Positions 1 to 64,000 of a stretch of DNA of 64,000 bases are shown one piece after another. This DNA is from Ulota crispa (Eukaryota > Streptophyta > Bryopsida > Orthotrichales > Orthotrichaceae), in NCBI GenBank assembly GCA_963920765.1, contig OY987245.1:12292727-12356726 (forward strand), written 5' to 3'. The translations under genes and the position numbers were made by a program. The notes under the pieces are model-generated. The model was given only the letters and a program-made list of their open reading frames with translations, had not been told where the DNA came from and searched no databases. How positions within the stretch are numbered: position 1 is the first letter of the stretch; every line of letters starts with the position of its first letter.

Positions 1-677
1 GATCTTCACTTTTTATGCAATCTCAATCAAGCATATTAATTTTGAGTTTCAAAAAACCAAAATCTTATTTTTGGTGAATTATTTTATATGATATTCTTGG
101 TTTTACTTGATGATTGGTTAAAAGAATTTGATGATAGATTTTTGAGATTCGATCACATGGATGCATATGAAACATCCATACATTCATCTTTTCTTTTAAC
201 AAGCATCTCCAAAAAGTTATAAAATTCTTTCTATGTAGCTTTTAATGTTGAAGTTAACATGATCAAATCTTGTAAAATAGATATGTCTAATTTTTTAACC
301 ATTTTTTTGACAAAATAACAATACCATTATGTTCATAGATTCAAGCCTTATCATATTTTATAAGTCAAATAACAAAATCTAATTATCATAATGAAAAATC
401 TATTTTTCTAAGATTTGGTTGTGGTTACCCAACATTAAAATCTATATAGAAGGAATTTTATAACTTTTTGGAGATGCTTATTAAAAGAAAAGATGAGTGT
501 ATGAATGTTTCCTATGCATCCATGCAATCAAATCTCAAAAATCTATCATCAAATTTTTTAACCAATTATCAAGTAAAACTAGAAACATCATGTAAAATAA
601 TTTACCAAAAATAGGATTTTGGTTTTTTGAAACTCAAAATTGGTATGCTTGATTGAGATTGCATAAAAATTGAAGAT
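1..677. repeat. Large foldback (long inverted repeat) element
   Basis: The first roughly 285 bases reappear as an imperfect reverse complement at about 400-677, leaving a spacer of about 115 bases. The outermost matching block, GATTGAGATTGCATAAAAA, lies near 650-670 on this strand and in reverse complement near 15-30. No coding capacity is seen. The arms make up nearly the whole unit, as in foldback elements or MITEs with very long terminal inverted repeats. The left end lies at or just beyond the window edge, so the target duplication cannot be checked. Confidence 0.85.
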
Positions 678-1265
678 TAGTGACCAGGACACTAAAATGT
701 TGATTTAATTTTATAAAATGCCGAAGGATTTGAATTTGTAAAACAAGGTGAGCAAAAACAATGAGAAGGGCGCAGTACAAGATAAAAGTGGTTTGACATG
801 TGTAAAGTCCAATAATTGTATCCCATATAACAGACAATCTTAGAGCACCTCCATTGGTCTAGAATATCATAGACTCTCCAAGCGGTTTTGCCAGGGCCCG
901 CGGTTGCAAAATTGGGCGTTTTTAGTTTGAGTCCCCACTGGTTTGGAGTGGCCACGAAAACAAACATCCAGTCTAGCAGGATGGTTTACAAATTTTATTC
1001 TTGCCACAAAGCTGTGGAACCCTGACCAAGTCAAGGGGGTCATGGATCAAGATACCTCATCCCAGTCACTTAGGCTTTTGGGGTTCCAATCAGGGGTGTG
1101 TATGGAGTACTGAAGGGTCAAAACCATAACAGAGACATGGCAATGCTGTGCAAAGCTTTGGCTGTGGGACTATGTTAGAGACGGTTTTTTCTTCTCTCTG
1201 TGGTTTGAGGATGCTAAAGCTTTGTGGGGATTTTATAGGGCTCAACTTTGGCCATTTGTTGGAAA

Positions 1266-2420
1266 GAATAGCCATGGATGCCTAGATTGCTAGACTGATG
1301 GCTCATAGAGAGGCCATTTGAGAGGATCATGAGGAAGACACAAGTAATTTCTACTATGTGTTGTCATTAAGACTAGGAGGACCTAGTGTGCCTAGGGAAC
1401 GTTCTTGGAGTGGGTCACATGAGGAGAAAGCCCCAAATTGGGAGAGGTATAGGCATGAGATGCACACCAGGATGATGCAGGATTATTTTGCAGAGTCACC
1501 AGTATTTGGTCCTAATCTTTTCCATTGGCATTATCACATGCAAAGTTCTCTACTTTTAAATACCATGGAGTGGGTGTGCGCTTGAGACACCTACTTTGTT
1601 TAGAAATGAGATGTTGCTGGTGTTTTGGGCTTATCTCCACACTAGAAGATCACCTCTTCTTTGCGGATGCTATGTTACAGCACTAGCGCTGATAGTATTG
1701 ATAAGTACTACAAGACGAGCGAGAGTATGGCAATGAAGTTGCTCAAGCGCTTTTGCGTTGCAGTTCAAGCAGAGTTCAAGGAGTATCACATGCGGCAACC
1801 TACACGAGCAGATTTTTTGAGGTAGTTGGCTATCAACGCCAACTGCAGATTTCCTCATATGTTTGCATCTTTTCATTGCATGCACTACAAGTGGAAGAAT
1901 TGCCATGTTGCATGGCAAGGCAATTATGGTGATTGTAGTGAACGGAAGTCTATCATTTCGGAAGCTACTGCAGATAGAAAACTGCACATATGACATGTGT
2001 TTTTTGGGTTGCCTAAATCTCAAAATGACCTCAATGTTCTGGACGGGTTGCTATTGGTGCATGATATGCTCCAAGGGCAAGTTTGAAACATGCATTTCAT
2101 CGTGAATGGGTACGACTACAACCATTACTACCTTCTCACAAATGACATATACCTAAAATGGGCATGTTTTGTTCAAAGCATTCAACTGTCATCCGATGAG
2201 AAGAAACACCACTTTGCAGCACAACATGAGGCGGTACAAAATGACATGGAGCAATGCTTTGGCGTTCTACAGGCTAGATTTGCTATTATCAGGAATCCAA
2301 GTTGTCTTTGAAGTTGGATTTTATATCCCACATCATGTTTAGTTGTACTATTTTACACAACATGATTTTGGAGGACAAAGAGGATATAAAAGACCTTGAT
2401 GATATCTTTTGAAAGTTAGG
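1266..2420 (+). pseudogene. PIF/Harbinger (HARBI1-like) DDE transposase, broken
   Basis: A transposase of the plant Harbinger type can be followed through several frames. Recognisable blocks are YFAESPVFGPNLF (near 1484-1525), LRMLCYSTSADSIDKYY (near 1660-1710), LKRFCVAVQAEFKEY (near 1740-1785), FHCMHYKWKNC (near 1875), FFGLPKSQNDLNVLDG (near 2000-2045), IVNGYDYNHYYLL (near 2100) and MEQCFGVLQARFAI (near 2245-2290). The second catalytic Asp (in NDLNVLD) and the Glu (in MEQCFGVLQARF) are present. The first Asp, normally in S-I-D-C-M-H, reads His. In-frame stops and frame changes interrupt the chain, for example near 1280, 1828 and 2311. An intact family member would cut and paste the element in the nucleus. 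Confidence 0.9.
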
Positions 2421-2439
2421 AGAAGGTATAGCCCCTATT

Positions 2440-3310
2440 GGTCTATTCCTTCCTTGGCATCTTCGCGACCTTGACCATTGAGAGCTGATTGAAGCTCTTC
2501 CTTTTGACGGACAACATTTGCAATTCAAATTTGTAACTTTTCCAACTCCTCTTGCCAAAGCCGTAAGAATGAAATCGCTGCCTCATTATTACATCCGCTT
2601 GGAGTTGTCATCAACATGAGCAAATTGCACCTTCAAGCTATGTAGCTATTTGGCTGGTAGCCTCTGCCATCACCTTTGTTGCTTTGGCTTGTCTCAATGT
2701 TGCATCCTTTGCCACCTTCGCCTTGTAATGCCTTGCCTTTGCAACTTTTGTCATGCTTGGCCGTTTAAGAGGACTCTAGACCTCTAAATTGAACTCAATA
2801 TGGAAAGGGCTCTCCATGTTGAATGTGTCCTTGTTGGACTCCCGACTAGATGACGAACCCTTTCTCTTTGAGAAAAAGCCAAACTTGGGCGTACTACAAC
2901 CATCTCTCCAACCCGCGCAATTTTTAACAATTAGCCAACAATGCTCATAAGCAAATTCCTATTTTTTTGAATGCTTATGGCAATATAGTTCCCTTGACAT
3001 TTGGAGAATGTCAGCAGAACTAGCACCACTCTTATTCAACAAAATTACCTACTTATGGTAAGCTATGAACTTAACAAAGTCATGCTTGATTTGACCCCAT
3101 TTAGATTCAAGATATCTAGCCAAACAAAAGTTGCAAGGTTGGTATTAACAATAATGCTCAACAATCCTATCCCAAAAGGTACCTACCTTCTGTTGATTAC
3201 CCATGATCGAATCCTGCAAAATCGCTAGGACACTTTGCGTCAATTGCCGCTCCTCCTCTAGAATGAAGTTGCAATTCTTGCTCTGTTGTCTAGGCATAGG
3301 AATACCTTGG
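2440..3310 (-). pseudogene. Harbinger Myb/SANT-like partner protein, broken
   Basis: On the minus strand, convergent with the transposase remnant, a second protein can be read with interruptions. It runs from a trihelix-like block (NFILEEERQLTQSVLAILQD, near 3270-3210) through KVGTFWDRIVEHY, a block with LESKWGQIKHDFVKF near 3115-3070, and EHCWLIVKNCAGW near 2950-2910. It continues into the basic, lysine-rich tail typical of NAM-associated C-termini (FSKRKGSSSSRESN near 2880-2840, then RPSMTKVAKARHYKAK). This is the usual second gene of PIF/Harbinger transposons and is needed with the transposase for excision. Several stops make it non-functional. Confidence 0.82.
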
Positions 3311-4033
3311 CCCTAACCTCGCCCATGCTGCAATCCACATCTTTTGAAATTGTTGTCAACTTGCGAAACCAGTTGTCTCCCTTGCCCACAATGTAACCCT
3401 AATCCTCTGACGCGCTAAAGGCTGTGTTGCAATTCTCAACCCTTTATTGCAGGCAATGATGCTATGCTCTCAGTCCTTTTGCTCAAACCACGCTAAATCA
3501 ATCCCCTTTGCAGCACTAGACCTCCTACATCCTCCTGCAAATCGCAGCCCCTTCCTCCAAGTTGCGACATTTCAACTTTAACTTCCTCTTGCGAGCCGCG
3601 TCCTCTTTCTCTACTTCGAGCCATCACAACATTCACGTTGGTTTGTAGTTTGCCCCTTCTTCCGTGTTGCGACAAGCTCATGGTCCTGCAAACAGCATCT
3701 AACAAACGGCTCTCTTACAACATTGTTTAAACGCAATTGTCACACACTCTCAAATTAGTCCGCAATTTGCAAAAAAGAGCAAGATTCAAGTGCCCTTTAG
3801 ATATGAACAACACTAGCAGCTCGCCGTCCTTGGACCCTATTTGGCGAGGCCAAGGGGAAAAAAAATTGGGTGTGTCACCGGTGGAGGTCAAAAATTTGAA
3901 CAATGCCAGAACAACTCGCTATTTTAGCAGTTGGAGTCAACCGGTGGAGGTGCTCTTAGAAGAAAGTTTCATGCATATGAATTCAACAAATTCAACGAAT
4001 TCAACAAGCTTTGTAGAATTGCTGAACCTAATA

Positions 4034-4313
4034 TAAACCTCATATTCAGTAAAATGGGAGATTGGGCACCTCCCAAAATAACCAAAGGAGACATAAAACT
4101 TTTCAATTTTAAGTTAGTTTTGAAAGGTTTTATTGCAATTTAGGTTGACTCAACCTAAATTGCAATAAAACCTTCTAATTTTAATTAAAATATGAAAGGT
4201 TTATGTCAATTCAGCTCAAATTGAGTTGAATTGACATAAAACCTTTTGTCAATTTTCCTTTACATTTCTCTCATTTCAATGGAGAACTCCCATTTTACTG
4301 AATATGAGGTTTA
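4034..4313. mobile_element. 280-bp MITE with 27-bp perfect terminal repeats and internal hairpins
   Basis: A 27-base terminal repeat beginning TAAACCTCATATTCAG occupies 4034-4060 and is repeated exactly in reverse complement at 4287-4313. TA flanks both sides (4032-4033 and 4314-4315), suggesting a TA target duplication. Two further near-perfect palindromes lie inside, at about 4125-4173 and 4195-4245. Much of the element can therefore fold into three stacked stems. It has no coding capacity. Confidence 0.85.
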
Positions 4314-4329
4314 TAGTTTTTTTAAGGTA

Positions 4330-5373
4330 AAGTCTTGAATTCAAATGAGTTGGACTCATCTAATAACCATCAATGTTTATATTTTTATTGCAAATTACAT
4401 GTTGGTTTTGTAAACGCACACCCTCTCAAAATCAAAACTCATGCTAATTTGGTTTTACATCATCCAATGAAAGATCAACATAACTATGACACATCCAACT
4501 AGTTATAGACTATTTGTGTAATTATGAAAATTTCATGTCCTCAACCCCACAATGACCCTAGAAATTCCCGAGCTTCTAGGAATTTGCTCTAATTTGAACA
4601 AAAAGCCAACATATTGATAAGTTGTATCAATTCTTTTGAATTGTAACTGTACAAAATCAAAATAGACATGTTAGAGATCACATTAGGAAAGAAAACACAA
4701 CAATATCTCTTACGGATTGAAAGATTATAATGTTTAATCATGAGGGTGTTAAAACTTTGAAAGTAATTTGAAGTCTTTTAACCTTCTTTTCACATGTCAA
4801 ATTTAAAAACTTGGTCACTAAAAAAATATGACGTCAAAGGGCTTAACATGCATAGCCCCAAACAATTTATGACTTTTCAAAATTTCCTCTACAATTATTT
4901 TAAATGAATTTCTAATGTGATTTTTTCTCAAAGGTTTAGCGTGTTTGAGGATCACTTCCAAGAGCCCTCAACACTACATAAAGTCAAGATTGCAATGGAC
5001 ACCTATGCACAAAATCTTTAATAGAAAATTCATAATCAATCATTTGCAAAATCAAATTGTTGAAGCTAATACTAAACTTCAAACAAATTTTTTCAAAAAT
5101 ACAACTTACAAAAAACAATAATTTGGTAAGGTTTTATTTAACTTCAAAAATTAGTCGAGGACATTTTGTCCTCGGCGTTGTTTTGGGGGTTAAATATCAA
5201 TATTTTTTCAATATTTTGCATTTATTTTATACATATGAATAGTTCATATTTAGTTAAATGTGACGTAATTGCTATATATGATTCTTAATCCTTAAACATT
5301 TGAGCATGCCACATTGACCAATATAACATAAGGTATTTTTCTTGTATTTGGAACATATTCACACCTTTACTAT
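4330..5373. other. Intergenic, AT-rich; contains a decayed repeat fragment
   Basis: No gene is supported here. The segment at about 4555-4790 resembles, in reverse complement, parts of two other copies in this window (about 46200-46440 and 38160-38290). It includes a block related to 'cttctaggaatttgctc', and a stretch around 'ttgaaagattataatg' shared with 46260-46300. It is probably an old fragment of the TTAACCCCTAAATGCC repeat family. The remainder shows nothing recognisable. Confidence 0.6.
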
Positions 5374-5893
5374 TGTACCTTCCTAGCAGGTTTGGCACAA
5401 AATAATTATTTAAATATTTGCCTATTTTTTTTGGAAATTAGACAAATTTATTGCCTAAAATTTGTGAAATAAAAGTAGAATAATGCCTTAAAAATGGACA
5501 CAAAAGCACTTAAATAGGATAAAAAATCACTATGTTCCGTACTAAGAGCTTGGCGTGCAAACGTTAGTGTGTTCACTAATATTGTAAACATCTTTTTTGA
5601 AACAAATGCCCAAAACTTGGCTAATTTTGTGAGGGCAATGCTTTTGTACTATAAATGATTGGCTTGTCATATCAAGTATTCTATTGCAAATAAATGATGA
5701 TCATACCAATATCAATCAAATCAAATATTTTGGCTCAGTTACTAAGTCTAAGTGGAGTAATGCCTAAATGTTATAAAACTTTTAAGTCATAAATGACTAA
5801 AATATTTATATTATTTTTGCAAATGCTTAAGCTTGTTTTTGAATTTTAAATAATTATTAGGCACAAATGTGCCAAACTTGCTAGGAAGGTACA
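5374..5893. repeat. Inverted-repeat element, about 520 bp
   Basis: TGTACCTTCCTAGCAGGTTT at the left end is matched by the reverse complement of AAACTTGCTAGGAAGGTACA at the right end. Similarity continues inward for about 20 more bases, including a shared AATAATTATTTAAA block. No coding capacity is seen and no clear target duplication was identified. The termini suggest a non-autonomous DNA transposon of unknown superfamily. Confidence 0.7.
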
Positions 5894-6910
5894 GTACTTT
5901 TGAGATCAACAAAAAAGTTGGAGAATAGATCAATTAAAACCCTAGAGTTGATAATATTAATTAACTATATTTTGTGAAAATCACCAATATTCTTATGTAA
6001 TCTTTAATTTATAAAATGACATACAAGTTATTTCAATTAATGAGCTTCACAATAATAATGCTAGTTTGTACCAATTCAAAAATAAGTGAATTTGCAAGGG
6101 GCACTAAAATAAAGTATTTTGTAGTAATTAAAGATTGCAAAATTTAAACATTATTTCAAAAAATGTGACTTAAGTGGCTAAAACTTTGAGGAAATTTTAC
6201 AAGCACCTTTTTCATATGGGTAGCCGCACCAAGTTGATATCAATGAATCAGCAAACAATTGTAACCAAAAATCTAATAAGAAAACAAAGGCAACATGCAT
6301 GTCACACTTTCACACTAATTAAACAAAATTCACTCAAATTAGTGTGAAGGCATCTTGCACTATTCAAGTTCCCCTTCTAATTTAAGTAACTTAAATTGTT
6401 TTAAAATCCCACATTGTTCAAATGTTAATCAACTTATATACAGCAAAAGAAAAGCTTGATGAATATAAAGTACATTTGCTTGAAGTCAAAAGGACAACGC
6501 ATAATTTGTTCATCATTCTAAATTCCATCATTCTAAATTCCATCATTTTGAAAGAAAATTGCATGACAATTAGAGGCCTATGCTACAAGAAGCTTTGTTC
6601 TTGTAACAATGGTTTACTTTTCTACTAAATTACCTATTCAAAATTAATCTTTCTAAGGTAACTTCTCTTCTTTTGCAATCCAGAGCCAACAAATAATTCT
6701 CATATTTATACTACAACATACTACGATTAGTTCTTTTTTGAAAAATCTTAGCCAATTTTTATTCAATAATTTCAAAGACAAGCAATTTTACAATTCTTTT
6801 TTGGCAATCTCAACCGGCTGACATTAGACTAAATGTCGGTTCTCCCCAACTATTGTTGCATCCTATGACCAAGAAAATAAGGAAATTGATACATGTACTA
6901 CCAATCTTGA
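5894..6910. other. Intergenic, AT-rich
   Basis: No gene is supported. A small hairpin around 6300-6355 uses TTCACACTAATT and its complement. The block at about 6800-6860 (a Thr/Gly-free, non-coding stretch containing 'ggttctccccaac') resembles 56360-56405, so it may be a fragment of a dispersed repeat. Nothing else is recognisable. Confidence 0.5.
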
Positions 6911-7261
6911 CTATACTACCACATCCTCTATATATGGTCAACATTTACAATATAAAAGTAGGTGTGGACCACACAAAAAACATCACTAATTTGGAAATAC
7001 AACTTGACATAGAAGTTGCAACTTAATTTTTTTAAGCTTTGGATCTTGCTTATAGCATCAATTTAAAAAATCTAAATTAAACCAAGCATGCTTTAGATTT
7101 TTTAATTGACACTATGAACAAGATTCAAAGCTAAAAATCAAAATTAAAGGTGCAACTTCTATATCAAGTTGTATTTTTAAATTAGTTATGAATTTTTCCG
7201 TGGTCCACATCTACTTTTATAGCGTAAATATTGGCCATATGTAGTAGGTGGGGTAGAATAG
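6911..7261. repeat. Foldback/MITE-like long inverted repeat, 351 bp
   Basis: The left half, from CTATACTACCACATCC, is mirrored by the right half, which ends GGTGGGGTAGAATAG. The two arms are about 160 bases each and can be aligned almost to the centre. Shared blocks include TATAAAAGTAG, TGTGGACCAC and AACTTGA(C/T)ATAGAAGTTGCA. The transcript of either strand would fold into one long hairpin. No coding capacity is present. Confidence 0.85.
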
Positions 7262-7281
7262 TTGTAAATGGGTGATACATA

Positions 7282-7920
7282 CAGTGCATGACACTTACAA
7301 CCAACAATTCCTAATTCAAGTGGTTAGCTTAAGGCTTTGTCAAAAAAAAAGTTATCAAATATTTGAGTCCACCAAGATGAAGCTTAAGGTTTGTCCTGCT
7401 TGGTTGTGAAATTACTTTTGAGCTACTAGGTATAAGATAGTACGCTCATAAATCGTTTGCACATTTTGAACCATCTAGTAGCTTGTTGTGAAATGGTGCA
7501 TTGGTGGTTCTTACATTGGCCTCTTTCAACTCATTGGATGCATGGAAGAAAAGGTGTTTTTAATTGCAAGAGCCAATCATTCTCCTTGCTTCTCCAAATC
7601 TCTTCACAACATGCAAGTGAACGATTCTTGGAAGGTTTAAGGGTATTAATAGGTTATAGGTACCTATGACACATGCACTTTGAGAATTCATAAATAACTC
7701 AAAAATGCTTCAAAAAATATGAAACAACTTGTGTTGCATTTTGCATCTATTTCTCTTCTTCTGAAAAATGAACTAAAAATCCTACCATTCATGAAAAACC
7801 ATGAAAAAAAGGGATGAGCCCTTAAATGGGTGGTTTAGAGCGTACTACCTTTTGTGTTGTGCTTTAGTATTTCTTGTTTGGCATATAGTTGTTGATTATA
7901 CAGTAAAGTGTCATGCACTA
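7282..7920. mobile_element. TA-flanked MITE, copy A (family CAGTGCATGACACTT), carrying a nested insertion
   Basis: The left end CAGTGCATGACACTT and the right end AAGTGTCATGCACTA are inverted repeats, flanked by TA at 7280-7281 and 7921-7922. Sequence just inside both ends matches copy B (16710-16942), for example 'ccaattcaagtggttag' relatives and 'gttgtgctttagtatttctt'. Copy A is about 400 bp longer because a second inverted-repeat element occupies 7440-7845. Confidence 0.85.
7440..7845. mobile_element. Inverted-repeat element nested inside MITE copy A
   Basis: GTACGCTC at the left end and GAGCGTAC at the right end are exact inverted repeats, and a weaker match extends inward. The sequence to either side joins smoothly in the shorter copy B at 16860-16875. 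This marks the block as a later insertion, probably into a TA. No coding capacity is convincing; the longest open frame inside (7457-7669) has no recognisable domain. Confidence 0.7.
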
Positions 7921-7922
7921 TA

Positions 7923-8849
7923 CATCAATTCCCAAGTAAATGGACCTGCCAAATCATCACGCTGACGTGGTCACATAGCAAAACCCAGTCAGACCCCCCG
8001 CTAGTCCGTCCTCCACTCCTCCCCTGCTCAGTCAAAGCCAAGGGTGTCCGAAACCCTAATTCCAGTCGTCGTCCGTCGTCGGGCAAGCAAGTCAGTTGGG
8101 GTTTCCAAATCGAACCTTTCTCCACACTCCCTCCCCCTCCTCATTTCGGAGTCTTTTTCCCCTCCACATCTCTCCGCGTCCTTCACCACATTCCTCTCAA
8201 TGTAAACACCTCTAGATTTAGCCCCTTTTTTCACCCTTTTTTCACCCTTTTTTCACTCTTTTTTCTTTCAGAAATTCTCACAACATCGGTTTCATCTTCC
8301 CGCTTTCAGGCAGTGTGACTTTTAGCTTAGAAGCCTCAATTTCGAAGTCACAAACGTGTCGCTGCTTGTCTAGAGCCGTTTCATGTAATCATACGACTGT
8401 GTGTAGGCTTGAATTTGTCTATTTTCGCATTTTTTTGGTGAGGTGCCGTTCTGAGAGATTTTGGTGATAATTCGAAGAGGTCAGGTGGTGGCAATTTTGT
8501 TCCTTTTTTCGCATTTTTCGGTGAGGTACCGTTTTAAGAGAGATTTTGGTGACAATTCGAAGAGGTTGTGGCGATTTTGTTCCTTTTTTGGTTTAGAAGA
8601 AGGAACTCTGTGGCGGACACGATCTCCTAGCAAGTTTGGAGAATTTTGGCGGTGCGAGGCGGAGAAGCTTTTGGAGAAATAAGGGCGGGCTTTGGAGAAT
8701 GGTGAACAGGGCGGGGAGTACTGGTTGAGGAGCATATGACGAGTGTATAATTGAAATGGACGAGTGAGAAAGTCGGTAAGACGCGTTGTTGTGGTTAATT
8801 AATTGGCACAGGGTTTTGAATTTTTAGAGGACCAAGAGTTTGCTGTCCG
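7923..8849 (+). promoter_or_regulatory. Promoter and 5' leader of the TIP1-like gene
   Basis: This GC-richer block lies directly upstream of the ankyrin-DHHC start codon. It contains a telo-box, AAACCCTAA, at 8051-8059. A pyrimidine-rich tandem repeat (unit CCTTTTTTCAC, four copies) follows at about 8224-8267, as is common in plant 5' leaders. The transcription start cannot be placed from sequence alone. The open frame through 7908-8318 has compositional bias only and is not taken as a gene. Confidence 0.55.
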
Positions 8850-11800
8850 ATGGCATCGGAAATAGAGATAGTGTCGGAGGGGGGGACACCTCGACAGAAC
8901 GGGGAGGTGTCGACATCGGAAGGTGCGGGGGGTGTGAATCCTGAGGACGGGGGGCAGAAGAAGGAGGACGTGTACACGGCTGCGGCATACGGGGATGTGG
9001 ACAAGCTGCGCAGGCTGGTCGAGGACAAGGGTTGCTCCGTTCTGGAGCCGGATTCCGGTGGCTACTTCGCGTTGCAGTGGTGTGCTTTGAATAATCGAAC
9101 ATCTGCTGCTCAATATCTAATTGAGGTAATCATTATATAATGTTTTTTTTGCTTTTAAGAAGCACCTTCTTTCTGCTTTTCGTCTTTCTCACTCCATGTC
9201 TTGCCACCGACAATTCAATAGTCAATTTCTAAATGCTAACTCCGTATCTCGTTCACATGCTTCTTACCACCTAATTCCCTACTAAGGTAGGAGGCTCGTG
9301 AATGGACCATCTAAGTGAAAGTGCGCTTTAGTGGAAAAATCAAGGGGGCAACTTGGTAAAACGGAAATATTTTTGGTAGAAAGCCAAAGAAGAGACAGTT
9401 TTGTGGCCGCTTAAATTGATATTTTTTTGAGTTAGTATGAATTAACTGCAATTTATCAAAGCAAAAGGTGTATAGGTATGTATTCTTGATCATAGGTGGT
9501 AGCATTCATGATGCAAAGATAGCTTGTATATGGAGCACATGAGTCCTAAAAGCAACTGCTACAAAGCCAAGAATGCTTCAATAAGGGTCTTAAAGCGTGC
9601 AAGCACCCATTCCATATTTCAATGCTCAAATCATGATTGAGAAAATATTTTCATTTATTTTAGTATGACATATATCTATATTTTATTGAAAGACAAAACT
9701 CAACACAATCATGATCAATAAGCACACTTAATGGTAGCTCATGTCACTCTCTTGAAGTTCTAAAACCGTGCATGCACAAGTACAATTTCTGAACATAAAA
9801 AAATGTGACCTATTTAAGAACCTCAGTGCATTGTTTTTGTGACCCTACATGGTTGGTTTAAAATGACTGAACAGTTTTAGAGCTGACTGCCTTATACCTC
9901 CATGTTCATTACTGGTCTCTGTGGCGAGAATTCCACCACTCTAGAGCACGTGGCAGCTATTTCTGCCTTCTTGATTGCTCTGACTTGAGACTCTCATTGG
10001 TCTGCAAATTAGAGGTGCATGCAATTCTTGAGCTCGAGGTATCTGCTTTGTTTATTCGGGCTGTTAGGTATTTCGTCAGTTCTTAGAAAGACGATCGCAT
10101 TGTCAGGCTAGAGTAGCCTCCTTCTGCTTATTCTTTAGTATCATTGGACAGGACTTCTTCTATTTTTCGAGAGTGTTTGTTTGTCAAATTCTTGTAGTTT
10201 TCAAAATTGGTGGCTTCCTGACTATCAAGGTTATCCCTCGCAGCTCTTCAGAGCAAGGTACTGGTTGAAGTTGTTGAAAGTAACGGTTATAAGCTTCCTT
10301 CAAATACTTCATTAGCAGGGCATATTTTTAGGGCGAAACCTGACAGATTTGGACCAATGTGGGCACGTTTTCCAAATATTGCTCAGTAAAATGTGTATAA
10401 CGAAGGGATTGCTGAACTACTGCTCAGGAGGCTGGAGCTGAGTAAATATTTGCTAACAAGTTATGAGGAATTGTTCGAATCAGGAACCTGTTTTTAGTTT
10501 CCTATCGCTCACAAGAAGGTTTGGTTTTGCAGCATGGAGCTGACGTGAACGCTATAGATTTCACAGGACAAACTGCTTTGCATTGGACAGCTGTGCGTGG
10601 GTCGATCCAGGTGGCAGAATTGCTGCTTCAAAGCGGAGCTCGCATTGAGCATGCAGATTCGCATGGATATCGAGTGCGTAATCCTTCACTCTTGTTGTCT
10701 CTTCCTTTCTGTTGTATAGCTTTGTGTTTAGCAAACGGTAGTTGTTTATGTTCCATGCCTTGAGCTTTGATAACTCCTTAGTCAATCCATTTCACATCAT
10801 TTATGAACTTGCATGTGCTTGACCCCCAGACATCTCACGTGGCTGCACAATATGGACACACCGCCTTGCTATACCATATCGTCACTAAATGGGGCGCAGA
10901 AGTGGACCCTCCTGATCACGATGGACGCAGTCCTCTCCATTGGTAGGCCATGACCTCTCACCTTTTGGTTACTTATGAGCAGGGACAATTTGGAGACTCT
11001 TTATTCATATATCTTTATTGTTATATCGTTAGAACAAGCTATGTTGTGATGAGTTTCTGAGAGCTGCTTTGCCATGGTTTTAACAATATATTGAATGCTG
11101 TCATATATTTGCAGGGCTTCCTATAAAGGATTTGCGGATTGTATTCGATTGCTGCTTTTCATGGACTCTTTCTTGGATCGAGCGGATAAAGAAGGTGTGC
11201 TTTTGGACCAGGCTTTGTAAAGTGCAAGGTTTTGGATTTAGAATGTGTAGAAATCTGCAACTTGCTCATAGAATTGTTGTCATCAGAGAGTTGTATTTCA
11301 GTTATCATCACGATCTATTGTCATATATTGGTTTGCACTTTCCCATTCCCACTTCTCTTTCGTTACACTGAAGGTGTGCCGATAGCGAAGTTCAAATCTG
11401 ATCTGTGCATATTCCTTGCTTCTTCTGATGAGAGGTTCCTATAGTGCAAGAGTTTGTGTGCTTTATGCTCATGTTTTGGCGTTTTTGTTTCAGGATGCAC
11501 ACCGCTGCATTGGGCAGCCATCCGAGGTAATTTAGAAGCTTGCACGGTGTTGGTGCAGGCAGGTACCCTGGAAGATTTGATGGCCAAGGAATCTACTGGC
11601 TGCACTCCCGCACAGCTGGCATCTGACAAAGGCCACCGTCATGTGGCTCTGTTCCTGGTAATGAATGGGTTTTAGGCAAGGTTTATAGTGTGTGTAGATT
11701 CCAGAGTTCTTCTATCTGGTCATTATTGAACGTACCTGATCAATTTAAGTAGCAATGATTTAGTAGGAAAGGGGTATTAATTGTGTGAGATTGCGAATCG

Positions 11801-14800
11801 TTGTTTGAGAGATAAGGAAGCCCAATATTTAAATCAATTCTTCTTCTATGACTTTCCATCTCTTTGTAGTTCTGTTCTTGAGTTCATGTTTCCGTCTCCA
11901 CTCTTTTGGCTTTAATTTTTGTGACGTTTCTTTACATGGGACCACTGGGGTGCAGACAAATGCTCGAAGAATTTTCACGAATCGGTGGGACGACAAAGGT
12001 CGTCTTGGAAAGTTTGCTAAGCTTGGCTTAGCTCCTGTCCTCTGGGCTGTGATCATTGGCCTTCTTCTAGTTTTTATCAACTCTGTGATTTCATGTATGT
12101 ACTCTCTATTCCTCCTGTGATTGAATTCTGACTTTGGATAAAATCTGTTAACTCTATAATTTATTTATTCTGGGAGTTTGGTTTTCATATGGAATTGCTA
12201 TTACTAATAATGCACGGAATTTAAGTGGGACATTAAGTTATTTTTGATGGGAGAATCTTGTCTTAATTGGGTATATGTGGGCCTTGTCTTGTAACAGCAA
12301 GAACATTGCTAACTATCACAGCTGGAGATGGATTTTGGGCTTGTTTGGTCATCATATTATCGAGCAGCGGACTTTTCCTGCTTTTTCGTTGCACCAGGTT
12401 TGCACCTCTTTCAAGTATTTCTGAGGTATGTTGGTAATAGCAAGGGCGTGACTGCATCTACGAAGAGCTATTCCTTCTTAGAAATTGATGCAGTCCAAGA
12501 GAGCTCTTGGAGGAAGTGGATTTCTCTCTTTCATTTGTTCGTTGATTAGTTTGTTGTATTCTGAAACTTAGCAACTGCATAGTTTTTTTCTTTGTTGAAT
12601 CACGTGATCATTATGAGTACTTTGTAAAAGCGGAAACTCCGACGTTTGTGATTTTATACTAATTCACTCAGGGATTGACTTCTAAGGCTGTGGTGTGATT
12701 TACAGCAAGGATCCTGGGTATATTACTCCCAATCGTGGACAATCGTTACTGAGAGAGATAAAACATGAGGTAATCGAGGGTATTAGATTTTGAGTTTTTG
12801 GTTTTCTCTTTAATATTAGCTCTGATTCTTGTTTTTGGACGTATCTCCGTGAATATCAGTTCAACTTCAGACATTTCTCCCTGGTATGAAGTTAAGCATC
12901 GTAATGGTCGAACTGACGTGCTCAGAATTTAGCCAGTGTCCTTTCATGGCTGATGTGTAAAAACAGCTCATTGTATTGGAATATATTAACTGTCCACTTA
13001 AGTGTGCCCCTTGACTGGGCTTGATTTACATTTTCACAGAACTGCCTTCTTATTTTCATCTTTGTTTACAGGAGCCTCTGTTAAAAAAGGATTTGAGCAG
13101 CCCAGCTTTGTGGGCAGGTTACTGGGCGCAGTTATGTCCCACTTGCAAGGTAAGTTAGGACTTATATTGCTTTTTTGAATATGTCTTCAGTTTAAATTTG
13201 GATTCTGAATGATAAACAATGTCAGTACCGCTGGATGTGGCCGGGTTCCTGTTTTCCTAACATCCAAAAGTCAATTTTCTATTTCAGTTTTTTCTAAGTC
13301 ACCTATTAACTGTGTATGGTTTGACTATATATTCTGAATAGTCGGTTAGACGTTTGCATCGCATAGAATCTTCGTAAACCAACACCAGTACCGATATAAG
13401 AAAGATGTGGTAGTTTATTCATATAAATTATGATAAATCCATGTTGCATTGTTTGGTTTGAAGAGAGTACATTGAAAGGGATCTTCCGAATCGAAAGATT
13501 TTATACTTGCATGGAGCTCCTGCTATTTCCACTTCTTTGTGCTTTTAACAGATCTTGTGTCGTGGCTGTTCGCTGTAGATTGTGCGGCCATTGCGATCCA
13601 AGCACTGCTCTTCATGCAACCGCTGTGTTGATCAGTTTGACCATCACTGCCCTTGGATTTCTAATTGTGTTGGCAAGGTATGCTTTTTGCTTCACTTTTT
13701 GTGTTTATTTTCCTGCATGGCAATTCCTTCTGCCCGCTGTAGACACTGTTTGTTTGAAGGGTGCTCCTTGTTTGAGGTATGTCTTTGTGATTATATGTTT
13801 CTTGTCATACTGTCAATTTTTATTCCTGGGAGCTGAATGTTAGAAATAACTGATGGTGAGATATTTCCTGGTCAATTTGTTTCAGAACAACAAGTGGGAT
13901 TTCTTTATTTTCCTATCTTTGGAGGTTACAGCCATGACTATTGCACTCTGTGTAACACTACATCGTAAGATTCATTGACTTGATTAGTGAACATTTCTAC
14001 GATGATTTTTTCTTTCTAAAGTCTGGTCTGCTCTTTTTTAGTGATTCAAGTCTTCTTGAGACGGCAGCATTTATGTTGTTGAGCCTGTCACTTCATGTAT
14101 GTTCAACTATCCAAGTCATCAAGGTTTTAGCCATAGTATTCATATGCGTCATCGTCTTTTGGGTGGCGTAGGGTTATGGCTTGACCCTGAAGCGCCATCT
14201 GGGAGTGGGAACTTCCTTCAACATATTGCACTGTTTCATAGTGGTGCACTCGCATTTCTAATGGGAGATATATTCCTTCTACTTGGTGCTGGGATGTTGA
14301 CTGGAATGCAAGCCATGCAGGTATAAACACCTTTTCACAATTTTCCCTGGAACGAAGTCTGATGTCTTCTAAATAAGCTGGGTTTCTTCAAATATACGTT
14401 ATCTTATCCTCTGGTGTACAGTACGTCTGGCCTAACGAGAACCTGAGCAAAAGCAATGGCATTGTTATTATTATCCTACTAAGCTGTGTCATACCCTTTG
14501 TATACAGATCGCAAAGAATATTACCACCAATGAGATGGCGAATTCCTTGCGCTACGGTTATCTGAAGGGTGCTGATGGCCGGTTCCGCAATCCCTATGAT
14601 TCTGGTTGTCGCAAAAATTGTGCTGATTTCCTTCTTAATGGCTACAACGAAGACATTGAAGTGCCCTGGGAGCCAATCCAGCAACACGGAGGTGTGATAC
14701 AGATGGGCGACAGGTATGAGTCGTTTTTGCTTCTTTCATACCATGCTCATGTCTTAGTTCACTGAAGCCTTGGTTTCGGTTCTCAACTCATAAATGTCCA

Positions 14801-15787
14801 ACCTAATTATACAAAGAAAGACAATTTTATAATGTAATAGTAACTTTCGAAACATGTTTCTCTTGTAAAACATGTAGGGTACTATTTCTTCTTTCTGTCG
14901 GTGCATTTTGTTACCTTCCTTGAAGATTTCCTCGTTGGTTGATTTCAACTCGTATGAATATGGAAGCGACCACTCTTGCCCATTTCTGCACTTAGTAGAT
15001 AAGGTAGCAACACCCATAACCATCATCGTACCCATAACTATCACCTCTAAAATCTTGGAAAATCTGTGGAAGTGAATAGATGTAATCACAAGGATGTACA
15101 ACATGTGAACATGAAACCTTGGTGTTGGTATTAGGTGCAATTGCAGTCGGCTCTTTAAAAATCCACAACTTATTCTCACAGTATCCAAATAATACATTCA
15201 AAAGTGCAAACTCATCATTTTTCTCTTGCTAATAGGATCTATAATTTGCAAGATGTTTATTAATAATTTCATCATGTTCAAAGCCCTTAATTTGACGGTT
15301 ATGGGTGCTGCTACCTTAAGTCATGGTTACCATTTTGTATCCAACAAGAGTTATCTGTTTGTGTAAAACTAGCTTGAAAACCTTAAGCATTCTTCATCAA
15401 AGTGCTTTACTATCTTCTGCCGAGCCGTGAAAGATGTTGCTGTGTTAAAACAAAACTTTAATTTTTTCCCTCGTCCTTACCGAGCCATCGAACTCAAATT
15501 CTAGTAAACTTTTTTTATGAATAAAGTTGTAACCTTCCTGTTGAATTTAAAGTTGATTATGAAGGGGATTGCGTTACAGGTCGGTAGCGGCAGGTGCAGT
15601 GGGTGCGAGCCTTGGTGGAGTGCTTGGGCAGAGCGCAAGCAATGTTGCCAATGAGATAAGAAACCATCACGTACACTCGTCTACTTGCTCTCATAACCAT
15701 CAAGGCGGCCACAATTCCAGTGGCTCTCTTCCTCTTGGATTGGGAACTCTTGGCTTGCCTAACCATGACCGAGATCACATTGCTTAG
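8850..15787 (+). CDS. TIP1: Ankyrin-repeat DHHC protein S-acyltransferase (TIP1/PAT24-like)
   Basis: It transfers palmitate to cysteines of target proteins at Golgi/endomembranes; in Arabidopsis TIP1 acts in root-hair and cell growth. Exons: 8850-9125, 10533-10673, 10830-10942, 11115-11194, 11494-11657, 11956-12094, 12298-12397, 12706-12769, 13072-13149, 13579-13677, 13886-13964, 14172-14320, 14508-14713, 15580-15787. All junctions are GT-AG and close in frame to 631 aa, close to the length of Arabidopsis TIP1. The N-terminal third holds ankyrin repeats (about residues 40-260, with repeated TALHW/TPLHWAA motifs). Four membrane spans follow at about 283-304, 313-335, 423-443 and 470-488. The zinc-finger/DHHC core lies between the second and third spans, with DHHC at 406-409 (Cys409 is the acyl carrier). 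The family's TTxE (TTNE, 500-503) and NPYDxGxxxNC (522-532) motifs are intact. The tail is His-rich. The start ATG is the first in the homologous frame. Confidence 0.96.
9126..10532 (+). other. Intron 1 of the TIP1-like gene
   Basis: This 1407-base GT-AG intron is the longest in the gene. It separates the first exon (acidic N-terminus plus the start of the ankyrin region) from the second ankyrin exon. I see no gene, no clear transposon ends and no conserved motif in it. Confidence 0.8.
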
Positions 15788-16153
15788 AGAAAACCTCTGA
15801 TCAGGAGTAACCCTTTTTTTTGAGGGGCTTGTTTATTGATTAGGTAGCTTTGTAGCCGCACTTTTTTAAATTTTTCATCAATTTTATGTACACGTTTCAG
15901 AACTTAACTTTGGTCTTTCAGATGAATGGAGCACACTTCGGTTGGTTTGTTTTTGTAATGTAGAGTGCGTGTGTTACCAGTAGTCTATTCATGCATTTTT
16001 TTCATTCTGGACAAAGCTTTTATTTGCTCTAGGTTCCTGGTTGGGTTGCATTGCATGATACTAGAATCCGGGGTTTTGGTGCTCCTGCCCAAGCAAACCA
16101 AAGCTGGATTTTGAAGTTGATAATTTTTTTGGTTTTTTTCTTCGGCAGGGTTA

Positions 16154-16607
16154 CCGTAGTGTGACATGGGTTTCGTTTTTTATTAATTCAAAAATGTAAA
16201 AAACGAATTTTCAGAAAATGTTAGAAAACAAATAACAAAATTTCTGAAAATTGAGTAAGAGATATGACGAAAAGTTCAGTAATTGTCCTTTGGCAACACA
16301 AAATATTTTTAATAAATCCATTGTAGTACCGTATCTTCAACCATTATCAATTCAAATAAAACCCATTAAACCCACTCCACTTTCATTCATTGTAAACATT
16401 ATAAGAAATTAACCATTTTTTGATTGTCCCTTTAAATTTGAAAGGATGCAATATTTTGTTCAAATTGAATGCATGACAAAAAGTCTAATAATTATGTACT
16501 TACAAAAACAAAATCATCATTATTCCATTTAAACAAAAATGAACCTCTTCAGGTAAAAACAATAATAATTTTGTCATTGGAAAAACAAAACCCATGTCAC
16601 ACTACGG
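16154..16607. mobile_element. TA-flanked MITE just past the TIP1-like gene
   Basis: CCGTAGTGTGACATGGGTTT at 16154-16173 is matched in reverse complement at the right end (16588-16607). TA occurs on both sides (16152-16153 and 16608-16609). The element is 454 bp, AT-rich and non-coding. It begins about 370 bp after the stop codon, so it may contribute to the 3' end region of the transcript. Confidence 0.85.
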
Positions 16608-16709
16608 TACCTGAGGCTATTTCTTGTTTTGCGCAATTTAGAATTTGATCAATAGTTTCTTGGAAAGATTCAACTGTACTCATCAACATATCAGAGAGTA
16701 ACCGATATA

Positions 16710-16942
16710 CAATGCATGACACTTATAACCAACAACTCCCAATTCAAGTGGTTAGTGGTTAGCCTAAGGCTTTGTCAAAAAAAAAGTTATCAAAAATTTG
16801 AGTTTATCAAGGTGAAGCTTAGGGTTTGTCTTGCTTGGTGGTGGAATTATATTTGAGCTAATGAATATATGTGTTGTGCTTTAGTTGTGCTTTAGTATTT
16901 CTTGTTTGGCCAATAGTTGTTGGTTACAAGTGTCATGCACTG
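16710..16942. mobile_element. TA-flanked MITE, copy B (family CAGTGCATGACACTT)
   Basis: The left end is CAATGCATGACACTT and the right end AAGTGTCATGCACTG, with TA flanks at 16708-16709 and 16943-16944. The 233-bp body matches the outer parts of copy A at 7282-7920. This is therefore the uninterrupted form and shows where copy A received its insertion. Confidence 0.87.
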
Positions 16943-16944
16943 TA

Positions 16945-19119
16945 GTAAAAAAATGTGGTGTTTTTATTGTTTGGATTTTGTGAATTTGTTGAATTATCTT
17001 GGTTGGGATGGTTGCCAATAAGAGTGAGGGTGACTTTTTTGTAAATTTTTGATGGTGGTTTTGACAAATTGCTTCAAAAGTTTGTCATCACTTTTGCACA
17101 TAGGTGTATTGTCTCTCTTTCCAAATTGGAAAGTTTAGACTAATCTTACACAATTTCTAGTATCACCACTTTTTCATTTTAGATTTGTGAGATATGATAA
17201 CATTTCAGTAGCATGTTACTATAGTATGATCATAGGGTACTATTCACTTTTGCAAGAAAATGCATCTCTCATATGGTTCGGCTTATGTAGACAAAAAAGT
17301 GCAAAAGGTAATCATGAAATGTCAAATTAAGCCTTCCAAGGCTCAATCTTGGCCTCTCCTTGGATGATTTGTTTGACTTTTCTAAAAAGAGCTCCCAAGC
17401 TTTTGCAATAAGAATCAAAGGCCAAAAATTTGATAATGCTCAAAAGACAAGATTTGGCATTGCCTCAAAAACAAGAATTAGATTCACCTAAAACAAAATT
17501 CCAATTCATGGGTTTGGGGTCATTGTCACAACTCATCAAAATATAAGCATTTGAAACAAGACAAAATTTCAAAACCATCATATAAAAAAAGTGGTCTTGC
17601 TTTTTGTCCTAGTATTAGAAATTGTTAAAGGCTTGTATTAGTAGCCTTCGCTATTAGGCCTAAAATCTTCAGGTGTAAGAGTATTGGCCTTCATCATATT
17701 CTTATTATAACAATTGATTGGGGTAGTTCTTGAGGCCATTTGAACTAAAAACATTTATTGAAAATGTGGTCAAGTTTTCATGTCCTTGACTCTTGGTGTA
17801 AAGTAGCTCTTTTTTAGAAACAAATGAAGGGACACAAGTTTAACTTATAGTATTCATGACATTGAAAGTTGTTGCTATTATTGTATCGACATAAATGCTT
17901 TTGGATCTTACTACCAAATTGGATAGGATTCTAATTTTCCTTTATTGTGCAAGTTATGGTGTGAGTTGTTCATGAATTTTCAATGTCCCAACTTGGTATA
18001 CTTTTAAAGTTGTGTTAACTGATGCTTTTGATGCTGATAGTAACACTCTTGCCAATATTGATTTTTGATGCTATTATTACCACCATTTGCAATATCAAGT
18101 ACAAATAAACTAGGGAACAAAGAGATGGATTTTTCATGTAAGTAATTTCCATACAATTAAATTTTCACCAAGTTTAAAACTAACTACTGTATATACTCTA
18201 ATAGCTACCAAAGTGGGACAAAAGTTATCAAAAATTGAGGTGTAGGTTCTTGCTCCATCACGCCTCTAGCCCTTGCCATATGCAAATTTTCACCTATGAG
18301 TGAGTCCTATTCATCAATATCCACACACCTTTTTGACTTTGGAACATTATTTAAAACCAAAAAGCGCCTAGACTTTAAGCATTTATCAATTCAAAATTAG
18401 GTTGGTGGTCGATTCTTTTTAAAATATGTGGTGACTTCAAGAGTTTTGCAATAATGATTTGGTTTATTTTTCAATTTCTTTTATTACCACTCATTGTTTT
18501 AATACACCTTAAACCTTAATTTCTTTTGTCTACAATTTTTGTCCTAAAAACTATGTGGTTAGATTTAACTTGGGTGAGGAATTGACTAGATGCGGAACTA
18601 TCCAAGAGAGGGATCTATCTTTTTAATTCCGATTGTAGTAATTATAACAAGGGATGAATCATCCATTGGTGAGCAAACTCCTTTGATAGTTATATTGTGT
18701 GCATTAGTGAGGTTTAAATACAAAATTACTTTTAGACAACTACAAACCAAATCAGACAAATTCTAAAAATGACACTCTTACTTTATGTTTAATAGGTTGA
18801 AGATGTTGATTTTCAGTTCGGATAGATTTTCTACAATTTGTGCCTTGATGTCAATTTCCTTGTGTCAAATATTGTACAATGAGTATCTATTTGAGAATTT
18901 AGGTTTGCTATCTCTAGAAAGCCATCCAAATTAGAGTGGTCAATAAATGATTTCAGTACAACCCTGAATGATGAGGAACAACAAATTTTCATCTAGTTTT
19001 TTATGTATAACTTCATTAACAACGTACCCCCACATAGTTAAGTTAAAGTTTGATTAAACTTGGTCATTTTTTGGTTGAATATAAGGCTTTTACTCGAAAG
19101 CAATGGTGTATTTTATTTA
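16945..19119. other. Intergenic, AT-rich, no gene seen
   Basis: There is no open frame with recognisable similarity, no RNA gene and no clear terminal repeat pair. The sequence is typical AT-rich plant intergenic DNA, probably old transposon debris. Confidence 0.6.
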
Positions 19120-19436
19120 AAGGGAAATTACAAATAGGGGCATGAAAATGAAAAATATTATAAATAGGACACATTTTCAAAATTATTACAAATAGGGGCA
19201 CAATTTCAAATTTTTTTGTAAATTTTTGTAAATTTTTTTCGTTTGGACATTGGTCGGTTTAGATGTATTGCATCAAATGTTAGCAAACTTCCAAAAAACT
19301 TAAAGGTCTCTCCAAAACAAACCTAAATAAATAAATTTTAGTAAAGGGGATGGCAATTATTGGAAAGGCCTTTGGTTTTTTGGAAGCTACCTAATTTACT
19401 ATAATACTCCCACTGTCCCATTACAAACTTGCAAAA

Positions 19437-19770
19437 AATTTCTCCATGAGGGATTAGCTTTACTTTTAGTCATTATGCTAGTGACAAATGCATTCTAGAA
19501 TCAATATACCACCTACCAAATGTTTGCAAAATCTCTAGTTTTTATGTTGCCGTTTAGACACCTATATTCTATGCAAAAAGTACCATATTTGTGCATAGTT
19601 TGTGAATGCTGCTAGCTCCTTATTGTTTTAGTCATTGTACTAATGACACATGCATTCAAGAATCAATATATCATCTCTCAAATGTATGTAAAATCTCCAG
19701 TTCTGATGTTGCCGTTTGGGCACCCAAATTTTCATGCAAAAAGTACCATATTTGTACATGCTGCCAATTC
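19437..19770. repeat. Two-copy tandem duplication, about 165-170 bp each
   Basis: A unit running from 'tagtcatt(a/g)t' to 'caaaaagtaccatatttgt' occurs twice in direct orientation (about 19437-19600 and 19606-19770) with roughly 85 percent identity by eye. It lies within the left part of the Stowaway-like element. The small open frame across the second unit has no recognisable domain. Confidence 0.75.
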
Positions 19771-20660
19771 CTTATTATTGATGATTTAAAGATTAGTAGC
19801 AACAATTGTACCTCATATGGGCAAGGCCAAGCTTATTAAGAGAGGAATGCTCTCTAATTTCTTAACTCTTTAAAGACCACACACATTTTCACAAAATCCA
19901 CTAGAAACTAGGGTAGTAAACATAAATGTGTAGTTGAATCAAATGTGGACCTAGTTTGCATGATCCAATCGTACAAAGAACACTTTTTTTACTATGAACT
20001 ATCAAAATTTCAACCAAAACTACTGTTTGAAGTAAAATATTATGATTAAATGAGCTACAAGTGGAAAATCTCTAGTTTTCACGCTTGTGTGGTTTTGGAT
20101 TTTAGTGCTTCATACTAGCTTTGCTTGAGAAGAGCCTTATATTTCTAGAAAGCACGCTTTCCCACCTTTCCAATAAAACCAGTTTCACACAAAATGGATA
20201 AAATTAGTAATCACATAGTATAGCTAAGTGGACAAAAAGGTCAAAAACCCACTTTATTTGCTACCCTAAAACGTTTCTATAGGAAATTAGATAAATGCTA
20301 CAAAAAATCCAATTGGTGAAAACAATCAAAAATTAGCCTCAAATGTAGGATGACAAATTTTAAAAAAGAAATGATAGTACAATTTCAATAGATCTTCAAG
20401 TGCTATTATCGTACTACTATTGTATAGAAAAACTATACAAGTATATTTCTTAAGCAATTTGAAATTTTTTAAAATTGTGCATTTAAAATGTGACATCCTT
20501 TTTGGATGTTTGATGTATTGTGTTGTTGTTTTGATCCATCTTTGACCAAATATGGATATGTATTTTGAGGGTATGTCATATAAACACCATTATTTATCAA
20601 CTCATATATCCAATTCCATTGTCATATTTTGGTTGGATGTGATATTCTTGTGACCACAAG

Positions 20661-21184
20661 AGTCACGGACATGAACGGATTGACCTAGAAGGTTCTAGAA
20701 GATTCTAGAGGATTAAAAGGATCTAGAGGATTAGAAGGTTTTTAGAAGGTTTTAAAAAGATAAAAAGTCTTGGAAGTTTCTAGAAGGTTGAAAGCCTCTA
20801 GAAGGTTAGAAGCTTCTAAAAAACTGGAAGCTTTTAGAAGCTTAAAAGCTTTTAGATGACTGGGAACTTTTAGAAGCCTAAAAGCTTTTAGATGACTGGG
20901 AGCTTTTAGCTTGAAGGCTTCTAGAAGCTTGGAAGGCTCTAGAAGGGTGGAGGCTTCAATTTTTGGGTATATATATGAGTTGAGGCTCAGAGGTTCCTCA
21001 GTCTTGACAACTCATCTTGCCTCTTTAGTTTTTGGCCTTCAAGCCTTAGTTTTTTGCCTTGCTTTTGTCTTGTATCACTATCATCTAAAATACATCTTTA
21101 GCCTTGGTTCTAGTATTCATTTGCATTCTTGTCTTGATTTCCGACTCCCAAACTTTGTTTTGGTACTTGAGTCCATCCCTGACA
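20661..21184 (+). repeat. 5' LTR of the Ty3/gypsy element
   Basis: Its start (AGTCACGGACATGAACGG) aligns with TGTCACAGACATGAATAG at the 3' LTR, so the original TG has become AG here. It ends CCTGACA like its partner. The U3 part (20688-20940) is a dense series of GAA and TTC pentamers, many in alternating heat-shock-element spacing. A TATA-like TATATATAT lies at 20968-20976. No standard tRNA-Met primer-binding site is evident immediately downstream. Confidence 0.9.
20688..20785 (+). promoter_or_regulatory. Cluster of heat-shock elements in the 5' LTR
   Basis: GAAGGTTCTAGAAGATTC at 20688-20705 is four perfectly alternating nGAAnnTTCn pentamers. GAAGTTTCTAGAA at 20773-20785 is a perfect three-unit element. 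Further GAAGCTTC-type pairs continue to about 20930. Heat-shock factors bind three or more such alternating units. The cluster lies upstream of the TATA-like sequence at 20968, the expected order for a heat-inducible promoter. Binding itself is an inference. Confidence 0.7.
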
Positions 21185-21410
21185 GTTTGTCGAGATTGCT
21201 TTCAAATATCATCAAAACTTTTTGATTTCAAATAAAGCATAGATTACCATTCCATTTGAAAATTGTAAAATGTTTTAGGAGTTGTGAATTATCTACTTCT
21301 GAATTGATGATGTTCTGCTAATACAACATTTTTTTTTCTTTTTTTCTTTTTTTTCCAAATATTCGCACTTAAGTTATTTTCAACATATTACCAGACTAGT
21401 ATTCGTTCAT

Positions 21411-24400
21411 TATGGAGGAAAGAGGTGAAATGGTGATGAGCAATTCAAAGCTCGACATTATTATGTCTGCAATCACTTCCATGAATATTGAGCGCCAATA
21501 AATATTCAAATAGACTGAAGATCTCAACGCAAGACTTTCTGATCTTGAAGCAAGACTACAACAAACTATGGAGTGAGGATTTGTTGCTGCACCTACATCA
21601 ATTATTCAAGCCAATAATCTTTCAGATTCTATGTTTCACGCTTCAAGTTTCAGCAAGGTAAAGAACCCAGAGTCAGCCTTCTGGATAAATTCAATGGCAC
21701 GCATTTCAAATTTTGTGGTTTTGTCAACCAAATTTGGCTTATTACGCTCCTTCAACCCCAACAATATTCGACAGACGCAGCTCGTATTGGATTGATTAGC
21801 GATTGTCTTGAAAAACAACGACGCACGACGCAACTGCGGAGCACAAGACAGAAAAATAACAAAATCCAGCCACAATAGAAACCATACGGCTGGATTCGGC
21901 AGTATCATTAACATCATCAGGTTCCGTATTATCCGCAAATCTTACTCCTTGCTTTACCGTACCCATATGTCCGGATTCAAAAAATATTAAAATCCAAGCC
22001 TTGATTGATTCAGGAACCTCAGCTTGTTTCATTGATGAATCTTTTGTGAAACGTCATAAAATTTCTACTATCCAAAAATCAAAAGCCATTTACGTTGAAA
22101 TTATTGATGGACGACTGTTATTTTCTGGCGATATTATTCTTGAGACAATTCATTTATAAACAATAGTAAAAAATCATAATAGCCATGTGGTCTACAACAT
22201 TATCTGTTTTTTGTTTAGTCATGTAATTTTAGGACTTTCATGACTTGAAATATTTAATTTTCAAATTGATTGGACAAATTGTAGTGTTACCTTTTTACTT
22301 GAAAAATTTTCTATAAGTACGCCAATGATTACAGCTGAAGACCCTTCCAACTAGAAAACATCAAAACCTTTATTTCTTTGAGCTTGAGCATTTACGGAAG
22401 CCGCTAAAGACGCTGATATATTTGTGGCTTAAGCAATTCCAATATTTGAGCAAATCACTACAACAACTTTGCTTCCAAAGGAGTATAAAGATTATCAAGA
22501 CGTCTTTGAGAAAAAAAATACGGATATTTTGTCTAAACATCGATCATATGATTGCGCAATCGACCTTCAAAATGATGCTCAACTACCTTTCGGTCCCATA
22601 TACAACTTGTCACAAAATAAACTATCTGCATTGAAAAAATATCTTGACGAAAATTTGGCAAAAAACTTCATCCAACATTCCAAGTTTTTAGCTGGTGCAC
22701 CTATCTTATTTGTGAAAAAAAAAGATGGATCTTTACGTATGTGCGTAGACTACCGAAAGCTCAACAAAGTGACAATCAAGAATCGATATTTTTTACTTCT
22801 AATCAGCGGACTTCTAGATCAAGTCGGACAAGCAAAGATTTATACCAAAATTGATCTAAGAGAAATTTATAATCTTGTGCAAATCAAAGAAAATGGCTAA
22901 TGAAAGATAGCTTTTTGAACAAGATATGGCCATTTCGAATATAATGTTATGCTTTTTGGATTTACAAATGCATCAGCTATCTTTCAACATCTCATAAATG
23001 ATATATTCAGAGAATTCTTGAATGATTTTGTTGTTTGCTATCTAGACGACATCCTAATATATTTTAATGATATAGTTCAATATGAAAAACATGTGAAGCT
23101 AGTACTTGAAAAGCTTCGCAATACCGGCCTATACGCTAAACTTGAAAACTCTATTTTTCACATTACTGAAGTGGAGTTTCTTGATTACATTATTTTGAGC
23201 AATATCATTTTCATGGATTCTAAAAAAATTCAAGCTGTATTGGATTGGGCAACTCCAAAAACGGTACGCAATGTTCAGTGTTTCCTTGGATTTGCAAATT
23301 TCTATTGAATTTTTATCAAAAATTATTTTCAAATTGCTGCTCCACTTACACGGCTTACATGCAAAGATAAATTGGAGTGAAGTTTAGAAGCAGACATGGT
23401 ATTTCAAACATTGAAGCAAGCTTTACTACAGCTTCAATATTGGTTCATTCGAACTTTTTCAAACCTTTCTCTATGGAAACAAATATTTTGGATTTTGTAT
23501 TGGGCGCAGTGCTATCACAACAAGGAGAAGACAAAAAACTTCATCTAGTTGCTTTTCATTCAAGGATATTCAGAGTCGCGGAGATCAACTATGAAATCCA
23601 TGAAAAACAGTTATTTGCTATTGTGGACTCTTTTCGGGAATGGCGTCATTTACTTGAAAGCGCCGCACATCAAGTGACAATATACACAGATCACAAAAAT
23701 CTCGAATATTTTATGTCTACTCGTGTTTTGAATTGTCGATAAGCTCGTTAGAATATGTCTCTATCTAGATTTGATTTTGACATTATACATCGACTCGAAA
23801 AGCTACAAGAATTATCTAATGCTTTATCCAAAAGATCCAATTTTATGCTTAAGGAAGGGGAAGCAACCTATGACCAACAACGGACAACATTTTTGAAGCC
23901 CGATCGCCTACGTTTACGAGCAACTCAAATTTCATTTCCAGTTCATTCTAGTTTTTTTGATTAAATCCGAGCAGCCTCAGCTACATATGCCTTAGTATTT
24001 AATATCTAGCAACGCTTTATCAACATCACGGAGGATTCTAACAAATTCAAGATTGAGAAAAAATGTCTGTACTTTGAAGAACTCCTTTATATTCCTGACG
24101 GACCATATTGCCTTCAAGTCATGCAAGCACGTCACAATCTTCCAGCCGTTGGACACTTTGGATTCAATAAAACGTTGGAATTCATTTCTCAAGATTTTTG
24201 GTGGCCTTAAATGTGAAAAATCATCAAAGATTTTGTACTATTTTGCAATTCTTGTTCTTGTTCAAAGAATCATTGACATCGATCGTACGGACTTTTACAG
24301 CCTTTACCAGTGCCGAAACAACCATGGTCATCCGTTTCTATAGATTTTATTATAAATTTACCAATTTTGACTAAATTTGATTATATTTGCGTGATAGTCA

Positions 24401-25345
24401 ATCGGTTTTCAAAAAAAACATATTTTGTTCCAGGCAAAAAGACAATTATGGGAGAAGAAACAACTAAGCTTTTTATCGACAATATTTATCGTTATCATGG
24501 ATTACCCAAAAATATTGTATCGGACAGAGGACCTCAGTTTATCTCCAAATTTTGGCAGTCGTTATCCAAGATTTTGCAAGTAAAGATTAAGCTTTCATCA
24601 ACATTTCATCCTCAAACCGATAGTCAAACTGAATGTGTAAAATAAATTTTGCAGCAATATTTGAGGTGCATTATAATTTATCAACAAGACAAATGGGTAT
24701 CTTTACTGCCATTTGCAAAATTTGCATACAATAACAAGAAACATATATCAATTCAAGAAGTCTTATTTTATGCTAACTATGGCTTTCATCCAAAAATTGA
24801 TATGTTACCAGCTTAAAAAGAGGAGAATCCTGCAATAGAAAATCTAGCAAGACATCTAAAGGAGTTACACATAATAATGTAAAGTCATTTAGAGAAAGTT
24901 TACGTACGTTATAAGGATTGTGCCAATGTGAGAAGAAAAGAGCAATTAAAATTTTGAATTGGTGATAAAGTGTGGCTGTTGCGGCGTAACATCAAAACAA
25001 CTCGTCTGAGCAACAAACTTGATTATTGCCGAATTGTGCCGTTTGTTATTGAAAAATAAATCAATGCTGTTGCATATCAACTACAACTACTGGTGTCAAT
25101 GAAGGTACATCCCGTATTTCATGTTTCACTTTTAAAAACTTATAGGGAATCTAATTTTCCTGAAAGAGTTTAACCTCCGCCACCTTGTGTTGAAGTGGAT
25201 GATATCATAGAGTATGAAGTTGAAAAGATGTTAGATTCAAGGATTTGAAGAGGACAAGTTGAATATTTTATTCATTGGCGTAGATATCCAATTAGTGAAC
25301 TTACGTGAGAATCAGCTTCAAACTTAACTAACGCACCTTTGAAGA
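21411..25345 (+). pseudogene. gag-pol remnant of the Ty3/gypsy element
   Basis: Open pieces are separated by stops and frame changes. A gag start at 21411 soon meets stops near 21500, and a second gag block lies near 21670-21800. A retropepsin DSG motif sits at about 22007-22015. Reverse transcriptase runs 22469-22900 and 22949-23308, with the active-site YLDD at 23039-23050. RNase H spans 23377-23742, with TDHKNLEYF near 23690. Integrase spans about 24050-24840, with SDRGPQF near 24520 and the final Glu near 24630 in TDSQTE. A chromodomain follows at about 25200-25340, with EVEKMLDSR. Catalytic motifs remain visible although the chain is broken, so this was once an active chromovirus. Confidence 0.9.
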
Positions 25346-25435
25346 TCCAAGAATTTCATTGCCAACATCTATCCAAACCAAGAGCAACAATACTACGAAT
25401 TCTTCGAAGGATCTCGAAGCTAGAAGGGGAGGTGA

Positions 25436-25928
25436 TGTCACAGACATGAATAGATTGACCTAGAAGGTTCTAGAAGGTTCTAGAGGATTAAAAAATTCTA
25501 GAGGATTAAAAGGATCCAAAGGATTAGAAGGTTCTAGAAGGTTTAGAAAGATAAAAGTCTTAGAAGTTTCTAGAAGGTTGAAAGCTTCTAGAAGGTTGGA
25601 AGCTTCTAAAAGACTAGAAGCTTTTAGAAGCTTAAAAGCTTCTAGATGACTAGAAGCTTTTAGCCTAGAAGCTTAGAAGGCTCATGAAAGGTAGAGGCCT
25701 CAACCTTTGAATATATATAGGAGTTGAGGCTGAGAGGTTCCTTAGTCTTAACAATTCATCTTGCTTCCTTAGTCTTTGGCCTTCAAGCCTTAGCCTTTTG
25801 CCTTGCTTTTGTCTTATATCATTATCATCTGAAATACATTTTCATCCTTAGTTTTAGTATTCCTCTGCATTCTTGTTTTGATTCTTGACTCCCAAACTTT
25901 GTTCTGGTCCTTGAGTTCGTCCCTGACA
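25436..25928 (+). repeat. 3' LTR of the Ty3/gypsy element
   Basis: It starts TGTCACAGACATG and ends CGTCCCTGACA. It carries the same layout as the 5' LTR: a perfect four-unit heat-shock element at 25463-25480, a three-unit element at 25563-25575, more GAA/TTC pairs to about 25670, and TATATATA at 25712-25719. The two copies differ by substitutions and small indels, yet the perfect heat-shock modules are kept in both. Confidence 0.9.
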
Positions 25929-26279
25929 ATAAGTATTTTTCAAGAACAATTTTTAAATTGTTGAACAATTTTACTCTATAGCCTAAAAAACATTTTGATG
26001 AACCAAAATAAGGTTTGGTGGTCTCTAAAGGGTTAACTTGCCTCCATGAGATCATTGAACATGATAAATGCTTTCTCAACAATTGAAAGTAGTATAAAGG
26101 AGCGTCTTAGTGGGACAAGAACTATACTTAATTTGGAGCTTTATATTGAGACGTAGGGAGTATATCTAAATCAATCAATGTCCAAACGAACAAAATATAA
26201 AAAATTTACAAAGTATTTTGAAATTGTATCTCTATTTGTAATATTCTTTAATTTTTATGCTCCTAATTGTAATTTCCCC

Positions 26280-27340
26280 TAAAGTTTTAATTTTGATTAC
26301 TCCTAAACAAGACCATTATTTTTATTTTGATGAAAGTTTAAAAAATGGTCATAAATAGAATCCTAAAACAAAATATTAAAACTAGAAGTGAGACTCTATT
26401 GTATTCTTAAAACTGATTAAAAATGTTATTATAAGATGAGGCTGAGAGTGAAAAGGAATCTAAATTCACAATTAAACTCTTATCTATAATCATGAGGTTG
26501 AGTTTGTTCTTTAGATTTTGTTGTGATTTGTAAGCTTGTTGTGATTAGCTTAATTATGAACCAAGGAAGGTATGTAATACTACAAATTTTCAAAAGAATA
26601 TATTGTATGATATCTATCTGGTATATAATTTTTTACAATTTTTTGTCAAATAAGTAATACTATTGTCAAACCGTTTTGAAAAAGGTAAAGAATAAAAAAT
26701 AAAGAGATATGGAGATTGGCTATATAGTCATAGTCTTGAGCCGTCTTTTATGAAGTACGGTTTTGGGACCATACACGGTAATAAGTGTCCTCTCACTGCA
26801 CTTCAGTGCCATTTCGACACACTGTAGATTGCACTAGACCCATGCCTTTAGTCTTTGATAAGCTTATTAACCCTTTAAGGACGAATGGATCTCCGTGGCT
26901 TGCCTTGCTTGTAGCATTCTACAGTGTTTTGCACATGGGCATTAGTAATATTGCTTCAAAAATTTGGAAAAGTCAACAGTGCATGATACCCTCATGAAAA
27001 TTGCAAAAAGAGCAGCTCGGGAGCTAACATCATATATCACAATTTAGGTTACAAAACAAAATGAATGTATCTCAAGAGGTAATTTTTTGCCTACCATGAT
27101 GCAGTATGCATTGATCACTTCTGAAAAAAAATCAGATCAAAATTAGTCGAGTGGGACGTTTTTTTTTTTTTTTTTTGGTCAGTGCCGACGTTTAGGATTA
27201 ACGAATGCCCCCTAATTATTTCATCGATATCTATCGTTATTCATCCCGATTCAAAACCCATTCATCGACTGTCATCCTGATGCCAAAGCATTCATCCACA
27301 TTCATCCGAATGCATCGTCCTTAGTTCAAACTCTGAAGCT
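26280..27340. other. Intergenic and putative promoter side of the XS/XH gene
   Basis: No gene is supported. A run of about 20 T lies near 27160-27178. The region after about 27200 is richer in GC and leads into what I take as the 5' untranslated exon of the downstream gene. The small open frame at 26785-26997 shows no recognisable domain. Confidence 0.5.
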
Positions 27341-28251
27341 CCGTGCCCCCGCCCTCGAGAACGTCGAGATTCTTGAAGCCTTGTTGCGTTTTCAGCAAAC
27401 ACAATCTCGCTTTAAGCTTAGATTGTCGCAATTTTACGTATGTTGTTGTGTTCCTGCACCTCCTCATCGTTGTCGATGTTTCATTAGGTTATCTCATCTT
27501 GCGGATCAGAGAACCGTGGCGAAGAGCTTGGCTTGGACGAGCGTCGCCGCGAGCAAAACGGGTAAGTGTTTTGTCGAATTTTGCATTGCGTGTCGTGTAT
27601 ACCGTTCCAATTTCACATCGTTCTTTCTCTCTACAGAAACGTATGGGATCTGTATTCTTAAACCTTGAATAATTTTTGCGTAATTTCAAATTACGTGTGA
27701 GTGTTCTGTGTCAATTGAGCTTTTTCTTGTTCTTGAAGTTTCTGCTTTTTAGGCACTACGACATTGCAACAATTGGTGTTAGTTCTTAAGGCTAGCGAAA
27801 CCTTAAGCAAAGAGAGACGGAGAGAAGGAGAGAATAAGATCCGTGAGACGATGAAAAAGGGGCTCAAGTTGAGGGAGGTGTTTAGAAGTGATGTAGAGTG
27901 AGAGTAGAGGCAAAGGGAGATTAATTGAGGTTTTAAGGAGGGGAGATTGTTGATGGACAAGTGGTGGTGGTGGTGATGCAGGAGGGCGAAGGTGGCGACG
28001 ATTGTGAGCAGCGAAGGTTGAGAGAAGGTGACCAAGGCGCAGCTGTTGTTGGTCAGGTACGATATTTTAGTACCGTTTAGTAGATGCGTTGGATGGATTT
28101 TTTTCTTACGGTGGCTGAACTGGTAGTAAAATTCAATTTTTGCAAGCCTTTTTTGCTGAAGATTGCAATGCAGACTGTATGCAAGTATTGAGATGGTTCA
28201 GTTTGCAATCTTTTAATTTTTTGCTCAATTTTTGCATTGATTGACGCAGGG
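27341..28251 (+). other. Putative 5' untranslated exon and leader intron of the XS/XH gene
   Basis: A good donor (CGGGTAAGT at 27559-27567) and a good acceptor (TTGACGCAG ending at 28249) bracket about 690 bases just upstream of the start codon. This suggests an untranslated first exon followed by a leader intron. The model rests on splice signals alone, with no protein evidence, so it is tentative. Confidence 0.5.
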
Positions 28252-31200
28252 ATGGCCGACTCTGACGGTGATGAGTATGATTCAGACGAGCTGTCTGAAG
28301 CGTATGAGGAGGCCAAGGCAAGGCTTGCGGATGGGACAGCGAAGTGTACAAACTTCGATGGAACATTTCGGTGTCCCTATTCCCCGGGTCGCAAGAAGCA
28401 GGATTACAAGTACCATGAGATACTCCAGCATGCTGTGGGAGTGGGGAAAGGGAAGCGGGGCCCTGTTAAAGCTGGAAGGCATCGTGCCTTGCGAGAGTAC
28501 TTGGAAAAGGATTTGGCTGCAAGGGCAAAGCCTCAGGCAGAGCGAGTTGTGCATTTGCAGCAATCCATTCCTCCTAGGAAGGACATTGAAGAAAAATGGG
28601 TGTGCCCTTGGATGGGCATCTTGCAAAACATCGACAACAAGTCTCGAAGACCCTCAGACAATTTTCGTATTGGTGCTGGCGGGGCCGACATTAAAGAGAA
28701 GCTTAAGGTATTTAATTCTTTCTTCCTATGCTTTTTATTTTAAGGAAAATTTCATGGATACCCCTGGAGTTTGCAATATTTTCATAGATACCCCTGCTTT
28801 TTCAGAAATATCAGAAATATACTTGGACCAAAAAATTTAGGCGTTTGTTTTATTATGCATGTCATTTCCTTCTCCCTTTGTGTGCACACTATTTCTTTCT
28901 TGTTATGCGTGCACACAAAGGAAGAAGAAAAGTGACACGCACAACAATCCAAACCCTAAATTTTTTGGTCCAAGGGTATTTATGATATTTCTGAAAAAGC
29001 AGGGGTATCTATGAAAATACTGCAAACTTCAGGGGTATCCATGAAATTTTCCCTTTATTTTAATAGGTGAATGTCTATTGTATGTGTTCTTTGACCGTCT
29101 TTGATACGGTACTCTACTGGATCGTCTCTTTTCTGTTGGATGATGGAGTCTTAAACCCTAATACGAAAGAGTTTGTAACTCTAGAGAGAGTGATCAGCCA
29201 CTAATTGGCACTGTGTATTTGTGTGAGCTTTGACCTAATTGTCTGAAGGATGATGACAGGATGAGAAGGAAGTCCTGATGGAACCCTAATGCGTTGCACT
29301 GTTTATGACAACATTTTTCTGATATTGAACTGATTTCAGGTCTTCAATCCAGTGTCTGTCAAAGTTCTCTATGACATCAGAGGTCATCTCGGTGTTGCTG
29401 TCGTCGAGTTTCAAAACTCTATAGTTGGCTTTAAGGATGCTGAAGCGTTTGGGAACAGTTTCTATTACAAGAGGAGGGGACGTAGGGATTTTGAACAAGA
29501 TTATCCAGATAAATGCGGCACACACTTGTATGGGTGGATGGCTACCAAGAAGGTACGTTCGTCACGGCAAACTTTTCAGTTTTTTTTTTAATGTTTTTTA
29601 GAGATTAAAAAATTCATTGTAATAAAAATGGAATGTGGCCAATGTGCAGGATTTTGAGACCTCTGACAAACTTTTACACGATCATCTGAAGGCAAATGGT
29701 GATTTGAAAAGTTTAACAGACATTGTGAGGGAACTAGAGCTTAAAGCACTTCAACAGGTGGTTGTTCTTCAAAGTGCTGTGATGAAAAAGGACGATGTCT
29801 TGATAGCAACAACTCGGCAGAACTGGAGCTTGTCAAACAAAGTTGACTATGTCACGGCCCAACGTGAACAAGCTGAAGCAGAGATGCAAAAACTCAACGA
29901 CGCTCATAAAAAGGGTAAGAAGAGGGTGAAATCACTATTTTTCTTTGGATTAGAGCCTTTCATTTTGTAATAATGTCAAGTATGAGGGAGACAGATTGTC
30001 TGCAATGTCTTTGAAATGCTCATGGATAACCTCGTCTGCAGAACTCGAGGATTTGCAACGAGCGCAATCGTCAGCAGCTGAAGAGCATGAGAAGAACATG
30101 CGAGTCCTTCGATTGCATACCGAGAGCAGGATGCTGGAGTTGCAAAGCAAGATTTCTGAACACGAAAAGTTGAACTTGGAGAATGAGGCTGAGAAGGCTC
30201 GTCATTGTGAAGAAAAAGAAGAGGTAACCCTAAACCCTAATACCGGCCCTTTTCTCTCGTTGTTAGTGCTTCATTTGTTCGTTGTTTTATCCCGTGGTGG
30301 TTTCTGACCTTCGAATTTTTTTGTGGGGTCCATGCGGTTTAGGCACAAAGGTTGTTGGATTTGCTTAAGATCCAACTCAAGCAACATGAAGTTCAAGAGT
30401 CAAAACAGGTTGAACTCATCAAGAAGCATAAGGTTGACACTCCACCTCCACTTTTGGTGTCATGTTGCACCGAGTATTGAGTGGGATATTGTTGCATCAT
30501 TTTTTGATTTATATATTAATACAACAATCTTGTCGCAGACTTGAAGTGTAGGTTTCTTATTAATAAGAGCCAGGTAATTCATGTTTTTCTTTTTGTCTAT
30601 TTCATTAAAGCAGGTATTAACGCTTAGGTTTGACCGCATGTACGGCAGGAGGAGAGAGAGAACTTTGAGAACGAATTGCAAGAACAACGGAAGAAACTCC
30701 AAGCGAAACAGAATCGTGAATTGGAGAGTCAACGAGTAGCAGAGCAGTTGGAAGCGGAAAAATCCAAGAAGGCAGAGATTGTGGAGTCTCAGAGAGAGGA
30801 GACAGACAATGAAAAGGAATGCAACAAGAAGATTGCGGAGTTGGAGGAAAAGTTGAAAGACCTCGAAGAGGATTTGGATGGGAAACATGATCTTCTAAAT
30901 GATTTGACTATGTCCCAAAGACAAGCAAATGATGAAGTTGAGATGGCCAAGGCGGCAATACTTCGATCTAAAGTATGTCTGTTCTTCCAACATCCCTTGT
31001 AGTGTAGTGTTGTCTTTGAACGATTGTATGTTCTTTCTCGAGCACAACTTGATGATCTTGAATCAAGCTAATTTTGGAACTGGTTTTTCTGAACTAGGTG
31101 TTGCAAAAGTACGGGACATCAGAGCTTGCGGTGAAGAGTCTGGGCGAGCTGAATACTGAAGGATGGTTTGACGTCTGTGAAGATAAGTTCAAAACTGCTG

Positions 31201-32294
31201 CACTGTTCACGGCATGGGTGAGTAGGCTTGATAATAAATTACGAACTCAAACCTTCAGTCCACTCAAGATGGTGCCCGATGGCGGAGGTGACAAACGGAA
31301 GGTTAGATATATCCTCCACTTGGTTTCTTCATTTCTGTATTGCAAATAATTATCATCTATTTGCATCAATCACACCAAATCGTGTGGGTCACAAAAAAAT
31401 TCAACCATGAAGATTTTTTCTCTTCAGCAATTGTATTAAAGGTAAGAGGTCTATAATCCGACCATGTTCTAAATGCTTTTCCTATTAAGGGAGAGTGACA
31501 TGTTCCTTCAAAGATGTATTACTATCATTGATGAGTTAGGTAGGCTTAAATGGTCGGTTTATATAAGAGTGACATGTTCCTTCATAGATGTATTACTATC
31601 ATTGATGAGTTAGGTAGGCTTAAATGGTCGGTAAGAGTGACATGTTCCTTCATAGATGTATTACTATCATTGATGAGTTAGGTATTGATGAGTTAGGTAG
31701 GCTTAATGGGCTTCAGTGGTCGGTTTATATAGCTTAAGTGGTCGGTTTATATAGCGTAAGTGGTCGGTTTATGTAGCTTAAGTGGTCGGTTTATGTAGCT
31801 TAAGTGGTCGGTTTATATAGCTTAAATGGTCGGTTTGTATACCTCCTACCTTAGTAGATTTGTGTTCATCGAAGTATCATGAGCTGTGGTGGATTGTGGA
31901 AACGTTTCAAACATAATCACATACATCTATATCTCTTGCTGACAAAGACGTAACGTGTCTGTTGTAAATTTTTCAGTACGTGGTTGACGAGGCTGACCCG
32001 ACGTTGACAAGGCTCCGCAAAAAGTATGGATCTATAGTGGCAGATGCCGTTGGTGCAGCAGCCTTGGAGATCGAGATTTGGAACCCTAGCGGAAGGTACA
32101 TAATCCCAATGCCATGGGATTTCAAAGCGAATAAGAGAGCTACCATCAGTCAGATCATCGAGCACATTGTGAAGATACTCAACAGTAAAGAAAAGGAAGT
32201 CAACGAAGTCCAAGAACAGCTCAAGGCTTTGCAAAAAAAAGTCCAGTTGAAGACCCCTCCTTCTGCGCCAGCAAGGAAGAAAGCTCGGCTGTAA
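28252..32294 (+). CDS. XS/coiled-coil/XH protein, FDM/IDN2 family (RNA-directed DNA methylation)
   Basis: FDM/IDN2 proteins bind double-stranded RNA and support de novo DNA methylation at Pol V-transcribed loci. Exons: 28252-28707, 29340-29552, 29650-29914, 30042-30223, 30343-30408, 30649-30972, 31098-31301, 31977-32294. All junctions are GT-AG, giving 675 aa in frame. Domain order is an acidic N-terminus; a zf-XS-like segment (about 38-66); the XS domain (about 112-220, with EEKWVCPWMGIL and GVAVVEFQNS); a long charged coiled coil (about 235-500) for dimerisation; and the XH domain (about 503-650, with KSLGELNTEGWF and EIEIWNPSGRYIIP). One zinc ligand seems lost: the segment reads CPYSPG (Cys41, Ser44) where relatives have CPFC. 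The exact paralogue (FDM1-5 or IDN2) cannot be fixed. The start follows a clean splice acceptor. Confidence 0.93.
28743..29053. mobile_element. Mutator-like MITE inside intron of the XS/XH gene
   Basis: The element is 311 bp. The left end AGGAAAATTTCATGGATACC and the right end GGTATCCATGAAATTTTCCC are inverted repeats, and the arms can be followed for about 130 bases each. An identical 9-bp TTTATTTTA flanks both sides (28734-28742 and 29054-29062), the target duplication length of Mutator-like elements. Being within the intron at 28708-29339, it will be transcribed with the gene and can fold into a long hairpin. Confidence 0.92.
31492..31684. repeat. Tandem repeat, three copies of about 68-74 bp, in the last intron of the XS/XH gene
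   Basis: A unit beginning AGAGTGACATGTTCCTTC starts at about 31492, 31566 and 31634, each copy ending in a TAGGTAGGCTTAAATGGTCGG-like stretch. It lies in the intron 31302-31976 and leads directly into a second, shorter tandem repeat that reuses the GGTCGG motif. Confidence 0.85.
31710..31841. repeat. 22-bp minisatellite, six copies
   Basis: Six head-to-tail copies of a 22-base unit close to GCTTAAGTGGTCGGTTTATA(T/G)A fill 31710-31841 exactly (6 x 22 = 132). Copies differ at one to three positions. The unit is related to the end of the longer repeat immediately upstream. This suggests that both grew by successive slippage from one GGTCGGTTTATAT seed. Confidence 0.9.
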
Positions 32295-32804
32295 ATTTTT
32301 ACAATGTTTCCACAGAGCGGAGATGTAAGTTTTAAGTTTTGAATGTGCCATTTGCATGCACCACACCCCTTTCAAAAGCTCCAGATCTTGTTTATGTCAT
32401 TTACCACGTTTTTCATTATTCGTACACAAGTTCCCGTGTATCCAAAGTCGACCCTATCCCTGAAAGTCCCCTGATCATTCCATTGCAAAAGCCGAACTTT
32501 GCAAGGAACGTAAATCTACTATTTTATATTCAACATGATAAATCTGGAAAACTCTAGAAAAGTTTCTTTACAGTACCCTACTAACAACAATGAAAAAGAA
32601 ACTTGCCAAGAATCTGAATGTGGAACCTTGAAAGTAGCATTACTAACGCTTCAAAAAAAGGCCATGTTTTAGCTGATGAGCATCTGCAACTACAAACTTC
32701 GATGTACACCCAAAAAGCTCGGAGCAATCGTCACATTGTCTCTGCCTATCAATACCAGTTGGGACTCGAACAAAGTTCTTCCCCCCTCCCCTACTCACCC
32801 TTTA
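32295..32804. other. Convergent 3' regions of the XS/XH and PHO88-like genes
   Basis: The two genes end tail to tail with 510 bases between stop codons. The 3' untranslated regions must lie in this gap and could overlap. No further gene or repeat is seen in it. Confidence 0.7.
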
Positions 32805-35772
32805 CTACAGTTCCTTCACTTCGGTGCTCTCTACACGTCGTGGTCTTCTCTCTGCCCTTGACAAAGGTTGGCTCCCTGTGCTGTTGGCAGCGTCTTCAAT
32901 TGCCGGTGTCGGTGCACCATCGTCATCGTCCTTCTTATCCGGATGTGCCTCTTCTGGAGCCATTTCCTTCTTCATAGCTTCGAATCTGGTGTAGCAGGAA
33001 AACAAACATCAAACAAACAAATCAATCGATTGTGGTAAAGGAGGAGGTTTCAAGATTTGTACAACACTAGCAACATATGAAGGAATAGCACAAACACAAA
33101 GTCGAATCTATGGAGAAGTAAGAATGCTATAACTACGGTGAAGATTCGTATGTACAGCATTTGTTGCTACTTGATTCACTCATACTTGTAGCTACATTTC
33201 AAAGGAACTGAATATCTTAGCTGTATGACATTTCTTTTAGTTACTTTGAAATCCTCCAGGACCAGAAATTATACGTTTTGGAACTACAAGCTAAAAAGTT
33301 GTTAACCCGTAAATCCCTAAGGCACCAAATTCTGGTGGTTTTTACTTTTAGAATTTAAAGCCTTGGGCATTTAGGGGTTAAAAATGAAGATATTCCCTTC
33401 GTTCAGAAAATAGAGAGTTGCAACTCAACCAAGGTGTTGATGACATATAGGCAGTATATGGTTAATAAATACAATTGCAAGTAATTCAATTCTTGTGAGT
33501 TAAAAAACTACTCACTTGGCCATTGGTGAATCAACGGGAAATGGTCGCTTCAACTTTTCATCGTTGGCGGGATCCTTCTTCAGAATGTACAAGGCGAAGA
33601 GAGCGTTGTCGTATAAAGTAACTGGTTCAGTGACTGCATCCACATTCGTTGTACATCAGGAATGACATTTCAATATGGGTCGTAGTTTCAGTAATTTACA
33701 TAGGAAAACATGAATGCAGTACTTAATAACATGCAAAAGACCAAAGGGTACATATACGAGAGAAAGGTTCTAGAGGGAAGTACCCATTTGTAGAAGAATT
33801 GCGGGGACGACTTGCATGTACACATGGATACCAACGGTCATTGCGGCTCTCTGCATGCATAAAGTAGGTGGACATTAAAATCCTGCCTAAATTTGATGAT
33901 GGGTTTGAAATCTCATCCTCAAATAATATTCTCAGAGCTCCAGGAGAACATAAACGAATGTACTTCTACCGCATACAAGGAAAGCATCACAAATTAAACC
34001 CTAATACATTGACAAAGTTCTTGCTGTTTTGTCAAAAATCATTATATTCGTAGAATTCTCATGTTGTTAGTGCTAATGCACTGAAATGGTGTGGAATTAA
34101 CATCTTTTTAACCCCTAAATGCCTGAGGCACCGAATTTCGGTGGATTTTACACTAGAATTTTGAGCCTCAGGCATTAATATCATCCGTATTTACTTGATA
34201 TTCAATAACAAACACTTTTACAAGGCTGACTTGACATCCATTAAGCATTAATTTCGATATTGAAGCATTGAACTAATATCAAACAGACGTCAGATTTGAC
34301 ATTGACTAATAGTCAATAACTTTGAGAATTCTAACCGGGGATCATTTGAGTATTGACACAATAACTAGAAAACTATTAAAATGAAAGTGGTTCCTAAATC
34401 ATCCATAAAAAAAGACATTCCACTCGCTTGAAGCTCAATCGATCTCAGTGAACATGAAAAAACTGACGGAAAACCCAAAGTACTAACCATTCCGAAACTT
34501 TGGGCCAGCTTCTTGAGTTCAGACATGTCATAGTCCTTGTGTGTCATCTCCTTCTCTTCAGTAGGCCCTCCTCTGCATCATAAGTAGAAAACATCACATT
34601 CGGTTTCTCACTACAGATATTTCCTACCCTAAAACATCATCGAAGGAACTATTAAAAGCTCAGTGATCTTGAGGATGAAATCCTGATAAGAAAGACGTTC
34701 ATGTTTAAAAAAAAAGACTGAATGAAAAAAAACCAAGTTAGTGACGCTGGAAACAATGCAGCACGGGTTGTTAGATGACGATACCTAATAACAACCGTAA
34801 ATTAAAAGCAAACCCTACTAAACCTTGGCTACAACGTGAATATTAATAACTACAACAAAATTCTCTGAACAGCATAACCTAAGCCACTTCTAGGTCAAAC
34901 TTTTTGCATGCTATTAATTCTCTCATACAGTACTCAGACAGTACCCCGAACAATACATACTAAAATGCGTTCAAAACGGCTCTCAATTGTCAATTTCAAG
35001 GAGTCATTTAAACAATTCAAACAGTGCTCAATTGCAAACTCGGTTAATTTTAGGGGTTAGTGACACAAGGATACTCCCACAGAGTTCGATCACCAGGGAG
35101 TCTAATAGCTCTACAAGACTCAAACATATCCATAACAGACACGATTTAAGAAGAAGAAAAAAAACATACAGAATAAGAAATAAAAAGACCAAAACACTCG
35201 CTGGTCAAATGTGCGGATCCATTTGCGAATCACTACAAAAAGTATGACTGCAATCTCAACCAAACAAAAAGTCCCTGCGGTGCGCACAAGAAAAAAAGAC
35301 ACCTGCAAGCAAGCTCATCGAGCAACAAATCCTTTTCCTAGAATAGTTGCGCAAGTTTCAACGCCCTCCCATGAAACCCTAAATTCGCACATACAGGGGA
35401 TTGGTTGTTTGCAAAAGTTTCAACGCCTTCCAATGAAACCCTAAATTTGCACATACAGGGGATTGATGCACAAGTTTCAACGCCCTCCATGAAACTCTAA
35501 ATTCGCACATACAGGGGATGGATTGGCCATAAAGTAATAAGAAGAAGGGCTTACGTGAGAGAAGGGACCTTGACTTTCACGGATTTCTTCTCATCGCCAT
35601 CGCGGCTGATGCGCTGGTAAATGGCGCCCAGGGCAACGAAGATGGCAAGCTGGGAGAGAGCGTACAAGATGCGGATGACGATCAAGTTGCGCGGCACCTC
35701 GAAGTTGATGTTGGCTGCCTTGAGGCCCATCAGCACCGCCGGGCCGAGCAGCATTTTCCACGGGAACGCCAT
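32805..35772 (-). CDS. PHO88/SND3-type ER membrane protein
   Basis: This looks like the PHO88 family (yeast Pho88/Snd3), which in fungi acts in SND-pathway targeting of proteins to the endoplasmic reticulum and was first linked to phosphate transport. Exons in transcript order: 35772-35555, 34572-34488, 33850-33784, 33633-33516, 32985-32805. All introns are GT-AG, giving 222 aa in frame. Hydrophobic spans lie near residues 6-22 and 27-50 (VIRILYALSQLAIFVALGAI), with another near 104-125 (AAMTVGIHVYMQVVPAILLQ). Conserved blocks include PFPVDSPMAKFEAMKKEM. The C-terminal tail is acidic then basic, ending VKEL, which is not a clear retention signal. Upstream in-frame ATGs exist, but MAFPWK is chosen as the family-like start. 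A telo-box sits about 45 bases upstream of the ATG. Confidence 0.85.
33299..33383. repeat. Short copy of the TTAACCCCTAAATGCC inverted-repeat family, in a PHO88-like gene intron
   Basis: TTAACCCGTAAATCCCTAAG on the left is mirrored by GGCATTTAGGGGTTAA on the right, with only about 45 bases between. A related short copy lies at about 34108-34177 (TTAACCCCTAAATGCCTGAG, then GCCTCAGGCATTAA). Both are inside introns of the PHO88-like gene. They are deletion derivatives or solo termini of the longer copies at 38038-38319 and 45355-46462. Confidence 0.75.
35352..35519. repeat. Three-copy tandem repeat in intron 1 of the PHO88-like gene
   Basis: A unit of about 57-62 bases containing GTTTCAACGCCCTCC, AAACCCTAAAT and GCACATACAGGGGATTG begins near 35353, 35415 and 35472. 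Copies differ by a few changes. The repeat lies just upstream (in genomic order) of the first exon's donor site and therefore close to the 5' end of the gene. Confidence 0.88.
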
Positions 35773-35813
35773 CTCTCGGATTCTGGTGATGGAGATGGTG
35801 ATGGACAAATTGG

Positions 35814-35822
35814 AAACCCTAA
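35814..35822. promoter_or_regulatory. Telo-box upstream of the PHO88-like gene
   Basis: AAACCCTAA lies about 45 bases upstream of the chosen start codon. Telo-boxes are common in plant 5' leaders of growth-related genes and are bound by telomere-repeat-binding factors. Activity here is inferred from the motif alone. Confidence 0.5.
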
Positions 35823-36424
35823 CGATGCGGGAAACCCCAACCCCAAAATGCTCCGCAAACGGGAGCTGTGAGAGTCCGGAGAAGAGATGTCCCGCGAAGT
35901 GTTCTGGGAACGGAGAGCGCGGGTCGTTCGTCTACTTGTTCCTTTGTTGCTGGCGTCACGGGTTGGGGTGTGATCCACTAGTAATGTGCCACGTGGCATG
36001 ATCGAGAATAAGCCCCTTCCCCTTCCTTTTCGTCCTTTTCCGTGGCATTTGCTTGGCATTTGCTTAGCATGGGATGGCTAAAATAAGAATTTAAAAGGAC
36101 TAAATAGGGTCTCGGAATGTTCTTTATTCTGTTAGAATTGAGTGATGTCCAAGCAGGGCATTTTTTTCGACGAATTTGTTTTTGCCAGATTCCAAAAGAG
36201 CGCAGGCGATTGGAGAATAAATGGAGGGAGCAGCCCCTCGATTAGTTCCCTGTGTCGCCAGCTGGATTTCTTTTGCCAAAAAAAAATGTGTTGTGTTCAA
36301 ATTCCAAAGAACAAGGTCCAGGAAGAACCAACTGTTAGTTCAAAGCTAGCTGATTGAAATGAGAAAAAATTGTTTGCAATTTATAAACATCGGGTTAAAA
36401 ATCGGTTAAAAATCTAAAAAAGTA

Positions 36425-36773
36425 CTCCCTCTGTCCCAAAATGATCTTGTTACACAAAATGTTGTAGATTAAACTCAAAATGAACCATTTTTCAAAAATA
36501 ATTGACCTATGAATAGAGTTTGATGTCCTATTGTTTTGAAATTTTGAGTTCCAAATTAGTTTTCAAAGTGTGGTTTCAAAGTGCTTGAAAATTGAATTTT
36601 TGAGGCATTTTTGAAAAGCACCGGTGGCCACTCATTGGATGGCATGGGATTGGTTAGCATGCCCATGCTTTTGGACTATGTGCAAGTGTCACTAACTCCT
36701 TTCCTCCTCCAACAAGATCTTTTTGGGACACTAAGTAAAGGTAAATAGGAAGATCATTTTGGGACAAAGGGAG
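36425..36773. mobile_element. Stowaway MITE, 349 bp
   Basis: CTCCCTCTGTCCCAAAATGA at the left end and its near-exact complement at the right end (AAGATCATTTTGGGACAAAGGGAG region) are the classic Stowaway terminus. TA flanks lie at 36423-36424 and 36774-36775. A second, inverted partial copy of the terminal motif (GATCTTTTTGGGACA) lies just inside the right end. There is no coding capacity. Confidence 0.95.
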
Positions 36774-36775
36774 TA

Positions 36776-38037
36776 TTATTTATAGTATGAAATAGAGAAA
36801 ATAACAGAAAGAGTTCCTTGATAAACTAGTTCAATACAATAAATGAAGGAAATCAACCAAAAAATCTCAAATATATCTCAGACCCTGCTCAGGAATCAAG
36901 ATTGAAATATTAAAATAGTACCCATATGAGCCTTTGAGACTATAGAAAAATCCTAGGAAGCCATCTCTTGTTTTTCCACCTTTGTGTTTTAATTTGCACA
37001 TCTGACCAAGTTGGTTGAGATTTAACCTTTAACCCCTAAAGGACCAACTATCCCCTTAGGGGACAAATCAACCTCGGGCATGTACCTATGACTAAACTAG
37101 TTTTTATAAATTTTTGAAACTTTTGAGGTTGGTGGGGAATTCAAAGATGTACGTGCACATCTAATTTTTTCTTCATTCTAACATTTATTGAAGAAGTTAT
37201 GCATGAATTTCAAAAAACGGGGGAGGGTAGGCAATCCGGGCAGCCCAAAAAACTTCTTTAAAAATTGCACTTAAAAAAAACAAAAATCCGAAATTGATTC
37301 TTTAGATTTTTATATATGTGGAAAGCTTTGAATCATTCAATTTTGATTGATGAGTGAGAAGTTTTAGTTTGCAGGCAATATGGAACTCCCAAACCTCCAT
37401 TCCTTTTGTCCCTTGTAATATTTGGTGCTTTAATTTTTTTTTTTTTGACTTATTTTTTCCATGTTGTAGTAGACTAAGATTCCTTAGTTTTCACCATTTG
37501 GATCAAAGTAACTCATATTTCTCAATTTTACATAAATCCTCCAATCTTGCCTACTATATATACAAATTTCATGACCTTACAACATTGTAATATTTTACAA
37601 AGTATGATCCACACCTCCAATCCATTTGAAAATTCTCCTACACATACCCAACTTGGTCTTCAACATGGAAAAAATAAACCTCAACTTTGCATAGAGCAAC
37701 TTTTTTGATATTGAAGTAATCAAAGTCTTTTGAAATTTTTGGGCAGTGGGGAAAAAAACTTTTTTTGCACTTTGGATGTCAATATCTCACTCCTCTACGT
37801 CTAGAATGAGCTAATTTTTTTCCACAAGTACCTCCCATAGTCTAGGGCAAGATCCTATGGATGAATTTTCAAAAAAACTTTTTTCCTACCTTTGTACTCA
37901 TACTCTCAAAAGTGGTAGTTTTCAGTTATTTTCTAAGAAAAATGGGCTTGGTCCTTTAGGAGTTAAATGCCCAAGAGTGTTTTTCTTGTTTTGGAATGCA
38001 GTTTTGAAGTTTTTGAACAGTCTTTGTAAGATCATTA
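36776..38037. other. Intergenic, AT-rich
   Basis: No gene is supported. A short inverted pair, TTAACCCCTAAAGGACC and CCCCTTAGGGG, near 37027-37065 looks like a relic of the TTAACCCCTAAATGCC family. Open frames at 37354-37590 and 37857-38048 are low-complexity and show no recognisable domain. Confidence 0.55.
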
Positions 38038-38319
38038 TTAATCCCTAAATGCTAAGGCACAAAAATTTGGTGTTCAACTTTTTTTAATAAAATTTGAAAC
38101 CTTGTTAAAGGAATAGATTTGATTATTTTAACGTTTTCTTTTTGGAAAAGTTATAGGCTAAAGCTAGCTTCAACTTTCAATTTTAGTTTCCTCCATATCT
38201 TATTCCAATTGGTTACAATTATAAAAAATTGATACAAGTTATTAAAGTTGCCTTTTTAGTCGATTTAGAACAAATTCCTAGAAGCTCAAAAAAAGGCCTT
38301 AGGCATTTGGGGGTCAAAA
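38038..38319. repeat. Medium copy of the TTAACCCCTAAATGCC family
   Basis: The left terminus reads TAATCCCTAAATGCTAAGGC and the right terminus GCCTTAGGCATTTGGGGGTC. The interior contains the block 'caaattcctagaagctcaaaaaa', which is shared with the large copy at 45355-46462 just inside its right end. About 280 bp, non-coding. Confidence 0.75.
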
Positions 38320-38398
38320 GTATACTTTTAAATATTGATGAAGTTGGTGAAGGGATAAGAGGTTGTTACCGGAGTTGTTGAGATACATTTCCATGTTA

Positions 38399-38913
38399 GG
38401 GCATTTGTAATGCACCTGGCAACAGCCCAAGTATATTGTGTCTAGTTTCTTGATAGACAATAAGCTTAAACATAATTTTTTTATGACTTGAGGGGGCATT
38501 GAAAATATTATTGTGAAATGTAATATAAATTGGGTTTGGACATTCACTAATTTAGATACATTCCATCAAATGTGAGCTAGCTTTCAAATATTTTAGAGGT
38601 ATCTCCAAATCAAGCCTAAAAAATAAAAGTTCAGCCAAAGGGGACAGTATTGGGATGTCACTGTACTGTCCCTTTGACTAAATTTTCCTTTTTTGGGCTT
38701 GATTTGGAAATACCTTTAAGTTTTTCAGAAACTTGCTCACATTTGATGGGATGTATCTAAATTAGTGAATGTCCAAATCCATATTTTATTACATTTCACA
38801 ATAATGTTTTCAATGCCCCTCAAATCATAAAAAAATTATGTTAAAGTTCATTGTCTATTACAAAACCAGACACAATATACCTTGGACTGTTGCTGGGTGC
38901 ATGACAAATGCCC
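38399..38913. mobile_element. Tourist-like (PIF/Harbinger-type) MITE with 250-bp arms
   Basis: GGGCATTTGTAATGCACC at the left end pairs with GGTGCATGACAAATGCCC at the right end. TTA flanks both sides (38396-38398 and 38914-38916). The two arms match over most of their length, so the 515-bp element is nearly one long palindrome. Inner parts of the arms (TTTAGATACATTCCATCAAA) resemble the MULE-type elements at 19122 and 55050, suggesting exchange or insertion between families. Confidence 0.88.
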
Positions 38914-38916
38914 TTA

Positions 38917-39309
38917 GGGCATCCGCAATGCAGACCTTAGAAATAGCCCTTTATTAGGAACAACAAGGCTATTTCAAGAGAGCTTTGAAGTTTTCATTTT
39001 ATTTCCATGGACAACACTCCAATGCAAAGCCAGTATACTAATTTGCACATGCAAACCTGTCCAAGCATTACATGACACGTGGAGGCTAAGAACAAGGCGA
39101 GGAAAGATTCTTATCAATTTGATCATGCCAAAAGTAACAAGCGTCTTCCATGACTAGGAAAATTGACAAAATTTGCCGATCCAAACCCTTTGCATGCCAA
39201 GAGCCTGGAAGTGCAGGTGCCTATGAAGATCGCATTGGGTTGCGCGATTAATTGAAACACCGGTACAATACCGATGCAGTAGTCGATACCTGCTGCACTG
39301 CGAATGCTC
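38917..39309. mobile_element. Second Tourist-like MITE directly abutting the first
   Basis: GGGCATCCGCAATGCAG at the left end and CTGCACTGCGAATGCTC at the right end are inverted repeats, with TTA at 38914-38916 (shared with the neighbouring MITE) and 39310-39312. The 393-bp body has no convincing coding frame. After it comes a 60-base stretch ending TTGCCGGGTGCATTACAAAC, which looks like another end of the first MITE family. Confidence 0.85.
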
Positions 39310-39379
39310 TTACTAAGCAAAAGTTTTGTCTATACCTGGACTGTTGCCGGGTGCATTACAAACACCCTTACTAAGCAAA

Positions 39380-40592
39380 AGTTTTGTCTGTCACTGTCAA
39401 CATCAAAGTTTGTATCTTTGCATTTGGCCAAGTGCACTTTACTTTGGGTTGTTTAGCTCGAATGGATCTGATATTTAAACCGAGTATTTAAAATAAAAAC
39501 CTCATTTTTTATGAAAATTTCTGTTATTTCTACAATCTCTATTGTATACTGCTTTTGCCTTCGTAGCTTATAGTCCATATTTACAAAAATCTTTGAAACT
39601 ATCATTTTTGTCCTTTTGAGCCATATAGGACCAAATTCATGATTATAAGCTCAAACACAAAATACCAAATTTAGCATATTTCACGTGAACAAGGAAGAAA
39701 CAAGTGACCAAATAGGATTGCTTGCTGTTTTAGAAATTTCATATGATTGTGCTAGTATTCACAACATGTTGTCAGTAGTTGTTTCAAATTGTTCAATTTG
39801 ATTCCGTACTTAAAATGCAACTTCAAGATTTGTCATATGAAAATAAGGGTCTTATAAAGAAGAATCGAAAATGCCTATACTCACTTCCTAATTTGCAAAA
39901 TTGGATATACTCAATTGAAGATTTTCTTTAGTGTTGCACGTAATTGGAACATCAAGAAAACTACTTGTCTACATTCTTTGCACGTTTGCTGAACTCCATA
40001 TCACAACAGCAAAACGCAAAAACATAACTAAATCAAATGCATGTAATATGATTTAGAACAGTACTAAAAATAGACGGTGTTAGATTAAGAATGTCTGTGT
40101 CTAAGCATCTTTTCACAATCGAAAAATTGTCATGTCAGAGTGTCATAGCAAGGAGGTTAGAGAGTGCCTCATGAGACAACAATAATGGAATAATTATGAA
40201 TTTCGAGACCAGTTTATTAGTGCAAGTTGACATTGGAAAAATTTGGCAAAATATCAACATACAGTACAAAGACAACACAGTAAAAGGGCACGGAACGAAC
40301 TGGTAAATGACATCCGTGTCCAACTAATCAAGAGTTCAATCCTCTATAAACTCGTGACAGTTACAGGTCCTCTCACTTTCATATTTAAATTATTTCCAAA
40401 TGGCGAAGTAATCTACAGTATAAGCAGGAAACCCACTGACCGCACAATCTGACTAGAAGTAAAGCCTACGAGTCCAGATTACGTTGCTGAGAACCAGACT
40501 AGTTCTAAAATCAAATAATTGAAACACTAAAGCTTTGAGATAGACACAAAAAACAATACACTGTTCGACTTCTTTTTGCAAAAGCGGCAGAA
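39380..40592. other. Intergenic and 3' flank of the KOBITO1-like gene
   Basis: No gene or clear repeat is seen. The part nearest 40590 probably contains the 3' untranslated region of the minus-strand gene that ends at 40593. Confidence 0.6.
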
Positions 40593-43500
40593 TCATTGAT
40601 TGGCAGCAGCTTTTATCAATAAATCTGAGGCCAGGTGCTCCAAACCTGGAGGTGCTAGAGGAGGCATGGCGGCCATTCCATTGGTGTTATTTACATTCAG
40701 CACTCCCTCTAGATGTTCCACAGCTTTGGTGTCGTTCTGCTTGTTGACAGCTTTCACAGAATCTGGACGTTGAAACGTTGCACTTTCCTGTTGTAAGGAC
40801 TTTTCAAGCCGAGCTTGGCCTGCTTGCACAGCATTGCTGAATACTCCAGCCTCTTGCAATCCTTGAACAATCGCCTGAAATTTTGAAACATGAATATACT
40901 TAGTACAGCGACAAATTTGACTTAAAGAATCACAGCTATTTAGTATAATCAGAAACCTAAATCGGCAATGCAACACAACAGGATGACCACCATAGTTTGC
41001 AAATTGAAAAAAACAACTACTAGAATTTATTGCAGGACATATCTTTTAAAAGTTCTGATAAGAACATATACGAATAAAAAATCGTTCAAAACAGAAGTTA
41101 GTTTGCAGTTTTCTAATCGATGGTAGAATCTGTTTAGTCTGGATCTTCATACCGCAGGAATGTAAAGCCGTGTCAAAAGCCCTCTTCGGATCAGTTTCAG
41201 GTTGACCTCCTTATCAGTCCAAACAACATGATCCTTGTACCTGCATACACAATGCAATCACAGCACTTTCAGTACTTAAAATCTATAGAATAGGCCCAAA
41301 TATAAAGAGTGAGAGTGGTGGCAATACCTAGAAATCTACGGAAAAAAACTCGTAGTATCCACAGGACCGATAGGTGATTATGGTATCATGACTGCTCTAC
41401 CCAAAGTGAGTTGGAAGGAAAGTTCAAAAATCATACCAGCGTTTCATCTCCTCTTGTGAAGCAGTAGAAGCAATGATGAACGCCTGACATACGAAAAGGG
41501 ACTCTCTAATTAATACGCGGTATATAATCAACGACATGAGATTTTCTATGCTGAAGTAATATTTAAGTAAACAGCATGAAAACGAAGAGCGAATTCATTG
41601 GGAGAAAGGCGTAAATCAAATGCCTTCATAGGTTAGGGTGCTTACAGCCCTATCAAACTCAAGCATAAAACATCGCTTCACATCTTCCTTGGTTGGTTTA
41701 CAGTGACATCGATCACGTCGAGATGTCAGGTCTGAAAATTTAGTGTACGTATAATGTAACACTGCTGCCTCGTCAAACCTGATTTCACTGCAAGTAACAA
41801 ATCCAGCGCATTTTTCCAAAAATCAGAACTACTGCAAATGAAGTCCACGAACCAGAACAAGGTATTACATCTCAAAATAACAAGCCAACAATACCGCGTG
41901 CAGCACAAAAAGGACACAACAAACAGCAGAAAACTCACTTCGGTGCTTTTGCATAATTGTGCCACCTGTGGGCACCATTGGGTCGCAAATTGTCTTGCAC
42001 GCGGGCAGCAGCTTTTCCATTCCCATAGGTCAAAAAGTAGTTGGGGTTGCCCCGGGTAGCTTCTCGGTATAGCCCAAAATAAGTCTCTTTGGTAACATGG
42101 TCATAATTCTTCTTGAACATAGTTACCTCACTGAAAGGATCTTCAATATCGTCCCGCTCAATTGCACTCTCCTAACACAATGAAAGCATTATATAGTGTA
42201 AGAATATACACGATCGCTAAAGACTTCAGCATCAGATTTAGTTTTTTGAGTGCACAGAGTCTACATGTTCAATATCGATTTTGAACATAATGAACATGTA
42301 ACTTGTATTCCTCAAAATTGACTACAAGTTTTTAAAAGTGATGTGATAGGGATACTCACATAATTGGGAAAAACTACCATATCAACATCTGCAGCAACAT
42401 CGTTAAGCAAACGCTGTAGGGAGTATTCAGGACCTCCAGCTGGATGCAGTAATTCGTCAGTGTCCAGATGAATTATCCAATTGATTCCAACCTCCTGTAA
42501 AAACAGCGATTGCCCCAAAAAGTGAGTATTACAGGTCACCCATGCCCTTTCAACATGTTTCTGGAGCTCGAATCATCATTAGTAGCTGGTCAAGGATGAA
42601 CAGGACTCATAACTTCTAAGGGTTTGACACCGAACACATTCCTCAACCTCCACAATCCTTGTGCTACAAAATTTGCTAACTCAAGACTTTCCAAAGATGA
42701 AAATTCCACTACTAGATTATTAGCTTACCCTGGCAAACACAATGGCCATTTCCATGTTAAGAGACTGTTTCACGAAAAGCTCATAGTTGCAAGGCTTGTA
42801 GAAAAAGCTTGACAGCCAAGTCTCGTTCCATATCCGACTGCAGAAGATCAAGAGACGATTTTGCGTTACCAACTGTACATTCCTCAAAGAATACTCAGAC
42901 CACAGTGTGGATAGTATATGCTCTCTGAGACGAAGTGTCAACAGTTCTCAAATCCATAGGCAAATACCGTGAGGAGATAAATGTAAAGAGAACCTATCCC
43001 GCACATCAATTGATGTGGACACTTTGTAGGACAATGGAGGCACAACATAAGAATACTCGTTGACAAACCTTTTGGCCTGCTTATCTTCAAGGTCTTTAGT
43101 CCGATAAATGATCATCACCCCCTGCTCCCAAACATAAGAGTAGTCAAGCCAACGTAACTAGTTCACGAAGTGGATCACAACTAGCGTATCCATGAAGTTT
43201 GATAACCAAATAGTCAAGCTCTGATCCTTCAGCAACAAGTTCAAATTTATTTTCTATAAACTGGAATCCAGTCCTTCCACTCAGAAACGACAAGGAGATG
43301 TCGCTAAGAATATCTCTCAAGTAGTAAAAAAACAGATTGAGTCGCAATGCTCACAGGAATAGCTTCCAAAACGGATGTCGAGTTCAGAGATGCCGCCTTT
43401 CCCTCAACAAAAAGGAAGAAGTGTGTGACACCGATAGTCCGGTGATAATACAGCCACGGCAGAATCTGCTCAAGACCAGCCGAGGTACTTGACGTAATAG

Positions 43501-44612
43501 CAATCTGTGTTCAAAGCTCAGAGTTAGTACCTCTAATTCCCTGATCCTACAATTTCAAAAACCTTCACCCTTGAACATCGGCCATATTCAGACACTCCCG
43601 CACAAGCCCTTATCTAAAAATCAAAAACCTTAGCTTCTCAGCGCCCAAGTTAAAAAACACAAAACATATTTCTATTGTTCAAAAACTGAAGCGTGTAAGT
43701 TCATTATTCTATTGACACACATTGTTACCTTAAGCTTCCTAAACGATTAGCTTCAATACGCAAGCGGCCACTTTTGGCAATAAGAATATTTGAGAGTCAT
43801 AAGTTGAGCAAGCAAAAGAAGCCTACTCTTCCTAACATCCAGAAAAACTCAATTACTGGCGAGTAAGAACAGTATCGACATAAAACGAACACTAAAAGCC
43901 ATCAACAGGGAGTAATGTTGCCATGAATATAAATTCCTCCATGCAATTTCAGCAAAAAAACTTGAGCAAACTAATGACATCATTCTATTGGTAAACATTG
44001 TTACCTTTAGCCTCCTAAACGATTATAGCTTCAACACGCAAGCGGCCACTTTTGACCATAAGAATATTTAAGGTTCATAAGTTGAGCAAGCAAAAGAAGC
44101 CTACTCTTCCTAACATCCAGAAAAACTCAATTTTAACATTATACTGGTAAGTGAAAAGGGAAAGCCATCAACAGGGAGTAATGTCACTATAAATAAGAAA
44201 TTCTCCATACAATTTAAAACAAAATTTTGAGCAAATTAATGAGGAGAGTGAGGAGAGTTGGTGAGAAAATGCATACCTTGGTGGCATGTTTTTGTTGAAT
44301 AGCAAATTGCCACCCGATGTGATGCGGGAACATGCCAACGTGAGGAGGACGCACTTTAGGGCAATCCGAGCTTGTGGTGCCATACCGTCCACTCAAAGGC
44401 GAATTCAAAGAATCTTGTTGCACGCCCGGCAACCGAGAATTATCGCCACTTAACTCTCCAAGACGAGCCGAGTCCACGAGATCTCCGCCTCTCCATTGAA
44501 GTCCGAAAGCGAAGAGCGCCAGAAGCACCGTGAGCGCTGTTAAGACGAAGAGCACTCTCTGCGAGGTGGATGGAGCGGGTGCAAATCGCGACCCTGGCAT
44601 TATTACCGGCAT
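40593..44612 (-). CDS. KOB1: KOBITO1/ELD1/ABI8-like glycosyltransferase-like protein
   Basis: KOBITO1 is a plant membrane protein needed for cellulose deposition, cell elongation, plasmodesmal control and ABA responses in Arabidopsis. Its enzymatic reaction is not settled. Exons in transcript order: 44612-44277, 43504-43355, 43121-43069, 42837-42729, 42494-42360, 42171-41939, 41787-41646, 41483-41437, 41240-41153, 40874-40593. All introns are GT-AG; the joined frame is 524 aa, close to the Arabidopsis protein. A single N-terminal membrane anchor lies at about 19-38 (type II). Conserved blocks are [39 protein letters not shown] (a DxD motif at 227-229, likely metal/nucleotide-sugar binding), [40 protein letters not shown] and HVVWTDKE. 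The C-terminal tail is variable and Pro-rich. ATGs at 44612 and 44600 both fit; the first is used. Confidence 0.95.
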
Positions 44613-45354
44613 GATGGCATCACCGTCCCTGCATTCTTGGTCTTAAAAAACAGGTCCAGCTACTTCTATGTTGTGTCTCATCTACCGAGCTTTCTTTGCT
44701 GTTGCCCTTACTCGACCATGTTTGCACCGATTATTGCGAAATTATTGGCTCTGGATTGCAGGGCGTTGACAGAAGAGGAAGCGATCCGAGAGGAGGTTTA
44801 GGTTGAGTAGAAAGGTCGGTAGAAAAGCGATCGGCTACGGGGATGTAAGCTTATACCGTACCTGATTGCTTGATCTGTGCTTGGCTTGGCTTGGCTTGGC
44901 TCGGCTTGGGTTTGTGGTAACCCTGGAGCTCGTCTCGGAAGTAAAGTATTGTGTGCGTAGATGGAGCATATTTGCGTGGTGTCTGCTTGGATTTTGTCGG
45001 AACCCTAAAAGCTCCTCTCGTAAGCAAACAATACGTGCTGGTTTTGCTATAATCCGAAAACCTTGACATGTTCGATGACGTGGCTTGCAGTGTGTTCCCT
45101 AGCGTTCCTCGTGTTCGCTTGCGTCCCCCTGGTCTCGGCAGCTGCTTTCGGTAGAGAAGGCTGGGGTTAAAGTTAAGCTTAACCCCTAAATGACCATAGG
45201 GCATACCTTAACCAGCATTTTTTTTTGACTGACACATTTTTCGCCAAATCTGTCATGTAACTAATAACTTCTCTTCCCTCAAAACAATTGTCTTATGATA
45301 AGTGGACACAAAGTCATGTTTCGTCATCTGTGTCAGTTAAAAGAAATTCTGATC
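44613..45354. promoter_or_regulatory. Promoter and 5' leader of the KOBITO1-like gene, and flank
   Basis: On the upstream side of the minus-strand gene there is a short pentanucleotide repeat (TTGGC, about five units, 44881-44905). AACCCTAAA, a telo-box-like motif, lies at 45002-45010. A solo-looking TTAACCCCTAAATGACC lies near 45180. The transcription start cannot be placed. Confidence 0.45.
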
Positions 45355-46462
45355 TTAACCCCTAAATGCCTGCCGCACCAAATTTTGGTATTGGCAATAA
45401 TATAAAGTTCAATAAACCTATCTAAGCTACTGTTTTTATTAGTTTATATTTTGGATTTATTTTTTATGAAGTCTAATTTTACGATTAAAAATCTAATTTG
45501 GAAAATGATTGATTATGAGTTTTCTATGCAAGCTTTTGTGCAAGGGTCTTGACTTTCTCTAGTGTTGAAAGTTCTTGGAAATGAGCCTCAAATACACTAG
45601 ATCTTGGAGAAAAATTTACACTAAAAATTCATTTGAAAAAATTTGTAGAAAAGATTTTGAAAAACTCTAAAGCAGGATTTTTTTTTTTTTGGTTTTTTCA
45701 TCCATGCTTGGGTGGCATTTTTTGAAAATGGTTTGTAGCTTGCTGGCTCTGTCCCTATTTTGGTTGGAGTTGAAGGTGGCCCCAACTCATGGATTTTTGG
45801 AGCATCATGGGATTTTTTTTTGTAGGTAAAAAATATTCACTGGTCATTTTTTGAAAACATCCTTATAACCATTGCCATTACTTAAGTATTGTATTGAATT
45901 GGATTAGGCAACACCTCAAAAAAATTAAAATGCTCAAATAGTTTTAGATGATGACATCAATTTTCAATTTGATAAGGATTTTATGAAAGCCTAGGCAGCA
46001 ACGCAATTTTCATTATTGCAATATGGCATTTTTTGAAAAAAAATCACCCTTTTTTTTTCTATAGGCTTGAAGCTAGCCTTTTCTTTTTGAGGCAATTGGG
46101 CCTTAAATTGCCCAAAATAAAAAACACTGCTCTAAAGTGATTGGGGTTATATATGTTATTTCCTTTAACCTTGTATTTTTTTGGTGACCATTTTTTTAGA
46201 TCCAACATGTGAAAAGAGGATTCAAAGGCTTCAGGCCATTTTTATGGTTTTAACACCCTCATGGTCAAACATTCTAATCTTTCAATCCATAAGTGATATT
46301 GTTGTGTTTTCTTTTCCTATGTGACCTTTGAAATATCTAATTTAAATTTGTACGATTACAATTCAAAAGAACCTGATACAGCTTATTAAAATGTTGCCTT
46401 TTTGTTCAATTTGAAGCAAATTCCTAGAAGCTCAAAAAAGGCCTCAGGCATTTAGGGGTTAA
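45355..46462. mobile_element. Long copy of the TTAACCCCTAAATGCC inverted-repeat family, about 1.1 kb
   Basis: The left terminus TTAACCCCTAAATGCCTG is matched by CAGGCATTTAGGGGTTAA at the right end. The interior is AT-rich with no recognisable coding frame. Its right third (about 46180-46440) resembles segments at 4555-4790 and 38160-38300, marking these as one dispersed family. TTAA at the very ends may belong to the terminus or to the target. Confidence 0.78.
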
Positions 46463-48346
46463 ATCAAGCTATTTGTTTGGATGTTTGTTTGTCACATTGA
46501 GATCTCCCAAACTATGTGTCCCCCGTTGTATGCTTGGTATTGCTGAAAAGCTCTTGGCAAGGAGGGGTGCATGGGTTTGGTTTTGTGGCATTTGGGCTTA
46601 TGGTGAGAAAGTTATTGAGTTTCAAAGTTTTTTAAGGATTAAAATTTAAGAAAACTATTGATTGGTCAAAGATACGTTATATGTAAAAATAGGGTAGAGT
46701 ACAAGTTTAACTAAAGTATAGTTTGGATGTCCACTTACAAATAGAATAAAGTACAAGTTTAACTAAAGTACAAGTTTAACCATGGGTGGTATGAGAAGAT
46801 GGCATGGGAAGCATGGGGGGTGAAAATGGGGCCAATGACATAGGGCCACACTAGTACGCTATTATATTTACACCAATTTTTTTAAATCTATTGTTTTTAG
46901 TTCCAATATTTTTACTAATTAAAATCAATGAATTTTATGAAATCGTCAATGAAAAGCTTGAAATATCGTTTTACCTTTTTATATTTATTTTGTAGAAATG
47001 TAACTTGGCATTGCCTTGAATCACATAAAGGGCAAGGGTCCTTTTTATGTATTTCCTTAAATTAAGTTGAGAGTGATAATATACAAATTTTCAAAGTGTT
47101 TTGAAGGGAAACTAAAGTGTATGGCTAAAGAATACGCAGCTTTTTAGAGTGATTCCTACATTGCCTTTTGTAGAATCTTGTTTGAAGTGTGTAAATAAGT
47201 ATAAATTTTATATCATTCTTCCATGATATATATTAGCATCCATTTGTATGGACTAAATTTGTTTAATAGGTCTTTTTGTAGCCATCCACATCACTTTCCA
47301 AATTTTATTGTTATCATGCAAGTTTAATGTTTAGCCTTCAAAAAAAAATTCACAAAAATGTGTCAAAGAGGGATTTAGAGGAATCAAAGAAGTGGAGGCA
47401 CCTATGTACTTGATGTAATTAATTAATCCCTTAATTATTTCAACATGGTCGTATTATTGAATAATGAATAATTCTAATATGATAATTACAAATTGACACT
47501 ATTATAATCAAACTTTTGTAATCTAATAACTAAGTAACTGTATCATTGAGATTGCAATATAGATTTGAAGCAAATTTTGAATATCAAATTATATAAATTT
47601 GACAAGCCAATTAACACAATGAATTCAAAAAATGTAATGACAAAAGTGATGTCAAAAGTCATTTCCAATATGAAATAAAAATGTAAAGAACTTTGTCTTT
47701 TAGTTTCAGACTCTAAACTTTATTTATTAACTCACTTTTTAAGGCCAAGGTATCCTATTGATTACCTATGATTACTTATGTGAGGAAAGAAGGCTACATC
47801 AATTCATTTGTTATTTTGCAAATGGCACTTCTTGTTTGTTCACTTTCATTAACCTATATGTACAAAAGTATCTATTTCCATATTTTATTAAGCACACAAA
47901 AGTAATTTTGAAGGTTCCCTCAAGATGGCATGAAAGTTGTTTTCCAAAAATGAAATACTATATCCATATCACAATACACTTGCTTCACCACAATATGTAT
48001 TTTGTTTCAAAAGTTATAAAGAATTGTTGCTTAATCTTTGTGTCAACCATGTCCCAAAAAAATTGAAGATTACCTCACAACATGGCAAACATCAAAATTG
48101 TACACAATGTTTGAGTATCCACAAGGACAATGTTTTTCCTACATCCTCCAATGACTCCAACTTTCACATGTTTTTTAGCATAAGAGGCAATTCTTTTTAT
48201 GTTGTGACTACATATTCTTATAAATTTATTGAGTTTGTACCAACCACAAATTCCATTATATTTACAAAATCTTTCAATAGTTGGACACTTCATCACAAGA
48301 GTTTTTGAGTTTATACACTTTCACTCCATTTTTAGGATGATAATTT

Positions 48347-48439
48347 TGGTCAACTTTGATCACCACAATCTTAATATTGGTCAACTTTCATCATCACAAT
48401 TTTAACACTGGTCATTTTTCATCATCACAATCTTAACAT
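48347..48439. repeat. 31-bp tandem repeat, three copies
   Basis: Three head-to-tail units of 31 bases, close to TGGTCAACTTT(G/C)ATCA followed by (C/T)CACAATCTTAA(T/C)A(T/C), fill 48347-48439. Copies differ at a handful of positions. Confidence 0.85.
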
Positions 48440-48488
48440 TCCATCTGGATGTAAACTTGTAATATAATGCACAATCGTATCTTCTTCA

Positions 48489-48595
48489 AAGACCCACAAT
48501 CATTTTGCTAGTTTTGCATGATAATAAGGGAGTTTTGTGTGCAAGGACCCACAATCATTTTGCTAATTGCATGATAACAAGGGAATTTTGTGTGC
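48489..48595. repeat. 53/54-bp direct duplication
   Basis: A unit containing GACCCACAATCATTTTGCTA and ending TTTTGTGTGC occurs at 48489-48542 and again at 48543-48595, with a partial third unit after it. It may have grown from replication slippage. Confidence 0.85.
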
Positions 48596-49445
48596 GTCTT
48601 TGCACAAGAATCATTTTATGGGGGCATAATGGCCAAACACCTTGATATCCAACATCACTGTTCTCACATTATCCAACACCAATGTGCTCATATTGCTTTC
48701 TACATGCATACAGTAGTCAAAGCACAAAGTCCTCTCGCTAAATCTTGTCAATATGTTGTAACGATATTGTAACAAACTCTTAAGACCTCGTTTAAGCATG
48801 GTAGATGATTATGTCCAATAAAAATGTAAGCAATCAAAACAACTTTCAACTTCAGTTTTATATGATAAAACGGTCCTTACCAGAACATGTTTAATCATAT
48901 ACAATCCCACAAGCCAACTTCCTAAGCCAATTAAGACCAAAACTTGGAGATACGATGAGGAAATCCCCGTAGGAATATCCAATTCTGCCAACATTAGTGA
49001 CGACCAAAGCCATGAATTTTTCTTCAAAGGTAACAACGCCCATCACCTCTCAACGTTGGCTCTTCTCAACAACATTGGCTGATCATATTTGATAATAGTC
49101 AGGGTTCAGAAATTACTTAATCAAGAGTCATGACTCCAGCTGCTCCAGCCAGTTATTTCAAGTTTTGTATCTCCCAACACCCATTACCTACTACATAATC
49201 TCTGTCAAACGTAGTAAGTACTAAATCTGACAAACATTACACTCTGAATTCCATATTCACTTTACCAATACCGTTGTGACAAGAATTTTACCGACTTGCA
49301 AACATTTACACTGCAGACAGTCATGCATTGGAGGGCTTACTGGAAGTCAGTCAATAACATGAACGTAAACACTTGAACAGTTACTGGAGAAAGAATGAAG
49401 AGCTTCAAGATTAAATAATGTAGTGTGTAATGTTCAGTATGACTT

Positions 49446-52400
49446 TCATAGGGAAGCGATTGCATCAGCAAGGCCAACCCTTACTGTTGGATGGGGAAGT
49501 GACACGTAACCAAGAGAACGAGAACGGTTCCAGAGTGAACCAGGCTTACTGCCAAACAGGAGCCTGCTGATGTCCACAACATGCGGGTCCAGCTTTCGGA
49601 GCGGAAGTTGGAAGTTTGCAGAAGTGTACCCCTGCAAAATGAGTAACAAAGCATATCAATAGAAAGAAGAAATCATCCCTATATTGTTAATCATGGTTTG
49701 GACTTTACGTTAAACTGACCATGAGACTCCAATTTATTTCCTACTTTTAAAAGGACAGTAAAGGGTTACGGTACATCTAATTTCAAACTGAAGAATTGTT
49801 TGGACTATAAAGGATAAGGTTGTATTGATCAATACAAGTTGATTACTACGTTCCTAATTATCAACTAATTGTATGCCATTAGTGGATGAATATGCGTTAG
49901 TTTAGTCTTTAGACTGTTTTCTAAATTTGGCAAATACTAGGTTTTTGCAGATGGTTTTGATTTTTAAGTAGCAGTGAACTTTTTCATAACTAAAAGCATA
50001 AACTTCTATTCTTATGAAGACGTTTTACAAAGAAACTGAACAGAGATGAAGATATTTGAAGCAAAAAGTAAAGAGGCTCATATTAATGGATCCAATTTCA
50101 GGATACAACTACTTTAATTATAATTGTTAAAAGATATTGAACTGGAAGATCATTCCCACTGTTGTGAACAGAGTCATTGTCGCAATATTTGCGACGTTTG
50201 TTATTTATAACGCATTTCTTTAAAAGACTTTTCATGTATCATTACCACTTTGATTGCGACCTTATGCAATACCCATTGTAATTACATTTTGGCGCTGATT
50301 GTGGAGCCTTGCGGTGATAAACTTACAATAATAGGGTATCCAGAGAGGGAAGCAGGTAAAGAAATAGAAAGGATCAAAAAGCACATCAAGGAGCTGTCAC
50401 ACACAAGACCTTCACTATCTGAGTAATAATAAGCACAAACCTGATGATTGTCTGGGTAACCATACAGGACATCGTCGGCATCATCTGTGAGGTTAAGATC
50501 TTCCGTCTCAACTGCCAGATCACCGGAGTTCGGCCCTTCAGGTTTCTTCAGAACAGGAAAAGGTCACGATGTAAGTAATTCCCACCTGGAGCTCACATAT
50601 ATTAATCCACTCACAATATTTTTCATTCACGAGCCCTGTAATCATTGAAAGAACTTAGCTGCAAAATTAAAATAAAGGGACACAAAATAGCTAGAAGGAA
50701 ATTAGTTTCTGTAAGAGAATAGTAACCTTCTTCGCAGATCTGCTAGCCTTTAAGTGAGCACCACTCTTACGTAATTTGGCTTCCCTTTTCCGTCGACCAA
50801 CGCAAACAACACAAAGACATCCTTGTCTGTGGGTCAAAGTGCTGTGCCTATAATCATCCAAACAAATGAGAATCTCAGGATCAGTTACAGTTACCATCAA
50901 AAACCATGAATAAATGGAATCTTACATACAAGAACCCAGTTCAACTTACTATCATTCATGAAACGATTTAGAACGAAATTCTACATGTGCAGGAGATTCA
51001 GGAAAGCTTGAAGAGATACCCGTTTGGCCGTTTGACTTTAGCAGGCATATTGACAGGTTGTGAGCTTGTAGGTTTCCGGTTGTATTTTGCCGGAGCTGAT
51101 CCCGCTTCTTTCACAGGAGGTGTTACTACTGGCCCTGCAGTAGAGGTTTCAAACACAAATCACATATTGGCAACATAGATATTAAAATCTTACAAGCAAA
51201 ATCGTCCCTATTCTACAAACAATCAGCCTGCACAATCTCTTCAGTGTCATGGAAACAGCATACCTTGCAGTGTCCCATGATCGTTCTTACGAATTTCTTC
51301 ATCTTCAGACTCCTGGTCAGTTTGTGGAGTTTCGACCTGCTTGTCAGCCCCACTTGAACTGACGCCCGAAGTTTTGACGTCTCGATCTTGGTCTTCAAGA
51401 TTCACTCCGTCAATATTACCCTTTTGCTCCCTGGCTTTGCTCTCTGCCATCACTTGATCGACTGGGGCTACAGCACAAAATCATGCCAATTACCAATGGT
51501 TACAACGCTCGATATACATAAGAGAATAGGTGTAATCTATGTTGAGAAAGGATATTTTACTTCTGGTACTTAATAAACTAGAAGTTTACCACTGCGTTTG
51601 ATCTTGGTCTTAAACAAAGCCCCTGCATCAGGCTGGACATCCTTCAGATTTTTCTTCTTTGAAGCCTTATCATCTTTCTGCTGATGGGGTTGCTCGCTTT
51701 TGGACTTCTCCGAATTGGCTATGTCATTCCAATTCCGCAGAGAAAAGGTGCCACAGTAAGCTACCAGGAACAACATAATTCTCCAGCTATTACAAGTAAT
51801 TCACAGAGATACAGTGTAAAAGAAGCTATAGAGAAGCATTGTATACTGGTACTTGTACAGCTGCAAGCAAATATCTTACATGCCTAACTATCTTCAATCA
51901 GCAAGAGGATTGTAGAGGAATTGTGCACTTATGTCAAGGACTTACCTTCAGCAGAGTTGATAGCTTGGAAAGGAGACCCAGCAGCGAGGCAAAGTTTCTT
52001 GAAAGTGGACTCTAAATTCTCAAGAAGTCCCATAATAGGATCGCCATCATCATTGTACTTACGACAATTGCTCCACACAAGTGCAACATCCTCAAAGACA
52101 TCGCCCACTGTATTATAGACTTCACCTTTCTCCAACCTGTTACGAATGGTGCCAAGGTCCATAGGTCGTGTCACGATCTCCAGATAGTCCTGTATGATAA
52201 AAAACGATTCAAACCACATGAGACTTGGACGTCAGCAGTATCCATTACGCTCACCACAGACTCACTGCAACCAATAATCTAAGATCTTAAGCTCTACTGG
52301 ATATCAAGGTCTTCATTACAAAAGGCAACATGATATAGTTCAAGAACTCCATAAAAGCCACTCACAAGGACAACAGAACGACATATTGAGCACATGAAGC

Positions 52401-54318
52401 AGTCACGAACGAGTAATCTCACCGGAATGCCTAATTTGACAGGATCCACTGGCTTATTAAAAGGCTCTGCTTCCTTCATCTTCATGACTCGCTTCAATGC
52501 CTGCACCATACCATACAAGATATGATCAAGCAACTAAAGTAGGGACAGTATAATCAAAGTTGACATGCAGTGATTAAATGCTGATATAATTTACAAATGA
52601 AGCATCTTTTCAGCACACCAACCAATACCATATTGCACTCTCTTTCTATACCGAATTGAAAAAAAAGTGACACAAATTCCAGTCATCAGCACGTGATAGA
52701 ACCGGTCACATAGACCTGTTCTAGTGTTCACCGACCATATAACCATTTCTCTGATCAGCTGGTAAACACAGAGTGCTTAATTCTTAAAGCAACATGTACT
52801 CATGAATTCAAACAGGGAATTAATATGTGCACACCCGGGGTTTGATATATGCATACCGGGGAAGGGGGTAAATTTTAGATATTTACCATCAACAAGTTGT
52901 ATTTGGAAAGTTTGAATTCAGATTTGGATTTATAGACCTTGAATTTAGTCTAAAACCACAAATTAGGTTACAATTGAACAACGCCTAGTGGAAAAGCTTA
53001 GTTTGTTTTTACAAACAAGGGTAAAAGTAACAATTTGCCCCCTAGCTGAGCTTTTCCACTAAACGTTGTTCAATTGTAAACCTCCTTCGTGGTTTCAGAC
53101 GAAATCAAGGTCTCTAAATCCAAATCTGAATTCAAACTTTCCAAATTCAACTTGTTGACGGTAAATATCTAAAATTTACCCCCCCCCGCCATTGTGCATA
53201 TATCAAACCCCGGGTGTGCACATATCAATTCCCTTAAAAAAGTAGTCAATCGATCATGTTGTAGAAAACATAATTCAAATGGAGTCGAGTTTTACATCAG
53301 CAAAGAACGTTGCAGTGTGTTGGACAAGAAAATGAGACAAAAATTGGATAAAAAAGAAAGCTTTCACACAACATATTCAAAACTGCGAATAAAAGCATGA
53401 GACTTCTTGGCCTGTTAGGGTTCACAAAACATACCACGAGTACAGCCTTCAATCCATCTCTATCAGGGCTATTTGGGACGAAAGGAGAGCTGGTAGGACA
53501 AGAAAATGAGACAAAAATTGGACAAAAAGACAGCTTTCATACAACATATGCAAAACTGAGACTAAAAGCATGAGATTTCTTAGCCTGTTTAGGGTTTCAA
53601 AACATACCACGAGTACAGCCTTCAATCCATCACTATCAGGGCTATTTGGGACAACAGGAGAGCTGGTTGATGGCTCTTTCTCTTTCGCAGGAGTGGACTT
53701 TGATTTAGAGTCCTTCCTGGACGAGAAAATTCTTGCAATAAGTTCCCGAGTATCGACTTGCGAAGGCACAAGCTGCACCGCATGATCATCGTCTTTCGAC
53801 TTCGCACCAGCACGACCATCAACCATATCTCCATTATTCTTCACTTTCGAAGAGCTGACAGGCACGCTTTCTCGAAACTTTGAAGGTCGGATTCGTAGCC
53901 TAGAACTACCTCGTCTCCCCTCTGCCTGTTCCTTAGAATTCACACCGGATTCGTCATTCTCGGTTCCACTTCTGTCCTCATCTTTCGGCGGAGTCTGCGA
54001 TTCTCGGAATCCGCCACTGCTGGAAACAGAAACCTCTTCATGTGCGGAATCCACTTTTGTCTCGTCCTCGTTAACACTCTCCGCCTTCGCTTTCACATTT
54101 CGACCTGCTGGACCTCGTGGCGCCCTCTTCCTCTTGTTCTCGCCTCCAACTGTCGGCACGCATCTATCATCCACGGCGTTCTTCACAGCCTCCACTTTCC
54201 CGGTGGATTTTCCTTGAAGAGGTGACACTCGTTTCGGCGTTGTTGCAGGTGCCTTCGCATTCGCACTCTCAACCTCAGCTGGTTTTGTTCTCGACCGTCT
54301 ACCCTCCATGGTCGGCAC
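49446..54318 (-). CDS. Bromodomain protein with a Cys-rich segment (BRD/GTE class)
   Basis: Bromodomains read acetylated histone lysines, so this is a nuclear chromatin protein. Exons in transcript order: 54318-53608, 52500-52423, 52189-51946, 51718-51590, 51467-51264, 51134-51020, 50847-50727, 50545-50441, 49631-49446. All introns are GT-AG, giving 630 aa in frame. The N-terminal 237 residues are basic and low-complexity. The bromodomain covers about 238-345, with the ZA-loop block DYLEIVTRPMDLGTIRNRL and the acetyl-lysine-binding Asn at 309 in CRKYND. A charged linker follows. A compact His500-x3-Cys504-x-Cys506-x2-Cys509 cluster (THRQGCLCVVC) precedes a basic patch. The C-terminus has a hydrophobic conserved-looking block ending GLADAIASL. 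It may correspond to the Arabidopsis BRD5 type reported in SWI/SNF complexes, but I am not sure of that assignment. A second in-frame ATG at 54309 is possible. Confidence 0.88.
52814..53234. mobile_element. Long inverted-repeat element in intron 1 of the bromodomain gene
   Basis: AGGGAATTAATATGTGCACA at the left end is mirrored by TGTGCACATATCAATTCCCT at the right end. The arms, about 170 bases each, match over most of their length (shared blocks include GTAAATATCTAAAATTTACC-like and CCACTAAACGTTGTTCAATT). The element is 421 bp, non-coding and hairpin-forming. Its ends and arm length resemble Mutator-like MITEs, but no 9-bp target duplication was recognised. Confidence 0.85.
53326..53660. repeat. 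Tandem duplication of the end of exon 1 of the bromodomain gene
   Basis: A unit of about 166-170 bases, comprising the last 50-60 coding bases of exon 1, its GT donor and adjoining intron, occurs twice in direct orientation (about 53326-53490 and 53494-53660). In the intronic copy the exon-like part (53434-53490) keeps the donor. It also has a plausible acceptor, TTTTCTTGTCCTACCAG in the minus strand. Read from that acceptor it is out of phase with exon 1, so inclusion would cause a frameshift. Confidence 0.85.
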
Positions 54319-55040
54319 TTATAACATTGCCAAGTTATCCCCTTCTCATTCTAATAATAACTTCAATTCTGATCACTTCGCATTCCAGGACAAACACTGG
54401 TCAACCCTAACCCTAACACCATTTCGCTTCTCTTCACCATCCACCAAACCCTAATCGTCTCCAACACAAGCAACTCACTACTCCAGATTTCTTAATGAAC
54501 ACCAATTCATCATCTACTCACGCTTCCCGCTTCGCAAAGTCGTGAATTTCAAACTCCATAACAAAACAACAAAACCTCGCCTGAAAATTACAAAGCGCAA
54601 TGAGTTCCGGCAAGTGCAGGAAATGGCGACCTGCAAATAAGTTCCTGTATGCAATTTCGAACGGCGTAAAAGCCGAGGTGAAAGATTGATCGGCGCACGA
54701 GCGCAGAGCCTTGGGAGCGGCAAACACGTGAGATTGCAATGGCGATGGCGGAGGATTGTTTGCTGTCGCGGACATGGATTTTGCAAGCGTTTCAAGTGGC
54801 AAAATCGATCAAAAGTTCGTGACGACGAGCAGCAGCAGCACTCGTGTGACGAGACCGTAAAGGTTTTCGTTGGAGTATCAAACCCTAATTTGCATGGGGC
54901 TCTCGAGCAAAAGCCGTTGTCCTTGGAGTTCACACCGTGACTCACGTACTATCGTATATTCGTATGTACTTTCTAAGAGCAATATTCAATGCGAACTGGG
55001 AACCTTTCAAACTACCAAGTTTGTTTGCTGCTTTTGAGTT
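54319..55040. promoter_or_regulatory. Upstream region of the bromodomain gene
   Basis: AAACCCTAA motifs occur at 54446-54454 and 54880-54888, and a CCCTAACCCTAA run lies near 54403-54415. The block 54660-54945 is GC-rich. Open frames exist on both strands there (for example minus 54802-54518, plus 54686-54940), but none shows a recognisable domain. It could hold a divergent untranslated exon; I do not call a gene. Confidence 0.45.
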
Positions 55041-55049
55041 TTATGATTG

Positions 55050-55472
55050 GGGAAATTACAAATAGGGGCATAAAAATGAAAAAGCATTATTAATAAGGGC
55101 ACAATTTCAAATTAATTACAATAAGGGCACAATTTTTAAACAGTTTGTAATTTTTCATAAAATTTTGGTTTTGGTTTGAACATCACAGCTAACTTTCAAA
55201 AAAATCAAAGGTTTTTTTAATCAAGTCTAAATGAGGAAATTTTAATAAGGGGATAGCAAGGACCCTTTTACTAAAATTTCCTTATCTAAGCTTGATTTGA
55301 AGAGGCCTATAAGATTTTTGGAAGTTGGCTAACATTTAATGTGATGTCTAAACCAAATTCTATGGAAAATTACATATAGTTTTGAAATTGTGCCCCTATT
55401 TGTAATTATTTTGAAATGGTACCCTTATTAATAATATTATTCATTTTTGTGCCCCTATTTGTAATTTCCCAT
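55050..55472. mobile_element. Mutator-like MITE with 9-bp target duplication
   Basis: The left end GGGGAAATTACAAATAGGGG and the right end CCCCTATTTGTAATTTCCCA are inverted repeats. TTTATGATT flanks both sides (55041-55049 and 55473-55481), the 9-bp duplication of the Mutator superfamily. The 423-bp element is non-coding. It has the same termini as the split element at 19122-26279 and therefore shows what that one looked like before interruption. Confidence 0.92.
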
Positions 55473-55481
55473 TTATGATTG

Positions 55482-58400
55482 TAGACCATCATAGAAATTT
55501 GTCTTGCATTCTTGTGTAAGGTAAGGGCGTCACGCATAGGTTGTTCAAGGTCTATCCTTGTTCTCAATGGCTTAAACGTGAAATTGCTAGTGCGTTAAGT
55601 CCTTAGCTTGCATAAACTTTATTTGAAGAAAATGTTGCTATGTTTCCTTTTTGTTGGCACATGTAACATTACGCATTGTGACATCACTCTCCCATTTCCA
55701 TTGTTATGTTCACAAATATAAAAGCAACTAAAAACGCAAAGGATTTTGTTTAAGCAGCATTTATGATTGATAAAAATATATTTATGTTAAACAAGGTTGT
55801 TTGTCTCCTTTGCGCCCTTTCAAGGTTCCAAGGAATTTTGTTTTGAATAATTTTTGTTAAAATTAAACCTCACTTTGACACTTGTCAAGGTAACATTCAA
55901 AACATTTTAGAATTGTTGAGTGAAAAATGGATGAAATCAGCAAAACCCTCTCAAGCAAAGATTAGGTCCTGCAAATTTTTGGGTAAACATTGTTAATGAT
56001 AGTTGATTGTATGGACAACCATGTACACTTGGATGATTCTATCCAACTTTTCCAAACATGTACTCATTCTCAATTGTTTGGCACTTGATCAATGAAAAAC
56101 AAAAATAAAATAATTTTTAGTTCTGCATTCCAACTTTACAAGTTCCATATTAGTACCAATCAATGTTTGGGGAGAAATTTTATTTTCACCAACTGAAATC
56201 CGGCATTGCCCAGTTTCAACCAGATTTTCACTAACATAGACCGGTTATATTCTGTAAAACTTCTAAATTTCTATTGTAAAGGTACTATATTTAGATTTTT
56301 TGGAAAAAGGACCGATTTTTTAGCCGGTGGTTTCAAGCTTCAACTGGGTTTTTTGCAATTTCAATCGGCTGCCACTACACTAATCACTGGTTCTCCCCAA
56401 ACCCTAGTACCAATTTCCAACTTTGTTGCATTGCAAATGACAAAAAAAAATTAAATAAACAATTGGATGTTTTAAGCAAAATTGTTGTTGCGCCTTGGCT
56501 CCCAAGTTGGGTCTTTGTTTTTGTTGCAAGCAATTCTTGACCAAAGTGGAAATTTTATTGGTTGCAAAACTTTCAGAAAGTGCTATCATGAAGTCATTTC
56601 TATTAAAATAGGACTTAAAACATAATTTGAAATTATAAGCAAGATTGTAAGTCTCAATTTCACTATCCTCTAATAAAAATTTGAGATTTTAAGAGAACTT
56701 GGGATATCATCCTATGACAAAAATATTCTTCAGATATATTCATACTTCAACATATATTTAATAAACTAGTTTCTTTAATTGTTTGCAACATTAGTAATAT
56801 GAGTAGATTAGTTGACAAGAATCTCTTTATTGCATGTTAATTTAAAAAATGAAAGATACTAACACTTGTCTTCTTTAGAGCATAAAACCATTGCTAAGTT
56901 TATTGATAATTTTGTTAAATATGTTTATGTTCACTTATGTTGTGCAACTAAAACAATCTTAATTGTTGGTGAAGATTGATAATGCAATTTAGTTGAAAAC
57001 ATAAATTTACATATGATTTTTTTTGTAAAGGATCAAGATCATGCATCTATTGTAAACACTATAAAATTATGAAATTCATTACTACAAAGGTGTTTCACGA
57101 TGCTACTTTTGAATTGTATGTGGTTGCTACAAAAAAATAATAGAAAATTTGAATGGGTTTGGTTTCAAATTCATATTATATAATCCAAAAAATGAACAAA
57201 GAATTGTGGCAAAAACATAATATTGCTTAAGCAATATACTAGAATTATACCAATAACAACTAGTACATTCTACACATAAGGAAGAGATATGTCTACAATT
57301 ACAACTTACATTGTGAAAATTACAAGAAACTTCATTACACTATACAACTGTAATTTATTGGTATTATCAATCATGGACATTTAAAGTGAAAATTTTCTAA
57401 GTTTGATTTATTCTTCCAATGCTCAAAGTGTAGAAAAGATTTCTAAAATATACAAAAATACAAAATCATTACAATAGAACTCCTCCAAACTAATATCACC
57501 TAAACTAGTATCTTGCATGTCCCAACATTGCCCACCCCCTTCCCACCCCTCTATAGAACAAACAACCTCCAGTCCCAAGCACACTATCGTAGTTTAGAGG
57601 TGTTCTACAGTAGTTTCAATAATAACGGAGTAATTTTAGTATTTGTTTTATTAAGTAACAAAAACGTACTAATGTATCATTGTGATAGGTTCAATGGGAT
57701 ATTGAGTAGTATTACCACTACTTTTATACGTTGATTCATCAAGGACCTAGTCAACTAATTTTTTGGTTGCTATCATACTTTGAACACTATTTTGGATGGA
57801 AAAACTCTTCTCTCAATCTCTTCAATTCTTTTTGTATTGTATGTTCAATTATTGTTTTAGGAGTATGCTTTGAACAAAAACTACTATGATCAAGTGTGTT
57901 TTACAAGGAAAATATTGCAAAGTGTCCCATTTTTGTCCAATTTTTTAAAACTTAGTATTCAAACAATGACATTTATTCCACTAGATTTTGTCCTTTCTTT
58001 CAGAAATCAATCAAAGGTGAATTGTTTGGTAGTAAAGATCTAAATGCCAACAACAAAAATTGTAACATTGACAACTTTTCAAAGGCAAGGCTTCCAATTT
58101 GTTTTGAAATGAATCTAAAGTAAATTTTCAAATATGAATTGTGTGAATAATTTATAATCATAAAGCTTCACACTTGCATATACAAATTTCAAAAATCTTC
58201 AATTGATTGTCTAAGGGCGAACACTTAAAGAATAATTAACATTATAGTATACATCATCTAGTTACACTATACAAAAATAATGCATATTAAAGCAATGCAC
58301 CTATTATGTTGGTTTTGATGTTGTAATATCATTGTCACAAAGAGATTTTGCATTTGTAATTAAAATTAAAATTAATTATTAAAAAAACCAAGTCAATTAT

Positions 58401-59700
58401 AGTAATCTAAAAGGGCTTTAATTTTCAACAAACAATAACATTAAAATTTGTACTTAGGTTTAAATGGCTTAATTTAGGGAACTATAGTTTGCAAAAAATC
58501 TATCATTTCTTGATTAAATTGAGAGATCAAGCAATGGCTTTGGATTCCTCGTGTTAGAAACAATAATTACATATGATTTCCATCATTCCTAATAAAAATT
58601 ACTTTTTTATGTTTGATAAAATTAGAACAAGAAATCCCAAAAATAACAACATTACAAGATCCTCAAATTCAATTTTGGAACCTTTTTTCATTAAGTAGAA
58701 ATAATTATAGAATGTTGTTTAAACTTACAAACAATGCAAGGTCTACTATTCTCTAATATTTTAAAGATTCAATTTATACTATAGTTGTTCTACAAATTAT
58801 AAAATACAATCCTTTTGTTAGGTTTGATTTCTATACATTTAAGATTGTATTTGAATTCTAATTCAAATCCTACATGATTGCAAGCATTGATATTACTTTG
58901 AATGGATTTCTTACTAAGATGAGGTTTGGTCTCCCTTTTGCAACTACAAGTTGCAAATTAGGGTGAATATTCATTTTTCCACCTTAAGTAGCTATATTAT
59001 TAATTGTGGATTGTCTCTATGTCACGCAATATTCAAAATTCTCTACTACCACCACAAGTTCAAAACTCTCTATTACAAGAAAGGGGAGGGAGAGGAAAAG
59101 GCACCCAACGGAAGGGTGAAAAGTCATTGATTTTTTCTAAATCCTCTATTAAGATTGCTTATAATTATAATAATAATTTAATTTTTAAACACTGATGGGG
59201 AAAAAAAATCATCCCAGCGAATACACTAAGCCAGTGTATTCACGGCCATAGGCGTTTAAGGGTTAATACACTCTTGATATAAATCATGAAACTTTAGAAA
59301 TTATCCCATACAAAACTTCTAAAGAAAGGGTTTCAAAAAAACAAAAAAATCTTTATTTTACAATAAAAATGAAAGGGAATGGGAGGGAGAAGGTGGATAA
59401 GATAAATTGCAAAAAGAAAGAAAATACAAAATTTGAGATTGTGCAAAGCACAAGCAAGACATACTTGTTACAATAAATGTTGTACAAGAACAATTTTGGA
59501 CCCCTCTTGTCACTCAAAGTTGCAAGGATAAGTCCAAATCCCAACTTAGATGGCAAAACAACTCAAAAAAGATGAAATTACATGCAACTTTGCCTTGTTA
59601 TCATTCCAAAATAAACACAATATGAATAAAAATCCAAATGCAATAAAAAAAGTAAGAAATAATAGAGAGCCCAACCAAGGGTATCTTTTCATGGCTTCGT
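55482..59700. other. Intergenic, AT-rich
   Basis: No gene is supported. A possible inverted-repeat unit spans about 56168-56403, with TTTGGGGAGAA at the left and TTCTCCCCAAA at the right; related sequence occurs near 6800-6860. Near 59195-59245 a small palindrome (AATACACTAAGCCAGTGTATT) is followed by GGCGTTTAAGGGTTAA, a diverged relative of the TTAACCCCTAAATGCC terminus. Open frames at 56206-56454 and 57513-57734 look spurious. Confidence 0.5.
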
Positions 59701-60423
59701 AGCTTATGCTAATACTTGGGATCCAAAACAAAAAAAGAGCCCCAAAATATCCTTCCATGCAAGAAGAGCTTTATCCAATCCCTTGACACTCATGAAACCA
59801 TGGTGGAAAAACTTGAATGTTTTGAACCAAGCCCCATTGAGGGCATGAAAGCCCGCCCCCGAACAAAAAACGAGAGTGACGAAGCCAAGCCGCCTCGTGT
59901 TCTACAAGGCAATGTGCCGCCCAAGCCGACGCTGCGAATGATTCTCCATAGCCATCGCCATCGCCATTTTCCATAGCCATCACCCTTGCCTTTGTTGCCG
60001 CTCGCAGGCTCTGCGCTCGTGCGCGGGTTCTCTTCGCACTTCGACTTTGCACGGCGTTCGAAAGAGCCGATGGCATTTGCCGGAAGCCGTTTCGTGCACG
60101 TGCCGTGATTTAATACGGGCGGGAGGTTCTGCGTGAGGGTTTGTGTGAGGGTTTGTGATCTTTGTGGAGGTCGGAATTTCGACGATGCGGAGCGGGAAGA
60201 GTGTGTGGAGCGTGACGGGGTGATGATTTGGTGTTCGTGAGGAGTCGGTAATGCGAAATTAGGGTTTGGTGTGAGTTGTGGTGGTGTGTTGAGGGAATTA
60301 GGGTTTGGTGTAGTGGAAAGGGGAAGGAGCGGAATTGCGGGAGGGGCGATGCGAGGAAGAGTCGGGCGGGACCCTTAGGTGTAGGGGGGCAGGTAAAGTA
60401 GGGGAGGGGGCGTGAAGAATTTG
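59701..60423 (+). promoter_or_regulatory. Promoter and 5' leader of cullin-4
   Basis: The region is GC-rich compared with the intergenic DNA to its left. TTAGGGTTT, the reverse telo-box, occurs twice, at 60259-60267 and 60298-60306, within 170 bases of the start codon. The last 250 bases are G-rich and free of ATG in the CUL4 frame. The minus-strand open frame at 59771-60076 has no recognisable domain. Confidence 0.5.
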
Positions 60424-63400
60424 ATGTCGCAGAAAAAGAGGTTGAGCAGCAGCAGCGGAGGAGGAGGAAGCGGTGGCATATCGCCGAATATGATATCAGC
60501 TACGAAGAAACCGAAGAATCAATCGATAATTGATCAGTTTGAGAAGAATGGCAAGGTAGTAGGGATGGCTGTGGAGGAAAACAACAACGCCGACATGATG
60601 TTCGTGGATGGTGTGGAGGATCATCTGGCGTCCACTGGCGCTTATCCTGCGGGGCCGGCGTCGGCTATGATGATGAGCAACAACAGTCCCGGGATTGGGA
60701 CTACAGCGAACTTATCGCGGAAGAAAGCTACTCCACCGCAGCCTGTGAAGAAATTGGTCATCAAGCCTTTTAAAGGTATACTTTGGCCTGTATACTCTCT
60801 TCCTTTTATTCGCATGAGTTTTCGAGCATTTCCGTTTTCCCCCTTAAAACAGAGTCTTTAGACACATTTACTTTGACTTTTGTGTGTTGAATTCTTCACG
60901 ATGAAGGTAGCTGGACAATCGCCAATGTAATATCCTGAGTTTTGCTTCTTGGCGGCATTAATCAGCACGAGATTTATTGATATTTATTTACGGTTCCTTT
61001 TTGAATAAGGAGAAATGTCCTTAGGGTTGTCCATTGCGAACACAAGCTATTCCGAGTGACTATGAGGTGGTTGAGCGATCTTTGAATTTAAGGGTTTAGT
61101 GAGTCCTTTTGCATTCCTTATTGTATTTTAATTGCTAAGTAGTCATGAGACTTGAGATTCAGTGAAAAACGTTATGCACTTTTCTGGGGATGGATTTCGT
61201 CATGCCAGAAGGCTCCATGTGGAATGTTTCTTATTTCCAGAAATTCTGTAGCTGCAAGCGTGAGGTATGTTTTCTTTTTTAGGGTTAGGGAGCGTCAAAT
61301 TTGTCGGTATAGGTCGTTATGTCATAAGAGGTTGGTTTCTTGATGGCCAGGTCTTGTTGACCAACTGCCTTTATTTTTTACTCTGTCGCAGTAGACGAAT
61401 GATGCCGCTTTTGAGCTGAATCTGTTGCAGCCAGTTTCTGGCCTGTTTCATTGTTCATGCTTTAGCAATTAGTCAAGTAAACATGTCTGTGTTTATTTGT
61501 TTTTCTCAAAGGCTATACCTCTTTTCACGGGGCTTTTCTTTCTTTTCATATTGGATCGATCGCCCAGAGTTTGCGCTGGTGCGAGTGCTGATATCAGGTG
61601 GATTCGCTGATGTGTTTCTTGTCTTTTGCGTAGATAAACCAAAGCTGCCCAGTAATTTTGAGGAGCTGACATGGGCCAAGATCAAGGAAGCCGTAACTGC
61701 AATTCACCTGAAGCAGCCAGTGAGTTGTAGTTTGGAAGAGTTGTATCGGGCTGTGGAGGATCTTTGCCTTCACAAGATGGCAGGGAACTTGTACAGAAGA
61801 TTGCAGCAGGAATGTGAAAGTCACATCTCAACCAAGCTGAAAGATCTTGTAGGGCGCAGTCCTGACGCCGTGGTGTTTCTGTCTCATGTGGAAAGTTGTT
61901 GGCAAGACCATTGCGACCAGATGCTTGTCATCCGTAGCATTGCGCTCTATCTGGATCGTACCTATGTTATCCAAAACTCGGGTGTTCGATCTTTATGGGA
62001 CATGGGTTTGCAGCTTTTCCGCAAGCACCTTTCAGCTTGTCCAGAAGTCGAGTCTAAGACTGTCTCTGGTCTTCTCAGGCTTATCGAGAAGGAGAGGTGA
62101 GATTCTGTGGTAGACTTGATGTAATTGTCGTTTTATGTAGTATTAGAAGCCAGACGTGGCAAGTAGCTTGAATGTAGTGCTTTTAAACGTGCATTTTCTG
62201 GTAAGTGGTTGTGTTATCAGCTTGCTTCTTGCTGTGGAAGAGGCCGCAAAGTTTCCTATTTCGAGAAGGTTTGAAGTTTTCACTTTTGCTGGTGTATGCG
62301 TGCTTGCAGGATGGGAGAGACTGTGGATCGGAGTTTACTGAAACATCTGCTGCGCATGTTTAGTGCTCTCGGTATATATTCTGAGAGTTTCGAGAGGCAA
62401 TTCCTAGATTGTACTGCTGACTTTTATGCCGCTGAAGGGACACGCTTTATGCAGCAAACTGATGTTCCCGATTACCTTAAGCATGTCGAGGTGAGTGCGT
62501 TAGCATTTGAGATTGACAATGAAGACGAAATGAAAGCTTTGAGTGTGTCTTTCAATTAAGATTTGTGCAGCTTGAGTTCATCTGCTGAATACTCTCGTTT
62601 CATTGTTCAGAATCGTCTTCAGGAAGAAAATGAGCGATGCTTGCTCTATCTGGATGGAAGTACACGGAAACCGTTGGTGGCTACTGCTGAGAAACAGCTT
62701 CTCAGCCGCCACACGGCTGCAATTCTGGAGAAGGTGAGGTTGCTGTGTGACTAAATGGGACACACTTACGATGTTCGTTCTAGACCCGCATAATCGGTGT
62801 CCTTCGTTTACATCTTTTTGGTCTCTTACTTTCAGGCCTTGAAGTGTAATTGGGTCTTTATCGCGGAAGGATGTTAACTTTGTGTGGTGTGTTGGTGGTT
62901 ACAGGGATTCAGCATACTTATGGATGCAAACCGTGTGGCAGATCTTCAACGAATGTATTTGCTTTTTGCTCGTGTAATTGCCCTAGAGCCCCTGAAACAG
63001 GCTTTAAGCACTTATATTAAAGCAACGGGCAATAGTACAGTTATGGATGAAGAAAAGGATAAGGACATGGTACCTTGGCTTTTAGATTTGAAGGCACGCC
63101 TTTATACCATTTGGGAAGAAAGCTTCTCTAAAAATGAAACCTTTTCCAATACTGTGAAGGACGCATTTGAGCATCTGATCAATCTACGCCAGGTAATACA
63201 GCTTGCAGTAAAATTTGAGTTGGAATTTTTGAGGTGGTTACCAGCTGCAGTTTCTGTTACCTCGTGATTTAAGTGCTTCATTTTCAGTTTCTGTAGCAGA
63301 GCAATCTATTACCAGTATGTTAGTCATATGTCACAACCACAAATTAGGGCAACTGGAAGGACGTGGATGTCTTCCTTTTTAAATAGCATGATGATCTATG

Positions 63401-63933
63401 ATTCAATTGGGATTTAATGTTGGTTATTTGGTATGTATTCGTAACCAATATGGAATTGTCTAATGGTTGGTATGATGGTGTTCAGAATCGGCCTGCCGAG
63501 CTTATCGCTAAATTCATCGATGGAAAGCTGCGTGCTGGCAATAAGGGAACCTCAGAAGAGGAGCTAGAAGGCGTTCTCGATAAAGTGTTGGTGCTTTTTA
63601 GATTTATCCAGGTAATTTTTGAGTTTCCTGTTATGTTCACGGATTATATTTGTCTGTTGTACTATGTATTTTTCTTTCACAGTGATTCCATGTTTATAAC
63701 GTGAGGATTGTTTACTGTATTTTTAGTGTGTATGCTTGTTGAATTTATGGCTTCTGACGATGTTGATTAGGTTGTATTTGTTTCAGGCTATATGTGGATT
63801 TTGACGTTGCGACGTGTGTGGTGAACATCAGGGTAAAGACGTGTTTGAAGCTTTCTACAAGAAGGACTTGGCTAAACGACTGCTTTTAGGAAAGAGCGCC
63901 TCCATTGATGCAGAGAAATCCATGATTTCAAAG
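60424..63933 (+). CDS. CUL4: Cullin-4, N-terminal part (gene continues past the window)
   Basis: CUL4 is the scaffold of CRL4 ubiquitin ligases: the N-terminal cullin repeats bind DDB1, the C-terminus binds RBX1. Exons seen: 60424-60775, 61634-62096, 62310-62490, 62611-62733, 62905-63192, 63486-63611, 63832-63933. They join in frame to 545 residues, then the window ends in the next intron. The first roughly 117 residues are a Ser/Gly/Lys-rich, lineage-specific head ending in the conserved [19 protein letters not shown]. The cullin repeats follow (for example [52 protein letters not shown]). The last exon seen has [20 protein letters not shown], where the cullin homology domain begins. The RBX1-binding part, neddylation lysine and winged helix are beyond the edge. 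The first in-frame ATG is used. Confidence 0.96.
60776..61633 (+). other. Intron 1 of CUL4
   Basis: This 858-base GT-AG intron separates the variable N-terminal head from the first cullin repeat. Open frames inside it are continuations of exon frames and no transposon ends are seen. Confidence 0.85.
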
Positions 63934-64000
63934 GTATTGCATTGTTAGAAATTGCTTAAATACCTTAGCATAGTGATCGAGATTGTCATGAAGCAGGACG

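Follow-up and report, generated by a model that had tools for sequence, protein, structure and literature searches.

Tandem Heat-Shock Elements in the LTRs of a Moss Ty3/gypsy Chromovirus Family Suggest a Heat-Shock-Factor Enhancer

Results

Heat-Shock Elements in a Moss Chromovirus

In the moss Ulota crispa, a chromodomain Ty3/gypsy family carries dense arrays of perfect heat-shock elements (HSEs) in the U3 part of its LTRs. Judging from the sequence, we consider it probable (roughly 0.6) that this U3 is a heat-shock-factor enhancer, i.e., that heat-shock factors (HSFs) bound the arrays and switched on transcription under heat or related stress. HSF binding, heat induction, and a benefit to the element are what we infer. 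While the family was active, heat or a related stress would have brought host HSF trimers onto the U3 arrays, and the bound HSFs would have driven transcription from the TATA box, with the start lying 32 bp beyond it; the resulting full-length RNA would have been both message and template for reverse transcription.

The window analyzed here is a stretch of 64,000 nucleotides (contig OY987245.1, positions 12,292,727 to 12,356,726), which contains one old, broken copy of this family (family A; Table 1). The domain order is that of chromoviruses (PR-RT-RH-IN with a chromodomain at the integrase end), read on broken stretches. Of the two reverse transcriptase (RT) stretches, 22433–22897 scored under and 22919–23305 over the Pfam cut-off, and a homologue search with the RT stretch gave 707 matches. 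The preliminary description had called the element a chromodomain Ty3/gypsy, and this was borne out by its relatives: Pfam Chromo was found in all four sister-copy stretches submitted (from 13 open stretches listed), the chromodomain of the window copy being interrupted by stops. In the one sister copy aligned to HP1 1kna (L023), the Y, W, and Y positions, which we take to be the aromatic cage residues, were kept.

The first base of the 5′ LTR is altered (AG vs. TG in most family LTRs). A polypurine-like context precedes many presumed 3′ LTR copies, and unrelated sequence precedes presumed 5′ LTRs. The two LTRs of the window copy are spaced 4744 apart vs. 5274–5393 in 17 of 21 family pairs, and the distance from the 5′ LTR end to the RT stretch is 1249 bp vs. 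1835 in the C1 copy (LTR L024, RT L067). The copies are old, with LTR K values of 0.04–0.22 in 20 of the 21 pairs; the 21st pair has a misplaced LTR end.

Table 1. Features of the retrotransposon copy in the window (HSE, heat-shock element; 3P and 4P, perfect three- and four-unit HSE).
Feature	Position	Strand	Remark
Target-site duplication, left copy ACAAG	20656..20660	.	Direct reading; 1 difference from right copy
Target-site duplication, right copy ATAAG	25929..25933	.	Direct reading
5′ LTR, 524 bp, 3′ terminus TGACA	20661..21184	+	
U3 of 5′ LTR, period-18 array	20661..20967	+	
4P HSE, 5′ LTR	20688..20705	+	295–312 bp upstream of predicted start
3P HSE, 5′ LTR	20773..20785	+	
TATA box, 5′ LTR	20968..20976	+	
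Predicted transcription start (A of CA, TATA +32 bp) and first 11 nt, putative self-primer	21000..21010	+	
Putative primer-binding site, 2 nt past 5′ LTR	21187..21197	+	Complementary to 21000–21010
Open stretch, aspartic protease similarity	21860..22156	+	Best E 4e-4, under Pfam cut-off
Reverse transcriptase, two open stretches	22433..23305	+	PF00078
RNase H, frame differs from RT stretches	23371..23739	+	PF17917/PF17919
Integrase: zinc-binding stretch 24010–24207, catalytic core stretch 24277–24642	24010..24642	+	PF17921, PF00665
Integrase C-terminal SH3 domain, Tf2-1 type	25060..25170	+	PF24626
Chromodomain region, interrupted by stops	25190..25360	+	Sequence reading; Pfam match in sister copies
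Polypurine tract and TGA directly before 3′ LTR	25422..25435	+	Family LTR contexts
3′ LTR, 493 bp, TGTCAC...CTGACA	25436..25928	+	
4P HSE, 3′ LTR	25463..25480	+	
Perfect three-unit HSE, 3′ LTR	25527..25539	+	5′ LTR counterpart imperfect
3P HSE, 3′ LTR	25563..25575	+	
TATA box, 3′ LTR	25712..25719	+	Predicted start 25744, 32 bp further

Predicted Start Site and Self-Priming

The TATA-like sites proposed downstream of the arrays in both LTRs were confirmed by direct reading, and a start motif (at most three substitutions allowed) lies 30–33 bp past the TATA box in 51 of 57 family LTRs. The predicted start is supported by a second, independent line, since the first 11 nt of the predicted RNA would pair with the primer site at 11 of 11 positions (9 Watson-Crick and 2 G:U), the signature of Tf1-type self-priming. 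Genome-wide, the paired combinations AGTCT/AGACT and AGACT/AGTCT occur at 15 and 11 places, respectively, vs. 0 and 1 for the mismatched combinations, and family B shows a compensated change in this pairing. A tRNA-type primer site was not found in the flanks inspected. As far as these pairings can tell, the family most likely self-primes its reverse transcription.

A search of L062–L091 for the same signature gave as best rows what seem to be chance duplexes in coding sequence, except for the window copy L062 (second row); the 1.5-kb flanks miss the LTR in fuller copies because the window copy is shorter before RT. A loose primer-site rule, which called 28 of 57 LTRs 5′, was not used, as at least L011 and L018 have the polypurine context of a 3′ LTR.

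Heat-Shock-Element Arrays Across the Family

The four-unit and three-unit arrays that had been described in both LTRs of the window copy proved exact on direct reading. A perfect array of at least three units precedes the TATA box in 54 of 57 fetched family LTRs, matching ONSEN-type elements, whose LTR promoters carry a perfect 3P or 4P HSE; the arrays also lie upstream of the transcription start, as predicted and as backed by the primer-site complementarity. Arrays of at least four units were present in 11 LTRs, and three of the 57 had no perfect array of at least three units. In the LTR part after the TATA box, perfect arrays of this length were found in 0 of 57. The TATA box was located in 55 LTRs, the U3 end of the other two (L046 and L047) being assigned from length, and five LTRs with misplaced ends (L013, L025, L046, L047, and L054) were retained in these counts. 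Among LTRs retrieved by a TATA-side query, 37 of 40 had arrays, so the result is independent of U3-based retrieval; of those retrieved by the U3 query only, all 17 had them.

Compared with 200 dinucleotide shuffles of each U3, perfect arrays of at least three units were strongly enriched (mean 1.74 vs. 0.012 per U3). Windows in which no more than one core base was mismatched averaged 5.79 per U3 vs. 0.22 in shuffled sequence. Both the density above shuffled sequence and the persistence of the modules in other family members, which the preliminary description had proposed as checks, held up. Among the single core mismatches, 138 of 231 were G>A or C>T, as would fit once-perfect sites decayed through deamination. 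Genome-wide, the four-unit pattern occurs at 218 places vs. 84 for the reversed pattern, and the HSF DNA-binding domain has five matches in the host.

Repeat Structure and Motif Grammar

The U3 is built from tandem repeats of period 18. In either LTR, 13 copies stand in register at 18-bp steps; 10.3 copies were counted at 25460–25646 and 9.8 at 20773–20945. An intact 18-bp unit by itself forms a three-unit HSE, and the window copy has six or seven three-unit windows that are either perfect or off by a single core base, about 310–55 bp upstream of the start. Six such windows lie in the 5′ LTR U3, two of them perfect. Neither this periodicity nor the third 3′ LTR array (25527–25539) had appeared in the preliminary description.

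This structure raises the leading alternative: the array may be a passive palindromic minisatellite, grown by slippage in reverse transcription or replication, in which HSFs are uninvolved and the unit TTCTAGAAG yields the HSE grammar as a by-product. The period-18 arrays in both LTRs would suit such an origin, as would the variable U3 length (209–361 bp, the shortest assigned from length where no TATA box was found), and sites within one tandem array are not independent, which weighs against the enhancer reading. When 288 motif-and-gap grammars were tested on the same palindromic arrays, GAA/TTC with gap 2 still reached the most LTRs (54 of 57), contrary to what a mere by-product would suggest. 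Other inverted grammars were nevertheless frequent, the runners-up reaching 42 and 37 of 57 LTRs, and for runs of at least four units CTA/TAG with gap 6 surpassed GAA/TTC (17 vs. 11 LTRs).

The preliminary description had held that the LTRs diverged elsewhere while the modules stayed perfect. Two arrays are indeed perfect in both LTRs; one of the three perfect 3′ LTR arrays, however, is imperfect in the 5′ LTR, and within the window pair the U3s (13.1% divergence) have changed as much as the remaining LTR sequence (12.9%). We therefore rejected conservation between the LTRs as evidence of selection. Partial support for the interpretation as a heat-responsive family comes from array density, family persistence, and placement before the TATA box and the predicted start. 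Across the family, between- minus within-element divergence was 0.012 at core sites vs. 0.031 at other U3 sites (bootstrap 93%; 20 of 21 pairs and 1115 of 1520 between-element comparisons, the others being dropped with <85% of U3 aligned; pair L047/L050 was excluded). Family-wide constraint on the HSE core is thus only a trend, and its lack of significance is in keeping with a passive repeat.

Related Families

In the sister family B, whose U3 differs from that of family A, no perfect array was found in the 10 fetched copies. Arrays were present in four of five family C copies, at varying positions, one copy having a four-unit array 85–68 bp before the start, and in three of three A-related copies. 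The remaining family C copy and the relative L095, in which start and primer site are recognizable, had no perfect array. Among 16 related segments, perfect arrays of at least three units occurred in L092, L093, L096, and L098, a count that is not a frequency, as the presence of an LTR is established for only some of the segments. By eye, L098 looks like family C. In L092 and L109, four or five units with partly different spacers stand, again by eye, outside an 18-bp array. Both these relatives and the array-free family B copies argue against the minisatellite explanation, which we regard as rather unlikely.

Discussion

Besides the passive repeat, the self-complementary array could work as an RNA or silencing trigger, with a hairpin in the 3′ LTR transcript altering 3′ end formation or feeding small RNAs. 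As RNA, both U3s do fold far more stably than their shuffles (z −5.3 for 25436–25710 and −5.1 for 20661–20966); these z-scores cannot separate this reading from the enhancer reading, because a palindromic HSE array would be expected to fold likewise. A hairpin has no need of the GAA nn TTC nn GAA order that the array favors, and we consider this explanation improbable. That another stress-related or developmental activator recognizing TTCTAGAA or AAGCTT palindromes binds the array seems least probable of all: palindromic units would suit many dimeric factors, but a 5-bp alternating phase over three to five units is what trimeric HSFs require, and we are not aware of any other factor with such a spacing.

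The HSF-enhancer reading has its closest parallel in ONSEN/COPIA78 and the heat-responsive COPIA elements of Brassicaceae, which likewise have 3P/4P nGAAn arrays in the LTR promoter and whose related families have gained and exchanged arrays over time (PMC3907296, PMC5059998). There, 3P and 4P sites in the LTR were correlated with heat induction (HRE classes; PMC5059998), and the ONSEN LTR was a target of HSFA2 binding in vitro (PMC3907296). The ONSEN LTR is described as all-CHH, and the promoter cytosines of the window arrays are similarly almost all CHH (0 CG, 0 CHG, and 89 CHH in the 3′ LTR; 0, 6, and 97 in the 5′ LTR). However, while ONSEN is an angiosperm Ty1/copia element with demonstrated HSFA2 binding and heat induction, the Ulota family is a moss Ty3/gypsy chromovirus with an 18-bp tandem array and a predicted response to HSFs.

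In its sequence features, the family resembles chromoviruses of the Tcn1 clade, found in mosses and lycophytes, and Tf1/sushi elements: the HP1-like Y/W/Y of the chromodomain, the Tf2-1-type SH3 domain, the self-priming signature, the lack of a tRNA-type primer site, and the moss host are alike (PMC6317226, PMC2864245). The accessible portions of these accounts do not mention HSE arrays, and for the Selaginella Tcn1 element evidence of self-priming was reportedly not found (PMC2864245). Putative LTR HSEs were described for the Cryptococcus LTR elements TCN3 (Ty3/gypsy) and TCN12, which are mobilized at 37°C (PMC12810828); these are one (TCN12) or two (TCN3) elements in a fungal host, and the portion of that report at hand describes no tandem array.

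In Physcomitrium patens, RLG2 was induced by heat and ABA, whereas the chromodomain family RLG1 was repressed by heat shock, which speaks against the enhancer reading; both are moss Ty3/gypsy families as well, and HSEs are not discussed in the available part of the study (PMC7466625). Heat-induced Ty3/gypsy elements of Cryptomeria and moso bamboo are cited in a review (PMC9780303). The Ulota family is thus not the sole such case, as heat-induced plant Ty3/gypsy elements have already been reported (PMC9780303, PMC7466625).

A broader scenario is conceivable, though we hold it with some doubt: self-priming moss chromoviruses may have become tied to the heat-shock response when an HSE trimer was amplified into a promoter minisatellite of 18-bp units, with sister families having gained, moved, or lacked arrays. 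HSF coupling would then have arisen outside flowering plants and Ty1/copia, and surviving LTRs might still render nearby moss genes heat-responsive.

If the enhancer reading is true, retrotransposons would have used the heat-shock response in a lineage apart from that of Arabidopsis since early land-plant history, in another LTR superfamily than that of ONSEN and via a repeat-built array of unusual density. Within a single genome, three related families, A and C with arrays and the fetched B copies with none, offer a natural contrast that could show whether HSEs in the LTR suffice for heat activation and spread.

Heat-shock element arrays across the family

Direct reading of the sequence over 20400-26200 recovered, in both LTRs of the Ty3/gypsy element, the perfect arrays of heat-shock elements (HSEs) and the TATA-like sites behind them that the preliminary description had reported. 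The genome of Ulota crispa (274,817,297 bases, 157 contigs; the window lies on chromosome 4) was searched with two parts of the 3' LTR as queries. As only the best 40 of 185 and the best 40 of 119 candidates were scored, family counts are lower bounds. The family set was the union of 57 LTRs (30 loci from the search with the TATA-side query and 27 fetched), the window's own two included.

Arrays were counted as runs in which GAA and TTC alternate strictly every 5 bp. A perfect run of at least 3 units was found in 54 of the 57 U3s (the LTR part before the TATA box) and one of at least 4 units in 11, while no array followed the TATA box in any of these LTRs. The mean was 1.74 arrays per U3, compared to 0.012 in dinucleotide shuffles (200 per U3). 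Both the density against shuffled sequence and the persistence across family LTRs supported the preliminary description. The TATA-side query included about 47 bases of U3; of the 40 LTRs it retrieved, 37 had arrays, as did all 17 retrieved by the U3 query alone.

The U3 of the window element is a tandem array with a period of 18. Since shuffling breaks the tandem repeat, we performed a second control that keeps it, applying the same count to each of the 32 trimer pairs with gaps from 0 to 8 bases (288 grammars). GAA/TTC at gap 2 occurred in the most LTRs (54 LTRs, 99 arrays), followed by CTA/TAG (42 LTRs) and AGC/GCT (37 LTRs), both at gap 6. For runs of at least 4 units, however, CTA/TAG at gap 6 reached 17 LTRs and GAA/TTC 11, which counts against the HSE reading. 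Allowing at most one core mismatch, 5.79 windows per U3 were observed versus 0.22 after shuffling; 138 of the 231 single core mismatches were G>A or C>T, a bias that fits deamination decay of formerly perfect sites. Genome-wide, the 4-unit pattern occurred at 218 places and the reversed pattern at 84. Among the first 50 of these places, eight of one perfect 4-unit HSE sequence lay within 3.3 kb, direct and inverted (contig C1:20589891-20593199).

Element structure and predicted transcription start

Features of the element and its surroundings
Feature	Position in the window	Strand	Remark
Direct repeat, two copies	19500-19730		69 nt each; starts 162 bp apart; 81% alike; not part of element
5' LTR	20661-21184		First base changed; direct reading
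4-unit HSE arrays	20688-20705; 25463-25480
3-unit HSE arrays	20773-20785; 25563-25575
TATA-like sites	20968; 25712
Self-priming signature	21000-21010 vs 21187-21197		First 11 nt of predicted transcript; 11/11 pair, two G:U
3' LTR	25436-25928		Direct reading
Target duplication of the element			ACAAG/ATAAG
Exon with XS zinc finger and start of XS domain (below cut-off)	28192-28743	+
Cullin gene, N-terminal part	61420-62100	+	Pfam Cullin, E 1.8e-33

Most of the 57 family LTRs had a TGTCAC-like start and a TGACA-like end, a few ends having been misplaced by the script; a purine tract and TGA preceded the presumed 3' LTRs, and unrelated sequence the presumed 5' LTRs. We obtained 21 LTR pairs on the same strand, 3.3-5.4 kb apart. 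Divergence within pairs (K) was 0.04-0.22 in 20 of them, the 21st having a misplaced LTR end. Assuming about 9.4e-9 substitutions per site per year for mosses, the window's own pair (K 0.146) would date its insertion to about 8 million years ago. Stops and frame changes disrupt this copy, in which the part ahead of the reverse transcriptase (RT) measures about 0.55-0.59 kb less than in fuller copies. On the copy's separate open stretches Pfam identified a protease (below cut-off), RT, RNase H, integrase and a Tf2-1-type SH3 domain. Chromo was matched in all four sister stretches submitted (13 listed), and one sister chromodomain aligned to HP1 kept the Y, W and Y positions. We call the window family (family A) a chromovirus with Tcn1-like features. 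On the same strand, the XS exon follows the start predicted in the 3' LTR at a distance of about 2.4 kb; XS relatives act in RNA-directed DNA methylation.

The motif AGTCTTGACAA, with at most 3 substitutions, started 30-33 bp after TATA in 51 of the 57 LTRs, and its reverse complement was found behind the 5' LTR, two bases on. This 11-nt complementarity is the signature of a predicted Tf1-type self-priming. Genome-wide, AGTCT...AGACT occurred at 15 places and AGACT...AGTCT at 11, with 0 each in the reversed control and 0 and 1 places for the mismatched combinations; a compensated change in the pairing sets family A apart from family B, a sister family with another U3. No TGG-type tRNA site was seen at the LTR ends inspected. 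Self-priming is an already known kind of priming here, and the compensated pair adds useful support. In the available text of one survey, the Tcn1 clade of mosses and lycophytes is the only group of plant chromoviruses for which self-priming is reported (PMC6317226), whereas the accessible part of another source describes a Selaginella element without evidence for it (PMC2864245). The complementarity supports the RNA 5' end and thereby puts the HSE windows of the window copy about 310-55 bp ahead of the start.

Arrays in related families and constraint on the cores

In the search with the RT stretch, the best 150 of 723 candidates were scored and ranged from 100% down to 41% identity. Perfect arrays were present in 4 of 16 segments upstream of related RTs, one with 5 units and partly different spacers, while one relative with a recognizable start and primer site (L095) contained doublets only. 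In one related region (L092, contig C1:40467207-40473870), two inverted RT matches of equal score are separated by about 6 kb, an interval that includes 4-unit HSE places at 40469955 and 40471105; the region may be an inverted duplication.

Family B, family C (a further sister family) and the A-related copies were located by primer signature, not by HSEs. No array lay within 250 bp before the start in any of 10 family B copies (10 of 11 places fetched), nor in the segment of the eleventh place (L105). Arrays were found in 4 of 5 family C copies (5/5 places), at varying positions, and in 3 of 3 A-related copies; the shuffle means for these three groups were 0.02-0.04 in total. In one family C copy (L109, contig C2:4976317-4976687), a 4-unit HSE lay 85-68 bp ahead of the predicted start; its spacers differed from those in the window arrays. 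The arrays of families A and C are largely different ones; they are not fully independent, because both families share parts of U3. These differences resemble the turnover of heat-response elements among Brassicaceae COPIA families, as described in the available part of PMC5059998.

That the modules are perfect in both window LTRs had been taken as a sign of conservation, but this pair alone carries little weight. Across 20 pairs, we subtracted within-element from between-element divergence (1115 of 1520 between-element comparisons kept), so that post-insertion decay cancels. The excess was 0.012 at core sites, 0.031 at other U3 sites and 0.046 in spacers; in a bootstrap over elements, cores fell below other U3 sites in 93% of replicates and below spacers in 88%. 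Constraint on the HSE cores is thus a trend, not proof.

Predicted function of the arrays

Most likely, the arrays would bind trimers of host heat-shock factors (HSFs) and, once bound, drive transcription of the element under heat. The HSF DNA-binding domain gave 5 matches in the host, each over profile positions 1-59, two of them on contig C8 with equal scores. In the accessible text of PMC5059998, 3P and 4P sites accompanied strong induction. The array cytosines (CG, CHG, CHH) numbered 0, 0 and 89 in the 3' LTR and 0, 6 and 97 in the 5' LTR, and the CHH share was 92% in family U3s compared to 76% in the whole window. The near-all-CHH moss array is like the ONSEN LTR, all CHH according to the part of PMC3907296 available, a parallel rather than proof because CG and CHG sites can also be lost through deamination. 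The array RNA folds strongly (z -5.3 and -5.1), as expected of a palindromic HSE array.

Our search of the literature on heat-responsive, moss or bryophyte and self-priming LTR elements, which covered mainly its non-subscription part, yielded no moss LTR with an HSE array and no paper on Ulota crispa retrotransposons. According to the portions of the sources available, heat induces Ty3/gypsy elements in Cryptomeria and in moso bamboo (PMC9780303, PMC8656106); in Physcomitrium it induces RLG2 and represses RLG1 (PMC7466625); and the Cryptococcus elements TCN3 and TCN12 contain putative HSEs (PMC12810828).

The heat-responsive chromodomain family proposed earlier is partly supported: the family-wide arrays and the chromodomain in sister copies stood, while the conservation argument from the window LTRs carries little weight. 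A moss chromovirus carries a real HSE promoter array, which nearly every family copy in the set retains, and its predicted function as a heat promoter is probable.
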